Shown: in pieces, positions 1 to 64,000 of the stretch
Numbering within the stretch: position 1 is the stretch's first letter
How the letters are laid out: the number at the start of each line of letters is the position of its first letter
Assembly (NCBI GenBank): GCA_019429445.1
Contig: JAHYIW010000015.1
Location: 1 to 64,000 of the forward strand
Direction: 5' to 3'
Source of the DNA: Desulfuromonadaceae bacterium
Lineage (GTDB): Bacteria; Desulfobacterota; Desulfuromonadia; Desulfuromonadales; JAHYIW01
Length of the DNA: 64,000 nt
Translations under genes and position numbers: made by a program
Notes under the pieces: model-generated
The model's database searches: none
What the model saw: only the letters and a program-made list of their open reading frames with translations
Told to the model about the DNA's origin: nothing

Positions 1-60
1 TTAAGCAACGAGCAGGTGATAATTTCCAAAGCTGAATGGCGCGATATGAATCAGCGGTAG
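1..60 (+). CDS. possible C-terminal end of an upstream protein (partial)
   Basis: Frame 1 is open from the first base to a TAG at 58-60 and reads as a plausible hydrophilic C-terminus ending EWRDMNQR. It is too short to assign to a family. It could be a chance open stretch. About 100 non-coding bases separate it from tatA. Confidence 0.3.
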   Translation, partial: LSNEQVIISKAEWRDMNQR

Positions 61-157
61 CTGACACAGGCCCTGATTTTGTTTCGTCATCTATATATTG
101 CACTTTTTTTTCAACCGGTGTACCCTACAGCTTCCCAAGTTGAAGGAGCGATACACT

Positions 158-355
158 ATGTTTGGTCTCGGCACACAAGAACTGCTTATCATCCTGGTTC
201 TGGTCATGATCGTCTTTGGAGCGGGGAAACTTCCGCAGGTTGGCAGTGCCCTTGGCAAGGGGTTGCGTAACTTCAAGCAGGGGGTCAAGGATGAACAGGA
301 GACGCTAGAAGATGCCAAGGAAATAAAAGACGATAAAGAGAATAAAGACGTATGA
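158..355 (+). CDS. tatA: twin-arginine translocase subunit TatA/TatE
   Basis: Pore-forming subunit of the Tat system, which exports folded proteins with twin-arginine signals across the inner membrane. The 65-residue protein starts MFGLGTQELL, has one hydrophobic helix (about residues 7-22, LIILVLVMIVFG), then the hallmark GAGKLPQVG hinge and an amphipathic helix (LGKGLRNFKQGV), and ends in a charged Lys/Glu/Asp tail. Length and order are those of TatA rather than TatB. The ATG at 158 is chosen over an in-frame upstream ATG at 98 because AAGGAG lies at 143-148. No tatB or tatC is adjacent, so it is a lone tatA. A bidirectional terminator follows. Confidence 0.95.
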   Translation: MFGLGTQELLIILVLVMIVFGAGKLPQVGSALGKGLRNFKQGVKDEQETLEDAKEIKDDKENKDV

Positions 356-374
356 AATAATTTTCAGCTTTGTT

Positions 375-409
375 CAAAAAACCCGCAACCCTCTGGTGCG
401 GGTTTTTTT
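375..409. terminator. bidirectional rho-independent terminator between tatA and the receiver gene
   Basis: AAAAAACCCGCA at 375-386 pairs with TGCGGGTTTTTTT at 397-409 around a 10-base loop. There is a T-run on each strand, so it can end tatA on plus and the convergent receiver gene on minus. Confidence 0.85.
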
Positions 410-454
410 ATGCGTCCGGCGGGGTGCATGGCGCGCCGACGCCGGGAAGAGTGG

Positions 455-828
455 TTAGTGGGCAACGGCATTGCACACCTGATTGACCAGCGCGGCCGGC
501 GAGAACGGTTTTTGGATATAACCGTCGGCGCCGGATGATTCGACCAGCCGTTGCAACTCATCGATCGACTTGCTTGACATCAACAAGATCGGGATGTCAC
601 GGTTATTTCCCCGCTGCTTGATCAGCTTCACCTTTTTATCCCCTTGCAGCAAAGGCATCATGAACTCGACCAAGATCAGGTCTGGTTTGCGCGAAGAATA
701 AATATGTCGGTTGGCGTCAATGCGCGATTCGGAGGTCAATACTTCACAGCCCGCTCCGCCGAGAATCTCGGAGACATTGCCAACACAACCTCGCTATCGT
801 CGATCACTACCACCCTCTTGGCTTCCAT
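455..828 (-). pseudogene. single-domain response regulator receiver, frameshifted
   Basis: A full-length CheY-type receiver can be read only by joining two frames. From ATG at 828 (preceded by AGGGGAAG) the protein begins MEAKRVVVIDDSEVVLAM, with the acidic DD pair. It then runs out of frame near 774-775, where one base appears to be missing. In the next frame it continues SEILGGAGCEVL, the phosphorylation-site strand LILVEFMMP, the switch Ser strand ILLMSS and the Lys of IQKPF. The usual phospho-acceptor Asp is Glu (LVEFMMP instead of LLDxMMP), so even intact it would not be phosphorylated normally. Either a genuine lesion or a one-base sequencing error. It diverges from the MshEN-receiver gene at 980. 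Confidence 0.75.
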
Positions 829-979
829 GTGCTTCCCCTGTTGAGCATTTTTCGGTTAAATAATTGCCTGTTTTCACTAATGCTATAACCGTGGTTTCTA
901 TTTTATTAAAAACTAATTTTGTGTGCTGTTCGTTGACAACTGACCGCGACCGTGGGTAGAATTCAGCCGAGGTGTGATG

Positions 980-1834
980 ATGATTAATCACAGAAAACCA
1001 AAGAAGCTTGGTGAGATTTTTGTCGAAAACAAGCTGCTCTCACAGGTTTCTGTTGATCGGGTTTTGAAACAGGCGTTTCACCTCGAACGCAGGTTCGGCG
1101 AGGTACTGGAAGACCTCGGCTTGATCACCGGCAGCGAGTTGGCGCATGCCCTGGCGGATCAATACGGCGTCAAGACGATAGATCACCTCGAACATATCGG
1201 TATTGATACGCAGTTGCTGCACCTGATTCCGGTGGAGCAGGCGATGCGCTGTATGATTTTTCCACTAAAACGGGACACTGAGCGATTGGCGCTGGCGATG
1301 ATTGATCCCACCGACACCAGGACCATTGCCGCAGTCGAACACGCGACCGGTCTGCGCGTCGTTCCCTACGTTGCGACCAAGGATGAGATTCGTGCGGAGA
1401 TCAGCCGCCATTATTTACATCGGGAGCCACATCGTTCCGAGACAAGAACCGTGCTGGTTGTGGATGATGACGAACTCGTCCGGACGATGTTGAAGGATTT
1501 CCTTGAGGAGCAGAAATATCGCGTACTTCTGGCCAGCGATGGGATGGAGGCCTTCAAGATTATCATCGCCGATAATCCGCATGTGGTGATTACCGACATG
1601 GAAATGCCGAAGCTCAACGGTTACGGATTGCTCAGCGCAGCACTGGCCATCCCCGAACTCAGGCATACGCCAATCATATTGATGATCGGCAAGGTAAAAA
1701 GTCCTGAAGAGGAACGAACGGCCTTTGAAAAAGGTTTTTTTGACGTTATTATGAAGCCGTTTTCCAAGGCGACGATTCAATCTCGCGTCAAGCGAGCGTT
1801 TCATTTTTACGATCACCAGTATCGACTCTACTGA
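980..1834 (+). CDS. MshEN (GspE N-terminal) domain plus receiver domain protein
   Basis: Two-domain signalling protein. Residues about 8-145 resemble the N-terminal module of type II secretion/type IV pilus ATPases (KLGEIFVENKLLS, RFGEVLEDLGLI, PVEQAMR, LALAMIDPTD), a fold that in some family members binds cyclic di-GMP. Residues about 155-275 are a receiver: VLVVDDDELVR, phospho-acceptor in VVITDMEMPKLNGYG, and the Lys of IMKPFSK. There is no ATPase or DNA-binding domain, so output is probably by protein contact. GTG 974, ATG 977 and ATG 980 are all in frame; 980 best fits the GAGG at 969-972. It is followed 21 bases later by the J-domain gene, a likely partner. The c-di-GMP role is inference. 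Confidence 0.8.
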   Translation: MINHRKPKKLGEIFVENKLLSQVSVDRVLKQAFHLERRFGEVLEDLGLITGSELAHALADQYGVKTIDHLEHIGIDTQLLHLIPVEQAMRCMIFPLKRDTERLALAMIDPTDTRTIAAVEHATGLRVVPYVATKDEIRAEISRHYLHREPHRSETRTVLVVDDDELVRTMLKDFLEEQKYRVLLASDGMEAFKIIIADNPHVVITDMEMPKLNGYGLLSAALAIPELRHTPIILMIGKVKSPEEERTAFEKGFFDVIMKPFSKATIQSRVKRAFHFYDHQYRLY

Positions 1835-1855
1835 TCGCCCCGTAAAGGTCTTGCC

Positions 1856-2593
1856 TTGAATTTTCCCGGATTAAATGAAACCTTGATTGCATGTCGTACG
1901 CTCTTTGGTGCGGATGTTGTTTTGTCGGCCGACTTTCTCGATTACCTGCAGCCGGGCGGAGCAAAAGCGGCATATCGCCGGTGTGCCCGGGAGACCCACC
2001 CGGACATGTTGCCCGTGGCGGACACTGCTGACCGGCAGCGCGCAACGCACCGCTTTCGCCAGGTGAACGAAGCATACCGTCTGCTCGATGCCTATCTTAA
2101 AGAGCGTGATCATGGCCAGGCAGCAAAGCTTCCTGCCGCTGAAAGTGCCGCGCAACCTGCGACCGGAACACCCACCCCTGCGCGAACGGGACATTATTAT
2201 TCCGGGCCGCTGCCGCCAAAGCCGCTGGAATTCGGTCGTTATCTGTTTTATCGGGGCAAGGTCAGTTTTCAGACCCTGCATGAAGCCCTTTTTTTTCAGC
2301 GTCGCCAGCGACCGAACTTCGGAAGCATCGCGTTGCGATGGGGGTGGCTGAATGAGGACGCCGCGCAACGTCTGGTCGCGCCGGGGAAAGTTTTTATGCG
2401 GATCGGGGAAAGGGCGGTGGGACTTAATCTGCTGAGCCCGCGCCAGGTAAAAACCCTGCTGATGTACCAGCGTTCCCAACAGACCCGTTTGGGGGAGTTG
2501 CTGGTCGAACGGGGCTGTTTCTGTCACGCAGAACTGGAGCTGCTATTGGCCGAATATCGGCTGCACAATTGGCAATATCGCACCGCCGACTGA
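1856..2593 (+). CDS. J-domain protein with MshEN-like C-terminal repeats
   Basis: The N-terminal third is a DnaJ-type J domain: AAYRRCARETHPDM contains the HPD signature (residues 48-50) that stimulates DnaK-type ATPases, followed by FRQVNEAYRLLDAYL. There is no Gly/Phe or zinc-finger region, so it is a specialised co-chaperone. The C-terminal half has two related segments (GRYLFYRGKVSFQTLHEAL and LGELLVERGCFCHAELELLL) that look like the LGExLxExGLI repeats of the preceding gene's MshEN domain. Start is TTG at 1856, weakly preceded by AAAGG. The gene converges on the small acidic protein at 2614-2823. The link to the upstream regulator is inferred from adjacency and the shared motif. Confidence 0.75.
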   Translation: MNFPGLNETLIACRTLFGADVVLSADFLDYLQPGGAKAAYRRCARETHPDMLPVADTADRQRATHRFRQVNEAYRLLDAYLKERDHGQAAKLPAAESAAQPATGTPTPARTGHYYSGPLPPKPLEFGRYLFYRGKVSFQTLHEALFFQRRQRPNFGSIALRWGWLNEDAAQRLVAPGKVFMRIGERAVGLNLLSPRQVKTLLMYQRSQQTRLGELLVERGCFCHAELELLLAEYRLHNWQYRTAD

Positions 2594-2613
2594 CCGCCGC
2601 ATCCGTAGCGAAG

Positions 2614-2823
2614 CTACAACTCCTCAAAATCGGCATCCCCTTCGTCCTCGATCCGGTCATCTTCGTCAACGAAATCTTCATCCAGAAATCGATCGAGAAA
2701 ACGCCGGTTGTCGCGCAATCGACGATCAACCTCCTGCTGGAGTACTTCCAGATCGGCGAAACGTGAGGGCTTCTCTTGATCGCCGCCGGACGGGTTCGGG
2801 TCGTTGTCGGGTTGGTCCGTCAT
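2614..2823 (-). CDS. small highly acidic protein of unknown function
   Basis: 69 residues, beginning MTDQPDNDPNPSGGDQEKPS, with a helical stretch (LEVLQQEVDRRLRDNRRFLDR) and a very acidic tail (DEDFVDEDDRIEDEGDADFEEL with many Asp/Glu). No family recognised. A strong GAGGAGA ribosome-binding site lies just upstream of ATG 2823, which supports real translation. It is divergent from the radical SAM gene. Confidence 0.7.
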   Translation of the reverse strand: MTDQPDNDPNPSGGDQEKPSRFADLEVLQQEVDRRLRDNRRFLDRFLDEDFVDEDDRIEDEGDADFEEL

Positions 2824-2929
2824 CGGTCTCTCCTCAAATTAACCGTTGGTTCGATAATAATTCCCCGCGCTTGCGGAAATAGTACGGGGAGGGCTTGCTC
2901 CGTCAGATGACTCGTGGCATAGTGCCGCC

Positions 2930-3874
2930 ATGCCTGAAAAACCCTACCTGCTTTTTTCCGATCACCTTAAAGAAACCTTTGGTGAACGAGTGTACAAGAT
3001 TTCTGTTGATGCCGGATTCGGTTGCCCGAATCGACGTGCTGGCCGGGATCGGTCCGGCTGTATCTTCTGTGCCCCTGATGGTTCCGGTGCGGTCGGGATC
3101 GAGCGTGGCCGGTCGGTACGGGAACAGCTTGAATGCGGCCGCGAGGTGATGCTGGGGCGCAAGACCAAAGCGCGTAAATTTCTGGCCTATTTTCAACCAT
3201 TTTCCAATACCTGGGCACCACCGGCAGAGCTGCGTGTCCTCTATGATGAGGCCCTCACGGTTGCGGACATTGTCGGACTCGCGGTCGGCACCCGCCCCGA
3301 TTGCCTTCCTCCCGAAGTTCTTGATCTGCTGGCGGAATATGCCCGGCGCACCTATTTCTGGCTGGAGCTCGGCCTTCAGAGCAGTCATGACAGCTCGCTC
3401 GATTTTATCCGTCGCGGACATGACTATGCGACCTTTCTGCGCGCTTATCAAGCAGCAAAAGCACATGGTCTGCGGGTGTGTGTCCATGTGATTCTCGGGC
3501 TGCCGGGAGAAAGTCGCGCCGAGATCCTCGCCACCGCCGACGAAATGGCGCGACTCAACGTTGACGGGATCAAGATCCACTTGCTCCATGTATTACGCGG
3601 CACGCTCCTGGGTGATCTTTATACGGCGGGGGACATCGAAGTGCTGGCGCAGGAGGCCTATGTACAGCTCGCGGTTGACTTCATCGAACGGCTGCATCCC
3701 GCCACCCTGATCCACCGCCTGACTGGCGATGGGCCCCGCGAGTTGTTGCTGGCACCGCTGTGGTCGTTGAATAAATGGGAAGTGATCAACGCCATCAATG
3801 CCGAGTTTGTGCGGCGGGATTCACGGCAGGGAGCAGAGTGCCGATTTGCGACCGCCAATTCCGAAGAGGGCTAA
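2930..3874 (+). CDS. TIGR01212-family (YhcC-like) radical SAM protein
   Basis: Radical SAM enzyme of the YhcC/TIGR01212 family, whose members bind a 4Fe-4S cluster and S-adenosylmethionine; the substrate is not settled. The N-terminus has the family's spaced cysteines: DAGFGCPNRR, then DRSGCIFCAP about 13 residues later. It continues with YFQPFSNTWAP, VGTRPDCLPPEVLDLL, WLELGLQSSHD and VHVILGLPGE, all characteristic. 314 residues, the usual length. ATG 2930 has little Shine-Dalgarno character. The family call is firm, the biochemical role is not. Confidence 0.9.
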   Translation: MPEKPYLLFSDHLKETFGERVYKISVDAGFGCPNRRAGRDRSGCIFCAPDGSGAVGIERGRSVREQLECGREVMLGRKTKARKFLAYFQPFSNTWAPPAELRVLYDEALTVADIVGLAVGTRPDCLPPEVLDLLAEYARRTYFWLELGLQSSHDSSLDFIRRGHDYATFLRAYQAAKAHGLRVCVHVILGLPGESRAEILATADEMARLNVDGIKIHLLHVLRGTLLGDLYTAGDIEVLAQEAYVQLAVDFIERLHPATLIHRLTGDGPRELLLAPLWSLNKWEVINAINAEFVRRDSRQGAECRFATANSEEG

Positions 3875-3897
3875 CGCCGAACAGACGCCTAACCGTG

Positions 3898-4023
3898 TCA
3901 GGAGTTCCGGGCAGAGGGTGTAACGTGCTCGACCGGAGCCGGGAGGAGGACCGGGCTGCTCCACGAAATTAGCACCAGCGCTCCCCAGAGAACTCCGATA
4001 ATGATCACAGTAAAACGAAACAT
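3898..4023 (-). CDS. possible 41-residue membrane peptide
   Basis: In the roughly 300-base gap between the radical SAM gene and the helicase, the minus strand encodes MFRFTVIIIGVLWGALVLIS followed by a short Pro/Val-rich tail. That is one clean transmembrane helix with a positive N-terminus. No ribosome-binding site is visible before ATG 4023 (upstream is GCGCCCC). Nothing else is seen in this gap. Weak call. Confidence 0.25.
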   Translation of the reverse strand: MFRFTVIIIGVLWGALVLISWSSPVLLPAPVEHVTPSARNS

Positions 4024-4181
4024 GGGGCGCAAGGTAGCAGAATCTCTGTCACGTGACAAGCTGGATTAAAATATTTCTGTCACCATTTTGATTCCTTGAG
4101 AGCTTTCCTCATTTCTGCTACTCTACGCCGCTCGCTCGATCAAGCACTCGCCAGAGTGAACAGCCCTTTTTACACTAACGG

Positions 4182-6224
4182 ATGATCATGAAGCTCAGTT
4201 TACTCAACCCCCAACAGCGTGCCGCTGTGCAGCACACCGAAGGCCCGTTGCTGTTGCTGGCGGGTGCCGGTTCGGGGAAAACCCGCGTTATTACCAGTCG
4301 TATTGCTTATCTTCTGCAAGAGCTGAACGTCCCGGCAGAGCACATTCTGGCGGTAACGTTTACCAACAAGGCCTCCCGTGAAATGCAGGAACGGGTTCGT
4401 GCGCAGGTCGGTACCAAAGCCTGCAAGGGGGCGATCATCTCCACTTTTCATTCGTTGGGGATGCGTATTTTGCGCGAACACATCGAACGCCTCGGCTACA
4501 AAAAAAACTTTTCGATCTATGGTGCGGGGGATCAACGCGCGAAGATTCGTGAACTGGTCAATGCTTCAGTTCACGGGGGGAAGGGGTTTGAGCCGGATCA
4601 AATCCAGTGGAAGATTTCCGAAGCGAAGAACAAGCTGGTTCCTCCGGAGCGCCTGCGTGCCCGCAACAACAACGAAAGTGAACTGCTGCTGACCGATGTC
4701 TATACCCGTTACCAGCAGGCGCTGAGGGCCTATAACGCCGTCGACTTCGATGATATTCTGATGTTGACCGTGCAGCTGCTGACCGAACACACGGATCTGC
4801 GCGACCATTACCGGCAGCGGTTTCGCTATCTGATGGTCGATGAATATCAGGATACCAATACCGCCCAGTACCGTTTACTTCAGTTGCTCTGTGATGCGGG
4901 AGGGAATCTCTGTGTCGTTGGCGATGATGACCAGTCGATTTACGGGTGGCGTGGCGCTGAACCGGAAAATATCCTCGATTTCGAAAAAGATTTCCCCACC
5001 GCCCGGTTGATCAAACTGGAACAGAATTATCGCTCCAGCGGCACTATTCTCAATGCCGCAAATGCAGTGATCAAACACAATCGCCAGCGCAAGGATAAAG
5101 CCCTCTGGACGGCGGACGGGAGTGGCCCGCTGATCGATTACCTGCGTTGCGAGGACGATGAGGATGAAGCGCGGACGATCGTCGAGCGGATCCATGGCGA
5201 ACGATTCAAGCGCAAGTGCGCCTATAGTGATTTTGCCATTCTCTACCGAACCAACGCCCAGTCACGGGCGTTCGAAGAACAGTTGCGCTACGAAAATATC
5301 CCCTATGTATTGATCGGCGGACAACAATTCTTTGACCGCAAGGAAGTCCGTGATGTCCTTGCCTATCTGCAGCTGATCGACAACACCCGTAATGAGGTGG
5401 CGTTGCTGCGGATTCTTAACTATCCAAAACGCGGCATCGGCGAAAGCTCCGTCGAAAAACTGATCAGAGCCTCTGCCGAGCGGGGTTGCCCGCTTTGGGA
5501 TGTGTTGACTGGTGACGGATTGCCAGCGTTGGTCGGGGAGCGCTGTGCCAACGCACTCGCCGAATTTACCGCCATGCAAAAACGCTTCGGGGAACGGTTC
5601 GGCAAAAAGGTTGCCCTGACCGACACCCTGCGCGCCCTGCTGAAAGAGTTGCGACTGGAAGAGGAAGTTTATGGTGCTGCGACAGATCGGGCACAGGCAC
5701 TCAAACGCTGCGAAAATATCGCCGAGGTCATCAATGCGATGGCTGCTTATGAAGAACGTGAAGGGCAGATATCCCTTGCCGATTTTCTTGAAAAGGTGTC
5801 ACTGGGGGATCGGGACGAACCGCGGCCGAGCGACAAGGAGTCGAAGCTGAAGCAGGACGCGGTGGTGTTAATGAGTCTGCATTCAAGCAAAGGACTCGAA
5901 TTCCCTATCGTCTTTCTGGCGGGACTCGAAGAAGAATTTCTGCCACACAAAAAGATTATCAGCGACGCTCTCGATGTCGATGAAGAACGACGACTCTGTT
6001 ATGTCGGCATCACCCGCGCCCAACGGCAACTGATTCTGACCAACACGTTCCGGCGCAAAAAATACGGCAAATTTGAAGAGCGCATCCCGAGCCGTTTCCT
6101 TGAAGAAATTCCAGCTGAATTACTGAACGAGGTGTCCAGTGAAACCCCTCCCGAATCGACGGAAGAAGAAAAAAACAAGTTAGCGAACGATTTTTTCTCG
6201 GGGATACAAGGGCTTCTTGATTAG
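4182..6224 (+). CDS. UvrD/Rep-family ATP-dependent DNA helicase
   Basis: Superfamily 1A 3'-5' DNA helicase used in replication restart or repair. Motif order is complete: NPQQRAAV (Q motif), LAGAGSGKTRV (Walker A, about residues 26-36), TFTNKASREM (Ia), VDEYQDTN (II), VVGDDDQSIYGWRGA (III), LEQNYRSS (IV), LMSLHSSKGLEF (V) and EERRLCYVGITRAQ (VI). At 680 residues it is close in length and sequence to E. coli Rep (VVGDDDQSIY, IKLEQNYRSS) and lacks the long C-terminal extension of UvrD, so Rep-like is favoured. ATG 4182 or ATG 4188 could start it; neither has a strong Shine-Dalgarno. It stands alone. Confidence 0.93.
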   Translation: MIMKLSLLNPQQRAAVQHTEGPLLLLAGAGSGKTRVITSRIAYLLQELNVPAEHILAVTFTNKASREMQERVRAQVGTKACKGAIISTFHSLGMRILREHIERLGYKKNFSIYGAGDQRAKIRELVNASVHGGKGFEPDQIQWKISEAKNKLVPPERLRARNNNESELLLTDVYTRYQQALRAYNAVDFDDILMLTVQLLTEHTDLRDHYRQRFRYLMVDEYQDTNTAQYRLLQLLCDAGGNLCVVGDDDQSIYGWRGAEPENILDFEKDFPTARLIKLEQNYRSSGTILNAANAVIKHNRQRKDKALWTADGSGPLIDYLRCEDDEDEARTIVERIHGERFKRKCAYSDFAILYRTNAQSRAFEEQLRYENIPYVLIGGQQFFDRKEVRDVLAYLQLIDNTRNEVALLRILNYPKRGIGESSVEKLIRASAERGCPLWDVLTGDGLPALVGERCANALAEFTAMQKRFGERFGKKVALTDTLRALLKELRLEEEVYGAATDRAQALKRCENIAEVINAMAAYEEREGQISLADFLEKVSLGDRDEPRPSDKESKLKQDAVVLMSLHSSKGLEFPIVFLAGLEEEFLPHKKIISDALDVDEERRLCYVGITRAQRQLILTNTFRRKKYGKFEERIPSRFLEEIPAELLNEVSSETPPESTEEEKNKLANDFFSGIQGLLD

Positions 6225-6288
6225 AAGTTGCCTCGCGAACGCAATTTCGACAAATTTTCTGGACAATCCCCGAAAAAGTAGTTGTGCG

Positions 6289-6297
6289 TGATATAAT
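6289..6297 (+). promoter_or_regulatory. extended -10 promoter element upstream of the CxxC-repeat gene
   Basis: TGATATAAT matches the extended -10 consensus TGnTATAAT exactly. No convincing -35 is seen 17 bases upstream, as is common for extended -10 promoters. It lies about 80 bases before the start codon at 6375. Confidence 0.5.
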
Positions 6298-6374
6298 CTA
6301 ATCAGGGAGTGGGTGTTTTTAAACCTTTGAATCAGCAATGGCACAACGAAGAGGGGCAAGAAAGGAGCATTGTC

Positions 6375-6722
6375 ATGACAGATCGATTCACCGAGGCGAC
6401 GAGTGAGCTTCAAGAAAAATCGGCGTTTGCGTGTTCGTCCTGTGGAACCGAGCATCGGCTTCACGACCGCTTCAGCGAAGCGTCCGTCGAGCTGCAAGAG
6501 CGATCGGCGTTTGTGTGTCGCAGCTGCGGAACCAGGAACACGGTCCATGATCGATTCACCGTGGCAACCGCCGAGCTGCAAGGGAAGTCTGCGTTTGTGT
6601 GTGTGTCCTGCGGTGCCAACAACACCGTGCATGACCAATATAGTGAGGCGAGCGCCGAAGAACAGGACAAATCGGCTTTCGTGTGTGTGAGTTGCGGTGC
6701 GCCGCACGCCTTGAAGCACTGA
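6375..6722 (+). CDS. four-repeat CxxC protein, unknown function
   Basis: 115 residues built almost wholly from four tandem 28-residue units at residues 3-30, 31-58, 59-86 and 87-114 (84-bp DNA repeats from 6381). The consensus is DRFxEAxxELQxKSAFVCxSCG plus NTVH. Each unit has an amphipathic helix-like half and one CxxC knuckle: CSSC (20/23), CRSC (48/51), CVSC (76/79) and CVSC (104/107). One CxxC per unit suggests two units pair to hold a zinc or similar metal, or that each is a redox-active pair. No signal peptide or membrane segment. AAGGAG at 6361-6366 supports ATG 6375. It is a monocistronic gene with its own promoter. No family recognised. Confidence 0.8.
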   Translation: MTDRFTEATSELQEKSAFACSSCGTEHRLHDRFSEASVELQERSAFVCRSCGTRNTVHDRFTVATAELQGKSAFVCVSCGANNTVHDQYSEASAEEQDKSAFVCVSCGAPHALKH

Positions 6723-6891
6723 CAGGTGTAAGCACTTTGGCTGGGTGAGGGCGGGGCGAGTGAAAATCGCCGGGGTGTTTCTGTGTCAAGCGGGGGCTGG
6801 TGCATGTGCCACTGGCGGAGGGGGCAGGCTTCAGTTCAAAGTGTATCCTGAGCCAGGGCCCGAGGTAAATTAATTGTTCAGCAAGCCCTGT

Positions 6892-9800
6892 TTAATCTGC
6901 TTCGCCAGAAACCGTTGTCCCCACCGGCTTTAACAACTCCAAAAGGTCCTCGGCACTCATCCCCGGCAACTCCTCCGCCTGATCCCGCGGCTGGAAAACC
7001 CCTCTTGCCAAAGCGCCTTTCTTCTCCTGGAGTTGCAAAATCTTCTCTTCAACCGTGCCACTGGCAACCAGCTTGTAGACGAAAACCGGTTTCTCCTGAC
7101 CGATGCGGTGCGCCCGGTCAGTCGCTTGATTCTCCACCGCCGGATTCCACCAGGGATCGTAATGAATGACCGTATCGGCGGCAGTCAGGTTGAGTCCTAC
7201 ACCGCCGGCCTTGAGGCTGATCAGGAAGAGCGGCACGTCTCCATTCTGAAAGGTGGCAATCGCTGCGTCGCGCTTGCGGGTGCGACCGGTCAGTTTGCTA
7301 TAGCTGATAGCGCTGGCGTTCAGTTCATCCTCAATCAGCCTGAGCATGGACGTGAACTGGGAGAAGATGAGGATCTTGCGCCCCTCCGCCAGCAGCTCCG
7401 TGACCATCTCCATCAACAGCTCCAGCTTGGCGGAATGCTTGACGCTGCGCGCACTTTCGAGCTTCACCAGCCGGGGGTCGCAGCAGACCTGCCGCAATTT
7501 TAGCAGGGCGTCGAGAATCTGGATATGACTGCGGTTCATCCCTTGCGTTTGCAGTAATTTGTCGATCCGCACGGTCATGGCGATCCGCAGCGTTTCGTAA
7601 AGTTTGGCTTGTGCCCCGTTCAGCTCGACCTCGCGTACTATCAGCGTTTTGGATGGCAATTCCTGTACGACTTCCCCCTTGTCACGGCGCAAGATAAATG
7701 GAACCAGGCGCTTTTGCAGCAGCTGTTGCCGTTCATGGTCGCGGTGTTTCTCAATCGGGGTGCGAAAGAGTTTATTGAATTGCTGCTGATCACCAAGGAA
7801 ACCGGGCATCAGAAAATGAAAGAGCGACCAGAGCTCACCGAGATGGTTCTCCAGCGGGGTGCCGGTGAGGCAGAGGCGATGGCTGGCTTTGATTTCGCAC
7901 GCGGCCTGAGCGGCTTTCGCATTCGGGTTCTTGATCGCCTGGGCTTCATCGAGGATCAGGCTGTGATAGTCACGCTTGAGGTGTTGTTTCAGATCACGGT
8001 TGAGCAGCGTATAACTGGTAATGATCAGATCGTAGTCGTCCAACCGGTCGAAATGCACGTTACGGTTGAGACCGTGCAACGCCAGTGTTTTGAGCTCGGG
8101 GGTGAAGCGCGCGGCTTCACGTTGCCAGTTACTGATGACGCTGGTCGGGGCAACGATCAGGGCGGGGCGATCAAGCCGCCCCGCCTCTTTTTCACGTTGC
8201 AGATGAGCCAGTGCCTGAATGGTTTTGCCCAGCCCCATATCGTCGGCGAGAATACCATTAAAGCTGTATTCACGTAAAAACTGGAGCCACGAGAGCCCCT
8301 GGCGCTGATAGTTGCGTAGCTCGGCATTGAGGCCCACGGGCGGGTCGAGGAGTTCAATTCCTTTAAAATTGCGCATTTTTTCCGCCAGTTGGCGAAGTTT
8401 TTTGCCCCCTTGCCAGTCCAGCCGCTGGCCGCCGACCGCCAACATGTCTTCGAGGTCGAGCAAACCGTGGGCCTGGGGGCGGGGGAGTTTCAGCTGTCCG
8501 TCGTTATTGAGTTGCGGGTCTTGAAAGAGTTCGACCAACGTGGTGACGACCGGTTCCAGTACCGAGGCGGGAACTTCCAGCCAGTTATTGCCGCCCAGAT
8601 GGTACATCAGGGACTGTTCCGTTGCATTACTCTCAAGCCACTGTGTCAACAGCGGCAGCAACGGGAATTTTTGACCATTATGCTCAATATTCAAGCCGAT
8701 CTCGAACCAACCGATGTCACCATCATCGATATCCGCCTGAAGGGTCGACACGGTTTCGAAAGTGAGTTGAAAGCTGTCATCGATCTCGACCTTCCAGCCC
8801 TCGTTCTCCAGCACGGGAATATCGTCAATCAGTTGCCGCCAAGCCAGCGCTGACGCTGCCAGGGTTTCCGTGGCGAAATAAAAATCATCTTCGCCCTGCT
8901 CACAAAGCAGTGGCGGTGCCGGGCACAGATCATGGCGGACGAGGGTGTCGTACGCATCCTTTTCGATTCGAGGATGACAGGTGATGCTCCAGTCTTCATC
9001 CTGATGGCGAATGAGACGGGAACCATTTTCCGCTGACTGCAAGGGGGGGACGCTGATCGGTCCATAAGTGAAGCGCAGCCGGGCCAGATGGTGGCGACCG
9101 CCGGTCGGGCCGATCGCGGAGCGCAGGATCAAGGTCGGAACGGGGGGGTGCTCCCAACACTTTATCTTTATTTCAATGGGCAGCGGAATGGTCTCTGGCG
9201 GAAGTTTTTCCAGCAGGAAATAACTGAGTCCCCTTAACTGTTCGGCGGCAACCGGGGGGAGCTTGTGCAGTGAATGATAGAGCGCCGCCGGGAGCGGCTG
9301 GTCAATGATCCCGCACTGGTGGGTTACGGGATCAAGGTACCAGGGCGGAGTCGTCGGAATCGGTACCCAGGCGTGGCCAATACCGTCAAGGTTGATATCG
9401 AGCTGGGTTTTATCCTGATCATTTTTATGCCAGCGAAAAGTGGCGGTCCGGTTGCGGCCACAACGCAAAGGCGGGTTTTCAGTCGATTGAAAAAAGCAGC
9501 GGCCACTTTGTAAAAGGCGCTTGAGTACCAGCACTCCGGTATCACCGTGCAGGGTGGGCAATGTCTGCGTAAAGACGTTTTGGGTCAGCAACTGGGCGAT
9601 TTCAACATCAAGCGGTGCGATTTCAGCGGGAGTGTAGTAATGGTATTGTCTTGCTTGCGCCAGAGGGTAACTGGATGTTTTCCCCCACCCCCCTCTTTTG
9701 AGACGACGGCTCTTGAACGTCTGCACGGAAATGGCCTGAGAGGATTCGCGCCCAAGGAGTTGCAGCAGATAAAGCAGGCAAGGTTCGCCCGGTGCAGCAT

Positions 9801-10194
9801 CCTGGGAGGCCTGCTCATTTTGCAGTCGCTGCACGGTTTCTTCTTGCCAGCGTTGTAAAGACGAGTGTCCAGCGTCCGTTTCGGATGCGGGATCAGTGAT
9901 CTGGTTGCGCAGTTCGAGCCACTCCAGCAAGGCGGCGACCACATGTTTGCAATTGAAGCTGACCGGACAGGAACAATCGCCCACGAACCGGTCGTGATTG
10001 GTGGGTGGTGGAAAAAAGATTTCCTGCTGATAAAGATTTCGGCCACTCCCCGCGACTTCGGCAAAGAGGACCTGCCCGATTTCATCCCACTCCAGTGACT
10101 CAACCCGGCCTGCCGCTTGATAACTTCGTCCCCGACCGAAATAGGACGCGCCACAGGTGATCAGGATTTCATTTCGTGTTAAATTGAAAGGCAT
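6892..10194 (-). CDS. SWIM zinc-finger SNF2-family helicase
   Basis: 1100-residue Swi2/Snf2 ATPase. The N-terminus has a SWIM zinc finger (GDCSCPVSFNCKHV: C74, C76, C82, H84). A long middle region follows, with the SNF2 motor in the C-terminal 480 residues: LADDMGLGKTIQAL (Walker A, about residue 650), LILDEAQAIKN (DEAQ box), LTGTPLENHLGELWSL, ILIFSQFTSML, SLKAGGVGLNLT and DRAHRIGQ. Bacterial proteins of this architecture (HepA/RapA-like group) probably remodel nucleic acid-protein complexes; the target is unknown. No clear ribosome-binding site before ATG 10194. It lies downstream of tRNA-Phe on the same strand but is separated by a terminator. Confidence 0.92.
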   Translation of the reverse strand: MPFNLTRNEILITCGASYFGRGRSYQAAGRVESLEWDEIGQVLFAEVAGSGRNLYQQEIFFPPPTNHDRFVGDCSCPVSFNCKHVVAALLEWLELRNQITDPASETDAGHSSLQRWQEETVQRLQNEQASQDAAPGEPCLLYLLQLLGRESSQAISVQTFKSRRLKRGGWGKTSSYPLAQARQYHYYTPAEIAPLDVEIAQLLTQNVFTQTLPTLHGDTGVLVLKRLLQSGRCFFQSTENPPLRCGRNRTATFRWHKNDQDKTQLDINLDGIGHAWVPIPTTPPWYLDPVTHQCGIIDQPLPAALYHSLHKLPPVAAEQLRGLSYFLLEKLPPETIPLPIEIKIKCWEHPPVPTLILRSAIGPTGGRHHLARLRFTYGPISVPPLQSAENGSRLIRHQDEDWSITCHPRIEKDAYDTLVRHDLCPAPPLLCEQGEDDFYFATETLAASALAWRQLIDDIPVLENEGWKVEIDDSFQLTFETVSTLQADIDDGDIGWFEIGLNIEHNGQKFPLLPLLTQWLESNATEQSLMYHLGGNNWLEVPASVLEPVVTTLVELFQDPQLNNDGQLKLPRPQAHGLLDLEDMLAVGGQRLDWQGGKKLRQLAEKMRNFKGIELLDPPVGLNAELRNYQRQGLSWLQFLREYSFNGILADDMGLGKTIQALAHLQREKEAGRLDRPALIVAPTSVISNWQREAARFTPELKTLALHGLNRNVHFDRLDDYDLIITSYTLLNRDLKQHLKRDYHSLILDEAQAIKNPNAKAAQAACEIKASHRLCLTGTPLENHLGELWSLFHFLMPGFLGDQQQFNKLFRTPIEKHRDHERQQLLQKRLVPFILRRDKGEVVQELPSKTLIVREVELNGAQAKLYETLRIAMTVRIDKLLQTQGMNRSHIQILDALLKLRQVCCDPRLVKLESARSVKHSAKLELLMEMVTELLAEGRKILIFSQFTSMLRLIEDELNASAISYSKLTGRTRKRDAAIATFQNGDVPLFLISLKAGGVGLNLTAADTVIHYDPWWNPAVENQATDRAHRIGQEKPVFVYKLVASGTVEEKILQLQEKKGALARGVFQPRDQAEELPGMSAEDLLELLKPVGTTVSGEAD

Positions 10195-10224
10195 TAAAGA
10201 TATCCCGGCCGGAAGAGATTAAAG

Positions 10225-10256
10225 AAAAAGGGGCTACGTCATTAACGTAACCCCCT
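10225..10256 (-). terminator. rho-independent terminator of tRNA-Phe
   Basis: Read on the minus strand, GGGGTTACGT pairs with ACGTAGCCCC and is followed by TTTTTC. It sits 10 bases downstream of the tRNA 3' end. Confidence 0.85.
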
Positions 10257-10265
10257 TGATTCTTA

Positions 10266-10341
<76 letters not shown>

Positions 10342-10350
10342 GGAGGACGT

Positions 10351-10379
10351 TTTATAGCTAAAGCGCCTGTGAGTGTCAA
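10351..10379 (-). promoter_or_regulatory. sigma-70 promoter of tRNA-Phe
   Basis: On the minus strand TTGACA (10379-10374), a 17-base spacer, and TATAAA (10356-10351). A consensus promoter ending 10 bases before the tRNA 5' end. Confidence 0.85.
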
Positions 10380-10448
10380 GCAAAAACTTCGTGAAGCGCT
10401 GGCGATTGGCGGAAATCTTTGCCGATCCCCAGCGCGGAATTTTCCGTC

Positions 10449-10477
10449 TTGCCATTTTTGAGTGCTTTTGCTATGTA
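10449..10477 (+). promoter_or_regulatory. putative sigma-70 promoter of the aroF leader
   Basis: TTGCCA (10449-10454), 17-base spacer, TATGTA (10472-10477). The predicted start near 10484 would give a leader of about 280 bases before aroF that includes the aromatic-rich peptide and the terminator hairpin. Confidence 0.6.
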
Positions 10478-10514
10478 CTAACGACACCAGTGATCCTTGT
10501 GGAGCGCACGATCC

Positions 10515-10610
10515 ATGCCCCGTAACGACGCCCGATTTAGCGGATTTACCTTTTTTTGGCGCGGCTTTTATTTTAGGCCGTCTGTCCGAGGTACCGGTAT
10601 ATCGACGTAG
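10515..10610 (+). CDS. aroF leader peptide (aromatic amino acid attenuator)
   Basis: 31-residue peptide whose core (residues 8-20) reads FSGFTFFWRGFYF: six Phe, one Trp and one Tyr in 13 codons, all Phe as TTT. GGAG at 10501-10504 can serve as ribosome-binding site. It lies between a plausible promoter (10449-10477) and a terminator-like hairpin (10634-10675), upstream of aroF, the first enzyme of aromatic biosynthesis. This is the classic arrangement of ribosome-mediated attenuation: stalling at Phe/Tyr/Trp codons when charged tRNA is scarce should favour readthrough. A hairpin CGACGT/ACGTCG (10603-10608 with 10621-10626) overlaps the stop codon. Function is inferred from layout and codon content. 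Confidence 0.8.
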   Translation: MPRNDARFSGFTFFWRGFYFRPSVRGTGIST

Positions 10611-10633
10611 GGGCTTGATCACGTCGCATCACC

Positions 10634-10675
10634 AAAACCATGGGCAGACCGTTTGCGTTTTTCCCATGGTTTTTT
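10634..10675 (+). terminator. attenuator hairpin upstream of aroF
   Basis: AAAACCATGGG (10634-10644) pairs with CCCATGGTTTT (10663-10673), followed by a T-run to 10675. The loop is long (18 bases). A competing pairing is possible: GTCTGTCC (10580-10587), just after the aromatic codons, can pair over 8 bp (one G-U) with GGGCAGAC (10642-10649), taking the last GGG of the terminator's 5' arm. That would be a candidate antiterminator. Confidence 0.7.
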
Positions 10676-10761
10676 CGTTTGGCCGCGCCACGAAATCGAC
10701 TTTGGGAACAACAGGGTCGGCCATTAAAAACTTGCCGGGCGCGCGCAACGAGGAGTGAAAA

Positions 10762-11781
10762 ATGATTATCGTCATGAAAAAAGGGGCCAGCGACGCACAA
10801 CTGGCCGAAGTCGAAAAACGGATCAGTGAGCTGGGCTACCAGTCCCATGTGATTCATGGAGAAACACGCAACGTCGTCGGCGCGGTCGGCGACGAACGCG
10901 GCAAGGAAATCCTGCAATCGCTCGAAGTCCTCCCCGGCGTCGAGAACGTGGTGCCGATCCTTAAACCGTTCAAACTTGCCAGCCGCGAGATCCGGGCCGA
11001 GCCGAGCTGTTTTGAACTGGCACCTGGCGTCATCATCGGCGGCGACAATCTGGTGGTGATGGCCGGACCGTGCGCGGTCGAAAGTGAAGAACAACTCCTG
11101 TCCGCCGCCATTGCGGTCAAGGCGGCCGGGGCGACGGTCCTGCGCGGCGGCGCGTTCAAGCCGCGCAGCAGCCCCTACTCCTTTCAGGGGCTCGAAGAAG
11201 AAGGGCTCAAGCTGCTCGATCGGGTACGTAGCGCCACCGGCTTGCCGATTGTGACCGAAGTGGTGAATCCGCGCGATGTCGAGCTGGTGGGACGTTATGC
11301 CGATATCATGCAGGTTGGTGCGCGCAACGTGCAGAACTTTGCGCTGCTCAAGATGCTCGGTCAGCTCGGTAAACCGGTGCTGCTCAAACGCGGCATGTCG
11401 ACGACGATTCAGGAATTTCTAATGAGTGCCGAATATATCCTCTCCGAGGGGAACCAGCGGGTGGTGCTCTGCGAGCGCGGCATCCGCACCTTTGAGACCG
11501 CCACCCGCAACACCCTCGATATTTCTGCCGTGCCGGTCCTCAAGGAGCTGTCGCACCTGCCGGTGATCATCGATCCATCCCATGCCACCGGCCACGCCAG
11601 CCTGGTTGCACCGATGTCCTATGCCGCCGTCGCCGCCGGGGCCGACGGGTTGATTATCGAAGTCCACCCCCATCCGGAGCTGGCCTCGTGTGATGGCCCG
11701 CAATCGTTGCGGCCGGAGGATTTTGCCCTGGTGATGGCGAAGCTGCGCGAATACGCCGTGGTCGCCGGACGCAAACTTTAA
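10762..11781 (+). CDS. aroF: 3-deoxy-7-phosphoheptulonate synthase, type I-beta
   Basis: DAHP synthase, condensing phosphoenolpyruvate and erythrose 4-phosphate in the first step of the shikimate pathway. 339 residues. Residues about 1-70 form a ferredoxin-like regulatory domain ([20 protein letters not shown]), as in the Phe/Tyr-inhibited Thermotoga enzyme. The catalytic barrel has [73 protein letters not shown] and [17 protein letters not shown] precedes ATG 10762. Transcription is probably controlled by the leader/attenuator just upstream, giving both attenuation and allosteric control. Confidence 0.95.
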
Positions 11782-11882
11782 CGACCGGGACGCTACAGAA
11801 CACAGCCACACCGGCTGGGCCGCTAAATCATCTGCAACTGATCAAATAGCCGGTCGCTGGCGACCGGACAGGGAGAGAGCCA

Positions 11883-13241
11883 ATGGTCTTTGAAAAGATT
11901 GCCCTCCAGGCACCGCACATTCTGCTGCCGCGCAACGGGATTGATCTGAATCGCTGGGCGGTGATTGCCTGTGACCAATATACCTCACAGCCGGAATATT
12001 GGGACAAGGTCGCTCGCCATATCGGTGATGCACCGTCAACGCTGGAACTGATTTTCCCCGAAGTCTATCTCGAAGATGACGACGGTGAGCTGCGGGTGCA
12101 GCGAATCAATGCCGCAATGCGGCGTTATCTTGATGAAAAGATTCTTCTTGATCAGGGGGCCGGGTTCATTCTGGTCGACCGGGCGACAACCCAGGTGCCG
12201 TCACGCAAGGGGCTGATGGTGGCACTCGACCTGGAACAATACGACTATAACGCGGGGGCAACCACCCTGATTCGGGCAACGGAGGGGACGATTGTCGATC
12301 GTCTGCCGCCGCGCATCAAGGTGCGCGAAAATGCACCGATTGAGCTGCCCCATATCATGGTGCTGATCGACGATCCGCAGCTGACGGTGATCGAACCGCT
12401 CTTCGCCAAGGAGCTGGAAGAGGTTTATGATGTTGAGCTGATGGCCGACGGTGGTCGGGTGCGCGGCTGGCGCGTCTCGGCTGCTGCGGATATTGAGCAG
12501 GTTGCCGCACGGCTTGCCGCATTGGCGACGCCAGCGGCATTCAATGCCCGTTACGGGGTCAGCGACAAACCGGTGATGCTCTACGCCATGGGAGACGGCA
12601 ACCACTCCTTTGCTACCGCCAAGGCGATCTGGGAGCGGCTCAAGGCGCAGGTGTCCGATCTTGCTGCGATCATGAACCACCCGGCCCGCTATGCCCTGGT
12701 CGAGCTGGTCAACGTTCACGATCCCGGCCTCGAATTCGAGGCGATTCACCGGGTACTGTTCAATGTGGACGGCAATGATCTGTTGGCGGCGATGGAGCGT
12801 TACTATGCCGACCGCTGTGAAGACTTTGCTCTGCGTCAGGTGGCTGATGTGCAAAAGGAGCTCGCGTTGCCGCCGAGCGCCGGGGTACATCGTATCCCCT
12901 TTGTGATCGGAGCACAGCAGGGCGTCATTGAAATCAGCGCACCGCGTTTCAATCTGGTGGTCGCGACCTTGCAAGGGTTTCTCGACGTCTATCTGCCTGC
13001 CACCAAGGCGCGGATCGATTATATTCATGGCGATGAGACCGTCGCCGAACTCGGCGGTAAGACCGGCAATGCGGGGTTCTGGCTGCCGGCGATTTCGAAG
13101 CACGAGCTCTTTAAAACCATCGTCCTCGATGGCGCGTTGCCGCGCAAAACCTTTTCCATGGGGGAAGCGGATGAGAAGCGCTTTTATCTCGAATGCCGGG
13201 CGATTGTCTGCGGCGGGGAATCCGTTGACATCGATCAGTAA
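11883..13241 (+). CDS. DUF1015 family protein
   Basis: 452-residue DUF1015 protein. Recognisable conserved segments are WAVIACDQYTSQPEYWD near the N-terminus, the mid-protein MYAMGDGNHSFATAKAIWE, PARYALVELVNVHDPGLEFEAIHR, and IDYIHGDETV near the C-terminus. The biochemical function is not established to my knowledge. It sits 5' of serA and serC, and no phosphoserine phosphatase is in the window, so a role in serine or phosphoserine metabolism is a reasonable but untested guess. GGGAGAG precedes ATG 11883. A strong terminator at 13319-13356 separates it from serA. Confidence 0.88.
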   Translation: MVFEKIALQAPHILLPRNGIDLNRWAVIACDQYTSQPEYWDKVARHIGDAPSTLELIFPEVYLEDDDGELRVQRINAAMRRYLDEKILLDQGAGFILVDRATTQVPSRKGLMVALDLEQYDYNAGATTLIRATEGTIVDRLPPRIKVRENAPIELPHIMVLIDDPQLTVIEPLFAKELEEVYDVELMADGGRVRGWRVSAAADIEQVAARLAALATPAAFNARYGVSDKPVMLYAMGDGNHSFATAKAIWERLKAQVSDLAAIMNHPARYALVELVNVHDPGLEFEAIHRVLFNVDGNDLLAAMERYYADRCEDFALRQVADVQKELALPPSAGVHRIPFVIGAQQGVIEISAPRFNLVVATLQGFLDVYLPATKARIDYIHGDETVAELGGKTGNAGFWLPAISKHELFKTIVLDGALPRKTFSMGEADEKRFYLECRAIVCGGESVDIDQ

Positions 13242-13318
13242 AAGGTGTAAAAACGCTCTGTTGACCCGTCTCACGATGAACTCGCATTGATGGTGAGCAG
13301 CATGTCCTTTCGCCATTG

Positions 13319-13356
13319 AACCGCCTGGTCGACGGTAACCGTCCAGGCGGTTTTTT
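13319..13356 (+). terminator. rho-independent terminator after DUF1015
   Basis: AACCGCCTGG (13319-13328) pairs with CCAGGCGGTT (13343-13352), followed by a run of T. The loop also contains a small inverted repeat (GACGGTAACCGTC). Confidence 0.85.
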
Positions 13357-13407
13357 ATTTGTCGTACTTACTGGTGTATTAAATACAGTTAACGAGGAGG
13401 TTTTGCC

Positions 13408-14577
13408 ATGTACAAGATCATGACCCGCAACCAGATCTCGGTGAAGGGGCTTGACCGTTTTCCGCGCGATAAATACGAAATCGCCAGCGAGATCGGTACG
13501 CCCGATGCGATCATGCTGCGTAGCCACGTCCTGGCAGCGGAGGATATCGGTGCGTCGATCAAGGCGATTGGCCGGGCTGGTGCCGGGGTCAACAATATCC
13601 CGGTTGAAAACTGCTCCGCGCGCGGCATTGTCGTCTTCAATGCGCCCGGTGCCAACGCCAACGCGGTCAAGGAACTGGCCATCGCCACGATGCTCCTCGC
13701 CGCGCGCGACATTGTCGGGGCGATCGAGTTTGTTCGGCGTGAGGGGCCAGGGAAGGGTGCCGAGGAGCTGCACAAGCTGGTCGAAGGGGGCAAAAAAACC
13801 TATGGCGGAACAGAGCTCAAAGGGAAAACCCTCGGCGTTGTCGGGCTCGGCGCGATCGGTTCACTGGTGGCGGAAACCGGGCTGATGCTCGGTATGAATG
13901 TCCTCGGTTACGATCCGGCGCTGTCGGTCGAAGCGGCCTGGCGGCTGTCACGCGATGTGCAGCGGATGGAGAACATGCAGTCGCTCCTTGCCAAATCCGA
14001 TTTTGTGACCCTTCACCTGCCGGTGCTGGAAGCGACGCGCAACCTGATCAACAAGGAGTTGATCGACAGTTTCAAAAACGGCGCGGTGCTGATCAATCTG
14101 TCGCGGGAAAAGGTTGTCGATGCCGAAGCGATTCTCGCCGGGCTGGAGAGCGGCAGGATCAGCCAGTATCTGACCGACTTCCCGATGGTTGAGCTGATCG
14201 GGCACCCCAAGGTGGTGCTGATCCCTCATCTTGGCGCCAGCACCGAAGAGGCGGAGGAAAATTGTGCGATCATGATCGCTGACCAGCTCAGCGATTTTCT
14301 TGAAAATGGCAACATCCGCAATTCGGTCAATTTCCCCAATACGATGCTGGAGCGTAATGGCCAGTATCGTCTGGCGATTAGCAACAGGCATGTTCCAAAA
14401 ATGCTCGGGCAGGTGCTGTCGGTTCTTGCTGACCAAAGTATCAATGTGCTCGATATGATTAATAAAAGTCGCGGCGATATTGCTTATAACCTGATCGATA
14501 TTGAAGTCCCTGCCTCGGCAGAGGTGGTGAAAAAGCTGACCGCGATAGCAGGCGTTATTAACGTTCGTGCGCTGTAA
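13408..14577 (+). CDS. serA: D-3-phosphoglycerate dehydrogenase, short ACT-domain form
   Basis: Oxidises 3-phosphoglycerate to 3-phosphohydroxypyruvate with NAD, the first step of serine synthesis. 389 residues. The substrate domain has IGRAGAGVNNIPVE and FNAPGANANAVKEL. The nucleotide-binding domain has GVVGLGAIGSLVAE (GxGxxG) and LINLSREKVVDAEA (catalytic Arg). The catalytic His is in IPHLGASTEEAEENCA. A C-terminal ACT domain (about 318-389, VPKMLGQVLSVLADQSINVLDM) suggests allosteric control by an amino acid. GAGGAGG precedes ATG 13408. serC follows 34 bases later and is likely co-transcribed. Confidence 0.93.
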   Translation: MYKIMTRNQISVKGLDRFPRDKYEIASEIGTPDAIMLRSHVLAAEDIGASIKAIGRAGAGVNNIPVENCSARGIVVFNAPGANANAVKELAIATMLLAARDIVGAIEFVRREGPGKGAEELHKLVEGGKKTYGGTELKGKTLGVVGLGAIGSLVAETGLMLGMNVLGYDPALSVEAAWRLSRDVQRMENMQSLLAKSDFVTLHLPVLEATRNLINKELIDSFKNGAVLINLSREKVVDAEAILAGLESGRISQYLTDFPMVELIGHPKVVLIPHLGASTEEAEENCAIMIADQLSDFLENGNIRNSVNFPNTMLERNGQYRLAISNRHVPKMLGQVLSVLADQSINVLDMINKSRGDIAYNLIDIEVPASAEVVKKLTAIAGVINVRAL

Positions 14578-14611
14578 ATACATCAATTTTGACTGAGGAG
14601 GATTTGATCCG

Positions 14612-15703
14612 ATGGCTAATCAGGTATTCAATTTCGGTGCGGGTCCGGCGATGTTGCCGGTTCCGGTGATGGAGAAGATTCAGACGGAGTTTCTCAACTA
14701 CAACGGCATGGGCGTGTCGGCGATCGAAATCAGCCACCGTTCCAAGGAATTCGTCGCCATTCTCGAAGCGGCGCAGGCGACTTTCCGGGAGCTGAGCGGA
14801 GTGCCGGACAACTACAAGATTCTCTTTGTTCACGGGGGCGCACGGATGCAGTTCGCCGCAATTCCGCTCAACCTCGCGGGGCGTACGGCGACCAAAAAGT
14901 GCCTCTATTTCGAGACCGGCAACTTTGCCAAGCTGGCGCACAAGGATGCCGTGCCGTTCTGCAACGTCAAGGTGGTGGCCAGCGGTGCTGCCACCAACCA
15001 TGACCGGTTGCCCCCCTATTCTCCCGCCGATATCGATCAGGATGCCGCCTACTGTCACATCACCAGCAACAACACCGTTTACGGCAGCCAGTGGCAGACT
15101 TTCCCCGACACCGGCGCGGTGCCGTTGATCGCTGACCAGACCTCGGAAATCCTTTCCCGCGAGATCGATTACAGCAAGTTCGGTTGCATCTATGCCGGCA
15201 TGCAAAAGAACCTCGGACCGTCAGGGATGGCGATGGTGGTTATTCGTGAAGATCTGCTCGGCTTTGCTTCCGAGCAAACCCCGTTGCTGCTCAATTACAC
15301 ACAACTGGATAAGGATAATTCGCTGACCAACACCACCAACACCTTTGCCATTTACGTTGTCAAGCTGATGCTCGACTGGCTCAAGGCCGAAGGGGGGGTC
15401 AAGGTGATCGAAGCGCGCAACCGTGCCAAGGCCGCGCACCTTTACGCGCTGCTCGACGGAAGCGGTTTTTACAAGGGGTTTGTCCAGCCGGAATTCCGTT
15501 CGATGATGAACGTGACGTTCAATCTGGCGAGTGAAGAACTCGAAGCCAAATTCCTCAAGGAAGCCGGTGCCGCCGGTCTCTATGCCCTCAAGGGGCACCG
15601 GGCGGTCAACGGTATTCGCGCCTCGATCTACAACCCGATGCCGATGGCGGGGGTTGAGGCGCTGGCGAGCTTTATGGAAGAGTTCGAGCGCAAGAACGGC
15701 TGA
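14612..15703 (+). CDS. serC: phosphoserine aminotransferase
   Basis: PLP enzyme converting 3-phosphohydroxypyruvate and glutamate to phosphoserine. 363 residues, the family length. N-terminal FGAGPAMLPVPVMEKI, the NGMGVSAIEISHRS segment, VHGGARMQFAAIPLNL, HITSNNTVYGSQW, and the Schiff-base Lys in YAGMQKNLGPSGMAMV. It ends with the typical RASIYNPMPMAGVEAL. GAGGAGG lies before ATG 14612. Second gene of the serA-serC unit; serB is not seen in the window. Confidence 0.96.
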   Translation: MANQVFNFGAGPAMLPVPVMEKIQTEFLNYNGMGVSAIEISHRSKEFVAILEAAQATFRELSGVPDNYKILFVHGGARMQFAAIPLNLAGRTATKKCLYFETGNFAKLAHKDAVPFCNVKVVASGAATNHDRLPPYSPADIDQDAAYCHITSNNTVYGSQWQTFPDTGAVPLIADQTSEILSREIDYSKFGCIYAGMQKNLGPSGMAMVVIREDLLGFASEQTPLLLNYTQLDKDNSLTNTTNTFAIYVVKLMLDWLKAEGGVKVIEARNRAKAAHLYALLDGSGFYKGFVQPEFRSMMNVTFNLASEELEAKFLKEAGAAGLYALKGHRAVNGIRASIYNPMPMAGVEALASFMEEFERKNG

Positions 15704-15716
15704 TCTACGACGAACG

Positions 15717-15758
15717 GCAACGCGCCCCCCTGGCGAACCGGTCGGGGGCGCGCGTTGC
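15717..15758 (+). terminator. GC-rich hairpin after serC
   Basis: GCAACGCG (15717-15724) and the following C-run pair with GGGGG and CGCGTTGC (15744-15758), with a 2-base bulge. The stem is strong but no good T-run follows, so it may end transcription weakly or protect the 3' end of the mRNA. Confidence 0.5.
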
Positions 15759-15894
15759 TCCTGTCGTAAAAAACGGAAACTATCCGCCCCAAAATATCGA
15801 TTCGCTGCTGTTTTAATCGCTGTCGTAGATAGACGTTCTACGCTGAGCAGACGTTGATCGTTGCTATGCCCCTACGCCTTGCCGCAGGATAGAG

Positions 15895-17775
15895 ATGTTA
15901 TTCACTGCCCGGAATTTTCAGTCAAGTCCGACACGCTGCGCGCTATGGTTGATCGCTTTTGCGGGGTGGACAATCCTGATCCTGCTGCTGGCGTGGCATC
16001 AACAGAGTTCCGACAGAAGAGCTTTTCTCGATATTGCTTCCGCCGAGGCAGGGGCGAGTTATGACAAGGATCTGCTCTACCGGCGGTGGGCGGCACGGCA
16101 CGGCGGTGTGTATGTTCCGGTGACGGAAGAAACCCCGCCGAGTCCCTATCTCAAAAACATCCCTGAACGCGATATCGTCACCCCGTCCGGCAAAAAACTC
16201 ACCCTGATCAATCCTGCCTATATGACGCGCCAGGTCTTCACCCTTGCCGAGGAAGCTGCTGGTGTCCGCGGGCACATTACCAGCCTGAATCCGATTCGCT
16301 CGGGAAATAGCCCCGACCGGTGGGAAAAAGAAACGTTGCTGCGTTTTGCCGCGGGCGCGACGCACGCCTCAACGGTTGCTGAAATCAACGGGGAAAAGTT
16401 TCTCCGCAAAATGTTTCCGATGGTGACGGAAGCAAGCTGCCTGAAATGTCATCAACAGCAAGGGTATGCTGTCGGGGAGATCCGTGGCGGGATCAGTGTC
16501 TCCGTGCCGCTGGCACCGTATAGAGAGGTTTCTGAAACGTTAGCAGAACAACACTTCATAACCTATCTCGTGATTTGGGTCGTAGGGATGCTCTTTCTTT
16601 TTACCACGCGGGAAAAAATCGAGTTACAGATGGGTCAGGTCAGCGCGGCCTTGGCTCACGCCCGCCAGGTGCAGGGCGAACTGCAAATATCGGAGGCCAA
16701 TTACCGGATTCTCTTTGACGAAGCCGCCTACGGCATTGCCGTGGCGGATATCAAAACGGGGGAGCTGCTGGCGGTTAACGCGGCCCTTTGTCAGCTGGTT
16801 GAACGCGACAGGGATGAGTTGCTTGGCAAGTCCCAGGCCATCCTGCATCCGCCTGAATTAAAGGCTTCCGGCGCTGTGGACGTCTCCCGGTGCTTTGAAG
16901 ATTACCGCGCAGGGGTAAGCTCCGACCTGCATGTGTCCCGGATTATAACCCGGGCAGGACAACTCCGCGATGTCGAAATCAAGGCCGCCAGGGTGGTCTA
17001 CAACGGACACGAAGCATTGCAGGGACTTTTTTATGATCTGACGGAAAGAACGTCTTTGCAGCATCAGGCGATTCGCGCCTCGCATCTGGCGGCCATCGGC
17101 GAGTTGTCGGCGGGGGTGGCGCATGAGATCAACAACCCGATCGGCGGGGTGATCAACTATGCGGATATCCTCAAGTCACGGACAACAGACGAAAAGAGCA
17201 GGGAGCTTCTTGAGCGTATTATCAAGGAGGGGGAACGTGTTGCCGCCATCGTCAAAAGTCTCTTGTCTTTTTCGAGGGATGATAAAGGAGAACACAAATT
17301 TTACGATATCCAGGTATTGCTTGAGGAGCCGCTCTCGCTGGTGCATTCGCAGCTGAAAAAAGATGGCATTACCTTGCAAACCTCGATTGCCGCTGATCTT
17401 GGTCGGATCAAATGCAATGCCCATCAGATCGAGCAGGTTTTCCTGAATCTTCTCAGTAACTCAAGGTATGCCCTCAACGAAAAGTTTCCCGACCACGATG
17501 ATAACAAGAAAATAGTATTGTCGGCGCGGCGCATTGAAAGAGATCACCACGCCTTGCTGAGCGTTGAAGTCACCGACTTCGGCAGCGGCATCCCGCAACA
17601 GGTGCTGCCCAATGTGCTCAAATCATTTTACACCACCAAGAAGGCCGGAGTGGGGACGGGGCTGGGGTTGAGTATCTGTGCCGATATCATCCGTCTGCAT
17701 CAGGGAGATATCGCGATTGACAGTGTTGCCGGAGAATACACCCGCGTCAGCATTGAACTGCCCCTGATGTCGTGA
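15895..17775 (+). CDS. membrane sensor histidine kinase with DUF3365-type domain and CxxCH haem motif
   Basis: 626-residue kinase. Transmembrane helix at about 15-34; a periplasmic domain of the DUF3365/Tll0287-like type ends with SCLKCHQQQGYAVGEIRGG, a CxxCH c-type haem motif at about 182-186; second helix at about 220-238. Then a PAS domain (about 265-385), HisKA with phospho-His in LSAGVAHEINNPIGG (about residue 410), and an ATPase domain (NLLSNSRYAL, DFGSGIP, GVGTGLGLSI). There is no receiver and no response regulator gene next to it, so its partner lies elsewhere. A haem in the sensor domain suggests sensing of redox state or a small ligand such as NO or CO (inference). Confidence 0.9.
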   Translation: MLFTARNFQSSPTRCALWLIAFAGWTILILLLAWHQQSSDRRAFLDIASAEAGASYDKDLLYRRWAARHGGVYVPVTEETPPSPYLKNIPERDIVTPSGKKLTLINPAYMTRQVFTLAEEAAGVRGHITSLNPIRSGNSPDRWEKETLLRFAAGATHASTVAEINGEKFLRKMFPMVTEASCLKCHQQQGYAVGEIRGGISVSVPLAPYREVSETLAEQHFITYLVIWVVGMLFLFTTREKIELQMGQVSAALAHARQVQGELQISEANYRILFDEAAYGIAVADIKTGELLAVNAALCQLVERDRDELLGKSQAILHPPELKASGAVDVSRCFEDYRAGVSSDLHVSRIITRAGQLRDVEIKAARVVYNGHEALQGLFYDLTERTSLQHQAIRASHLAAIGELSAGVAHEINNPIGGVINYADILKSRTTDEKSRELLERIIKEGERVAAIVKSLLSFSRDDKGEHKFYDIQVLLEEPLSLVHSQLKKDGITLQTSIAADLGRIKCNAHQIEQVFLNLLSNSRYALNEKFPDHDDNKKIVLSARRIERDHHALLSVEVTDFGSGIPQQVLPNVLKSFYTTKKAGVGTGLGLSICADIIRLHQGDIAIDSVAGEYTRVSIELPLMS

Positions 17776-17861
17776 TCTGATACGGTGCAAGTGCAGTAAC
17801 CAGCGCATATCGTGCATCTTTTTCTCGCCCGGATCGACCTGCGCCAGATGGACAAAAAATC

Positions 17862-17890
17862 TTTACACGCCCTGGCCATTCATGTATTCT
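17862..17890 (+). promoter_or_regulatory. sigma-70 promoter of tRNA-Ser
   Basis: TTTACA (17862-17867), 17-base spacer, TATTCT (17885-17890), ending 12 bases before the tRNA. It may also drive the SRP RNA downstream. Confidence 0.7.
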
Positions 17891-17902
17891 ACGCATCCTC
17901 GC

Positions 17903-17993
<91 letters not shown>

Positions 17994-18020
17994 ATTTATT
18001 GATCTGATCACACTGGAAGA

Positions 18021-18150
18021 TTACCGGCGGAAGTGACGGCCGGGTCCCGCGCAACGACGGGTCGTGAACTCCGTCAGGCCCGGAAGGGAGCAGCGGCAGC
18101 GATCTTGTTCGTGTGCCGCGGGAGTGCCCGGTCGTCTCTTCCGCCGGTAA
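18021..18150 (+). ncRNA. ffs: signal recognition particle RNA, small bacterial (4.5S) type
   Basis: The core CCGTCAGGCCCGGAAGGGAG then CAGCGGCAG is the conserved SRP RNA apical domain bound by Ffh. It is flanked by pairing arms; the outermost TTACCGGCGGAAG (18021-18033) pairs perfectly with CTTCCGCCGGTAA (18138-18150). The exact mature ends are uncertain; the core is about 18040-18132. Placement directly before dnaX is common in bacteria. Confidence 0.93.
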
Positions 18151-18185
18151 TCCCGGTGATCCCCCTGAACAGGAGCCCGCGACCC

Positions 18186-19865
18186 ATGTCTTACCTGGTA
18201 TTGGCGCGCAAATGGCGTCCGCAACTGTTTGAGGATCTGGTTGGCCAGGAGCACGTCAGTCGCACCCTCGGCAACTCCATTCGCTCCGGTCGTGTCCATC
18301 ATGCCTTTCTCTTTACCGGTGCGCGCGGGGTGGGGAAAACCTCTGCCGCGCGCATCCTTGCCAAAGCGCTCAACTGTGAGCAGGGGCCAACGGCAACCCC
18401 GTGTAATGTCTGCCCTGCGTGTCTGGAAATTACCGCCGGTCAGGGGGTAGATGTTTTCGAGATCGACGGCGCTTCGAATACCGGGGTCGACGATATACGT
18501 GACCTGCGCGAAAATATCCGTTATCTCCCCGCAAAATCCCACTATAAAATCTTCATCATTGATGAAGTCCACATGTTGTCGATCAACGCCTTTAATGCGT
18601 TGTTGAAAACCCTTGAAGAGCCCCCCGCGCACGCCAAATTTATCTTTGCGACGACTGAGCCGCACAAAATCCCGATCACCATTCTGTCACGCTGTCAGCG
18701 TTTCGATTTTCGCAAAATCGGCATCAACAAGCTGGTTGATCGGTTGCGCGAGATCGTCACCGCCGAAGGGATGGGGATGTCCGACCGGGCATTGATGTTG
18801 ATTGCCCGGCGCGGTGAGGGAAGTATGCGCGATGCGCTGTCGACCCTCGATCAGGTGATTGCTTTTTGCGGCGACCAGGTCGGTGACGAGGACGTTCAGG
18901 CGTTGCTCGGGCTGGTCGACCGACGCCTGCTCTTCGCTGCCGCTGAAGGGGTGCTGCGCCGTGACGCCCGCGCGTGCCTCGACGTGGTGTGTAAAATCGA
19001 CGAACTTGGCCATTCTTTTCGCCAGTTCTGCCAGGAGCTGGTTGAGCTCTTTCGCGGGCTGGTTCTCTGCCATGTACTTGATGAACCGGGCGATCTGTTG
19101 CAGATGACAACAGACGAGATCACCGAACTGCGCACCCTGGCGGCGACGGTCGAGCCCGAGGAATTGCACCGTGCGGTGACGGCGTTGATTCACGTCGAAA
19201 GCGATCTGGCTCAGGCGACTTTCCCGCGGTTGGCGCTGGAAATGGCGCTGATTCGCCTTGCCACATTACCGCCGGGGCGCGATATCGCGATGCTCCTGCA
19301 CAAACTGGAACAGCTGGAACGTCGGCTGGGCAGTGGCGGCGTAACGACGCTGCCGCGTTCATCACCCCCCCCTCTGCCGGTTGCTCCAGAGGCTGCGCCG
19401 CCGCCGGGAGGGTCGCCGCCAAAAAAGGCTGAAGCTTCGCCGTCGGCGACGGACTCCGCGAGAAGCTGGGTTGGGCTGGTGGAGCATGTTAAAAGCCGTC
19501 GCCGTCCGCTGATTGCTTCGCTCCTTGAGCATGCCAGCCCGATGTCGCTGCCGCCGGAGGTGCTCGAAGTCGGTCTGGCAAGCGGTTCATTCCAGCTGGC
19601 CCAGCTCCAGGATGAGGACAACCGCAACGCCCTTGCCGAATTGGCCAACGAATATTTTGGCATGGCGGTGCAGGTCAAGGTGACAGCGCGGAACAAGGAT
19701 GTGGCCGCGCCACTGTCGTTAAATGAGGAACGCCACACGCGGGAAACAGATCGCAAGAAGCGCTTGCGTGATGATGCGTTGGAACACCCGATGGTGAAAA
19801 AGGCCCTGGATATTTTCGCGGGCAAAGTCGAGAGTGTGAAGGCGATCGATAAAGGCTTTGTTTGA
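18186..19865 (+). CDS. dnaX: DNA polymerase III subunits gamma and tau
   Basis: Clamp-loader ATPase of the replisome. The 559-residue full product is tau. It starts MSYLVLARKWRPQLFEDLVGQEHV; Walker A is TGARGVGKTSAARILAKAL; the zinc module is CEQGPTATPCNVCPAC; Walker B is IIDEVHMLSINAFNALLKTLEEPP; the sensor region is TEPHKIPITILSRCQRFDF. Residues about 375-440 are a Pro/Ala-rich linker, followed by the tau-specific C-terminal region. An in-frame start farther upstream would overlap the SRP RNA, so ATG 18186 (AGGAG at 18171-18175) is preferred. A -1 frameshift signal at 19420-19432 should also give a gamma form of about 415 residues. ybaB and recR follow, the usual order. Confidence 0.96.
   Translation: MSYLVLARKWRPQLFEDLVGQEHVSRTLGNSIRSGRVHHAFLFTGARGVGKTSAARILAKALNCEQGPTATPCNVCPACLEITAGQGVDVFEIDGASNTGVDDIRDLRENIRYLPAKSHYKIFIIDEVHMLSINAFNALLKTLEEPPAHAKFIFATTEPHKIPITILSRCQRFDFRKIGINKLVDRLREIVTAEGMGMSDRALMLIARRGEGSMRDALSTLDQVIAFCGDQVGDEDVQALLGLVDRRLLFAAAEGVLRRDARACLDVVCKIDELGHSFRQFCQELVELFRGLVLCHVLDEPGDLLQMTTDEITELRTLAATVEPEELHRAVTALIHVESDLAQATFPRLALEMALIRLATLPPGRDIAMLLHKLEQLERRLGSGGVTTLPRSSPPPLPVAPEAAPPPGGSPPKKAEASPSATDSARSWVGLVEHVKSRRRPLIASLLEHASPMSLPPEVLEVGLASGSFQLAQLQDEDNRNALAELANEYFGMAVQVKVTARNKDVAAPLSLNEERHTRETDRKKRLRDDALEHPMVKKALDIFAGKVESVKAIDKGFV
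19406..19449 (+). promoter_or_regulatory. programmed -1 frameshift signal in dnaX
   Basis: The zero-frame codons CCA AAA AAG (19419-19427) contain the slippery heptamer A AAA AAG, the same as in E. coli dnaX. Slippage by -1 gives GGC then TGA at 19430-19432, so the shifted product stops one residue later. A Shine-Dalgarno-like GGGAGGG lies 8 bases upstream (19406-19412). A short stem TCGCC/GGCGA (19437-19441 with 19445-19449) lies 9 bases downstream. These are the three elements of the E. coli signal. Confidence 0.75.
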
Positions 19866-19945
19866 TGCGTTGCGCACTGGCGGGCAACGCACTTTCTGTA
19901 ATGACGACAACGTGCGGTTCAGCCGCGACCGAAGGAGATATGCTC

Positions 19946-20260
19946 ATGGCAAAAGGTTTTGGCAACATGATGAAGCAAGCGCAACTGATGCAACAGAAAA
20001 TGGCGCGGATGCAGGAAGAACTGGTGAACAAAGAAGTTACGGCCAGCTCGGGTGGCGGCGTGGTGACAGCTGTTGTCAACGGTAAGCAGCAGTTGCTGTC
20101 GTTGAAGATTGAACGTGATGTTGTTGATCCGGAGGATGTCGAAATGTTGCAGGATCTGGTGATGACCGCGATCAACGAAGCGTTGAAACAGAGTCAGGAG
20201 CTGGCGCAGAGCGAGATGGGGAAAATTACCGGCGGACTGAATATCCCCGGTCTGGTTTGA
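19946..20260 (+). CDS. ybaB: YbaB/EbfC nucleoid-associated protein
   Basis: Small DNA-binding protein of the YbaB/EbfC family, 104 residues. It begins MAKGFGNMMKQAQLMQQKMARMQEEL, then TASSGGGVVTAVVNGKQQLLSLKI and the conserved VDPEDVEMLQDLVMTAINEAL. GAAGGAGA at 19931-19938 fits ATG 19946 (8-base spacing) better than the in-frame ATG at 19940. It lies between dnaX and recR, the conserved recombination/replication neighbourhood. Confidence 0.95.
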   Translation: MAKGFGNMMKQAQLMQQKMARMQEELVNKEVTASSGGGVVTAVVNGKQQLLSLKIERDVVDPEDVEMLQDLVMTAINEALKQSQELAQSEMGKITGGLNIPGLV

Positions 20261-20322
20261 TGATTGAGCTGAAACGGCAGAAAATACTTGCCTTGAGTTT
20301 GAATTGCATGGTAAGTACAATG

Positions 20323-20337
20323 AGTGGTCAGACCACT
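20323..20337. promoter_or_regulatory. GntR/FadR-type operator-like palindrome
   Basis: AGTGGTCAGACCACT is a perfect palindrome around a single base and contains TGGTCnGACCA, the form bound by FadR-subfamily GntR regulators such as PdhR. It lies in the AT-rich 180-base gap before recR, upstream of recR and nifJ. No such regulator is encoded in the window; function is inference. Confidence 0.4.
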
Positions 20338-20440
20338 TATTGGTGAAATTTTAACATTATTGTAATTTTGGCGGTTAATTTTGACCGAACGTAAAAAAAA
20401 TAAAACAGTATTTTAAAATGTTGAATTTCCTGGCGCCATC

Positions 20441-21046
20441 ATGTTAAGCTCCATCCCGTCTTTCGCCCGTTTGGTGGCAGAGTTGGCGAAGTTTCCGGGG
20501 GTTGGTCGCAAGACCGCCGCACGGCTGGCTTTCTTCATTTTGCGTCAACCGAACTCCGAGGCCGAGGCGTTGGCCGGGGCGATTCGCGAGCTGAAAGCAC
20601 GGGTCGGATTCTGCTCGCTGTGTTTTCATATTACCGAAGACGATCCCTGTGCGATCTGCACCGATCCCGAACGTGAAGCACGATTACTGTGTGTGGTCGA
20701 GCAACCGCAAGATCTGCTGGCGATCGAACGCAGCCGGTCGTTTCGGGGGCGTTATCATGTTTTGCAAGGTGCGCTGTCGCCCCTTGACGGTATCGGGCCT
20801 GACCGCCTGAAGATTCGTGAACTGCTCGAACGGCTGCGCAGCGAAGTGGTTGAAGAGGTGCTGCTGGCAACCAACTTTGATGTCGACGGCGAGGCTACAG
20901 CGCTCTACCTGGCGCGGCTGATCGCGCCGCTCGGTATCCGTGTCTCCCGGCTGGCACACGGCATTCCGCTTGGCAGCGACCTTGAATATGTGGATGCTGC
21001 GACAGTGTTGCACGCCGTTGAAGGACGCCGTCAATTGATCCAATGA
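20441..21046 (+). CDS. recR: recombination mediator RecR
   Basis: RecFOR pathway protein that helps load RecA at gaps. 201 residues. N-terminal helix-hairpin-helix (KFPGVGRKTAARLAF), a zinc finger (CSLCFHITEDDPCAIC), then a TOPRIM domain (LLCVVEQPQDLLAIERS, HVLQGALSPLDGIGPDRL, LLATNFDVDGEATALYLARLI) and a C-terminal SRLAHGIPLGSDLEYVDAAT segment. All features are complete. The start ATG 20441 matches the family N-terminus. Confidence 0.97.
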   Translation: MLSSIPSFARLVAELAKFPGVGRKTAARLAFFILRQPNSEAEALAGAIRELKARVGFCSLCFHITEDDPCAICTDPEREARLLCVVEQPQDLLAIERSRSFRGRYHVLQGALSPLDGIGPDRLKIRELLERLRSEVVEEVLLATNFDVDGEATALYLARLIAPLGIRVSRLAHGIPLGSDLEYVDAATVLHAVEGRRQLIQ

Positions 21047-21155
21047 GTAGTGTCGCTGCGCGTCAGCTGCTGAAATACTATATAGTGTTAAGCTCGATAT
21101 ACCGCTTGATGATCGATTGAAAGCATCATTTATCCCAAGCTAAAGGAGAATCAAC

Positions 21156-24100
21156 ATGTCTGGACGTAAAATGGTTACCATCGACGGGAGTACCGCCGCG
21201 GCGCATGTTGCGCACGCGATCAACGAGGTTATCGCGATCTATCCGATTACCCCGTCTTCGGTGATGGGGGAGATTTCCGACGCAAAGAGCGCAGTTGGTG
21301 AGAAAAATATTTGGGGAACGGTCCCCAAGGTCGTTGAAATGCAGTCGGAAGGCGGCGCATCCGGTGCCGTTCACGGTGCTTTGCAGACCGGTGCCCTGAC
21401 CACCACGTTCACTGCGTCACAAGGTTTACTGCTGATGATCCCGAACATGTTCAAGATCGCCGGAGAGTTGACTTCGACGGTCTTTCATGTTTCGGCCCGC
21501 TCCATTGCCGCTCAGGCGCTGTCCATTTTTGGTGATCACTCTGACGTCATGGCCTGCCGCCCGACCGGCTGGGCCTTTCTCTGTTCCAATAACGTTCAGG
21601 AAGTCATGGACTTTGCCCTGATTGCTCAGGCGGCAACCCTGGAGTCGCGCATTCCTTTCCTGCATTTCTTTGACGGTTTCCGTACCTCGCACGAAGTGCA
21701 GAAGGTCGAGGAACTGACGCGGGAAGACATGAAAAGCATGATCAACGATGAGCTGGTTCGCGCTCACCGTCTGCGCGGCCTGTCGCCGGATCATCCGGTG
21801 ATGCGCGGCACCGCCCAGAATCCCGATGTCTACTTTCAGGGGCGTGAGACGGTTACCACCTACTACGACAAGCTTCCCGCTATTGTTCAAGCCCAGATGG
21901 ATAAATTTGCCCAACTGACCGGGCGCCAATACAATCTGTTCGATTACATCGGTGCCGCCGATGCCGAGCGCATTATCGTCATGATGGGCTCGGGGTGTGA
22001 CACGGCCCATGAACTGGTAGAACACCTGAACGCACAGGGCGAAAAGGTTGGTCTGCTCAAGGTTCGTTTCTTCCACCCCTTTGTTGTCGAGGCCTTCGCC
22101 CAGGCGCTGCCGAAGACGGTAAAGAAGATTGCTGTTCTCGACCGTACCAAGGAGCCGGGCTCTCTCGGCGAGCCGCTCTACCACAATGTCCGCACCGCCC
22201 TTGGCGAAGCGATGGCGGATGGCCTGGTCACGTTTGACGGTTATCCGGTCATTGTTGGCGGTCGTTACGGACTCGGTTCCTTTGAGTTCACCCCGGCAAT
22301 GGTCAAGGCGGTATACGACAACCTGGCCGCTGCCAAGCCGATGAACCATTTTGTTGTCGGGATCAAGGATGATGTCACCGGACGCAGTCTTGATTTTGAT
22401 CCAGCCTACAAGGTTCCGAACAACGCCTACGCGGCAATGTTTTTCGGTCTTGGTTCTGATGGTACCGTCGGTGCCAACAAGAACTCGATCAAGATCATCG
22501 GCGAGACGACCGACAACAACGCCCAGGCGTATTTTGTCTACGATTCGAAGAAGGCGGGGAGCATGACCACCTCGCATCTGCGTTTCGGCAAGGACGTGAT
22601 TCGTTCCCCCTATCTGATCGATTCGGCTGATTTCGTTGCCTGCCACAATTTTTCTTTCCTTGCCCGGTACGACTTGCTGGGCAAAGCGAAGAAAGGCGCA
22701 ACCTTTCTGATCAATTCACCCTTCAGTGCTGAAGAAACCTGGGATCATCTGCCGCTGGAAACGCAACAGCAGATTATCGATAAACAAATGAAGGTTTATG
22801 TTATTGACGGGGTGCGGCTTGGTAATGAGATCGGACTCGGTCCCCGTATCAACGTGATCATGCAGACCGCTTTTTTCAAAATCTCCAACATCATTGACTT
22901 TGCCCTGGCCGAGAAAGAGATCAAGGACGCTATCGTCAAGTCTTACGGCAAGGCCGGCGAAAAAGTGGTCAAGATGAATTTCGAGGCGGTCGATGCCGGT
23001 GCCAATAACTTTACCGAACTGGCTGTTCCGGCACAGCCCACCACCAAGGTCAAGATCGCCTCGGCGATCCAGAGTGACGCGCCTGCGTTTATTCGCCAGA
23101 CCACCGGCCCGATCATCGACGCCAAGGGCGATCTGTTGCCGATTTCGGCGATGCCGGCCGATGGAACCTTCCCGACCGGCACCGCCAAGTACGAGAAACG
23201 CAATATCGCGGTCAATATCCCGGTCTGGGACGAGTCACTCTGCATCCAGTGCGGCATCTGTTCATTTGTCTGTCCGCACGCGACCATTCGTATGAAGATT
23301 GTTGAAGAAGCCGATCTCAAGGGGGCTCCAGCCACTTTTAAAACGAGTGATGCCAAAGGGAAAGATGTGGCCGGCAAGAAATTTGCGTTGCAGGTCGCGC
23401 CCGAAGATTGCACCGGCTGCGGTGCCTGCGTACACAATTGCCCGGCCAAGAGCAAGACCGACGCAAATCACAAGGCGATCAATATGACCTTCCAGGAGCC
23501 ACTGCGCGAGCAGGAGGCGATCAACTGGGATTTCTTCCTGTCGCTGCCTGACACTGACCCGGCGTTGATCAATCGCAACAGTCTCAAAGGGAGCCAGCTG
23601 TTGCCGCCGATGTTCGAGTTCTCCGGTGCCTGTGCCGGTTGTGGTGAAACTCCGTTTGTCAAGCTCTGCTCGCAACTGTTCGGTGATCGCATGGTCGTCG
23701 CGAATGCCACCGGCTGCTCGTCGATCTACGGTGGCAACCTGCCAACCACACCGTGGACCACTGGCAAGAACGGTCTTGGCCCGGCGTGGAGCAATTCACT
23801 CTTCGAGGACAACGCCGAGTTCGGTTTTGGTTACCGTCTCACCATCGACAAGTTCAATGAATATGCGCTTGAACTGCTCGACAGACTTGCAAACTGCGAC
23901 TGCAAGGGGTGCAAGGATGTTGTCGGATTGATGGAAGAAATTAAAACCGCCGACCAGAGCACTCAGGAAGGGATCGTGGCGCAGCGCGCGCGCGTGGCCA
24001 CGCTCAAGACTGCGTTGGCCGAATGCTCCGACGCCGAAAGCAAGAACCTGCTCTCGGTCGCCGATTATCTGGTCAAGAAATCGGTCTGGATCCATGGTGG

Positions 24101-24734
24101 TGATGGCTGGGCCTACGATATCGGCTACGGTGGTCTCGACCACGTGCTTGCCTCGGGTGCGAACGTCAACGTTCTGGTGCTGGACACCGAGGTCTACTCC
24201 AATACCGGTGGCCAGGCGTCGAAATCAACCCCCCTGGCGGCCGTTGCCCAGTTCGCTGCCGGTGGCAAGCGGATGCCGAAGAAGGATCTCGGGATGATTG
24301 CCATGACCTATGGCAATATCTACGTCGCCAAAGTCTCAATGGCGAATCCGGGGCATGTGGTCAAGGCAATGATCGAAGCGGACGCCTACGATGGTCCGTC
24401 ACTGATCATTGCTTACAGCCACTGTATCGCTCACGGCATCGACATGACCACCGCTGTGGACGAGGGCAAGAACGCTGTGGCCTGCGGCCACTGGCCGCTG
24501 TTCCGCTACGACCCGCGCCTGGCCGACGAAGGGAAAAACCCGCTGCAACTCGACAGCAAGGCACCGACCATCTCCTTCTCCGAATATGCTTACGGCGAGA
24601 ATCGCTACCGGGTACTGAAGAAGATTCAGCCAGAAATAGCCGAGCAACTGATGAAGGAACAGAGTAAAGAAACGGCCACGCGCTTTGACTTGTACCAGAA
24701 ATTGGCTGAAATGCAGGCAGACTGCGGCAAGTAA
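21156..24734 (+). CDS. nifJ: pyruvate:ferredoxin (flavodoxin) oxidoreductase
   Basis: Single-chain 1192-residue enzyme that oxidises pyruvate with CoA to acetyl-CoA and CO2, reducing ferredoxin; oxygen-sensitive and central to anaerobic carbon metabolism. N-terminal pyrimidine-binding domain (AAHVAHAINEVIAIYPITPSS), CoA/domain III region, two 4Fe-4S motifs (CIQCGICSFVCPH near 696 and CTGCGACVHNCPAKS near 755), and the C-terminal TPP domain (CAGCGETPFVKL, GGDGWAYDIGYGGLDHV, DTEVYSNTGGQASKSTPLAA). AAAGGAG precedes ATG 21156. Monocistronic, ended by the hairpin at 24753-24789. Confidence 0.97.
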   Translation: MSGRKMVTIDGSTAAAHVAHAINEVIAIYPITPSSVMGEISDAKSAVGEKNIWGTVPKVVEMQSEGGASGAVHGALQTGALTTTFTASQGLLLMIPNMFKIAGELTSTVFHVSARSIAAQALSIFGDHSDVMACRPTGWAFLCSNNVQEVMDFALIAQAATLESRIPFLHFFDGFRTSHEVQKVEELTREDMKSMINDELVRAHRLRGLSPDHPVMRGTAQNPDVYFQGRETVTTYYDKLPAIVQAQMDKFAQLTGRQYNLFDYIGAADAERIIVMMGSGCDTAHELVEHLNAQGEKVGLLKVRFFHPFVVEAFAQALPKTVKKIAVLDRTKEPGSLGEPLYHNVRTALGEAMADGLVTFDGYPVIVGGRYGLGSFEFTPAMVKAVYDNLAAAKPMNHFVVGIKDDVTGRSLDFDPAYKVPNNAYAAMFFGLGSDGTVGANKNSIKIIGETTDNNAQAYFVYDSKKAGSMTTSHLRFGKDVIRSPYLIDSADFVACHNFSFLARYDLLGKAKKGATFLINSPFSAEETWDHLPLETQQQIIDKQMKVYVIDGVRLGNEIGLGPRINVIMQTAFFKISNIIDFALAEKEIKDAIVKSYGKAGEKVVKMNFEAVDAGANNFTELAVPAQPTTKVKIASAIQSDAPAFIRQTTGPIIDAKGDLLPISAMPADGTFPTGTAKYEKRNIAVNIPVWDESLCIQCGICSFVCPHATIRMKIVEEADLKGAPATFKTSDAKGKDVAGKKFALQVAPEDCTGCGACVHNCPAKSKTDANHKAINMTFQEPLREQEAINWDFFLSLPDTDPALINRNSLKGSQLLPPMFEFSGACAGCGETPFVKLCSQLFGDRMVVANATGCSSIYGGNLPTTPWTTGKNGLGPAWSNSLFEDNAEFGFGYRLTIDKFNEYALELLDRLANCDCKGCKDVVGLMEEIKTADQSTQEGIVAQRARVATLKTALAECSDAESKNLLSVADYLVKKSVWIHGGDGWAYDIGYGGLDHVLASGANVNVLVLDTEVYSNTGGQASKSTPLAAVAQFAAGGKRMPKKDLGMIAMTYGNIYVAKVSMANPGHVVKAMIEADAYDGPSLIIAYSHCIAHGIDMTTAVDEGKNAVACGHWPLFRYDPRLADEGKNPLQLDSKAPTISFSEYAYGENRYRVLKKIQPEIAEQLMKEQSKETATRFDLYQKLAEMQADCGK

Positions 24735-24752
24735 ACCAGTCATTGTTCAATA

Positions 24753-24789
24753 GAAAGAGCCCGTCGACCTGGTGTCGGCGGGCTCTTTC
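24753..24789. terminator. terminator hairpin between nifJ and yifB
   Basis: GAAAGAGCCCG (24753-24763) pairs with CGGGCTCTTTC (24779-24789), with inner CGAC/GTCG pairs. It lies between two convergent genes; a T-rich stretch (TGTTTTTA) follows on plus and weaker T bases on minus. Confidence 0.75.
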
Positions 24790-24795
24790 CTGTTT

Positions 24796-26325
24796 TTACC
24801 CCTTGCGCCGATCAAGACTGCGATACTGAATCGCCTCCGCGAGGTGTGACTGATCGATCTGCTCACAGGCGGCGAGATCGGCAATGGTGCGGGCGACTTT
24901 GAGGATGCGCGTGTAGGTGCGGGCGGAAAAGCCGAGCCGGTCGGTGACCATTTCCAGCAACTTGTCCCCAGCCGCGTCGACTTTGCAAAATTTGGTGATG
25001 TGGCGTGTCTGCATCTGGGCGTTGGCGTGCAGACCAAAGGCCTTCAGGCGCTCGCGTTGCACCGCCCGCGCCTGATCGACGCGGGCGCGAATCGTCTCAC
25101 TGCTCTCGCCGCCGCTCGGCGTCGCCAGGTCGCGATACTGGACGCGGGGCACTTCAACATGCAGGTCAATGCGATCGAGGAGTGGGCCAGAGAGGCGGGT
25201 GTTGTAGCGCTGGGTCATCAACGGCGTGCAGTTGCAGTTGTGTTGCGGATCACCGAGATAGCCACAGGGGCACGGGTTCATTGCCGCGATCAGCATGAAC
25301 ATCGCCGGATAGGTCAGACTGGTCGCGGCGCGGCTGATCGTCACCTGACCATCTTCGAGGGGCTGGCGCAGCATCTCCAGAACATTCTTTTTGAACTCCG
25401 GCAGTTCGTCGAGAAACAGCACCCCGTTGTGCGCCAGGGACACCTCGCCGGGGCGGGGGATGGTGCCGCCGCCGATCAAACCGGCATCGGAGACGGTGTG
25501 ATGAGGGGAACGGAAGGCACGCCGGGCGATCAGCGCGTTACGCTGTGGCAGCTGACCGAGAACAGAGTGGATCTTGGTGCATTCGAGCGCTTCCTCAAAA
25601 CTCTGCGCTGGCAGAATCGTTGGCAGGCGTCGGGCGAGCATCGTCTTGCCACTGCCGGGAGGGCCGATCATCAACAGATTGTGTCCGCCGGCGGCAGCGA
25701 TCTCAAGGGCGCGTTTGGCATTCTCCTGCCCGCGTACCTCGGCAAAATCTTCGGCGTGTTGCGCGGCCTGATTGAACAGCGCGGCGGTGTCGACCTGACA
25801 GGCAGTCAAAAGATTCACACCGTTGAGAAAATCGACCAGCTCTCCCAGGGTACTGACCCCATAGACCGGCAGACCATCGACCAGTGCCCCCTCGGCGGCG
25901 TTTTCCGCCGGCACGATCAGGCCGTCGAGTTCCCAGTGGCGGGCACCGACGGCAATCGGCAACACCCCTTTCACCGGTTTGACCCGACCGTCCAACGACA
26001 GTTCACCGAGGATCAGGAACCGCTTGTCGTTGATATTGCGGATCACATCGGTGGCGGCGAGCAGGCCGACGGCAATCGGCAAATCGAAGGCGGCACCGTC
26101 TTTGCGGATATCGGCGGGGGCGAGATTGATGGTGATGCGGCGGGCGGGAAATTCGTAGCCGGAGTTTTTGATCGCCGATTTGACGCGGTCCTTGCTCTCC
26201 TTGACCGCTCCTTCGGGGAGTCCAACGGTGGCAAACTGGGGGAGGCCCATGGCGATATCGACTTCGACCTCGACGGCGTAAGCGTCGAGTCCCAAAAGTG
26301 CGCCGGACCGGATGGCTGCAAGCAT
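24796..26325 (-). CDS. YifB/ComM family Mg-chelatase-like AAA+ ATPase
   Basis: 509-residue protein of the YifB/ComM family. ComM in competent bacteria is a branch-migration helicase that helps integrate incoming DNA. The N-terminal Lon protease-like domain (LGLDAYAVEVEVDIAMGLPQFATVGLP, NLAPADIRKDG) is followed by an AAA+ chelatase domain (GPPGSGKTMLARRLPTILP, FRSPHHTVSDAGLIGGG, GVLFLDELPEF, AAMNPCPCGYLGD with paired Cys) and a C-terminal helical domain (FSARTYTRILKVARTIADL). The start ATG 26325 directly follows an AAGGAGGGG site. The 240 bases upstream hold a TGCAAGCA/TGCTTGCA inverted repeat (26358-26376) and the divergent promoter region. Confidence 0.93.
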   Translation of the reverse strand: MLAAIRSGALLGLDAYAVEVEVDIAMGLPQFATVGLPEGAVKESKDRVKSAIKNSGYEFPARRITINLAPADIRKDGAAFDLPIAVGLLAATDVIRNINDKRFLILGELSLDGRVKPVKGVLPIAVGARHWELDGLIVPAENAAEGALVDGLPVYGVSTLGELVDFLNGVNLLTACQVDTAALFNQAAQHAEDFAEVRGQENAKRALEIAAAGGHNLLMIGPPGSGKTMLARRLPTILPAQSFEEALECTKIHSVLGQLPQRNALIARRAFRSPHHTVSDAGLIGGGTIPRPGEVSLAHNGVLFLDELPEFKKNVLEMLRQPLEDGQVTISRAATSLTYPAMFMLIAAMNPCPCGYLGDPQHNCNCTPLMTQRYNTRLSGPLLDRIDLHVEVPRVQYRDLATPSGGESSETIRARVDQARAVQRERLKAFGLHANAQMQTRHITKFCKVDAAGDKLLEMVTDRLGFSARTYTRILKVARTIADLAACEQIDQSHLAEAIQYRSLDRRKG

Positions 26326-26567
26326 GATGTCCCCTCCTTGAGAATTTTTTCGGTGGCTGCAAGCACGGTGCTTGCACAGCAAAAACACTGGACGCGTCGC
26401 GCGTGACGTTGCTGACGCTGAATATACATAGCACAGCGACGAAGAAAAAGAAACGCCGCGATGGAACCCTTGATTTTAAAGCGTGGCAAGATTACAATCG
26501 CAACATTTTTCATACGCAGCGGTCAGTCGCTTGACCGGCTGGCGGGATAACGGAATATTTGAGCATT

Positions 26568-26966
26568 ATGAAGAAAAATCTGTTCAGCATCCTCGTGTGG
26601 GGAGTGATTTTTTTGGCGGCCTTGATCGGGGTTGACCGGTGGTTGATGACAACGCGGGTCAAGCTCCCGGTGCTGACTGATGTACAGCATTTTTATCTCG
26701 ATTTTCGTGGCCGACTCTCGGCACTGGTCGAGGGTGACGACGATCCGGTCAGTGATGTTATCGCCCCCCCGAAAAATATCGTCAAGTCGATTCAGACGGT
26801 GGCGGAAAAGGTTGAAAAGAAGATCTCCCCCGAGCCATCAACGTTACCTGGCAAAGACACCTTGAAGTATCTATATGTCGATGGTCAGGGACAACTGAAT
26901 TTTACCAGTAGCTTCAGTGAGATCCCCGCGGAATTTAAAAAGAGCGCCGAATTGCTCAAGGACTAA
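26568..26966 (+). CDS. hypothetical membrane-anchored protein
   Basis: 132 residues with an N-terminal transmembrane helix (LFSILVWGVIFLAALIGVD) and the rest probably periplasmic: TDVQHFYLDFRGRL, a linker, then KYLYVDGQGQLNFTSSFSEIP. No family recognised. ATG 26568 is the best start (an in-frame TTG lies at 26559). It is followed 36 bases later by the DUF882 peptidase, with which it shares an envelope location and perhaps a function. Confidence 0.7.
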   Translation: MKKNLFSILVWGVIFLAALIGVDRWLMTTRVKLPVLTDVQHFYLDFRGRLSALVEGDDDPVSDVIAPPKNIVKSIQTVAEKVEKKISPEPSTLPGKDTLKYLYVDGQGQLNFTSSFSEIPAEFKKSAELLKD

Positions 26967-27002
26967 CCTTCTCGCCGCGCAACTTTTAAAAGGATAAATA
27001 TT

Positions 27003-27590
27003 TTGCCTAAATTGAAACGCGAACTTCTACTCGTCATGCTGAGCCTGGGACTGGTCGCGACCATTGCCGGGCTGGTGCCGGACAAGTTGGGGGCAAGTCT
27101 TTCCTCTGCCGGGGTAAAGCGCACCGAACGGTTCGCAACACTCAACGGGGACGGTGAGCTGCACCTCTATAATCTGAAAACCAAAGAGCAGTTGCAGGTG
27201 ACTTATCGCGACAGTGAGGGGACGTATGACCACGCGGTGCTGAGTGAGTTGAATCGCCTGTTACGCTGTTCATGGGATAACCAGACCACCCTGATTGATC
27301 TGGAACTGGTCGAACTTCTGGACGATATCGAGGATCATTTCGGCGCCGAACGTCTCGATATCGTTTCCGGTTATCGCTCCCCGGCCTACAATGAGCATCT
27401 GGCAGCGCTGGGCCGCAATGTGGCGAAGCAGAGTTTCCACATGAAGGGGCTGGCTTCAGATATCCAGCTGCCGGGCATACCGGTTGCCGCACTCCATGAC
27501 TATGTTCGCGAATTGCGCCTCGGCGGCGTGGGATATTATCCCGATGATGGTTTTGTGCATGTCGATGTCGGCCCGGTGCGGAGCTGGTGA
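27003..27590 (+). CDS. DUF882 / YcbK-like M15-family peptidase
   Basis: 195 residues. An N-terminal signal or anchor helix is followed by a peptidase M15-type fold. Zinc-ligand motifs are visible: VSGYRSPAYNEHL, SFHMKGLASDIQLPG (His and Asp ligands) and the final HVDVGPVRSW. Family members (YcbK/DUF882) are thought to act on peptidoglycan; the exact bond is unknown. The start is TTG 27003, 8 bases after AAGGA. It is exported or anchored in the periplasm, and converges with the GDPD-acyltransferase gene. Confidence 0.85.
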   Translation: MPKLKRELLLVMLSLGLVATIAGLVPDKLGASLSSAGVKRTERFATLNGDGELHLYNLKTKEQLQVTYRDSEGTYDHAVLSELNRLLRCSWDNQTTLIDLELVELLDDIEDHFGAERLDIVSGYRSPAYNEHLAALGRNVAKQSFHMKGLASDIQLPGIPVAALHDYVRELRLGGVGYYPDDGFVHVDVGPVRSW

Positions 27591-27629
27591 GAGTCTTGGC
27601 GTTTGGGTAAGGGTTGAGTGTCAAGCACC

Positions 27630-29387
27630 TCAGCGATACAAACTGTGCAGCAGTTTTTTGGCGAGCAGGGGATCGACGCTGACGAGGTGGAAACCATGGT
27701 CGAAATAGGGGGCATATAACGCCGCATCGATCTCTTCGAGGCTCTCGCTGCCGGTCAGTGCGACGCTGCCGATCACTTCCGTTTCAAAAACAGTCACCCA
27801 GGAGATGAGAAAAGGGAGCCCTTCAATCATCGAATCCCAGAACAATTTATTTTTCAAACGAGAGTAGGGCGCTTTGAAAAAAGGGATTTCGATCTGCGGG
27901 TGATCGAGAAAATACGATTTATAGCGGCTCTTGCGACAGATGATCTTCACCTTATGCCCTTGCAGCAGGTGGTTTTGAAAGGTCATGATTGTCTGCGGCT
28001 TGTGCACGACGCGCCCCTCGGGGAAGAAGAGCAGGGGCCGACCAGCCCCGGCATCCAGCCGCCGGTGAAATCCCTCACGCCCTTCTTTGGTATCAAGCGC
28101 CAAGCCCTCCTCCAGTGCCCGGCTGCACACCCCCGAGTTGATCAGCAACCTCCCGAAAAAGGACGTTTTGGCCGCCGCCCGGTACGTCGCATCGGCCTGG
28201 TGCAGATTAGCGAGCAACATCGCATCGAAACGGCTGTGATGGTTGGTGACGATGAGTGTAGAACCGTCATCGTTTGCCTCAGCAGCGGCAGGGCCTTTGG
28301 TGCGGAGATAGACACCCAGGCAGAGAAAATAAATCAGCTTGATGATGCGTGGATAATTTTCCAGACGGATGGCCAGGTATTTTTTAAGGCAGATTCCCCC
28401 CGCGAAGGCGACAACGAGCGCGACGACACGCACGATGGCCAGCGGGACGGTGAGCGGCAGACACAGGGTAAAGAGCAGGGCCGTCTGCGGCCGCTTGAAG
28501 AGATTGAAACACTTGAAGCGTGACAGGTAGGCAATGCCCTGCGCTGTGAGTTTGCCGTCGTGCAGATAATCTTTCTCGGTGAACGCGCTGTGCGGGGGAG
28601 CAAGCGCCAGCTCCGACAATAGTTTGGCCGGCGTATTGGTTGTTAAAAAGTCGACGCCCAACTCCTGGTAGCGCCGGGCATTCTCCAGCGTATCGTCCCT
28701 GGCGTAACTCCAGATGGTGATTTTCAATCCCGCAGCATGGATTTTTTTCACCCATTCCGCGCTGATGACGGGGGAGCTTTCCATGTCGAGACCATCGATG
28801 TTGTTAGCCAGCGCCGCCGCGATATATTTCTCCAGCTCCCCCCCGCTTCTGACCTCCGGCCAGTTGCCGCGAAACCTCGCGTAGCTGGTCAAATAACTGG
28901 CGTTGTAACGCGGCAGACGTTTTTTGAGTCGGTTGAGAAAGGTGTGATCGAAGCAGATGAAGGTGATTTTCCCCGCCGCAACCCGCTCTTCGGTCAGCAG
29001 GGCTTCAAGGGTATCGAGGACCCGCGCATCTGCCCCGAGGTTGGTACTGCCGCTCTTGATCTCAATAAAGAGATGCTTGCCCTCCGGGATGGCACGCAGC
29101 ACCTCGGCCAACCGCGGAATTTTAACCCCTTGCCATGCCGGGTCTTTCCAGCCACCGACATCAAGATCCTTGAGATCGTTCCACGCCGTATCCTCGACGC
29201 GCAGATCCTCTCCATGCAGTGCGGTGCGTCTGGTCGAATCGTCGTGCATCAGGATCAGCTCACCGTCAGCGGTGCGCACAACATCGCACTCCGCCGCATA
29301 GGCCCCCTGATCCCACGCCAGCCGCAACGCTTCGAGCGTATTTTCCGGGGCCTCTTCCGACGCCCCCCTGTGACCGATGATTTTCAT
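27630..29387 (-). CDS. glycerophosphodiester phosphodiesterase-acyltransferase fusion
   Basis: 585 residues with two enzymes in one chain. Residues about 1-245 form a GDPD domain (MKIIGHRGASEEAPENTLEA, AECDVVRTADGELILMHDD, FIEIKSG, LDMESSPVIS) that would split glycerophosphodiesters to glycerol 3-phosphate. A hydrophobic middle part (about 290-370, LCLPLTVPLAIVRVVALVV) is probably membrane-embedded. The C-terminal part is a PlsC-type acyltransferase (TNHHSRFDAMLLAN as the HxxxxD motif; LLFFPEGRV). The fusion could recycle lipid head groups into new phospholipid (inference). ATG 29387 has AGGGGA upstream. It is transcribed toward the convergent DUF882 gene. Confidence 0.88.
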   Translation of the reverse strand: MKIIGHRGASEEAPENTLEALRLAWDQGAYAAECDVVRTADGELILMHDDSTRRTALHGEDLRVEDTAWNDLKDLDVGGWKDPAWQGVKIPRLAEVLRAIPEGKHLFIEIKSGSTNLGADARVLDTLEALLTEERVAAGKITFICFDHTFLNRLKKRLPRYNASYLTSYARFRGNWPEVRSGGELEKYIAAALANNIDGLDMESSPVISAEWVKKIHAAGLKITIWSYARDDTLENARRYQELGVDFLTTNTPAKLLSELALAPPHSAFTEKDYLHDGKLTAQGIAYLSRFKCFNLFKRPQTALLFTLCLPLTVPLAIVRVVALVVAFAGGICLKKYLAIRLENYPRIIKLIYFLCLGVYLRTKGPAAAEANDDGSTLIVTNHHSRFDAMLLANLHQADATYRAAAKTSFFGRLLINSGVCSRALEEGLALDTKEGREGFHRRLDAGAGRPLLFFPEGRVVHKPQTIMTFQNHLLQGHKVKIICRKSRYKSYFLDHPQIEIPFFKAPYSRLKNKLFWDSMIEGLPFLISWVTVFETEVIGSVALTGSESLEEIDAALYAPYFDHGFHLVSVDPLLAKKLLHSLYR

Positions 29388-29525
29388 ACTTTTCCCCTGT
29401 GAATGCCGGACCAAAGAACTGCCAAACAGATTAAAACGCATCATTCCCGCCTTGCAAGCAAAAGTCAAAATACGTTCAGATTAGTATCAATCTTCCGCTC
29501 GGGTCACTTTCCTCTGCGCCTTGCT

Positions 29526-29548
29526 CCTCCCCTTGGGTTAAGGGGAGG
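29526..29548. repeat. perfect short inverted repeat
   Basis: CCTCCCCTT and AAGGGGAGG flank a 5-base loop. It lies in the roughly 280-base gene-free stretch upstream of the GDPD-fusion gene, in which I see no other feature. No T-run follows. Confidence 0.5.
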
Positions 29549-29667
29549 CCGGGAGGGGTTACGTCTGGCAGGAACTGCCATGCGGTTCAGGACACCCAAC
29601 GAACGCTAACTCCCCCCAGCCCACTCTTAATCTACATCTTGCTCTACGTTGGAGAGTTTAGCCAGAC

Positions 29668-29913
29668 TTAGCGGAAGATCAGTCTGCGGCGATTTCTTTT
29701 CGACAAAAGGCTGAGAAGGTTCTTTTGCGCCTCCGCGACCATCCCGAATCTGGGCGGACCCTCCCGGAGTTTCCAGACATCCACTTTCGCGAGGTTATTG
29801 TTACACCCTATCGGTTTTTCTACCGGGGTAAAGATAATGCGGTCTGGATTGTGGCAGTATGGCACGATGCACAAACCCCCGAAGAGCCATCAGCTGAATC
29901 GGCTAACATTTAA
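29668..29913 (+). pseudogene. ParE/RelE-type toxin remnant, N-terminus missing
   Basis: The frame encodes a recognisable ParE-family C-terminal two thirds: AEKVLLRLRDHPESGRTLPE, HFREVIVTPYRFFYR and WIVAVWHDAQ. Family members are about 95-100 residues; here about 25 N-terminal residues are absent and an in-frame stop (TAG at 29659-29661) precedes the homologous part. The only starts are TTG 29725 or similar. No antitoxin gene is visible upstream. Most likely a decayed toxin of a former toxin-antitoxin pair. Confidence 0.6.
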
Positions 29914-29939
29914 CCAGGCGGACAGTGTGGGTATCTGCA

Positions 29940-30077
29940 ATGATTTTCCGAGGCAGGAGGGTCGGTAATCTCTCCTTCACGGTGGCGTTCGGAGTGGTTG
30001 CCACGGTGGCAACGGCGCTGTTCAGCGTCGCAGTCGCGGCGTTGCTGATCGGCAAGGGATATCGGTTGCGCAAGTGA
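29940..30077 (+). CDS. possible 45-residue membrane peptide
   Basis: MIFRGRRVGNLSF followed by one hydrophobic helix (VAFGVVATVATALFSVAVAA) and a basic end. A positive N-terminus plus one helix is a typical small membrane protein. No convincing ribosome-binding site; the opposite strand also has an open frame. Tentative. Confidence 0.3.
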   Translation: MIFRGRRVGNLSFTVAFGVVATVATALFSVAVAALLIGKGYRLRK

Positions 30078-30275
30078 GGCGTTTTTTTCTTCATATGTTG
30101 TGCCGGATACGTCTACTGTATGGTAGTCTGGAGTTCCTTGAAATTTACAATTGACGTTTGTTACGGCAACGCAGTCAACATTCTCGGTGTTTAACTGAAA
30201 CTGAGGCTGTCAACCCTCTGTTGGGAGCGGCGCTGCCATTGATTTTTTTTGCCTGGGAAGAAGGAGGAGTTAGGT

Positions 30276-31802
30276 ATGAATTATTTTAAACTGGAGTTAT
30301 TGGTTGGGATTGCATTGTTGTGCCTGACCCTGACGGCGACGGCCGCTGAACCTGAGGGCACCTCGCCGGGATCGGCCCCCTCGGGGCAAGAGCTGGCAAC
30401 CACCGTGCAATCTGATCGAGAGGCGCCTGTCGCTCCTTCGCTGCCGATTGCTGACGCGACTCCCGTTGAGAAGCCGACACCGGTGACCCCGCCGCGTGTT
30501 CAGGTCGCCCCTGTTGTCGTCCCGAGTCTGCCTCCAACACCTCGCAGCGACCCGCAAGATAAAGAAAAAAAGCGTCTGGCGTCGAGCATGCTTGACTTCT
30601 TTGAGACCGAATGCAGTCCTCTGACCCGGGGCCAAAAAGAGTCAGGGATGTTCGATATCTTCTCCGACGACAAAAATCCCGTTTTGTCCAAGTGTCTCGA
30701 TGACCTGACCGCCTATGTTCAGAGCTTCTGGGGACTCCCTGATACGGCGCGCGCACTCAATCTGATTGCCGCCCTGAACAAGGCACAGGCGAATGCTCCT
30801 GCCGAAGTTGTGGCGCTGGGCAAGCTGATCTATGTTTTCGATGACTCGGAATGGCGTTCCAAGGCGGAGAGCAGGTTGCTCGGTCTGTCCATCAAGGAAC
30901 TTAAAGAGGAGCGTCCGTTGCTGAAGCAACTGGCAAAGGGGAGTGATTTAGCTGACCGCGGTGAGCGACACTTTCAGTTTATTCAGGACCTGGCCAAATT
31001 TAACGGGACCCCCTTCATGACCTTGTTGCGGCAGGAATGCGATTCTTTTTTTGAGCGTTTTCCCGGACATCCCAAAACCGAAATGGTCCTGGAGATCAAG
31101 GCGGAGAGCCTGCTCCGCGAAAAGCGTTTCGTGGAGGCGTTCTCCGGCTATCGCCAGTTAGTGGGTATCTACCCCGCCAGTCCCCTCCGTTCCGCTCGAT
31201 TGCTGGTTTTGGGTGGGGGGTACAACGATCAGCTTAAACACTATGAACGGGCGGTGGGGATCTTCGAACAGATCATCGCGGAGTATCCGGAACACGGTGC
31301 AGCCTTGACCGCCTATCAGCGGGCGGCACGTACCTACGAGAAGAACCTTGGGCGATATCCGAAGGCGGTTGAAACCCTCGATCAGATCGTCCAGCGTTAC
31401 CCAGAAAATGAAGCAGCGCTGCAAGCGCTTCAGGATCAGGCGCGGATTTATACCGCGAATATTGGCAACTTCTATGCGGCGATAAAAACCTATCAGCGGT
31501 TGGCTGATAGGTTCCCCGGTGATGCCGCAGTGACCGCGCTGGTTCGTGCTGCCGAGCTGGCACGAAAAAACATTGAGGATTTCGATTTACAGATTGAACT
31601 TCAGCAGCGCCTGGGCTCCGAGTACCCCGGCCGCGAAGAGTCGATTGTCGCTCTCTACAGCAGTGCTGAAACATTTGAAGAAAAGTTGCGTGATCCGGCT
31701 CAGGCGATTGACGCTTATCAGTTGCTGATTGACACCTACCCGGACCACAAGTTGGTGAATAATGCCAAGAAACGCATCCAGAAGCTCACCGCGAAGAGAT
31801 AG
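30276..31802 (+). CDS. exported tetratricopeptide-repeat protein
   Basis: 508 residues. A signal peptide (LELLVGIALLCLTLTATAA) is followed by a Pro/Thr-rich segment (about 35-95) and a long helical-repeat region. The C-terminal half has TPR/YbgF-like units with the spacing seen in AVGIFEQIIAEYPEHGAALTA, AVETLDQIVQRYPENEAALQ, AIKTYQRLADRFPGDAAV and AIDAYQLLIDTYPDHKLV. Such proteins are periplasmic scaffolds; a partner is not indicated. AAGGAGGAG precedes ATG 30276. Single gene, convergent with the sigma-54 regulator gene. Confidence 0.85.
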   Translation: MNYFKLELLVGIALLCLTLTATAAEPEGTSPGSAPSGQELATTVQSDREAPVAPSLPIADATPVEKPTPVTPPRVQVAPVVVPSLPPTPRSDPQDKEKKRLASSMLDFFETECSPLTRGQKESGMFDIFSDDKNPVLSKCLDDLTAYVQSFWGLPDTARALNLIAALNKAQANAPAEVVALGKLIYVFDDSEWRSKAESRLLGLSIKELKEERPLLKQLAKGSDLADRGERHFQFIQDLAKFNGTPFMTLLRQECDSFFERFPGHPKTEMVLEIKAESLLREKRFVEAFSGYRQLVGIYPASPLRSARLLVLGGGYNDQLKHYERAVGIFEQIIAEYPEHGAALTAYQRAARTYEKNLGRYPKAVETLDQIVQRYPENEAALQALQDQARIYTANIGNFYAAIKTYQRLADRFPGDAAVTALVRAAELARKNIEDFDLQIELQQRLGSEYPGREESIVALYSSAETFEEKLRDPAQAIDAYQLLIDTYPDHKLVNNAKKRIQKLTAKR

Positions 31803-31875
31803 GTGGTTTGTGGGGTAACTTCGTTCCTGGCAGGGGACGCGTTAACAGCCTGATTCGGTGGCGGAGGCAAACATC

Positions 31876-33246
31876 TTACATGAAACCGAACTTTTTCATG
31901 CGATAGCGAAAGGCATCGATGCCAAGAGTCAGTTTCTTTGCCGCTTTCGACTGATTCCCTTCAGATGACTCCAGGGCCTGACGGATCAGCTCCCGTTCAA
32001 CATCTTCAATATCGATCCCCTCCGGCGGCAGGCGAAAATTCACCAGATTGCCTCCGCCGCCGGAGGTTTTGGCGATAATTTCCTGGGGCAGATGCTCCAG
32101 CATCAGCGTTTCATCACTCTCCAGAATAATGGCCCGCTCAATGATGTTTTTCAATTCACGGACATTCCCCGGCCAGGCATACTCGACCAGAAACTTTTCG
32201 GCCATTTTGGAGACACCTTTGACACTCTTGCCGAACTCATGATTATAGTAATCGATGAAATGTTTCACCAGGGTCAGGATGTCTTCCTTGCGTTCACGCA
32301 ACGGCGGCAGATAGATCGGGATAACTTGCAAACGGTAATAGAGGTCGTTACGAAATGTTTTTTCTTCGATAGCCTTGAGCAGGTCTTTGTTGGTCGCTGA
32401 AACGATACGCACATCGATCTGAATATCCTTGACTCCGCCGACGCGCCGAAAGGCTCTCTCTTCGAGAACCCGCAATAATTTGGCCTGCATCCCCAACTCC
32501 ATGTCGCCAATTTCGTCGAGGAAGATGGTGCCACCGTCACTGATCTCAAAGAGCCCTTTTTTCTGATTCCGGGCGTCGGTAAAGGCCCCTTTTTCGTGCC
32601 CCATCAATTCACTTTCCAGAAGTGTTTCGGGGACTGCGGCACAATTGATCGCCATGAACGGTCTGTCGGCGCGCGCACTTTCGTAGTGAATCGCCTTGGC
32701 GATCAATTCCTTGCCGGTTCCGCTCTCCCCTTGAATCAGCACGGTACTGGCATCACTTTTGGCAACCTTGTCAACCATCGACATCACGTTCTGCATATGC
32801 CGACTCGTGCCGACCAGATTGTTTTTGCCGTAACGTTTGGTTTGCTCGGAGCGCAGGTGGGCGACTTCCCGTTTCAATTCGCCGGTTTCAAGGGCTTTCT
32901 TGATAACAATCGCCAGCTCGTCAAGGTTAAACGGTTTGTTGACATAGTCATACGCCCCCAGACGCATCGCCTTGACGGCGGTTTCCACCACCCCCAGCGC
33001 TGTCACCATGATCACCAGCACGTCGGTTTCCAGCTCCTTGACCTTTTCAAGAACCTCGATACCGTTCATGCCGGGCAGCTGGATATCGAGCAACATCAGG
33101 TCTGGAGGATCTTCACGCACCATTTTCAAGGCTTCTTCGCCGCTGGCTGCGGTGGTTACCTCGTACCCCTGTTTTTTCAGATTCTGTTCCAGTGACCAGC
33201 GAATCAACTGTTCGTCATCAACAACCAGAATTTTCTGTCCGCGCAC
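31876..33246 (-). CDS. sigma-54-dependent response regulator, NtrC family
   Basis: 456 residues: receiver (ILVVDDEQLIR, phospho-Asp in LMLLDIQLPGMNG, Lys in VNKPF), AAA+ sigma-54 interaction domain (GESGTGKELIAKAIHYES, the sigma-54 contact loop GAFTDA, FLDEIGDMELGMQAKLLRVLEE, RNDLYYRLQVIPIYLPPLRER), and a Fis-type HTH at the C-terminus (GNQSKAAKKLTLGIDAFRYR). It activates RNA polymerase-sigma-54 at distant sites when phosphorylated. The GTG 33246 start has GAGGAA in front and lies 3 bases after the kinase stop. The cognate kinase is the gene just upstream. Confidence 0.95.
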   Translation of the reverse strand: MRGQKILVVDDEQLIRWSLEQNLKKQGYEVTTAASGEEALKMVREDPPDLMLLDIQLPGMNGIEVLEKVKELETDVLVIMVTALGVVETAVKAMRLGAYDYVNKPFNLDELAIVIKKALETGELKREVAHLRSEQTKRYGKNNLVGTSRHMQNVMSMVDKVAKSDASTVLIQGESGTGKELIAKAIHYESARADRPFMAINCAAVPETLLESELMGHEKGAFTDARNQKKGLFEISDGGTIFLDEIGDMELGMQAKLLRVLEERAFRRVGGVKDIQIDVRIVSATNKDLLKAIEEKTFRNDLYYRLQVIPIYLPPLRERKEDILTLVKHFIDYYNHEFGKSVKGVSKMAEKFLVEYAWPGNVRELKNIIERAIILESDETLMLEHLPQEIIAKTSGGGGNLVNFRLPPEGIDIEDVERELIRQALESSEGNQSKAAKKLTLGIDAFRYRMKKFGFM

Positions 33247-33249
33247 GGT

Positions 33250-34737
33250 TTATTCCTCTTCCTTAAACGTCAGCGTCCCGGAATTAGCGGGCAGCTCAAG
33301 AATGAATGTCGTCCCCTCACCCACCTTGCTGTCAGCCCAGATTGCACCGTCGTGTTGTTCGAGTAACTGGCGGCAAATGGGCAAGCCAAGCCCCGTCCCT
33401 TGCGTCTTGGATGTATAGAATGGGGTAAATATTTTGTCAAGTTGACCTGCCGCGATCCCGCTGCCGGTATCCTCGATTTCAATCCGCACCACCTTGCCGC
33501 TTGTCGATTCAGCCAACAACGTTCGCACACTCAAGGTGCCACCGTTCGGCATCGCCTGAATGCCGTTAATCAGGACGTTGAACAACACTTGCTGAATCTG
33601 TTTTTCATCGATCAGCAGCGGCGGCAGACCGTGAGCCAGGTCCTTGAGACGATGAACCTTGTGGGTGCCGGGGTGCTGGTTCAAAAAGAACATGGTGTTG
33701 TTGACCAGTTCATTGATATTCACATGCGTCAACTCCGGCTTCCCCGGCTTGCCGAAGTAAAGCAGATCGGTGACTGTTTTGTTCAGTCGGTCGATCTGCT
33801 CAAGAACCTGGCGAACGATCTCCCGCCGTGGGTCGTCAGCTGCAAAGTCATCTGCCAATACCGACACCGCGCCGCTGATACCGGCGAGCGGGTTCCTGAT
33901 TTCGTGCGCCAGCCCGGTCGCCATTTCCCCGACCGAAGCCAGACGATCGGCGCGTGCCATCTGTTTGTAGTGGTACTGTTCCAGTTCGTGCTGCACCCGT
34001 TCGAGGTTAATCACCATCGAATTGAAGCTGCGCATCAGGCTGCCCATCTCGTCGGAATATTTCGGTTTCATACGCACGCCAAGATCACCTGCCTCGACCT
34101 TGGCCATGTTGTCGGCAATCAGCTGCATCGGGCGTCTGACAAAACGCAACAGAATAAAGGAAACCCCTACCGACAGGAGGATAACGACCAGAGCGGTTGA
34201 CAGGAGCAGATATTGTGACGACTCACGAAGCTTGCTGGTGGTGTCGGCGAGCGAAAAGTTGAGATTGAGCACCCCGACAACTTTGCGCCCCGGACCGTGG
34301 CACTGATAACAGCGCATATCGGTGTAGATGGGCTTGATAATGCCGAGAATATCTTCGCCATCGACATGAAAGATCCCCTCGGTGCGTCCATTGTGGAACA
34401 GGGAGAAAGCATTGGCATCGACCCGCGAGCCGATCTCCCAGGGGCGCGATGATTTGAGAATTGTCCCGTCGGGGTGAAAAATCTTGATCCCGGCAAGACG
34501 GTGGTTGCGGCCAACCATCTCCAGCACGGTTTGCACATCGTCGCTGTTGCCGAGGCGCATGGAATTGAAAATCGACTTTTCAACTGTCGACAGCAACAGT
34601 TCGGTATTCTCTTTGGTGGCCGCGACCAGATGCACCTGCTCACGACGGACCTGAAAAAGAGTAAAGGCTCCGATAACTGTCGACAAGAGCAATATGTTAA
34701 GAATAATAATGCGACTGATCAGGCTGTTGAAAAACAA
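33250..34737 (-). CDS. sensor histidine kinase with periplasmic CxxCH haem motif
   Basis: 495 residues. First transmembrane helix about 8-26; a periplasmic sensor domain contains MRCYQCHGPG, a CxxCH motif at about 141-145; second helix about 177-200 (LLLSTALVVILLSVGVSFILL). Then HAMP (RRPMQLIADNMAKVEAGDLGV), HisKA with phospho-His in ATGLAHEIRNPLAGI, and an ATPase domain (NVLINGIQAMPNGG, DTGSGI, GTGLGLPICRQ). Start is TTG 34737 behind a GGCGG-like site. Cognate to the NtrC-type regulator directly downstream. The haem suggests redox or gas sensing (inference). Confidence 0.92.
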   Translation of the reverse strand: MFFNSLISRIIILNILLLSTVIGAFTLFQVRREQVHLVAATKENTELLLSTVEKSIFNSMRLGNSDDVQTVLEMVGRNHRLAGIKIFHPDGTILKSSRPWEIGSRVDANAFSLFHNGRTEGIFHVDGEDILGIIKPIYTDMRCYQCHGPGRKVVGVLNLNFSLADTTSKLRESSQYLLLSTALVVILLSVGVSFILLRFVRRPMQLIADNMAKVEAGDLGVRMKPKYSDEMGSLMRSFNSMVINLERVQHELEQYHYKQMARADRLASVGEMATGLAHEIRNPLAGISGAVSVLADDFAADDPRREIVRQVLEQIDRLNKTVTDLLYFGKPGKPELTHVNINELVNNTMFFLNQHPGTHKVHRLKDLAHGLPPLLIDEKQIQQVLFNVLINGIQAMPNGGTLSVRTLLAESTSGKVVRIEIEDTGSGIAAGQLDKIFTPFYTSKTQGTGLGLPICRQLLEQHDGAIWADSKVGEGTTFILELPANSGTLTFKEEE

Positions 34738-34773
34738 TATTTCCGCCTTTGTGGGCCGGTTGCAGAGAAGCTG

Positions 34774-35712
34774 TTACTTACGTTTCATGACGCGCTCGGC
34801 CGCTTCAACCAGATGTGCTGCGGTTAAACCGTAGTGCAACAGCAATTCATCTCCAGTGCCCGACTGGCCGAAAACATCGCGCAAACCGACCCGTTCGACC
34901 GGCACCGGACAGCTCTCGGCGAGGGTCTCGCAAACCACCCCGCCGAGCCCGCCGATGACCGAATGTTCTTCCGCTGTCACCACGGCTTTGGTCTCCCGCG
35001 CGGCCTGGAGTGCCAGTACGCTATCGAATGGTTTGAGCGAGGCAAAGTGGAGCACTCGCGCCGAGATATTTTCAGCCGCAAGAATTTCAGCGGCAGCCAG
35101 TGCCCGCGCCGTCATCAAGCCGGTGGCCATGAAGGTCAGATCGGTACCGTCGCGCAGGGTGACACCGCGACCGATGGCGAACGTGGCGGTGGCGGGGAAG
35201 ATCGTCGGCACCTTCGAGCGCCCGAGACGCATATAGATCGGCCCCTGGCAAGCAGCAGCAGCGCGAATCGCGGCCGCGGTTTCGGGCCCGTCAGCCGGAC
35301 ACAAAACGGTCATGTTCGGCAGCGCGCGCATGATCGCCAGATCTTCTATCGACTGGTGGGAACCGCCATCTTCGCCGACCGTAATCCCGCCGTGCGTCGC
35401 CACAATCTTGACATTCATTTTTGGATAGGCGACCGATTGACGAATTTGTTCGAAGGCGCGACCGGCGGCAAAAACCGCAAAAGTAGAAGCAAAAGGAATC
35501 ATTCCCCCGGCGGACAATCCAGCCGCCATCCCCACCATATTGGCTTCGGCAATCCCGGCATTAAAGAATCGCGCGGGGAACTCCCTGGCAAATCCCGCCG
35601 TCTTGGTCGAGCCGGAAAGATCGGCATCGAGGACAACGATCCGTTCGTTCTCCCTGCCTAGTTCCAGTAAGGTTTTACCGTAGGCATCTCGCGTTGCGAT
35701 CTGTTCACTCAC
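34774..35712 (-). CDS. transketolase, C-terminal subunit
   Basis: 312 residues corresponding to the second half of transketolase: ATRDAYGKTLLELGRENERIV, ARFFNAGIAEANMVGMAAGLS (pyrimidine-binding region with catalytic Glu), SHQSIEDLAIMRALPNM and a C-terminal domain (FMATGLMTARALAAAEIL, TAEEHSVIGGLGGVV). With the N-terminal subunit it would form the TPP enzyme of the pentose phosphate pathway, making erythrose 4-phosphate among others. GTG 35712 start with AAGGA upstream. Split transketolases are common in anaerobes and archaea. Confidence 0.93.
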   Translation of the reverse strand: MSEQIATRDAYGKTLLELGRENERIVVLDADLSGSTKTAGFAREFPARFFNAGIAEANMVGMAAGLSAGGMIPFASTFAVFAAGRAFEQIRQSVAYPKMNVKIVATHGGITVGEDGGSHQSIEDLAIMRALPNMTVLCPADGPETAAAIRAAAACQGPIYMRLGRSKVPTIFPATATFAIGRGVTLRDGTDLTFMATGLMTARALAAAEILAAENISARVLHFASLKPFDSVLALQAARETKAVVTAEEHSVIGGLGGVVCETLAESCPVPVERVGLRDVFGQSGTGDELLLHYGLTAAHLVEAAERVMKRK

Positions 35713-35763
35713 TGTATTTTGTCCTTATCCTGAATATCCAACTGCATGTAACGCTCATCACCT

Positions 35764-36591
35764 TCAGGCGTGGCCAAGATGCTCAAGCGCCCGTTCAAGC
35801 TCGTCATCGGACGGCGTGACGCCATGGTAGCTGGCCTTGTGCTCAAAAAACGGCACGCCTTTCCCCTTGACTGTCCGCGCGACAATCATGGTTGGCTGAC
35901 CGGCGGTCTGTTCCGCTGCGTCGAATGCCTGTATAAGCGCGGCAAAATCATGTCCGTCAACCTCCACAACGTGCCAGTTGAAGGCGAGAAATTTCGCGCC
36001 GAGCGGCGCGATGTTCATCACGTCAGCGACATTGCCGTCGATCTGCAAACCATTTTGATCGACAATCGCACAGAGGTTGTCGAGCCGATAATGCGCGGCG
36101 GCCAGCGCGGCCTCCCAGACCTGACCTTCCTGCATTTCGCCATCCCCGAGCAGCACATAGGTGCGCGAGTTGCGCCCGGCAAGACGGTTTGCGAGTGCCA
36201 GCCCAACCGCCTGGGAGATCCCCTGCCCCAGCGAACCGGTACAGACATCAACGCCAGGAGTCTTGTTCATGTCGGGATGCCCTTGCAGATGGCTGCCGAG
36301 GCGGCGCAACGTTTGCAGATCCTCACGCGGGAAATATCCGGCGGCGGCCAGACAGGCATAGAGGGCTGGAGCAGCGTGCCCTTTGGAGAGCACAAAGCGA
36401 TCCCGCTCAGGCCATGCGGGGTTGGTCGGATCGTGTCGCAGCCGCTGGAAATAGAGCGCCGTCAGCACATCAATGGCCGACAGACTGCCGCCGGTGTGTC
36501 CCGACCCGGCGGTGTTCAACATCTTTAAAATTTCAACCCTCAAACTACGGGCCTGCTCTTCCAGCGTGCGCAACAGCGCGTCGTCGCTCAT
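35764..36591 (-). CDS. transketolase, N-terminal subunit
   Basis: 275 residues corresponding to the TPP-binding first half of transketolase: GSGHTGGSLSAIDVLTALYF, RDRFVLSKGHAAPALYA, GSLGQGISQAVGLALANRL and the GDGEMQEGQVWEAALAA TPP/Mg motif, then VDQNGLQIDG. It precedes the C-terminal subunit by 51 bases in the same operon. GAGGAA lies upstream of ATG 36591. Confidence 0.94.
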   Translation of the reverse strand: MSDDALLRTLEEQARSLRVEILKMLNTAGSGHTGGSLSAIDVLTALYFQRLRHDPTNPAWPERDRFVLSKGHAAPALYACLAAAGYFPREDLQTLRRLGSHLQGHPDMNKTPGVDVCTGSLGQGISQAVGLALANRLAGRNSRTYVLLGDGEMQEGQVWEAALAAAHYRLDNLCAIVDQNGLQIDGNVADVMNIAPLGAKFLAFNWHVVEVDGHDFAALIQAFDAAEQTAGQPTMIVARTVKGKGVPFFEHKASYHGVTPSDDELERALEHLGHA

Positions 36592-36648
36592 CTTTGATTC
36601 ATTCCTCGGTTTGCGTCCCCGCCACAGCGGTGGACGATTATCGAACGG

Positions 36649-37143
36649 TTATTTATCCTCACCGACCAGATAGGAGAGGATGAGGTCATCGAGACTGGGA
36701 GCTTTTGCCCGGTTCACTCCGGGCGAGGCGCCAAGAGCTGGCGGCGGCACGGGTGCGGAAACGACAACCCGGGGGGGCAGCGGCTCGTCCGGGAGTGGTG
36801 CGCCGGGCGTTTCGGGTGCCTCCGCCACAGCGGATGCTTCAACGTCAACGGCGGGCAATCCGCCACCGTAGCGCTTGGCGATCACGGCGTCAAATTCGCC
36901 CCCCTTGAGTCGGCGCAGCATCTCCTTATGTTGTTCCTTCATCAGGTCCTCAACGACCTGTTCCAGCCTGTCGACCTTGATGATATCGGCGTAGCTGGTC
37001 TTTTTGGACGCCAGAATATTTCCACCACGGTACAACAGGGTAATAATATGTGGAGTGGCGCGTCCACTATCCTCGGTCTGAATATGGTAGACCGCGCCCT
37101 TGTAACTGAAATTGTGATTAAACCCGACAACCATCCGCGACAA
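36649..37143 (-). CDS. conserved hypothetical protein
   Basis: 164 residues. The N-terminal 90 residues look folded and conserved-looking (VGFNHNFSYKGAVYHIQTED, HIITLLYRGGNILASKKTSY, VEDLMKEQHKEMLRRLKGG). The C-terminal part is a Pro/Ala-rich linker ending in a short charged tail (SLDDLILSYLVGEDK). Soluble, no signal peptide. Not assignable to a named family from sequence alone. It lies between metH and the transketolase subunits in the same direction, so is probably co-transcribed. Confidence 0.75.
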   Translation of the reverse strand: MSRMVVGFNHNFSYKGAVYHIQTEDSGRATPHIITLLYRGGNILASKKTSYADIIKVDRLEQVVEDLMKEQHKEMLRRLKGGEFDAVIAKRYGGGLPAVDVEASAVAEAPETPGAPLPDEPLPPRVVVSAPVPPPALGASPGVNRAKAPSLDDLILSYLVGEDK

Positions 37144-37215
37144 TCACCCCGGCAAAATTAAGTTAATAGCGCATTTTGGCACAGAGCCATCTTCGGTGCA
37201 AGACTTCTTGCGCCC

Positions 37216-39621
37216 TCAGCCCCGATGTTCCAGCAGTTTTTTTACCTTGGCAACCGCCTCAAGGGCATCGCGGGCATACAGATCGGCGCCGATCCGCTCT
37301 GCATAATCCTGGGAAACAACCGCCCCGCCGATCATGGTGAACACCTCGACCCCGGCAGCCCGTAACCGCTCAACCACCACGTCCATCTGCGCAATCGTCG
37401 TGGTCATCAGGGCGGAGAGACCAACCGCATCGACAGCGTGCTCCTGTGCCGCGGCAACAATCCGGTCGGCAGCAACGTTCTTCCCCAGATCGATCACCTC
37501 GAAGCCGTGATTTTCGAGCAAAGTACACACAATATTCTTGCCGATGTCATGGATATCCCCTTCAACCGTTGCCATCAGGATGCGTCCGCGGCTGGGCATG
37601 TCCTCACCCTGCATTGCTTCCTTGATGCGCGCAAAGGCGCGGTGCATGGTCTCTGCGGAACGCATCACCTGGGGCAGAAACACCTGGCCGCTGCCAAACC
37701 GCCGTCCCACCTCTTCGAGACCGGGGAGCAACCCTTCATTGCTGATTTCAAGCGGCTTCAACCCGTCCCCAAGAGCCTGCTCGACCAGCGCGACAATCCC
37801 CTCTTCATCACCGCCGATGATGGCCTGCGCCAGTTGTTCACGAATCGCTGCCGGGGCATCACCCAGGTTTGTCGGCGGCGCGACAAGGGCATCAGCATAG
37901 TGGGCAATATAGGCGCTGGAATCGATATCCTTGCCGAGCAGCACCATCGCCGCGCGAAAGGCATCCATCATGCGTGCATCTTTCGGGTTGATGATTGCGG
38001 CATCAAGTCCCGCCTCCAGTGCCATGGCAAAAAAACTCGCCGAAAGGATCGGTCGCGCGGGAAGGCCGAAGGAAATATTACTCACCCCCAGAACCGTCGA
38101 CAAATCAAGCTCGGCACGCACCCGGCGAATAGCCTTTAACGTTTCCACCGCCCGCTTCTGTTCCGCGGAAACGGTCAGGGTCAAGCAATCGATGACGATA
38201 TCCGCGGCGGGAATACCTTCGGCCAGCGCCCGTTCCTTGATCTTGCGGGCTACCGCCAGACGACCGGCGGCGGTCTCCGGAATCCCCTGCTCATCAAGCG
38301 CCAGGCCGATGATTGCGGCACCGTATTTGCGCGCCAGCGGCAGAATTTTCGCGAGACTTTTCTCTTCACCACTCACGGAATTGATCAGCACCTTGCCATC
38401 GGCGGCCTGCAAGCCCCGTTCGAGCGCCGTCGGGTCGGAAGAATCAAGGACCAGCGGGGTCGCCACTGCGCCGCCCAGCGCAAAGACCGCGCGCTCCAAC
38501 GCCAGCGGTTCATCAACCCCCGGCGCACCGCAATTGACATCGAGCAGGGTTGCCCCGCAGGCGCTCTGTTCCTTCCCTTCACGCCGCACGTAGGCAGTTT
38601 TTCCTTCGTGCAACTCGGCACTGTACCCTTTTTTTCCGGTCGGGTTGATCCGCTCACCGATGATCGCGCAGGGCGCCGCCGCACCGAGTGCTGTCACGGC
38701 GGTCCGGCTGGACAGGTAGCAGGTTGTGCGCGGCGGCGCAACCCAGTGCTGGTCAAGAGGGGTCAAAGCAATTTTGATGGCGCGAATATGGTCCGGAGTG
38801 GTTCCGCAGCAACCGCCGATAACCCGTACCCCCAGGGCGATCATGCGCTGGTGATAGACCGTCATCTCTTCCGGCGAGGCCGGGAAAATTGTTTCGCCAT
38901 CGCGAAGTACAGGCAACCCCGCGTTCGCCTGCGAGATCAACGGACGTGCACTGACGGTGCGCATCTTGCTGAGTACGTCATAAATTCCGTCCGGCCCGAG
39001 GCCGCAGTTCGAGCCGATGACGTCCGCACCGAGAGCATCGAGGGTGACAATGGCCGCCTCCGGTGAGGTGCCGAGTACCGACCGGCCATTATCCTCAAAC
39101 GTCATCATCGCAACGACTGGCAGGGTCGAGTATTCCTTACACGCGACCAGGGCGGCCTTCAGCTCACGGATATCAAGAAACGTTTCGAGGCTGATCAGAT
39201 CGGCTCCCGCCGCGGCAAAAGCGCGCACCTGCTCGGCAAAGATCTCGACCATCGCAGTAAAGGCGGTCTCGCCGACCGGCGCGACGAAGAGCCCGGTCGG
39301 ACCGATCGAAGCCCCCACCAGCACCCCTTCACCCCCCGCGCGGCGGGCAATCTCCACTCCGGCGCGATTGATCTCGGCGACCCGGTCGTCCAGCCCGTAA
39401 TGGGCCAGCTTCACCCGACTGCCACCAAAGGTATTCGTTACCAGAATATCCGCACCGGCTGCGGCATACAGGCTGTGGACCGCGGCAACGACCTCCGGTC
39501 TGGTCAGGTTCAGTTCCTCGGGGCTCTGACCGGGTTCCAGACCACGGGCCTGCAACATCGTTCCCATCGCGCCATCGAGGACCAGAACCCGTTCTGCCAT
39601 TGCTTCCAGAAATCGGCTCAT
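37216..39621 (-). CDS. metH: cobalamin-dependent methionine synthase lacking the activation domain
   Basis: 801 residues. The N-terminal homocysteine-binding barrel has LVLDGAMGTMLQA, VTNTFGGSRVKL, GSNCGLGPDG and zinc ligands in GGCCGTTPDH. Next comes a pterin-binding domain (IIGERINPTGKKGYSAELHEG, LLDVNCGAPGVDE), then the B12-binding modules (cap helices, DIHDIGKNIVCTLLENHG with the cobalt-ligating His near residue 690). It makes methionine from homocysteine and methyl-tetrahydrofolate. The C-terminal AdoMet reactivation domain of the E. coli enzyme (about 1227 residues) is absent, so reactivation needs another protein. ATG 39621 overlaps the GerMN gene's stop codon (ATGA). Confidence 0.95.
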   Translation of the reverse strand: MSRFLEAMAERVLVLDGAMGTMLQARGLEPGQSPEELNLTRPEVVAAVHSLYAAAGADILVTNTFGGSRVKLAHYGLDDRVAEINRAGVEIARRAGGEGVLVGASIGPTGLFVAPVGETAFTAMVEIFAEQVRAFAAAGADLISLETFLDIRELKAALVACKEYSTLPVVAMMTFEDNGRSVLGTSPEAAIVTLDALGADVIGSNCGLGPDGIYDVLSKMRTVSARPLISQANAGLPVLRDGETIFPASPEEMTVYHQRMIALGVRVIGGCCGTTPDHIRAIKIALTPLDQHWVAPPRTTCYLSSRTAVTALGAAAPCAIIGERINPTGKKGYSAELHEGKTAYVRREGKEQSACGATLLDVNCGAPGVDEPLALERAVFALGGAVATPLVLDSSDPTALERGLQAADGKVLINSVSGEEKSLAKILPLARKYGAAIIGLALDEQGIPETAAGRLAVARKIKERALAEGIPAADIVIDCLTLTVSAEQKRAVETLKAIRRVRAELDLSTVLGVSNISFGLPARPILSASFFAMALEAGLDAAIINPKDARMMDAFRAAMVLLGKDIDSSAYIAHYADALVAPPTNLGDAPAAIREQLAQAIIGGDEEGIVALVEQALGDGLKPLEISNEGLLPGLEEVGRRFGSGQVFLPQVMRSAETMHRAFARIKEAMQGEDMPSRGRILMATVEGDIHDIGKNIVCTLLENHGFEVIDLGKNVAADRIVAAAQEHAVDAVGLSALMTTTIAQMDVVVERLRAAGVEVFTMIGGAVVSQDYAERIGADLYARDALEAVAKVKKLLEHRG

Positions 39622-40277
39622 CGCGTTTCTCCTCCGCCGTGTTTTTCGATTAATTCGCCAACCGCGTCGGTAGAAACGGCGTCGGCGGAATTTTCAACAT
39701 AGCTGAAATCGACCGCAATCGGCCGCCGCAGGTCAACATGCCCCTTAATTGTTTCAACATCATTCCCTTCAACCAGAATACGGATCTGGCGAACATAGGG
39801 AAAATTGACCGCCAATGAATCAACCAGGGCATAAACCGTCAACAGTTCACTGACCGACCCCCCGGGATGCGCGGCGATAAACTCCCGGCTGAAATCGAGC
39901 ATGGCCACACTCTCGTGCAGTTCCAGCTGGAGCAGACGGGCGCTTTCCGGCAGCACGCGTAACAACTCCGGATTCACCGGACCGGCAATCAGCGCCGCGA
40001 CGACGCCGCACAGGTTCACGCTATCATTCACATCTTGCGGTAACAGCCGGGGTTCAGCGCTCAGCCTCCCTGCGGGGGTAGCAAAATAGAGGATTAATTC
40101 ATGTTCGGGCAGTGCCTTGACGGTGTCAACCGGAGGTACCGGCGGGGCAGCGGGCGGAGACAGGCGGAGCCACCCCCAGAGTGCGAGCGCGGCAATGGCG
40201 AGGATGACGATCAAGAACGGTCCATTACGCCGCCGGGAGGTGAGCAGAGACCGCAATGGTGTTTTTTCTTTGGCCAT
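39618..40277 (-). CDS. GerMN-domain membrane-anchored protein
   Basis: 219 residues. A basic N-terminus and one helix (NGPFLIVILAIAALALWGWL) anchor it in the membrane. A Pro-rich linker is followed by a GerMN domain (ELILYFATPAGRLSAEPRLLP, ALIAGPVNPELLRVLPESARLL, VAMLDFSREFIAAHPGG, VYALVDSLAVNFPYVRQIRILVEG). GerMN domains occur in envelope lipoproteins such as sporulation GerM and LpqB; their ligand is unclear. It overlaps metH by 4 bases and follows murI by 3, so translation is likely coupled. Confidence 0.88.
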   Translation of the reverse strand: MAKEKTPLRSLLTSRRRNGPFLIVILAIAALALWGWLRLSPPAAPPVPPVDTVKALPEHELILYFATPAGRLSAEPRLLPQDVNDSVNLCGVVAALIAGPVNPELLRVLPESARLLQLELHESVAMLDFSREFIAAHPGGSVSELLTVYALVDSLAVNFPYVRQIRILVEGNDVETIKGHVDLRRPIAVDFSYVENSADAVSTDAVGELIEKHGGGETR

Positions 40278-40280
40278 AAG

Positions 40281-41111
40281 CTACTCCGTTATTTCGCTTT
40301 TGTCATCGAGATGAGCCAGTTCGACATGGGTCACATTGGCCAGCCCGGCGCCAAAGAACGCGCCACCGACGCGCTGAAAACGCTCCGGGGTATCGGTAAC
40401 GCAAAACCGCGTGGTCCCCGTCCCCGGCGTGGTCCGCAGCTGCTTGTTGGCCGCCAGGATTGCCGCGACCCGGCGTGCAGTTTCTTGCGCCGAATCGACC
40501 AGGGTGATCTTCTCCCCGACCACCTCTTGCAGGGTCTTTTTTAATAACGGGTAGTGGGTGCAACCGAGAACCAGCGTATCGACACCATCACCACACAGCG
40601 GTGCCAGATATTCCACTGCCGTCATGCGGGTCACCGGGTGAGTGGTCCAGCCCTCTTCCGCCAGCGGCACAAAGAGCGGACAGGCGACACTGTAAACGAT
40701 CAGTGCCTCATCCAAAGATTTGAGGGTCTGTTCGTAAGCGCCACTGCGGATCGTTCCCTCCGTCCCGATCACCGCAACCTTGCGGGTGCGGCTGACCTCA
40801 CAGGCACGCCGCGCGCCCGGCTCGATCACCCCGACGACCGGGAGATGAAAGCGGTCCACCAGCGCTGGCAGGGCCACTGACGAGGCCGTATTGCAGGCCA
40901 CCACGAGCATTTTCACCCCGTGTCGATGGAGAAAATCACCAGCTTCCAGCGAATATTGCAACACCCGGTGCGCGCTTTTGGACCCGTAGGGAACGCGGGC
41001 GGTATCACCGAGGTAGATCAGGTCTTCCTGCGGCAGCAGTTGCCGGATCGCCTTGAGGACCGTCAACCCTCCGACCCCTGAATCAAAAACTCCGACCGCC
41101 CGCTTTGCCAT
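40281..41111 (-). CDS. murI: glutamate racemase
   Basis: Makes D-glutamate for peptidoglycan. 276 residues. Catalytic cysteines are in VVACNTASSVALPAL and VLGCTHYPLLKKTL; it starts MAKRAVGVFDSGVGGLTVLKAI with the conserved DSGVGG, then YLGDTARVPYGSKS and a C-terminal DSAQETARRV. ATG 41111 with AAGG upstream fits the family N-terminus better than the in-frame start at 41135. First gene of the long minus-strand array. Confidence 0.96.
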   Translation of the reverse strand: MAKRAVGVFDSGVGGLTVLKAIRQLLPQEDLIYLGDTARVPYGSKSAHRVLQYSLEAGDFLHRHGVKMLVVACNTASSVALPALVDRFHLPVVGVIEPGARRACEVSRTRKVAVIGTEGTIRSGAYEQTLKSLDEALIVYSVACPLFVPLAEEGWTTHPVTRMTAVEYLAPLCGDGVDTLVLGCTHYPLLKKTLQEVVGEKITLVDSAQETARRVAAILAANKQLRTTPGTGTTRFCVTDTPERFQRVGGAFFGAGLANVTHVELAHLDDKSEITE

Positions 41112-41315
41112 CGTAAAGGCCTTATCTGTCCGCAATGTACAAGCTGCTCGTTAAACGAGTGATGATAGGAAATCACGGCAATCAATGTCAATCTTTTCCG
41201 CAGCGAAACCCGTTTTTTGTGTTTTTTGTTTATCATCAAAGAAAGATGGGCTACAATACGCCGTGCTGGTTCTTGCAATTCACACCAGCCATTATTCCGT
41301 CACCGGAGTTCATCA

Positions 41316-41648
41316 ATGAACACTGAGAGCTTTATCGAACTATTACAAAACTTCAAGAGTGACCGCATCATCGAAACCCTGGAGCAGCTCAACCTTGACG
41401 AGTGGATTCATAACCCCTGGTTTCTCGGTGGCGTTGGCGTTTTTGCACTGACCGCGCTGTTCATGAAGTGGCGCTTGCTGCTGGCGACGGTTGTCGGCAT
41501 CGTCGGCATGGCCGGTCTTTTACAGTACACGCTTGAGCAGGGGACCGAGCTCACTTCGCTGGGCAACCAGAGCCTCATCATTTTTATCGGTGGTGGTCTC
41601 TTGATCACCATCATCTTCATCTACCTGGTTGTCATCAAGTCAGACTGA
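41316..41648 (+). CDS. small integral membrane protein, unknown
   Basis: 110 residues with three hydrophobic segments: WFLGGVGVFALTALFM, LLLATVVGIVGMAGLL and LIIFIGGGLLITIIFIYLVV, after an amphipathic N-terminus (FIELLQNFKSDRIIETLEQL). No family recognised. ATG 41316 lies 9 bases after a GGAG. The next gene, a small cytochrome, follows 46 bases later and may be its partner in electron transfer. Confidence 0.75.
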   Translation: MNTESFIELLQNFKSDRIIETLEQLNLDEWIHNPWFLGGVGVFALTALFMKWRLLLATVVGIVGMAGLLQYTLEQGTELTSLGNQSLIIFIGGGLLITIIFIYLVVIKSD

Positions 41649-41694
41649 CTTTGTCACCACCGGCATCTTTTCATTCAGTCATCCGGAGGCATTC

Positions 41695-41952
41695 ATGTCC
41701 ATAAAAAAACGCGACTGGCTTTTTGTCGCCCTGATCATCATCGTCGTCGGTTTTTTCATCGCCATCTCCGGCGAAGAAAAAACCACCAAAGTTCCCCGCG
41801 ATGAAACGCACCTCAAATTCCAGTCAATGGTTGAACAGGACGGAAAAAAAGCCACCGAAAAATTCTGCAAAGAGTGCCACAACCCTGACCAGATCGCTCT
41901 CTCGGCGGCACATCCGCCACCATTTCGCTGCCTTTTCTGTCACAAGTTCTGA
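41695..41952 (+). CDS. membrane-anchored dihaem c-type cytochrome
   Basis: 85 residues. One N-terminal helix (WLFVALIIIVVGFFIAIS) anchors it with the C-terminus in the periplasm. Two CxxCH c-haem motifs, FCKECHNPD and CLFCHKF, lie 23 residues apart, with His residues between (AAHPPPF) as possible distal ligands. Small cytochromes of this kind are common in metal- and sulfur-reducing bacteria. GGAGG sits 7 bases before ATG 41695. The physiological partner is unknown. Confidence 0.85.
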   Translation: MSIKKRDWLFVALIIIVVGFFIAISGEEKTTKVPRDETHLKFQSMVEQDGKKATEKFCKECHNPDQIALSAAHPPPFRCLFCHKF

Positions 41953-42011
41953 GTCGTTGCGCAGCCTCATCGCTCTTAGCTGACGCCCGGTTACCGTAGC
42001 CACCATCCATC

Positions 42012-42051
42012 CACATAGGGCGACTGTGTATCACCACAGTCACCCTATGTG
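42012..42051. repeat. long near-perfect inverted repeat
   Basis: CACATAGGGcGACTGTG pairs with CACAGTCaCCCTATGTG: 17 positions with one mismatch around a 6-base loop. No T-run follows, so it is not an ordinary terminator. It lies between the cytochrome gene and the sigma-54 promoter and could be an operator or an RNA-processing hairpin. Confidence 0.6.
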
Positions 42052-42196
42052 ATCCAGTTCGCAGTGCCATCATTATCCCGAACATCCCCCCCTCTGCGCA
42101 ACTCAAGCCGCGCCGTTAAAATTTGATGAAAATCCATTCTTCTGGATAAATGATGCAAATTCAAACACTTGGACAAAAACCCATGAATCGGAATTT

Positions 42197-42212
42197 TGGC
42201 ACTTATATTGCT
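42197..42212 (+). promoter_or_regulatory. sigma-54 (RpoN) promoter
   Basis: TGGCACTTATATTGCT matches the -24/-12 consensus TGGCACG-N4-TTGCW at every position except the seventh. Spacing of the invariant GG and GC is correct. It lies about 50 bases upstream of the 40-residue membrane peptide gene. Confidence 0.75.
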
Positions 42213-42262
42213 TTCTGCCGGACCGGAACAACAATTATCTTCTTCAGGAGGTTTTTTGACTG

Positions 42263-42385
42263 ATGCGGCACGACACAAATGAAAAAAACAGCGTGGTGGG
42301 AAAAATTGATTACCTGCTCTATCTGCTCGCCGGTGGGGTTCTGGTCATCATGAGTTTTTCATTCTTACTCTGGTTGCGCTTCTAA
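42263..42385 (+). CDS. 40-residue membrane peptide under a sigma-54 promoter
   Basis: Starts MRHDTNEKNSVVGKIDY followed by a single transmembrane helix (LLYLLAGGVLVIMSFSFLLW) and ends LRF. A perfect AGGAGG lies 11 bases before ATG 42263, and a near-consensus sigma-54 promoter is at 42197-42212, so it is probably a real, strongly controlled gene. No family recognised. Monocistronic; converges on nrdG. About 300 bases upstream are otherwise gene-free apart from the hairpin at 42012-42051. Confidence 0.7.
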   Translation: MRHDTNEKNSVVGKIDYLLYLLAGGVLVIMSFSFLLWLRF

Positions 42386-42472
42386 CCATTAACCATCGCA
42401 CCTGGAGCCCGTCACATACCGTACTGTCTGCCCTTGGGCCACATTGCGGCGCAGCGGTAACTTCCGCGGCTT

Positions 42473-43168
42473 TTATAAACCGCGAAGTAACACCTCCGCA
42501 GCATAGGGTTCCGCCCGTTGCGCCAACTCCTGAAGCCGCGCGGCCGGATACGCCGCGACAGCATGCCACTGCGCATCGAGCGCGTGTTCCGGTACAAATT
42601 GCTGCAACGCCCAGCGCCGTGCCCCGTTGATTGTTTTACCGAGGGTGTCAATTGTCTCTGCATCGATCCAGCCGGGAACACAGGTGGTGCGAAATTCATA
42701 ATCGACCCCGGACGCCATCAGCATTGTTACCCCTCCCGCAAAGGACTGAATGTCACCCCCCTCACCACCAAGTTCGCCATAACGCTCGGGGAGCGTTTTC
42801 AGATCGACGGCGACATAGTCCAGCAACCCTTCCGCCAGCGCCGCTTTCAGCACCGCCGGGCGCAAGCCGTTGGTGTCGAGCTTGATCTGCAACCCCAACG
42901 CACGAATTTCGCGCAACAGTGGCAACAGACCTGGCGCCAGCGTTGGCTCCCCACCGGAAATGACAACCCCGTCAATAAACTTGCGCCGCCGGCGCAAATT
43001 GTTCAGCAGCTCATCCTCGGGGTAGTCGGGGAGTTCATCCGGCGCATCAATCAGTTGTGGATTATGGCAGTAAGGACAACGCAGATTGCACCCGCCATAA
43101 AAAACCAGCGCGGCAATCCGCCCCGGAAAGTCGAGCAGACTGGTGCCTTGAAAACCTTTGATTGTCAA
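42473..43168 (-). CDS. nrdG: anaerobic ribonucleotide reductase activating protein
   Basis: Radical SAM activase that installs the glycyl radical on class III ribonucleotide reductase. 231 residues, with the cluster motif YGGCNLRCPYCHNP (CxxxCxxC), the SAM-binding VVISGGEPTL, and IKLDTNGLRP. It is longer than E. coli NrdG and closer to the TIGR02495 group. Start is TTG 43168, 3 bases after the stop of the glycyl-radical miniprotein, with GGGAG as ribosome-binding site. Last gene of nrdD / miniprotein / nrdG. Confidence 0.93.
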   Translation of the reverse strand: MTIKGFQGTSLLDFPGRIAALVFYGGCNLRCPYCHNPQLIDAPDELPDYPEDELLNNLRRRRKFIDGVVISGGEPTLAPGLLPLLREIRALGLQIKLDTNGLRPAVLKAALAEGLLDYVAVDLKTLPERYGELGGEGGDIQSFAGGVTMLMASGVDYEFRTTCVPGWIDAETIDTLGKTINGARRWALQQFVPEHALDAQWHAVAAYPAARLQELAQRAEPYAAEVLLRGL

Positions 43169-43171
43169 CCG

Positions 43172-43312
43172 TTACTCCCGTTCCGCACTGACCGTGAACT
43201 CCTTGCGCTCTTTGAACTCTTCTTTTTTCCCCTTGTTCCACTGCTGCACCGGCCTGAAAAAACCGCAGACCCGCGAGTAAACTTCCGTTTTTTCCTTACA
43301 TTTGGTGGGCAT
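43172..43312 (-). CDS. separate glycyl-radical domain of class III ribonucleotide reductase
   Basis: 46 residues. MPTKCKEKTEVYS is followed by RVCGFFRPVQQWNKGK and EEFKERKEF. This matches the extreme C-terminus of NrdD, where the RVxGY/F glycine carries the stable radical. Here it is a gene of its own, with AAGGAG before ATG 43312, 30 bases after the nrdD stop and 3 bases before nrdG. The nrdD product ends just before this region. The protein would dock on NrdD and receive the radical from NrdG. The separate encoding is seen directly; the docking model is inference. Confidence 0.85.
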   Translation of the reverse strand: MPTKCKEKTEVYSRVCGFFRPVQQWNKGKKEEFKERKEFTVSAERE

Positions 43313-43342
43313 TTAAACGTCTCCTTTGAGCGTTGCAGATAG

Positions 43343-45331
43343 TCACGCCGCCTCCCCCGCATGGGGATGTGGGCAGGCAAAATGTTCCCCCGGAATATAA
43401 CCGTGCTCCGGACAAATTGTGAACGTGGGACTGAGCGTAAAGTAGGGTAGCCGGAAATTCTCGGCAATGCGCCGCACCAGCAGGCGGGCGCCGCGCCAGT
43501 CGTCAATGCGCTCGCCGAGGAAGCCGTGAAAGACCGTCCCGCCAGTGTAGCGGGTTTGCAGATCGTCCTGGTGACTCAACGCCTCAAAAATATCGTCAGT
43601 GCAGCCGACCGGCAGTTGCGATGAGTTGGTATAGTAGGGCGTTTCACCACCGGCGGTGATGATGTCGGCATAGCGATCACGATCCAGTCGCGCCAGACGG
43701 TAACTGGTCCCCTCTCCCGGCGTTGCTTCCAGATTGTAGAGCTGCCCCGATTCTTCCTGATAGCGCAGCAACTCGTTGCGCATCCGGTCGAGCGTTTCGG
43801 TCGCCAGTGCCTTGCCAGCGACGCCGTCGATCCCCTCACCGACCAGCGCCCGGCACGCCTCGTTCATGCCGATCAGGCCGATGGTCGAAAAGTGATTGTC
43901 CCAGAAACGTCCACTGCGGGCGAAGATACCAGCGAGATAGAATTTGCTGTACGGGTACAGCCCCTGCGCGGTAAAACGCTCCAGCTGCTTACGCTTGATC
44001 TCCAGCGATTCGCGTGCCCACCCCATCAATGTGGAAATGCGCGCGAAGAACGCCTCCCGGTTTTCCGCCTCGTAGGCAGCACGCGGCAGATTGAGCGTCA
44101 CCACTCCGATTGACCCGGTCAACGGATTCGAGCCAAAGAGGCCGCCACCGCGCCGCCGCAATTCCCGATTGTCAAGCCGTAACCGGCAACACATCGAGCG
44201 CGCATCTTCCGGATCCATATCGGAATTGATAAAGTTGGAAAAATAGGGGATGCCATACTTCGCGGTCATCTCCCAGATTGGCCGGTAACGCTCGTCCTCC
44301 CAGTCAAAATCCCGGGAGATATTATAGGTCGGGATCGGGAAGGAGAAGATCCGTCCGGAGGCATCCCCCGCCATCATCACTTCACAAAAAGCCTGGTTGA
44401 ACAGATCCATCTCGGCCTGATAATCGGCGTAGGTGGTATCCTGCAACTCCCCGCCGATCACCACCGCCTCATCGCGCATATTCGAGGGGGGTGCCATATC
44501 GAGGGTGATATTGGTAAAGGGGGTTTGAAAACCAACCCGCGTCGGCACATTCATGTTGAAGATGAACTCCTGCAACGACTGTTTGACCTCTGCGTAACTC
44601 AGCCCGTCATTGCGAATGAAGGGGGCGAGGAGCGTATCGAAATTGGCAAACGCCTGGGCCCCCGCCGCCTCTCCCTGCAAGGTGTAAAAGAAGTTGACCA
44701 CCTGCCCGAGGGCGGTACGAAAACGTCGCGCCGGGGCGCTCTGCACTTTACCGAAGGCCCCGGTAAACCCTTTCATCAGCAGATCTTTCAGATCCCAGCC
44801 GCAGCAGTAAACGGACAGCATCCCCAGATCATGGACATGAAAATCGCCGTCGCGGTGCGCCTTGCCGATGTAGTCAGGATAGATTTTGTTCAGCCAGTAG
44901 TTGCTGGTAATATTGGCCGCGATGTGATTATTCAGCCCCTGCAGCGAGTACCCCATATTGGCATTTTCATTGACCCGCCAGTCCTCCTGGGAGAGGTAGG
45001 AATCGACCGCCTCGATCGACTCCTTGATAAATTCTTCGGTACTCCGCAACGCCTCATGCTGCTTGCGGTAAAGGATATAGCCCTTGGCGACCTTGGCGTG
45101 GCCGTTTTCGATGAGAATCTTTTCCAGCAGATCCTGCACATTTTCGACCGTCGGCACGCGATCGCCCTTGTAGAGAACATCGAGAATGCCGCACACCTGG
45201 CCGCAGATTATCTCGACTTTCGCCATATCGGCACCACCAACGGCACGTACAGCTTTTTTAAGTGCGGCGGAAATCTTCTCGCGCTCGAACGGCACCAGGC
45301 GACCATCTCTTTTGCGAATAAATTCAATCAT
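43343..45331 (-). CDS. nrdD: anaerobic ribonucleoside-triphosphate reductase, large part without glycyl-radical tail
   Basis: About 662 residues. An N-terminal ATP-cone (IRKRDGRLVPFEREKISAAL) for allosteric control is followed by the glycyl-radical barrel: LSVYCCGWDLKDLLMKGF, FFYTLQGEAAGAQAFANFD, TPFTNITLDM, FSFPIPTYNISRDFDW, NSSQLPVGCTDDIFEAL. The C-terminus has FTICPEHGYIPGEHFACPHPH, a zinc-ribbon-like part, then stops where other NrdD proteins carry the radical glycine; that part is the next gene. It reduces NTPs to dNTPs without oxygen. ATG 45331 is favoured over 45337 because GGAGG is immediately before the latter. Confidence 0.95.
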   Translation of the reverse strand: MIEFIRKRDGRLVPFEREKISAALKKAVRAVGGADMAKVEIICGQVCGILDVLYKGDRVPTVENVQDLLEKILIENGHAKVAKGYILYRKQHEALRSTEEFIKESIEAVDSYLSQEDWRVNENANMGYSLQGLNNHIAANITSNYWLNKIYPDYIGKAHRDGDFHVHDLGMLSVYCCGWDLKDLLMKGFTGAFGKVQSAPARRFRTALGQVVNFFYTLQGEAAGAQAFANFDTLLAPFIRNDGLSYAEVKQSLQEFIFNMNVPTRVGFQTPFTNITLDMAPPSNMRDEAVVIGGELQDTTYADYQAEMDLFNQAFCEVMMAGDASGRIFSFPIPTYNISRDFDWEDERYRPIWEMTAKYGIPYFSNFINSDMDPEDARSMCCRLRLDNRELRRRGGGLFGSNPLTGSIGVVTLNLPRAAYEAENREAFFARISTLMGWARESLEIKRKQLERFTAQGLYPYSKFYLAGIFARSGRFWDNHFSTIGLIGMNEACRALVGEGIDGVAGKALATETLDRMRNELLRYQEESGQLYNLEATPGEGTSYRLARLDRDRYADIITAGGETPYYTNSSQLPVGCTDDIFEALSHQDDLQTRYTGGTVFHGFLGERIDDWRGARLLVRRIAENFRLPYFTLSPTFTICPEHGYIPGEHFACPHPHAGEAA

Positions 45332-45403
45332 CAACATCCTCCACGACAGACACGTAAACCAGCCAGAAATCTATCATAGAGGAATCTGGAGTCAAGTTAA
45401 AAA

Positions 45404-45452
45404 ACACAATATATAGTGCAACTATTCACACAAGTGGTACCACATCTTGTTT
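45404..45452 (-). promoter_or_regulatory. NrdR box (and possible second box) before nrdD
   Basis: ACACAATATATAGTGC (45404-45419) matches the NrdR consensus acaCwAtATaTwGtgt at 15 of 16 positions. A weaker candidate, GTACCACATCTTGTTT (45437-45452), is 33 bases away, roughly three helical turns, the usual spacing of paired NrdR boxes. The perfect palindrome GTGGTACCAC overlaps the second box. NrdR represses ribonucleotide reductase genes when dATP is plentiful. Confidence 0.7.
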
Positions 45453-45499
45453 TTACTGTGGGAAACCGGTGGACAAGTGCGTGACGGACTGTGGATATC

Positions 45500-45528
45500 T
45501 TGACCGCTTGCAGAGCCTGTGTTAAAGA
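45500..45528 (+). promoter_or_regulatory. putative sigma-70 promoter of nikR
   Basis: TTGACC (45500-45505), 17-base spacer, TAAAGA (45523-45528), 33 bases before the nikR start. Confidence 0.6.
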
Positions 45529-45561
45529 TTACGCTGACTTACAAAGACAAGGAGTCTACCG

Positions 45562-45981
45562 ATGAGTGATCTGGCCCGCTTCGGGATATCGATCGACGAA
45601 CAACTGCTTCAGCGTTTTGACGCACTGATCAGCAACAAGGGCTACGACAATCGTTCCGAGGCGATCCGTGATCTGATTCGTGCCACGCTGGTTGAAGAGC
45701 AATGGGCACGGGACGACCAGGAAACGGTCGGCACCGTTACCCTGGTCTACGCTCATCACACTCGCGACCTCGCTGACAAACTCACTGAACACCAGCACTC
45801 TCACCACGATGCCATCATCTCGGTGCTGCACGTCCACCTCGATGCGCACCATTGTCTCGAAGTCGTGGTGGTCAAAAGTACCGCGAAGATGGTCAGAAAA
45901 ATCGCCGACGAACTGATCGGTGCCAAAGGGGTCAAGCACGGCAAGCTGGTCACCTCGACCACCGGCAAGGATCTGGGCTGA
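45562..45981 (+). CDS. nikR: nickel-responsive regulator NikR
   Basis: Ribbon-helix-helix repressor with a C-terminal ACT-like nickel-binding domain. 139 residues. The N-terminal RHH is [18 protein letters not shown] followed by [14 protein letters not shown]. The nickel site ligands lie in the order expected from E. coli NikR: His in [21 protein letters not shown] (first His, then HVH, then Cys). AAGGAG lies before ATG 45562. No nickel transporter gene is adjacent; the MFS gene just downstream is a possible co-transcribed neighbour. Confidence 0.95.
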
Positions 45982-46018
45982 CCGCCCCCCACCCGCTCAA
46001 GAATCACGGATCTATTGG

Positions 46019-47194
46019 ATGACCAACCGCTGGCGACCATACCGCGACCGTGACGCCCTCAAAATACTGATCGGCGGGATGCTCGGACTGGTCGTGGCGA
46101 TGGGGATCGGGCGCTTTGTCTTTACCCCGATTCTGCCCCTGATGCAACGCGACCTGGCGATGAGCAATACCGTGGCCGGCTGGCTGGCGGGGCTCAACTA
46201 TCTCGGCTATCTCGTTGGCGCCGTCGCCTGCACTGTCGCCCCGCAGCTGCTGCGCTCGCGCCTGATCACTGGCGGGGCACTGCTGACCAGCATTGCCACC
46301 ACCTTCTGGATGGGGTACACGCTGACGGTTTTCTGGTGGGGAACATTGCGCCTGTTTGGCGGTCTCGCCAGCGCCATCCTGTTTATCGTCATCAGCGTCG
46401 AAGTCAGCGAAGCCCTTACCCGGCGCAATTACGGCCACTGGGTCGGCAGTCTCTATGGCGGCGTCGGACTCGGCATTGTCCTGTGCGGACTGATGGTTCC
46501 GCAACTGGATCAGTTAGGCGGCTGGGATGCCACCTGGGTCGGCAGCGGCATCATCGCCGCGCTGCTATCAGCACTCGGCATCATGCTCGGCCGCAGACGC
46601 GAACTGATCGAGCCAATTCATGTCTCCAGACCTGCGGCGAGCGGCACCTTGCGCGGGCTCACCCTGCTGGCCGCCGCCTACTTTTGCGAAGGGCTGGGCT
46701 ACGTCGTCACCGCGACCTTCATTGTCGCCATCATTACCCACACGCCGGGGCTCGAAAGTTTTGCGCCCTACAGCTGGGTCGCGGTCGGCTGCGCCGCGAT
46801 TCCGTCGACCATCCTCTGGCCCTGCCTTGCCCGGCACGTCGGCAATCGCCCGGCGCTGCTCACGGCCTACAGCGTCCAGGCCGCAGGCATCCTGGTCAGC
46901 ATCGGCGCCACCTCGGTTGTCGCCGTCATCTTCAGCGCCCTGACCTTCGGCGGCACCTTTATGGGGATCGTGGCGATGACGCTGGGGGAAGGGAACCGCC
47001 GGATGGGAGCGGGCGGGCGGCGGGCAGCGGCATTACTGACCGCCGCTTTCAGCGTTGGTCAGATGCTCGGCCCGATCCTTGCCGGGGTGCTGGCCGACCG
47101 GCAGGCGGGGTTCACTCTGCCGCTGCTGCTGGCGGCGGGATGCGTCAGCGGCGGAGCATTACTGGTGGCACTCGATCGCGGTTATCGGCATTGA
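46019..47194 (+). CDS. YbfB/YjiJ family MFS transporter
   Basis: 391 residues with about 12 transmembrane helices. The N-terminal helix carries the family signature GLVVAMGIGRFVFTPILPLM, followed by AGWLAGLNYLGYLVGAVACT. Halves are joined by a short cytoplasmic loop with RRRELIEPI. Substrate is not known for this family. ATG 46019 is the best start: it lies 37 bases after nikR, matches the family N-terminus and has a weak GGAT upstream. It may be co-transcribed with nikR. Confidence 0.88.
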   Translation: MTNRWRPYRDRDALKILIGGMLGLVVAMGIGRFVFTPILPLMQRDLAMSNTVAGWLAGLNYLGYLVGAVACTVAPQLLRSRLITGGALLTSIATTFWMGYTLTVFWWGTLRLFGGLASAILFIVISVEVSEALTRRNYGHWVGSLYGGVGLGIVLCGLMVPQLDQLGGWDATWVGSGIIAALLSALGIMLGRRRELIEPIHVSRPAASGTLRGLTLLAAAYFCEGLGYVVTATFIVAIITHTPGLESFAPYSWVAVGCAAIPSTILWPCLARHVGNRPALLTAYSVQAAGILVSIGATSVVAVIFSALTFGGTFMGIVAMTLGEGNRRMGAGGRRAAALLTAAFSVGQMLGPILAGVLADRQAGFTLPLLLAAGCVSGGALLVALDRGYRH

Positions 47195-47217
47195 AAATTT
47201 TGCTGGCAGGCTTGATG

Positions 47218-47397
47218 CTATTCCGTGTTATCGGGGGCGGAGCCGCCCCCGGCATTGATTTTCTCGTAGAGTTCGATCTGCTCGGCCATGCTCAGCTTGC
47301 GCCGGCAACCGGTTGACGCACGCAGACACAGCCGACAGCGGTCGTCACCGCACCACTGGCACATTTTACAATCAGGGCAGGGATGTTTCTTGTCCAT
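47218..47397 (-). CDS. seven-cysteine miniprotein
   Basis: 59 residues beginning MDKKHPCPDCKMCQWCGDDR, with Cys at positions 7, 10, 13, 16, 21, 24 and 31 (CxxCxxCxxC then CxxC then C), and a helical C-terminal tail (KLSMAEQIELYEKINAG). The Cys pattern suggests a metal site, zinc or iron-sulfur. AGAGGA precedes ATG 47397 at good spacing. No family name recognised. It converges with the MFS transporter gene. Confidence 0.75.
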   Translation of the reverse strand: MDKKHPCPDCKMCQWCGDDRCRLCLRASTGCRRKLSMAEQIELYEKINAGGGSAPDNTE

Positions 47398-47511
47398 AGC
47401 TAATCCTCTGCCTTCAGTCTAACGCCAGGGGAAGATCGCGCGCAAGGGACAAAATCTTGACTTCTTATGCAAGGAAAGCCCCTGCAACCATATCATCAGC
47501 GCAGCCAGCCC

Positions 47512-47606
47512 TGTGGGAGTGGCTTTCTTTTGTGGGAGCGGCTTTCAGCTGCGAAGCCTTTGGCTGAAGCTGGAAGCCTCTTCGCGGCTGAAAGCCGCTC
47601 CCACAG
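47512..47606. repeat. REP-like palindromic repeat cluster
   Basis: TGTGGGAGCGGCTTTCAG (from 47531, extending to GCTGCGAAG at 47556) is inverted at 47580-47605 as CTTCGCGGCTGAAAGC followed by CGCTCCCACA. A degenerate direct copy, TGTGGGAGTGGCTTTC, is at 47512-47527. The pattern resembles bacterial REP/BIME elements found in many intergenic copies. The rest of 47398-47711 shows no gene. Confidence 0.75.
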
Positions 47607-47711
47607 TAAACCCGATATCCGTGTAACGAATGCGCCCCACAGGAACAAGGATTTTGCGTACGCCGGCGGCAAGTCGTCCAGAATAATATCATCTAAACAT
47701 TATTTATTTTG

Positions 47712-47739
47712 TTGATTTATATTATCTGCATGTTATAAG
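47712..47739 (+). promoter_or_regulatory. putative sigma-70 promoter of the mobile mystery pair
   Basis: TTGATT (47712-47717), 16-base spacer, TATAAG (47734-47739), in a very AT-rich stretch just before the operon start at 47773. Confidence 0.5.
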
Positions 47740-47772
47740 AATAGGTAGAATGTAACAATATAAGGGTTATCT

Positions 47773-48243
47773 ATGCAGTCAAAACATCGTCGCACCATGC
47801 GCGACCAGCTCGATAAGTCATTTTCACAACTGGGCAGCCTCAAAACCCTGCAACCACCCGTCAAGGGCTGGTTGCGCTCGATTCGTGAGGCTTTGGGCAT
47901 GTCCGGCAAACAGCTGGGCGAACGTTTGCAGGTCAGTCAGCCGCGCATCGTGCAGCTGGAGAAGGATGAGCTTGCAGGTGCCCTGACCTTGAAGACCCTG
48001 CGCCTGGCCGCTGAAGCGATGGACTGTGTCTTTGTCTATGCCGTGGTTCCACGGACCAGCCTCAAAGAGACCCTTCGGCAGCACGCCAGGATCGTTGCCG
48101 CAAAGCGTCTTTCCCGAACATCACATACCATGCTCCTGGAAGACCAGGGGGTGTCGAATGATGAACAGCAAAAAATGTTCGAGGATAAGGTGGAAGATCT
48201 GATGCGCGACATTCCCAGCGATTTCTGGTCTGACAAAGGATGA
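47773..48243 (+). CDS. mobile mystery protein A (Xre-type HTH, antitoxin-like)
   Basis: 156 residues of the TIGR02612 family. An N-terminal arm (RRTMRDQLDKSFSQL) leads to a helix-turn-helix (LRSIREALGMSGKQLGERLQVSQPRIVQLEKDE, with a typical recognition helix) and a C-terminal helical part (LLEDQGVSNDEQQKMFEDKV). The family was named for its patchy occurrence with protein B. By analogy with Xre-Fic pairs it should repress its own promoter and neutralise the toxin. The stop codon overlaps the next start (ATGA). Confidence 0.9.
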   Translation: MQSKHRRTMRDQLDKSFSQLGSLKTLQPPVKGWLRSIREALGMSGKQLGERLQVSQPRIVQLEKDELAGALTLKTLRLAAEAMDCVFVYAVVPRTSLKETLRQHARIVAAKRLSRTSHTMLLEDQGVSNDEQQKMFEDKVEDLMRDIPSDFWSDKG

Positions 48244-48824
48244 ATTTTGATTACCCCGCAGGGGCCACACCGATTGATCTTGATGAGGCTCAAGGGCTTT
48301 TGATTCCGCACATCCGTACGCGAGCAGAGCTTGACCGATGGGAGCAGGAGAATATTTCCGAAGCAGAAGATGCCGTACTCAGGCGCAAGCAAAAAAATAT
48401 TCTGACCGATAAATACGCGCGCAATCTGCACAAGAAAATGTTCGGCACCGTCTGGCGCTGGGCGGGGGACTTTCGTCGCAGTCAAAAAAATATCGGCATT
48501 GAATGGATGCAGGTGCCGGTCGCGCTGCATCAGCTGTTTCAGGATGTCAAAGGCTGGCTGGAGTATAGTTCCTATCCTCCGGATGAAATAGCTGCCAGGT
48601 TCCATCATCGTCTGGTCGCCATTCATGCCTTTGCGAATGGTAATGGCCGCCATGCCCGGCTGATGACCGATGTACTGCTGGTACATCTGCTCGGGCAAAA
48701 ACGTTTCAGCTGGGGGCAGGAGAATCTGACCACTGCTGGTGAGTGCCGCCGCAGATACATTGCAGCCCTGCAAGCCGCAGATCGTCATGACTATGGCCCA
48801 TTGCTGGCCTTTGTTCGTTCGTGA
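48240..48824 (+). CDS. mobile mystery protein B (Fic-domain protein)
   Basis: 194 residues of the TIGR02613 family. The Fic motif HAFANGNGRHAR is complete (HxFxxGNGRxxR), so the active site for transferring AMP or a similar group to a protein hydroxyl is intact. Upstream GTVWRWAGDFRRSQKNIGI is also characteristic. It is the likely toxin of the pair. It overlaps protein A by 4 bases, so translation is coupled. The target is unknown. Confidence 0.92.
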   Translation: MNFDYPAGATPIDLDEAQGLLIPHIRTRAELDRWEQENISEAEDAVLRRKQKNILTDKYARNLHKKMFGTVWRWAGDFRRSQKNIGIEWMQVPVALHQLFQDVKGWLEYSSYPPDEIAARFHHRLVAIHAFANGNGRHARLMTDVLLVHLLGQKRFSWGQENLTTAGECRRRYIAALQAADRHDYGPLLAFVRS

Positions 48825-48932
48825 ATTTATTCACACTTTCGGCACATTGATGACGATATCAGGCTGTCCATCGCGTAGCACGAAGACGATCAGCCCCGCA
48901 TCCGCCAGTCTGACGGCTCAACAGGTCGCCAA

Positions 48933-49847
48933 TCACCCCAGCGTTCGCCGCATCCTCTCCATGTAGGCTTCGAACATAAAATCATTCTGTTCCCGCATTC
49001 GGCGTCGCACCCGCACCAGTTCACGATCATTGCGAAACGCGGTGCGCAGGTACTCGGCATAGCGTAAATCATCGAACCAGAGCCGGGCTACTGGCTGGCT
49101 GTGGGCGGCGTGAGCGTCGTCGAGGGCCTGAACAAAAGCGGCGCGATCGGTCACAATGTCCTGCAAGGGCAGCGCGAACTCTCCCTGCAGCCAGCCCCAG
49201 ACCGGCAGCCAGGCGGGCAGAGCCTCGGCGCTGAAGTCGTGCTCCTCGTTTTCCAAAGAGCCGAGCAGATCTTGAATCAACGGGCTGAGCTGCGACTCGA
49301 AGTCAACCTCTTGTGGCCCTTCGATGAAAGCGGCAAGATAAGCGCTCTGCGCCAGATTCAGATCACCCTGACGGGTCAGGGCAGCGCCGCGCCAGGCCAG
49401 AAAGCGCCCACGCTCGCTGATTCCAGCATCCAGCGCGCGGCCAAACCAATACGCGGCTTCGGCGCATCGACCAGCGTCCAGCAGCAGCGTGCCCAAATGG
49501 AACTGCGGGGGGCGATAGATCAGCTCGGGGGACGGCAAGCGGCACAAATTGTCAACCAGCAGATGGAGCAAAGAAACCGCGAGGGCAGGCGGTGTTTCCG
49601 GCGTCAGATTCAGCCACAGGCTATGGATCCCCTCGACACTGGAGACCGCAGTATGAAAGAGACTCAGCCTCTCGTGCCAGGCCGCGACCTGCTGCCGCAA
49701 GGCGAGCAGCTCGGCATCATCCGGCTCATCGATCAGCAGCGCGGCATAGACGGCAAGGGCGTCCTCCAGACGCAGGGCGCGCAGCAGCTCGTCGGCGTCG
49801 TTAAGGCGGATCGTGCGACGGTTGTCACAAAAGAGATCAAGTTGCAT
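48933..49847 (-). CDS. hypothetical TPR-like protein
   Basis: 304 residues, soluble and helical throughout. It starts MQLDLFCDNRRTIRLNDADE. The middle has helix pairs like tetratricopeptide repeats (RALRLEDALAVYAALLIDEP, ALLTRQGDLNLAQSAYLAAF-type units), and the C-terminus is basic and methionine-rich (RRRMREQNDFMFEAYMERM). No family name recognised. The ATG at 49847 has no strong ribosome-binding site. It follows the 70-residue gene at 49931 on the same strand within the accessory region. Confidence 0.7.
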   Translation of the reverse strand: MQLDLFCDNRRTIRLNDADELLRALRLEDALAVYAALLIDEPDDAELLALRQQVAAWHERLSLFHTAVSSVEGIHSLWLNLTPETPPALAVSLLHLLVDNLCRLPSPELIYRPPQFHLGTLLLDAGRCAEAAYWFGRALDAGISERGRFLAWRGAALTRQGDLNLAQSAYLAAFIEGPQEVDFESQLSPLIQDLLGSLENEEHDFSAEALPAWLPVWGWLQGEFALPLQDIVTDRAAFVQALDDAHAAHSQPVARLWFDDLRYAEYLRTAFRNDRELVRVRRRMREQNDFMFEAYMERMRRTLG

Positions 49848-49930
49848 CGACTTGTTCCAGCAGGAAAGGGTTCTGTCAATTATTGTCGCCAGCTCGGGAA
49901 ATAGTGGTCATTGCTCCCTCCTGTTCTTTT

Positions 49931-50143
49931 TCAAAACGGTATATCATCCGGACTGGACTCCTTGAACGTTTCGGGCGTTTCAGTTTCTTCGTCCATGTCG
50001 CGCTCGTAGAGCACCTCCCACATTTCATTCTGATGCAACCAGAGGGGGTCGGCATTCCTGCAGATAAACTCATCGGCATCCATCCCTTCGACAGTGGGTG
50101 GTCGCTTGACGCGTTTCTGCGTCCCGCCGATGAAGATGGTCAT
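49931..50143 (-). CDS. hypothetical 70-residue protein
   Basis: Begins MTIFIGGTQKRVKRPPTVEG and contains the striking motif RNADPLWLHQNEMWEVL, followed by an acidic tail. AAAGGAG precedes ATG 50143. The same frame stays open upstream with a Lys/Arg-rich stretch (KRKRTAAEKTAKKRRQKEY), so a longer form with a lost start, or a degraded N-terminus, is possible. No family recognised. Confidence 0.6.
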   Translation of the reverse strand: MTIFIGGTQKRVKRPPTVEGMDADEFICRNADPLWLHQNEMWEVLYERDMDEETETPETFKESSPDDIPF

Positions 50144-50278
50144 GTACTCCTTTTGCCGTCGCTTCTTCGCCGTCTTTTCGGCGGCAGTGCGTTTTCTTTT
50201 CGGTATTTCATCTCAAACCCATCTCTACTACCGCTGCTCGATCAGCACCTTCGCGGCGAGCACAGGTTTTTTGTCCAT

Positions 50279-50760
50279 CGGTACACCTCTTTATAGGAAT
50301 TTATACTGCTTTATACGGCGTTATTCATTGCCATTCGAATAATTTCTTATAAAACCTGGTGGGCTACTGCTGAAAGAGAAGAACAGGGCATATATTCTCA
50401 CAAAAAACAGTCGACCTCATCACCAATCGCCCCAGCTTCCAGCATCCCACCCTGACCCATAACGCGTTTGTCTTTCCAGAGAACAACCCACGCTCATCCT
50501 CCCGATGAAAAGGGCCTGCTTGACGCATTGACGAACACATCACCCCGGAACGACCTGACGCTTCGCTGACATATTTTCGCCACCAGCACAAACACTTGTC
50601 GCCAGATGCTGTCAAACCTGTACAACAAAATTACCAGAAAACCGCCATTTCCGCGAGAAAATGGCCATTGGCACCTTTCTTGGATGGGTAACGAGACGGA
50701 TAATGATGACCAGTAAAAAGAGTCTGTCAACATTCTGTTCCCTGTCATAAAGGATGTGCC
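50279..50760. other. gene-free stretch
   Basis: No convincing gene, RNA or repeat family. A small hairpin (GCCATTT/AAATGGC near 50643-50665) is present. Just before it on the minus strand, a 16-codon open frame starting MDKKPVLAAK (ATG 50278) has a GAGGTG site but ends in tandem stops; it looks like debris. Confidence 0.5.
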
Positions 50761-51144
50761 ATGCCCCGCAAAGCCCTGATCGCTGATGATGAACCGCGTT
50801 ATCGCGATCTGCTCAAACGTATTTTGGAAAAGAATGGCTATGTCGTCGACCTCGCGGCCTGTGGTGAAACAGCGACGACCCTGTTGCTCGATAATCGTTA
50901 CAACCTGGTGGTGACCGACCTTGACATGCCCGGTCTCAACGGATTCGACGTGATCGAACTGGTCAAACGCCTGCCGAACACCCCGCCGGTGCTGATGGTT
51001 ACGGCGCAAAAAACGATGCTTGATGAAGGGTGGAAGCGCCTCGGTGATGTCCAGTGCTTACTCAAACCTTTTTCACTGGAAGATTTTCGGGCCAAAGTCG
51101 ACATATTGACAAACTCATGGCAACCCTTTGTGAAGTCCGAGTGA
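50761..51144 (+). CDS. single-domain response regulator receiver
   Basis: 127-residue stand-alone receiver: ALIADDEPRYRDLLKRIL (acidic pair), phospho-Asp in LVVTDLDMPGLNGFD, Thr in VLMVTAQ, and Lys in CLLKPFSLEDF. No output domain, so it works by phosphotransfer or protein binding. No kinase is next to it. AAAGGAT lies 6 bases before ATG 50761. Confidence 0.9.
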   Translation: MPRKALIADDEPRYRDLLKRILEKNGYVVDLAACGETATTLLLDNRYNLVVTDLDMPGLNGFDVIELVKRLPNTPPVLMVTAQKTMLDEGWKRLGDVQCLLKPFSLEDFRAKVDILTNSWQPFVKSE

Positions 51145-51318
51145 AGGACCATCATCCTGGAATACGAAAAAAAATGACTTGCCCGCTTGACAAACAAAAC
51201 TGATTAAGTTATATTTCAAGCCAACAGGAAAGAGAACCTTCTTCATACCAAACCTCCTTCCACCTTTAGCGCGCTTCGCCGCCCTCCCGGCAAGCGCGCA
51301 TTTTTTTGTTCTGCCTCC

Positions 51319-51483
51319 GGAGCCTGTCCGAGAATAAGGGCCGAAGCGAAAATCCAGAAGTTTGATGAGGGCAGATTTTGGCTCGTTTGCAGCCTCATAG
51401 CCATAGCTATGGGGCAAAAAGGAGCTGAAATATGAGTCAAACAGCTGGGTTTGCAGCCGGTCATTTATTCTCGGACAGGCTCC
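51319..51483. mobile_element. 165-bp MITE-like element with 19-bp perfect terminal inverted repeats
   Basis: GGAGCCTGTCCGAGAATAA (51319-51337) is repeated as its exact reverse complement at 51465-51483. The interior is itself an imperfect palindrome centred on CCATAGCTATGG near 51402, so the whole element could fold into one long hairpin. It encodes no protein. No target-site duplication is evident. It ends 3 bases from the stop codon of the zinc-ribbon gene and may act as its terminator. The parent transposon was not identified. Confidence 0.8.
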
Positions 51484-51486
51484 TGG

Positions 51487-51708
51487 TCAGATATATTTGA
51501 CCAACTTGCGCAGCGTCCCGACCCAGGAGCAACCGCAGCAGTGTACGGCGGAAAAATCTCGCCCCGCAAGGTCAGCGGCGGACGTTTCAGTCGGGAACGG
51601 GACGCCAGAAAAATCGACGTGAAAGTAGACTTTATCCCCCTGTTCATCGACGATGAAGAACCGGGCGACGCCGCATTGTGGGCAAAGCAGATATTTTGGT
51701 CCGGACAT
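51487..51708 (-). CDS. small zinc-ribbon protein downstream of hisG
   Basis: 73 residues with two cysteine pairs, LLCPQCGVARFF near the N-terminus and AVHCCGCSWVG near the C-terminus, the usual four-Cys zinc ribbon. The part between is a small beta-rich segment (GDKVYFHVDFSGVPF). ATG 51708 is preferred since GGTGAG lies 6 bases ahead; ATG 51714 is too close. Probably the third gene of hisI-hisG-(this). Function unknown. Confidence 0.7.
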   Translation of the reverse strand: MSGPKYLLCPQCGVARFFIVDEQGDKVYFHVDFSGVPFPTETSAADLAGRDFSAVHCCGCSWVGTLRKLVKYI

Positions 51709-51733
51709 TATCATCTCACCGTGAGCCTCACCC

Positions 51734-52609
51734 TCAGATGATCTTGTTGAGCGGGTATTCAACAATCCCCTCGGCACCGAGTTTGATCAACTCGGGAACA
51801 ATCGAACGAACCTGGTTCTCGGGCAGAATTGTTTCGATCGACACCCAGTCCGATTGATAGAGGTGCGCGACAGTTGGTCGATTGAGGCTCGGCAGAATCG
51901 CGGTAATCGCTGCGACCTTGTCGCACGGAGCGTTCAGCTTCATCCCCACCATCCCCTCGGCGGCCAGTGCGGCATTGAGCAATATCGCAATCTGTTCGAT
52001 TTTGGTGCGTTTCCAGGGATCGTTCCACGCATCTTTGTTGGCGATCAGCACCGGTACCGATTCCATCAGCTCGCAGACGATGCGCAGGTTGTTGGCGCGG
52101 ATTGTCGAGCCGGTCTCGGTCACTTCAACGATCGCGTCACACAACCCGGCCAGAATCTTTGCCTCGGTGGCTCCCCACGAGAACTCAACATCAACCGCGA
52201 TTTTCTGTTGTGCAAAGTAGCGCTTGGTGAAACCGACCAGTTCCGTCGAGATCGTTGCCCCGGCAAGATCCGCAGGCTTCTGCACCGGCGAATCCTGCGC
52301 CACCACCAGCACCCAGCGGGCCGGGCGGCGCGACACCTTGGAGTAGACCATTGCACAGACTTCGACCACATCGGAGTCGTTTTCCCGCACCCAGTCGCGC
52401 CCGGCAATGCCGACGTCAAGCTTGCCGCGTTCGAGCACGCCAGCCATCTCTTGCGGACGCACCAGGCTGCATTTCATTTCGTCATCGTCGCAAGTCGGAA
52501 AATAACTCCGCGAACTGGTCTTGATCTTCCACCCCGCCTTGTCGAACAGCTCAACGGTCGCTTGCTCCAGGCTCCCTTTCGGGATACCGACTTTCAATTC
52601 GTTGCTCAT
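51734..52609 (-). CDS. hisG: ATP phosphoribosyltransferase, long form
   Basis: First enzyme of histidine synthesis, joining ATP and PRPP. 291 residues, the long HisG_L form with a C-terminal regulatory ACT-like domain (about 215-291, [16 protein letters not shown]) that binds histidine, so no HisZ is needed. Motifs: [45 protein letters not shown] and [20 protein letters not shown] (PRPP-binding). GAGGAT precedes ATG 52609. It follows hisI by 43 bases. Confidence 0.96.
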
Positions 52610-52652
52610 ATCATCCTCTTCAGTTGATTGGCCACCGGGGGCTGGAAAACAA

Positions 52653-53033
52653 TTATTTCTTCTTGTAAACCTCGTCCGGATCGAACAGCGGGTTGGAGTG
52701 CTCGACCCACTGGCCGTCTTCCCATTTGACATAGAAACAGCTGCGATTGCCGGTGTGGCACGCGGCGGGACCGTTTTGCTTGACCTTGATAACGACGGTA
52801 TCGGCATCGCAGTCGGTGTAGATTTCCTTGACCTCCTGCGTGTTCCCCGATTCCTCTCCTTTCATCCAGTACTTGTTGCGGGTGCGGCTGAAGAACCAGG
52901 TCTTGCCGTCGCGCAAGGTGTTCTCCAGCGTTTTTTTATCCATGAAGGCCACCATCAACACTTCATTGTTCTCGTAGTCCTGAATAATCGCCGGAATCAG
53001 GCCACCCATTTTGTCAAAATCGATTTCTATCAC
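52653..53033 (-). CDS. hisI: phosphoribosyl-AMP cyclohydrolase
   Basis: Third step of histidine synthesis. 126 residues: [29 protein letters not shown], then [13 protein letters not shown] and the metal-binding [12 protein letters not shown] with [15 protein letters not shown]. HisE (pyrophosphohydrolase) is not fused. GTG 53033 start behind AGGAGG. First gene of hisI-hisG-zinc ribbon. Confidence 0.97.
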
Positions 53034-53126
53034 GCGCTACCTCCTGTTTATTTGATAAGAAAACCTTTAATACAACGCACCCGAAACGGTGTCAACTTTT
53101 TGCTCGCGCCCGGCAGCGAAACTGCT

Positions 53127-54032
53127 ATGATGGCGACTATGCAATCCTTAACGATTCACCCTGACGAAACCGGACTCACCACCCTTGAATTCCTGCAACG
53201 GCGCATCCCCGCGGCACCCGCCGCATATCTGCGTCAACTGCTGAAAAACGGCAAGATCAGCGGCGACCAGGGGCCATTGCGGGCGACCGATCGCCTGCGC
53301 GCCGCGACAACGGTGCAGCTGCCAGCCAGTGGCCGACTGCAAGAACTCCTCGCCGTCCCCGCACCGCCGCCGACCGCCGTCGAGATTCTGTTTGAAACGC
53401 GGGAGATTCTGGTCGTGGCCAAACCGGCGGGGCTGGCGATGCACGCCGGAGTCGGCCACGAGGACGATCATCTCAGCGGGCGGGTCAACGCCCTGCTCAA
53501 GGCGCGTGGCGACCGTTTCATGGTCGCGCCGGTACAACGGCTTGACCTGGACACTTCAGGGCCGGTACTCTTCGGCAAGGGGAAAAGCGCCTGTGCCGAA
53601 CTGGGTCGCCTCTTCATGCGCCATGATGTCGAAAAAGACTATCTGGCGCTGGTTTCCGGTCAATTGCGCGGCGAACTTTACACTGGCCAGACTCTCACTT
53701 CAGTGATTCCGGCCAAAGGCAAAACCAAGGAGGCAACAACCTCCTTTCGCGTTCTCGGTCGCTCCCCTGCCGCCACGCTTCTGGAGCTGCGCATCCATAG
53801 CGGTCGCCAGCACCAGATTCGCCGCCAGCTGGCCGATCTCGGGCACCCACTCTACGGTGACCGCCGTTATCGCGGACCTTGTCCGGAAGGGTTACCGCGC
53901 CTCTTTCTGCACTGTCGGCGACTGGCGTTCAACGACCCCTTCAACGGGGCACCGCTCGACTTCACCCAACCCTTGCCCGCTGATCTGAAAATATTTCTGG
54001 ACACCATCGTCCCCGCAGCGGCCTTGCCCTGA
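53127..54032 (+). CDS. RluA-family pseudouridine synthase
   Basis: About 301 residues. An N-terminal S4-like RNA-binding part (TTLEFLQRRI, AYLRQLLKNGKISGD) is followed by the catalytic domain. The RluA signature, normally HRLDxxTSG, reads QRLDLDTSGPVLF here; the catalytic Asp is kept but His is Gln. Other motifs are ILVVAKPAGLAMHAG, KDYLALVSG and LRIHSGRQHQIRRQLADLGHPLYGD. It isomerises uridine in rRNA or tRNA; which site is unknown. Start candidates ATG 53127, 53130 and 53139 share one frame; none has a strong ribosome-binding site. Confidence 0.88.
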   Translation: MMATMQSLTIHPDETGLTTLEFLQRRIPAAPAAYLRQLLKNGKISGDQGPLRATDRLRAATTVQLPASGRLQELLAVPAPPPTAVEILFETREILVVAKPAGLAMHAGVGHEDDHLSGRVNALLKARGDRFMVAPVQRLDLDTSGPVLFGKGKSACAELGRLFMRHDVEKDYLALVSGQLRGELYTGQTLTSVIPAKGKTKEATTSFRVLGRSPAATLLELRIHSGRQHQIRRQLADLGHPLYGDRRYRGPCPEGLPRLFLHCRRLAFNDPFNGAPLDFTQPLPADLKIFLDTIVPAAALP

Positions 54033-54151
54033 ACCGTGTCACGTCGCCGGTGCGGAAAATCTGGTTTTGCGGAAAACCTTTTCATCGCACCATTTTCAGG
54101 CTAGAATAGCAGCTGTTATTCCTCTGACGACCCTGAGCGATTGTCCCGACT

Positions 54152-57100
54152 ATGACTCCACGACGTCTGCTACTCAGTATTGCCCTCCTGGTTGGCCTGA
54201 TCATCGGGGTGGCTTGCGCCGTCTTCATCAGCACGTTTGACATTAACGATTATCGCGCCACGCTCGAAAAATCGCTCAGCGAAGCTCTGGCGCAGCCGGT
54301 CAAGCTCGGCGCGGGGCACATGGCACCGGGGTTCGGCCTGGCCATCACTTACGATGGGATTGTCATCGGGGATGACGCAACAGAGCCGCTGCTGACCGCC
54401 AGGCAATTGATGTTCAAGGTGCGCTTGCTGTCTCTTTTGACGTTGCGCGTTGATTTTTCGCACGTCTCGCTGCTGCAACCGGTGCTGCGTCTGAACACAG
54501 TCGAAAACAGTTTGACGAACGGCTCAGGGGTGACCCTGGGAGCGCAAAACACCCTGCAGACCTTGATTCATTCGCTGGACATCCGCGACGGCAAGATCAT
54601 CTGGAACGGAGGTTCCGCGCAACAACCACGCAGCGTGGTCCTCGACCAGCTGAATGCCGCGGTCTCCAACCTGGCGTTCGATCGACCGATCAAGCTCCAG
54701 CTGCAAACCCGTATCAACAGTCATGGCGACACAATCCCTTTGCAGGCGGTCGGCAAGATCACCCTCCCGCGTCAGGCTGACTGGCGCCAGATTGTGACCG
54801 ATCTGGAAATCCGCGCCGAGGCGCTGCCCGCTGCGATGTTTAATCAATTCCTCCCCCCCGACATCACCCTGGCCGCCGCCGGCCCGTTCACGCTGCGGCT
54901 GGAACTCGACGGTTCCCCCCAATCCGGTCTGCGCACGGCAGCACAACTGAAAGCTAAAAAACCGCGCCTCATCCTGCCGAATCAGGAAACTCTCCCGCTG
55001 ACCGAGCTGGCACTGGCAGGGGTCTGGACGACAGGGAAAGAACAACGTATCGACCAGCTGCGCCTGACGACGGGTGCGGCGGTCGTCGCCGGGGAAATCG
55101 TTCTCTCTGGACCGGCGGAGAACCGCTATTGTGCCGGACGGCTGAGCGGAACGATCCCTGAACTGAATCGTTTTCAGGCTGCACTGCAAAACTGGTTCCC
55201 CGCTGCGGGGGTTGCCTCCGGGTCGTTTGGCGGTCAGCTGCAATGTTCTGAATTTTCCTTTGCCGGAGCGCTTTCCGCCTGGCAGGGGCCGTGGCGCGAG
55301 CTGCCGATCAAAAGCGCCGCACTCCGCCTGTCAAATCTTGCCGTCCCTCTCCCTGACGGCCTGTCATTCACCGCTGGCGAGGTCAATATCGATTTCAGGA
55401 ACGACATCCTGACCTTCAGCGATGGTCACGGGCGACTGGCCAAACAGCCGCTGAGCTTCTCGGGCACCGTGACCCATCCGGCAACAGATGGTGCCCTTGA
55501 CCTGTTCCTCGACACAACGGTGTCATCTGCCGTCTTGACCCCTTTGCCCTTCAACCTTCCCGCAGCCTTGGCCCTCAGCGGGAATATTCCGCTCACCGCG
55601 CGCCTTGGCGGGCAACTGACCTCACCCGAGATCCGGCTCGTTGCCGACCTGACACCGTTCGCTGTCAGCCGGGACGCTCATCCGCTGAAAAGAGTGGACG
55701 AGCCCGGACGTTTCACCGCCATGCTGACGGCAACCGATCCTGAACGGTGGCGCGGCGACGCCCTCCTTGAAATACCGCTGATCACTCTTGCCATCGACGG
55801 GACCAGGCAACGCGGCGGTGATCAAACCTTTCAGCTGAACATTGCAGCCCCTGCCACACCGTTGTCCCGCTTCACGACGCTCCTGCCAGAGCTGGCCACA
55901 CTCCGTCCCGCCGGAACAATCAGCGGGAATTATCAGCTCAGCGGCGCCGCAGGACAACCGACCCGCCATGCCGGAACGCTGCAATTAAACGCTGTCGGCG
56001 TCTCGCTGCACGGCGTTGTCGCCGATATTTCCGCGCTCAACGGAGTGATCAACATCACCCACGAGCAACTTGACGGTACCGGCTTGACCGCAGTGATCGG
56101 TGCATCCCCCGCAGCCTTTGATCTGCATGTTGCTGACTTGACCGCACCGGTCGTCGACATCGCCTTGCGCGTTCCACAAATGCGTGCCGATGAGTTGATT
56201 TTTTATTCCCCCACCCGCACCCTGCACGATCTTGACGCCCGGTTACGCATCGGCGCTGAGCATATCGAATTCAGTCGGGTCAATGTTCGTCTGCCTGCGG
56301 GGACCTCGGCGACGGTGACCGGGTACGCCGACTGGCACGATCAGGTCAAAGTCAAGCTGGATATTGCCGGAAAGTGGGCTGATGTCGATGAAATCATCGG
56401 TTTATGGAGTGACCCGCACGTGCCGCACGCCGCCCCCACCGACGCGCTGCCAGCGGCCCCCCAGAGGCAGAATAATCACGATGTTTTCGTCGATATTGCT
56501 GTCAAGGCCGACAACGGGGTGATCAAAAACTTTACCTTTCGCGACGCCGAAGCGCGCATCGTCTGGCGCGATGATAAATTGATCATTCATCCGCTGACCT
56601 TCTCTGGAGACCCCGGATTTTGCACTGGGCAGGTGATTTTTGAAAGCCATCCGGGTGCACGTTCCCGGCTGCGGATTTCCGGTTACGGCAGTGATTTTGC
56701 GGCAGCGACCGTTTATGAGCGCCTGCTGCAAAAAAAAGCACCTCTTAGCGGCAACATGATCAGCGGTTTTTATCTCGACGGGTTGCTCAACGGCACATTC
56801 ATCGACACGCTCAATGGCGGGGTCAGTCTGCACATCAAAGACGGTGTACTGCGCCGTTTCAAGATTTTGTCCAAAGTTTTTTCCATTTTAAATGTCTCGC
56901 AGATCTTCCAGTTTCAGTTGCCTGACATGGCGCGGGAGGGGATGCCGTTTGAGCGACTTGACGCCTCGTTCAAAATCACCGACGGGGTGTTGCACACCGA
57001 GGATCTTTTTATCAAGAGTAACGCCATGAACCTGTCGCTGATCGGCGATATCAACCTCGCCAACGAAACCCTCAATCTGGTCATGGGGGTCAAGCCGCTG

Positions 57101-57331
57101 CGCACGGTCGATCGCATTATAACCCAGATTCCTTTGGCTGGCTGGATTCTGACCGGGGAGGAAAAAGCGTTGATTACCGCACAGTTCAAGGTAACCGGGG
57201 CGCGTGATGACCCCAAGGTTGAGGCCATTCCCATCACCTCGTTGTCCGACACGGTATTCGGTATTTTTAAACGTATTTTCGGCCTCCCCGCGAAGGTCGT
57301 GACCGATGTCGGGGAGTTTATCAAACAATAG
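54152..57331 (+). CDS. AsmA-family protein
   Basis: 1059 residues. One N-terminal helix (LLLSIALLVGLIIGVACAVF) is followed by a very large, mostly beta periplasmic region. The N-terminal NDYRATLEKSLSEALAQPVKLG is typical of AsmA. The C-terminal domain (LSGNMISGFYLDGLLNGTFIDT, INLANETLNLVMGVKPLRTVDRII) is the conserved AsmA-like C-terminus. AsmA-like proteins are thought to bridge the envelope and carry phospholipid toward the outer membrane. Start ATG 54152 has a weak ribosome-binding site. The MITE-like repeat begins immediately at its 3' end. Confidence 0.9.
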   Translation: MTPRRLLLSIALLVGLIIGVACAVFISTFDINDYRATLEKSLSEALAQPVKLGAGHMAPGFGLAITYDGIVIGDDATEPLLTARQLMFKVRLLSLLTLRVDFSHVSLLQPVLRLNTVENSLTNGSGVTLGAQNTLQTLIHSLDIRDGKIIWNGGSAQQPRSVVLDQLNAAVSNLAFDRPIKLQLQTRINSHGDTIPLQAVGKITLPRQADWRQIVTDLEIRAEALPAAMFNQFLPPDITLAAAGPFTLRLELDGSPQSGLRTAAQLKAKKPRLILPNQETLPLTELALAGVWTTGKEQRIDQLRLTTGAAVVAGEIVLSGPAENRYCAGRLSGTIPELNRFQAALQNWFPAAGVASGSFGGQLQCSEFSFAGALSAWQGPWRELPIKSAALRLSNLAVPLPDGLSFTAGEVNIDFRNDILTFSDGHGRLAKQPLSFSGTVTHPATDGALDLFLDTTVSSAVLTPLPFNLPAALALSGNIPLTARLGGQLTSPEIRLVADLTPFAVSRDAHPLKRVDEPGRFTAMLTATDPERWRGDALLEIPLITLAIDGTRQRGGDQTFQLNIAAPATPLSRFTTLLPELATLRPAGTISGNYQLSGAAGQPTRHAGTLQLNAVGVSLHGVVADISALNGVINITHEQLDGTGLTAVIGASPAAFDLHVADLTAPVVDIALRVPQMRADELIFYSPTRTLHDLDARLRIGAEHIEFSRVNVRLPAGTSATVTGYADWHDQVKVKLDIAGKWADVDEIIGLWSDPHVPHAAPTDALPAAPQRQNNHDVFVDIAVKADNGVIKNFTFRDAEARIVWRDDKLIIHPLTFSGDPGFCTGQVIFESHPGARSRLRISGYGSDFAAATVYERLLQKKAPLSGNMISGFYLDGLLNGTFIDTLNGGVSLHIKDGVLRRFKILSKVFSILNVSQIFQFQLPDMAREGMPFERLDASFKITDGVLHTEDLFIKSNAMNLSLIGDINLANETLNLVMGVKPLRTVDRIITQIPLAGWILTGEEKALITAQFKVTGARDDPKVEAIPITSLSDTVFGIFKRIFGLPAKVVTDVGEFIKQ

Positions 57332-57484
57332 TGATGGCGTCGCAAAAAGTCCGCCCTACGGCGTTACACTGATTTTTCAGGACCTCGACCTACCTGATGT
57401 AGGCCTTCGCCCCTGCAAAACCACCAAGCCTTGGAGGACGAAATTTTTGCTTAGCCATCTCATTATTTTTTGCGAGTGCATCAA
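57332..57484. repeat. MITE-like element with imperfect terminal inverted repeats
   Basis: TGATGGCGTCGCAAAAAG (from 57332) and, read inverted from 57484, TGATGCACTCGCAAAAA match at 14 of 17 positions. The interior (about 115 bases) has no open frame worth calling. It directly follows the AsmA stop codon. The next 260 bases to the kinase gene hold no recognised feature. Confidence 0.6.
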
Positions 57485-57745
57485 CAATAGTGGTGAGCGG
57501 GTATTGGCGAACGTCGGCACCCGGCATCTGCCAGCTTGCGTAGAATCGTCCGTGAATTTAGCGGTTCGGTTGAATTTTTCTGTCAATCAACTATTCTTTT
57601 CTTGGCATGCATCAGGCGGATACTTCCGCATCCTTTTGATGATGACCCTCCCTGAAAAAACACACCATACTCTTTGCTGATTGTTCAAGCGGAACCGGTG
57701 CAGCGCGAAGGCCCGCGTAATCTGGTTCGCTGACGGAGCTCCCTC

Positions 57746-60700
57746 ATGTTTACATATAAAAATCTCAAGATTGGCAAAAAGCTGTTCCTCAGCATTGGCT
57801 TGATGATCGTCCTTGCTGTCGGCATCGGTCTGCTGGGCATCAAAGGCATGGAGCGCCTCGAACGGCAATTGCTGAATCTTTACGAAAGTACACTGACTTC
57901 GGCGCTTTACACCAATGAAGCCTACGCCGAACTGATTTACCATAACCGCCGTTTTTATCGCCACCTGCTTGCCGATGATACGCAAACGATGGCTCTGGTC
58001 AAGGAACAGGTGCTCAACAACGAGCAGAAAATTATTGCCGCCCTGGACAAATACCGGGCGACCGAACTCGTCCCGGCAGAAAGTGAATTGCTGGCGCGTT
58101 TTGACCATATCTGGGGCAGGTACCTTGAAGCCAAAGATACCGTTTTCACGCTCTCTGCCGCGATGAGAAAGAAGGAGGCCCTTGACCTGTCCGAATCGAT
58201 GGGACGACCGTTATTCAAGGAGCTTGACGGAATTCTTTCCGCCTTGCTCCGTTTCAATCAGGAGGAGGGGAAGAAAAGTCGCAATGCGGCGGAAATATTT
58301 TTCCACAACGAGCGCGGCAAGATGGTTGCGGGGCTGATCCTGCTGATCGGTGCCGGTTTTTTACAAGTCTGGTTGACCACCCGCTTTATCGTGGTGCCGT
58401 TGCGACAGGCAATCAAGATCAACAGCCAACTGATCTTGCAGGGGAGTGATCAGCTCGATCTGATTGAAACTGTCGCCAACGGTGATTATTCACAAATCGT
58501 CTCTGCTCCCCCGGAACTGCCCATCCCGAAAAGTGAATTACACGCCGACGAAACCGGCGATCTGCTGCGTTCCGCTCTGCAACTGCACGAGGGACAGCTT
58601 GCCTTGAGCCGGTCGATGGCAAAGATGACCGGGATTCTGTTCAAAAACCAGGAGAAAAATCGTCGCAGCGACTGGCTCAAATCCGGAATCAACAATGCCA
58701 ACGAACAGCTGCGTGGTGAAAAAAATACGCAGCAGTTGGCCAGCGACCTGCTCGCGTTTCTGATCCCCTGCCTCGGAGCAACCGTGGGGGCACTCTACCT
58801 CCTTGATCGGCAGCAGGAAGAACTCACTCTGGCGTCAAGCTGGGGACTGCCCAAAGATTTCCAGCCCCAGACAAGTCTTTCTCTGGGAAGTGGCATTCTC
58901 GGTCAGGCCGCGCGGGAACAACGGCAAATCTGCGTACATGACATGCCGTCGGGATATCTGCCGACAAGTTCCGCCCTCGGCAAGGTGGCGACCTGCGAAG
59001 TCATTGCCCATCCACTGATTCACAATGGCGAGCTGTTCGGCGCGCTTGAATTAGGCAGCCTGCACCCGCTCCCCGATGAAGCCCGCGAGCTGCTTGTCTA
59101 TATCGGCACCGATCTGGCGCTGGCGATCAAGGTCGCCCAGGCACGGGAGCAGATCGGGGCGCTGCTCGAACAGGCACAACAGCAGACCGAGGAATTACGG
59201 GTGCAGCAGGAAGAGTTGCAACAGAGCAACGAGGAGCTCGAAGAGCGCGCCCAATTGCTGGAACAGCAGCGCGAACAGATCAGCGTGCAGAATCGGGAGA
59301 TCGAACTGGCGACCGAACAGGTGCAACGCAAAGCCACCGAACTGGAACGCATCAGCGCCTATAAATCGGAATTTCTCGCCAACATGTCGCACGAGTTGCG
59401 CAGTCCGCTGAACAGCCTGCTGATCCTTTCTTCACTCCTCAAAGAGAACCGCGATGGAAACCTGACTGAGAAACAGGTGAAGTTCGCCGCCACCATCAAC
59501 CATGCTGGCGAGGATCTGCTGGCGCTGATCAACGACATCCTCGACCTCTCCAAGGTTGAAGCCGGACATCTGCAACTGTGCTATGCACCGCTCCTGCTGA
59601 CCGAGTTGTGCAGCGAGCTGCAAAACCTATCGCAGCCGCTGTTTGAGGACAAGGGGCTGCAATTGAACATCACCCTGAGTGACGATGTCCCCGGCGCAAT
59701 CGATGCCGATCGCCAACGTCTCCAGCAGATACTTCGCAACCTGTTGACCAACGCCTGCAAATTCACGCCCCAGGGGGAAGTCTCGCTGCGGGTGCGCCCC
59801 TTGCAACCCTATGAGGGGGGGGTGAAAGGGCCGGGGGTGGCCTTCGAGGTTCAAGACACCGGTATCGGCATCCCCCCGGAAAAACATCAGTTGATCTTCG
59901 AAGCATTCCAGCAGGCTGACGGCAGCACCAGTCGTCAATACGGCGGCACCGGCCTGGGGCTTTCCATTGCCCTGCAACTCGCCCGCCACATGGGGGGCAA
60001 CCTGCTCCTCGCCAGCACTCCGGGGCAAGGCAGCACCTTCACCCTGTGCCTGCCCCTGCGCCCGGCAGCAGGGATGGCCGCGCCGCTGGACATACCGCCA
60101 CCGTCGGCACCTGCCACCACAGCGGTTAAACCGGAAGCACTCGCAGATCTCCCCCAGCCGCTCAGTGATGATCGCGCGCTCCTCACACCAGACGACCGGG
60201 CGATTCTGATTATCGAAGACGACCTGTCTTTTGCCCAACTGCTGGCCGATATGGTCCGGGCGCGGCACTTCAAGGTGCTGGTCGCTGCCGACGGCGAGAG
60301 TGGCCTTGCGCTGGCCGACCACGTTAAGCCAAGCGCTGTCATCCTCGACATCATGCTGCCGCATATCGACGGCTGGGCGGTGATGCGGCGTCTCAAGGAC
60401 AACCCGCGTACCCGCCACATTCCGGTACACTTCATCACCTGTCTGGATGAGGAGCACAAGGCGCTGGCCATGGGTGCGGTTGGCTACCTGCGCAAACCGG
60501 TCAGCAGCGAACAGCTTGACAGTGTCTTCGGCACCCTTGAGGAGGCCGTCAGCAAGACCGTTCGACGGCTGCTGATCGTCGAGGATAATGAGAGCGAGGC
60601 GGCGGCGATGGTCGAGTTGCTCGGCGAACGCAACGTTGAGATCACCGTTGTCTCCGATGGACAGGCCGCCATCGACCACCTGAAAAGCAACCATTTCGAC

Positions 60701-61378
60701 TGCATCGTGCTTGATCTGGGGCTTACCGACACCACCGGCTTTACCCTGCTTGAGCATCTGCGCAGTCATCCACAATTTTTCCGGATTCCGGTTATCATTC
60801 ACTCCGGGCAGGAGCTCTCCCGCGAGGATGAACACCGCCTGCGCCGTTATAGCGAGAGTATCATCATCAAGGGCACACGTAGCCCCGAGCGCCTGCTCAA
60901 CGAAGTGACCCTCTTCCTGCACCTGGTGGAAAGCGGTCTCTCGCCGGGAAAACAGCAGATGATCCGCACGGTACTCGACAAAGAGGCGATGCTGGCAGGG
61001 AAAAAGGTGTTGATCGTCGATGACGATATGCGCAACATCTTTTCGCTGTCGAGCATCCTCGCCGAGAAAGAGCTGGTTATTTTCGAAGCTGAAAATGGTC
61101 GCGAGGCGTTGGCACGTCTCAACGAGCAGCCGGATATCGACCTGGTGCTGATGGACATCATGATGCCGGAGATGGACGGTTACGCGGCGATGCGCGCCAT
61201 CCGTCAGGATCAGCGTTTTACCCGTCTGCCGATCATCGCCATGACCGCCAAGGCTCTCAAGGGGGATCAGGAAAAGTGCCTGGAGGCCGGAGCGAGTGAC
61301 TATTTATCCAAACCGATCGACACCACCAAACTCTTTTCCTTGCTGCGGGTCTGGCTCTATCCGGGAGATGACCGCTGA
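57746..61378 (+). CDS. large hybrid histidine kinase with three receivers
   Basis: 1210 residues. First helix about 14-34; a four-helix-bundle-like periplasmic sensor (YNEAY-type LTSALYTNEAYAELIYHN); second helix about 190-212; then a GAF domain (about 330-460, GALYLLDRQQEELTLASSWG), a coiled coil (ELRVQQEELQQSNEELEER), HisKA with phospho-His in FLANMSHELRSPLNSLL, and an ATPase domain (NLLTNACKFT, DTGIGIP, GGTGLGLSI). Three receivers follow: IEDD...ILDIMLPHIDG, VEDNE...VLDLGLTDTTG and VDDDMRN...LMDIMMPEMDGY. No HPt domain. Its end overlaps cheR by one base. Confidence 0.93.
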   Translation: MFTYKNLKIGKKLFLSIGLMIVLAVGIGLLGIKGMERLERQLLNLYESTLTSALYTNEAYAELIYHNRRFYRHLLADDTQTMALVKEQVLNNEQKIIAALDKYRATELVPAESELLARFDHIWGRYLEAKDTVFTLSAAMRKKEALDLSESMGRPLFKELDGILSALLRFNQEEGKKSRNAAEIFFHNERGKMVAGLILLIGAGFLQVWLTTRFIVVPLRQAIKINSQLILQGSDQLDLIETVANGDYSQIVSAPPELPIPKSELHADETGDLLRSALQLHEGQLALSRSMAKMTGILFKNQEKNRRSDWLKSGINNANEQLRGEKNTQQLASDLLAFLIPCLGATVGALYLLDRQQEELTLASSWGLPKDFQPQTSLSLGSGILGQAAREQRQICVHDMPSGYLPTSSALGKVATCEVIAHPLIHNGELFGALELGSLHPLPDEARELLVYIGTDLALAIKVAQAREQIGALLEQAQQQTEELRVQQEELQQSNEELEERAQLLEQQREQISVQNREIELATEQVQRKATELERISAYKSEFLANMSHELRSPLNSLLILSSLLKENRDGNLTEKQVKFAATINHAGEDLLALINDILDLSKVEAGHLQLCYAPLLLTELCSELQNLSQPLFEDKGLQLNITLSDDVPGAIDADRQRLQQILRNLLTNACKFTPQGEVSLRVRPLQPYEGGVKGPGVAFEVQDTGIGIPPEKHQLIFEAFQQADGSTSRQYGGTGLGLSIALQLARHMGGNLLLASTPGQGSTFTLCLPLRPAAGMAAPLDIPPPSAPATTAVKPEALADLPQPLSDDRALLTPDDRAILIIEDDLSFAQLLADMVRARHFKVLVAADGESGLALADHVKPSAVILDIMLPHIDGWAVMRRLKDNPRTRHIPVHFITCLDEEHKALAMGAVGYLRKPVSSEQLDSVFGTLEEAVSKTVRRLLIVEDNESEAAAMVELLGERNVEITVVSDGQAAIDHLKSNHFDCIVLDLGLTDTTGFTLLEHLRSHPQFFRIPVIIHSGQELSREDEHRLRRYSESIIIKGTRSPERLLNEVTLFLHLVESGLSPGKQQMIRTVLDKEAMLAGKKVLIVDDDMRNIFSLSSILAEKELVIFEAENGREALARLNEQPDIDLVLMDIMMPEMDGYAAMRAIRQDQRFTRLPIIAMTAKALKGDQEKCLEAGASDYLSKPIDTTKLFSLLRVWLYPGDDR

Positions 61379-62226
61379 TGGACCCGCAACGGCTCGAAGA
61401 CATCGAATTCAGGTTGTTGCTGGAAGGGGTTTTTGCCGCCTATGGCGACGACTTCCGCAACTATGCGCAAGCCTCGTTGAAGCGGCGCACCAGACATTGG
61501 TTGAGCGAGCATAAATATCCTTCGCTGTCGGTGGCGCAGGGTGAAATCCTTCGCGACAGCGCGGTATTCACTTCCTTTTTACAGGGGCTGACCGTCAACG
61601 TCTCGGAAATGTTTCGCGATCCAAAATTTTTTCTGGCGTTGCGCAACCAGGTGCTCCCGTTTTTGAGCACCTGGCCCTTTATCCGCATCTGGGTGGCCGG
61701 ATGTTCCGGCGGTGAAGAGGTTTACTCGCTGGCCATCGTTCTCCATGAAGAAGAACTGCTGCATCGCTGTCGCATCTATGCCACGGACATCAATGAAGCG
61801 CTCCTCGACCGGGCCAGAGATGGCATCTTCGCGTTGCGTGACATGCAGAACTTCACCCGTAACTATCAGCTCGCCGGGGGAACCGGACAGTTTGCCGATT
61901 ATTATACTGCCCGCTACGACCGGGCTCTGCTGGCGGCCGAGCTCAAGCAGAACATCCTCTTTACGCAGCACAACCTCGCCGTCGATGCAGATTTTGGCGA
62001 GATGCACCTGATCCTCTGCCGCAACGTGCTGATCTACTTCAATTCGACCCTGAAAGAACGCGTCCTGGGATTGTTCGACACCGCGCTCACCACTGGCGGC
62101 TTCCTCTGCCTGGGCATGAAAGAAACTCTGGAGACCCGTTCTCTGGCCAGAGCGTATCAGGAACTGGTCAAGGGCTTGCGCATCTACCGTAAAAACTATC
62201 CGCAGCAGGGGGATCGCCTTGGCTGA
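61378..62226 (+). CDS. cheR: CheR-type protein-glutamate methyltransferase
   Basis: 282 residues. SAM-dependent methylation of glutamate side chains on chemoreceptor-like proteins. N-terminal helical domain (IEFRLLLEGVFAAYGDDFRNYA), TVNVSEMFRDPKFFLALR, the SAM-binding IRIWVAGCSGGEEVYSLAIVL, YATDINEALLDRARDGIF, then LILCRNVLIYFN. No TPR or receiver fusion. ATG 61378 overlaps the kinase stop (ATGA), indicating translational coupling. Confidence 0.94.
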   Translation: MDPQRLEDIEFRLLLEGVFAAYGDDFRNYAQASLKRRTRHWLSEHKYPSLSVAQGEILRDSAVFTSFLQGLTVNVSEMFRDPKFFLALRNQVLPFLSTWPFIRIWVAGCSGGEEVYSLAIVLHEEELLHRCRIYATDINEALLDRARDGIFALRDMQNFTRNYQLAGGTGQFADYYTARYDRALLAAELKQNILFTQHNLAVDADFGEMHLILCRNVLIYFNSTLKERVLGLFDTALTTGGFLCLGMKETLETRSLARAYQELVKGLRIYRKNYPQQGDRLG

Positions 62227-62809
62227 CCAACGTCGCTATCAGCTCATTGTTGTCGGCGTCTCTGCGGGGGGGCTGGAAGCGCTCAAACATCTGCTCGGGG
62301 CCCTCCCCGCCAACTTTCCGTTGCCGATAGTGATCGTCCAGCACCTGCGACCGGACAGCGGCAGCACGTTGGCTCCCTGTTTGCAGAACTCCTGCACCAT
62401 CCCTCTCAAGGAAGCTGAAGAAGGCGAAAGACCGCTGCCGGGGATGATCTATCTGGCCCCGGCGAATTATCATCTTCTGGTCGAACGTGACGGCACGCTG
62501 GCCTTGACGGTCGACCCGCCGGTGCGCTATGCGCGACCATCGATTGATGTGCTCTTCGATTCCGCAAGTGATGCTTTGGGCCGTGCGCTGATCGGCGTGA
62601 TCCTCACCGGTGCCAACGACGACGGCAGCGCCGGATTACAACGCATCCGGGCCGGAGGCGGAACCACCATTGTTCAGGATCCCGCCGATGCCGAGGTACC
62701 GCAGATGCCGCTCAACGCCTTGCAGGCTGGTGGCATCGATTATGTGCTGCAGCTGGCGCGGATTCCCGAGGTACTTTGCACTCTGGCCACCACCGGAGGT
62801 CGCCAATGA
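62219..62809 (+). CDS. CheB-type methylesterase without receiver domain
   Basis: 196 residues. Only the CheB catalytic domain is present: VVGVSAGGLEAL (catalytic Ser), IVIVQHLRPDSGS (His), and GVILTGANDDGSAGLQRIRAGGG (Asp). The N-terminal receiver of enteric CheB is missing, so it is not switched by direct phosphorylation. It removes methyl groups added by CheR, or deamidates Gln. Start is TTG 62219, overlapping cheR, with GGGGG ahead. Confidence 0.93.
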   Translation: MADQRRYQLIVVGVSAGGLEALKHLLGALPANFPLPIVIVQHLRPDSGSTLAPCLQNSCTIPLKEAEEGERPLPGMIYLAPANYHLLVERDGTLALTVDPPVRYARPSIDVLFDSASDALGRALIGVILTGANDDGSAGLQRIRAGGGTTIVQDPADAEVPQMPLNALQAGGIDYVLQLARIPEVLCTLATTGGRQ

Positions 62810-64000
62810 GCAACACACTGAACCACGATCCGGTTGCAATTCTGGCCGTCGACGACCGTCCGGAAAACCTGTTGGCGTTCGCCTCGCTGTTGCAAAGTGA
62901 CACCTGTCAGGTGATCAAGGCCACCAGTGGCAAAGAAGCTCTGGGACTGGCGCTGAAACAGGAGTTTGCGGTCGTCCTGCTCGACGTGCAGATGCCCGAC
63001 ATGGATGGCTTCGAAACCGCCGAGCTGATGCGCGGCAATCCGAAAACCAGCGGGGTGCCGATCATCTTTGTCACCGCCGGAGAGAAAAGTATTCAGGGGG
63101 TGTTCAAGGGCTATGAAGCAGGGGCGGTCGATTATATTTACAAACCGATTGATCCGATTATTTTGACCAGCAAAGTGCAGGTTTTGTGCGATCTCTACCG
63201 GCAACGACGGACCATCAAACGTCACGAACTCCTGTTGGAGCAACAGGTTGCCGAACGGACCCGCGAATTGCAGGAGGCGCTGACCAGGGCGGAAGCGTCG
63301 AATAAGGCCAAAAGCGAATTTCTGGCCAATATCAGTCACGAGATACGCACCCCGATGACAACCATCCAGAGTGCCATTGAATTATTCAGCGCCGCCAGGC
63401 TGCCCGATGATCAGCAACAGTATCTCGACATCATCAGTTCTGCGGCGCACAATCTGCTGATCCTCATCGATAACATTCTTGATCTGTCCGCGCTTGAGGC
63501 CGAACGCGTCGCCATCGGCAGGCGTAACTTTTCCCTGCGCGCGCTCGTCAGCGAGGTCATCGCCACGCAGAGCGAACGCCTCCGCGAAAAGCAGTTGCAC
63601 TTCGACTGGACCATGGCCGAAGCGATCCCCGAGACCCTGTGCGGCGCTCCCTTGCGCCTCAAACAAATCATCACCAACCTTCTCGGCAACGCCATAAAGT
63701 TTACCGCGCAGGGGAAAATCGAGCTGAATTTTACGGTTATCTCGCAGACCAGGTCGACCGTTGTGCTGCAACTGCAAGTCAGGGACACCGGCATCGGCAT
63801 CGATGCGGAAGCACTCGGTAAAATTTTTGAACCGTTCGCACAGGGCGATAGCAGCACAACCAGGCGTTTCGGCGGAGCCGGACTGGGACTGACCATCTGT
63901 CGGCGACTGACCGAACTGATGGGCGGTGAAATCAAGGTCGAAAGCAGCGTCGGGCAGGGGAGCTGTTTTACCGTGGTCCTGCCTTTCTCGGTGCCCGCCC
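62806..64000 (+). CDS. receiver-histidine kinase, cut by window end
   Basis: Starts ATG 62806 (GGAGG upstream, overlapping the cheB stop by 4 bases) and is open to base 64000. Receiver at about 10-125 (ILAVDDRPENLLAFASLL, phospho-Asp in VVLLDVQMPDMDGF, Lys in YIYKPID), then a coiled coil, HisKA with phospho-His in FLANISHEIRTPMTTI, and an ATPase domain (NLLGNAIKFT, DTGIGID, GGAGLGLTICRRL). Soluble, no transmembrane segment. More C-terminal domains may follow outside the window. Confidence 0.94.
   Translation, partial: MSNTLNHDPVAILAVDDRPENLLAFASLLQSDTCQVIKATSGKEALGLALKQEFAVVLLDVQMPDMDGFETAELMRGNPKTSGVPIIFVTAGEKSIQGVFKGYEAGAVDYIYKPIDPIILTSKVQVLCDLYRQRRTIKRHELLLEQQVAERTRELQEALTRAEASNKAKSEFLANISHEIRTPMTTIQSAIELFSAARLPDDQQQYLDIISSAAHNLLILIDNILDLSALEAERVAIGRRNFSLRALVSEVIATQSERLREKQLHFDWTMAEAIPETLCGAPLRLKQIITNLLGNAIKFTAQGKIELNFTVISQTRSTVVLQLQVRDTGIGIDAEALGKIFEPFAQGDSSTTRRFGGAGLGLTICRRLTELMGGEIKVESSVGQGSCFTVVLPFSVPA

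Follow-up and report, generated by a model that had tools for sequence, protein, structure and literature searches.

The four-unit gene and its surroundings

Within the window (the whole 64,000-nucleotide stretch of a Desulfuromonadaceae contig that was analyzed), open reading frame analysis places the coding sequence of a 115-residue protein at positions 6375–6722 of the forward strand, stop codon included (ATG at 6375, TGA at 6720–6722). The assignment is backed by homologs and by an ortholog of 97% identity, likewise with four units, in one genome of the same genus, that of the sister species (G001). The protein is built from four units of 28 residues (84 bp), each with a single CxxC, at residues 20, 48, 76 and 104, and SAFxCxxCG closes the helix-like stretch of every unit. 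As delimited by unit alignment and unit profile matches, all on the forward strand, unit 1 covers residues 1–28 (6375–6458, CxxC at 6432–6443), unit 2 residues 29–56 (6459–6542, CxxC at 6516–6527), unit 3 residues 57–84 (6543–6626, CxxC at 6600–6611) and unit 4 residues 85–112 (6627–6710, CxxC at 6684–6695). When the protein is compared with itself shifted by 28 residues, 53 of 87 positions agree, whereas 20,000 shuffles averaged 5.9 matches and never exceeded 18. An earlier note on this DNA had described four near-identical 28-residue CxxC units; the count, the 84-bp length and the single CxxC per unit all hold, but the units share only 14–18 of 28 residues pairwise (50–64%) and 45–58 of 84 bases (54–69%), and "near-identical" overstates their similarity. 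The same note envisaged that unit number varies through repeat recombination, a proposal that is not supported, because the DNA repeats have diverged, Tandem Repeats Finder reports no array for the gene, and both members of the genus have exactly four units.

Units 1–3 resemble the first unit of two-unit relatives (position-specific log-ratios +7.9 to +10.2), while unit 4 weakly resembles the second (-2.4). Mean BLOSUM scores had hinted at an (AB)(AB) origin through duplication of a two-unit ancestor, which the position-specific log-ratios, giving the order A-A-A-B, do not bear out.

The gene sits between uvrD/pcrA and a helicase gene and is overlapped by an antisense open reading frame of 179 residues. 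The helicase gene, named by eye as SNF2-type, occupies 6892–10194 on the reverse strand, between the four-unit gene and a tRNA-Phe gene (10266–10341). In the sister species tRNA-Phe directly follows the CxxC gene, so that the helicase gene represents a gain or loss beside the tRNA. Across the family loci no partner gene recurs near the CxxC genes, and the neighbors therefore give no reading of function. Some one-unit genes, at four loci, adjoin a 95-residue coiled-coil-like protein and a PRC-barrel-like protein (named by eye), perhaps forming a stress-gene cluster.

Promoter and ribosome binding site

The earlier note had credited the gene with its own extended -10 promoter and an AAGGAG, and both are indeed present on the forward strand, the extended -10 element TGATATAAT at 6289–6297 and the Shine-Dalgarno sequence AAGGAG at 6362–6367, and both are kept in the sister species. 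Of 39 family genes, 32 are preceded by a TGnTATAAT-like extended -10, where dinucleotide shuffles predict 4.2 and nearby control genes show the element in 30 of 130 cases (Fisher p 4e-11); AAGGAG within 18 nt of the start was likewise found for 32 of the 39, as opposed to 14 of the 130 controls, whose start-site calls are crude. Since promoter and ribosome site are conserved amid unrelated neighborhoods, the gene appears to be autonomous and expressed; it is a real gene that, judged by these signals, looks well expressed.

A conserved leader structure was considered and rejected, the mean z over all leaders being only -0.9 and the window leader having no hairpin. Strong hairpins do occur upstream of the ribosome site in some relatives (G013, G123b); in the leaders of some two-unit genes, at four loci, such hairpins are of unrelated sequence. 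Five loci carrying one-unit genes with tails other than CC have in common a promoter spacer, between -35 and -10, that resembles GGTCATTTATG and is a possible operator.

An order-restricted family with one, two or four units

A profile of the single unit recovered an uncatalogued family that occurs in 33 of the 136 genomes searched from the order Desulfuromonadales, but neither in 141 genomes from the rest of the class nor in 378 sampled outside it; a longer profile of the one-unit form gave the same limits. The plasmids, phages and viral contigs searched yielded no family match, and a mobile or phage origin was therefore rejected. The window protein's own genome holds no true paralog, the sole other match having an E-value of 0.285. 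The window protein itself gives four unit-profile matches (E 7e-15 to 4e-13) and combines them with the extended -10 and the AAGGAG of this DRFTEA-SAF-CxxC family; because its units are included in the profile, independent support comes from the single-protein search. Judged from these searches, the window protein is the longest known form of the family.

We read 41 open reading frames of the family: two four-unit (those of the window and of the sister species, G000 and G001), 15 two-unit (64–78 residues), 23 one-unit and one decayed copy. None encodes a three-unit protein, and the intact forms have two, four or eight cysteines, never six. Copy number is four in both species of the genus but takes the values one, two or four across the order. 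Among the one-unit frames, 13 end in CxxC-x15-CC and 10 have other tails, and seven of these 10 contain just two cysteines, plus histidines. In the alignments all four cysteines of the two-unit proteins are invariant, as are C24, C27, C43 and C44 of the full one-unit type-A forms, and the helical segments DRFTEA and EKSAF are conserved in the family. At seven further loci of the same order there are zinc-ribbon relatives that lack the N-terminal unit and end in CxxC-x15-CC or CxxC-x15-HC, and in remote relatives histidine takes the place of one residue of the last cysteine pair (HCG). Histidine is an accepted zinc ligand, and a CxxC-x15-CC/HC ligand set is typical of zinc sites. In the decayed copy (G048) one cysteine is gone (FIRGSC) and the frame leaves the family pattern past the knuckle; from its sequence this copy looks like a pseudogene.

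Pairwise NG86 estimates gave dN/dS well below 1 where dS could be estimated, as in G019a/G033a (dN 0.03, dS 2.1), G014/G030a (0.17 and 1.9) and G027/G123a (0.04 and 0.49). Less clear are G012/G074 (0.42 vs 1.09) and the two four-unit genes, G000/G001 (0.011 vs 0.026), a pair that says little on selection because it differs by just five bases. Most pair comparisons of relatives thus indicate purifying selection.

Relationship to known protein families

The earlier note recognized no known family in the unit, and this stands: searches of Pfam, NCBIfam, PHROGs and PDB return partial, generic zinc-knuckle matches only, and a search of the literature gave no match to the unit sequence. The best of these generic library matches are zinc ribbons and knuckles. 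The window protein does pass the whole-protein gathering cut-offs of CoiA_N, Vps36-NZF-N, Zn_ribbon_10 and zf-Sec23_Sec24, each through a partial profile match. A two-unit homolog, however, stays below the cut-off for CoiA_N (20.4 vs 26.3) and Zn_ribbon_10 (18.1 vs 24.2), and the other two are not among its listed matches, for which reason we tentatively read the four passes as repeated cysteine knuckles, the likeness lying in partially matched CxxC knuckle residues summed over the repeats.

The nearest systems are the C(P)XCG micro-proteins of Haloferax such as HVO_0758 and HVO_2753, which are very small, stand-alone, lineage-restricted proteins with two or four CxxCG-type motifs (PMC11241148, PMC10716476, PMC6562870). 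The window protein, with four CxxCG motifs in 115 residues, resembles HVO_2753 in motif number. The Haloferax proteins differ in being archaeal and in giving no significant family match: the window protein's scores fall below the NCBIfam cut-offs for HVO_A0556 (the best, 31.9 vs 65 bits), HVO_0649 (18.5 vs 70) and HVO_2753 (13.6 vs 80). In the present family, moreover, each motif belongs to a repeated unit that carries a helix of its own N-terminal to it. The DksA/TraR-type C4 zinc finger (TIGR02419, phrog_54) is alike in being a small C4 zinc protein in which a helix leads into a CxxC knuckle, and the weak match of the two-unit homolog spans helix and knuckle. It differs in spacing and second knuckle and in its coiled-coil domain, which the present family lacks, and both the window protein (18.1 bits) and the two-unit relative (20.3 bits) score far below the TIGR02419 cut-off of 59.7. 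The Rad50 zinc hook, which shows that a zinc can be shared between chains by two elements with one CxxC each (PMC5093744), offers an analogy of mechanism only: the hook lies at the apex of the long coiled coil of an SMC-type ATPase, and searches of Pfam, NCBIfam and PDB with the 115-residue stand-alone protein found no Rad50 match and no sequence relation. On present comparisons the family is thus uncatalogued but belongs to a kind already known, that of small CxxC zinc-finger-like proteins.

A proposed mechanism and its alternatives

We consider it on balance probable that the window protein is the four-unit member of a lineage-restricted small zinc-ribbon-like family, with paired half-sites, acting as a small zinc-stabilized binding adaptor or regulator. 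This reading builds on what was observed of the gene, its family and the unit counts, on the conservation of promoter and ribosome site, and on purifying selection among relatives; from these we infer that the window protein would bind zinc, pair its units and have a binding function. In each unit a short amphipathic helix (DRFTEAxxELQEK) would lead into a beta-hairpin knuckle whose single CxxC would contribute two of the four cysteines that hold a zinc. Two- and four-unit proteins would join such half-sites within the same chain, one zinc per pair, and in the one-unit form the half-site would pair with the C-terminal CC. The window protein could then form at most two Zn(Cys)4 sites, the simplest pairing being units 1 and 2 and units 3 and 4. 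With the fold stabilized by zinc, the repeated helix faces would bind a protein or nucleic-acid partner, and a constitutive-type promoter of its own would yield large amounts of this adaptor or regulator.

The pairing between units suggested in the earlier note gains indirect support from the relatives, which are either two-unit or one-unit with CxxC-x15-CC: the second cysteine pair of that one-unit form and the lack of three-unit forms both argue for units that each supply a half-site and pair inside one chain. AlphaFold models, among them those of the two-unit relative, place a helix and short strands around each CxxC with low confidence (mean pLDDT 47 and 53), too weak to show sites or establish zinc geometry, and in the Haloferax work AlphaFold drew zinc pockets even with the ligands removed (PMC11241148). 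Many Haloferax C(P)XCG proteins of less than 70 residues bind one zinc via two such motifs, yet HVO_2753 binds only one zinc with four (PMC11241148), so that two zinc sites in the window protein cannot be assumed; and the seven relatives with only two cysteines imply that a Cys4 site is not universal unless these proteins form dimers or use histidine ligands.

The same cysteines invite other explanations. If each CxxC instead cycled between dithiol and disulfide, the units would work independently of one another, buffering redox state or shuttling electrons, and one CxxC per unit, together with the retention of a single CxxC in some relatives, would suit such independent pairs. We regard a thiol-disulfide redox protein as unlikely, given that the protein is short and matches no thioredoxin-like family in Pfam or NCBIfam, that a knuckle CxxCG is characteristic of metal sites, and that the CC ending of the four-cysteine one-unit form and the HC ending of remote relatives fit metal ligands better than redox pairs. 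An abundant, metallothionein-like buffer or chaperone, storing or passing zinc or detoxifying soft metals, would accord with eight cysteines and six histidines in 115 residues and with strong-looking expression signals. It seems a still weaker candidate, as 7% cysteine is low for a metallothionein, the DRFTEA and EKSAF helices are more conserved than metal storage requires, and no metal-resistance or transport gene recurs in the family neighborhoods.

Comparably improbable is a zinc-hook-like assembly, in which CxxC units of different molecules would share zinc and unit number would set the valency of the assembly. The Rad50 precedent for inter-chain sharing (PMC5093744) and the existence of relatives with a single CxxC speak for it, whereas a single chain of a two- or four-unit form can provide all the ligands that zinc needs, and neither coiled-coil arms nor an ATPase partner is seen. 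Finally, a short frame without a database family, overlapped by an antisense frame, might be a non-functional chance repeat between uvrD/pcrA and the helicase gene; we reject this as extremely improbable in view of homologs from 33 genomes that share its promoter, ribosome site and cysteine pattern, the periodicity at lag 28, and a dN that for several pairs lies far under dS.

Implications for the family and its hosts

If the zinc-ribbon-like reading holds, a biological role can be suggested only by analogy with the stand-alone zinc-finger micro-proteins of Haloferax, where 12 of 16 deletion mutants have phenotypes, among them effects on stress, biofilm and swarming (PMC6562870). A bolder proposal, which we hold to be possible but doubtful, is that the unit is a modular half-zinc-site whose copy number (one, two or four) sets the zinc sites or binding faces of a small regulator within a promoter-defined, Desulfuromonadales-specific set, the single-unit forms completing their site by dimerizing or through appended ligands. 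Small proteins that bind zinc are common, but their annotation is poor and they often escape notice, and because unit copy number changes between lineages here, the rule that two CxxC units make one zinc site is directly testable across the one-, two- and four-unit members. The conservation of promoter and ribosome site in unrelated neighborhoods suggests that these proteins have an autonomous role in the bacteria that carry them.
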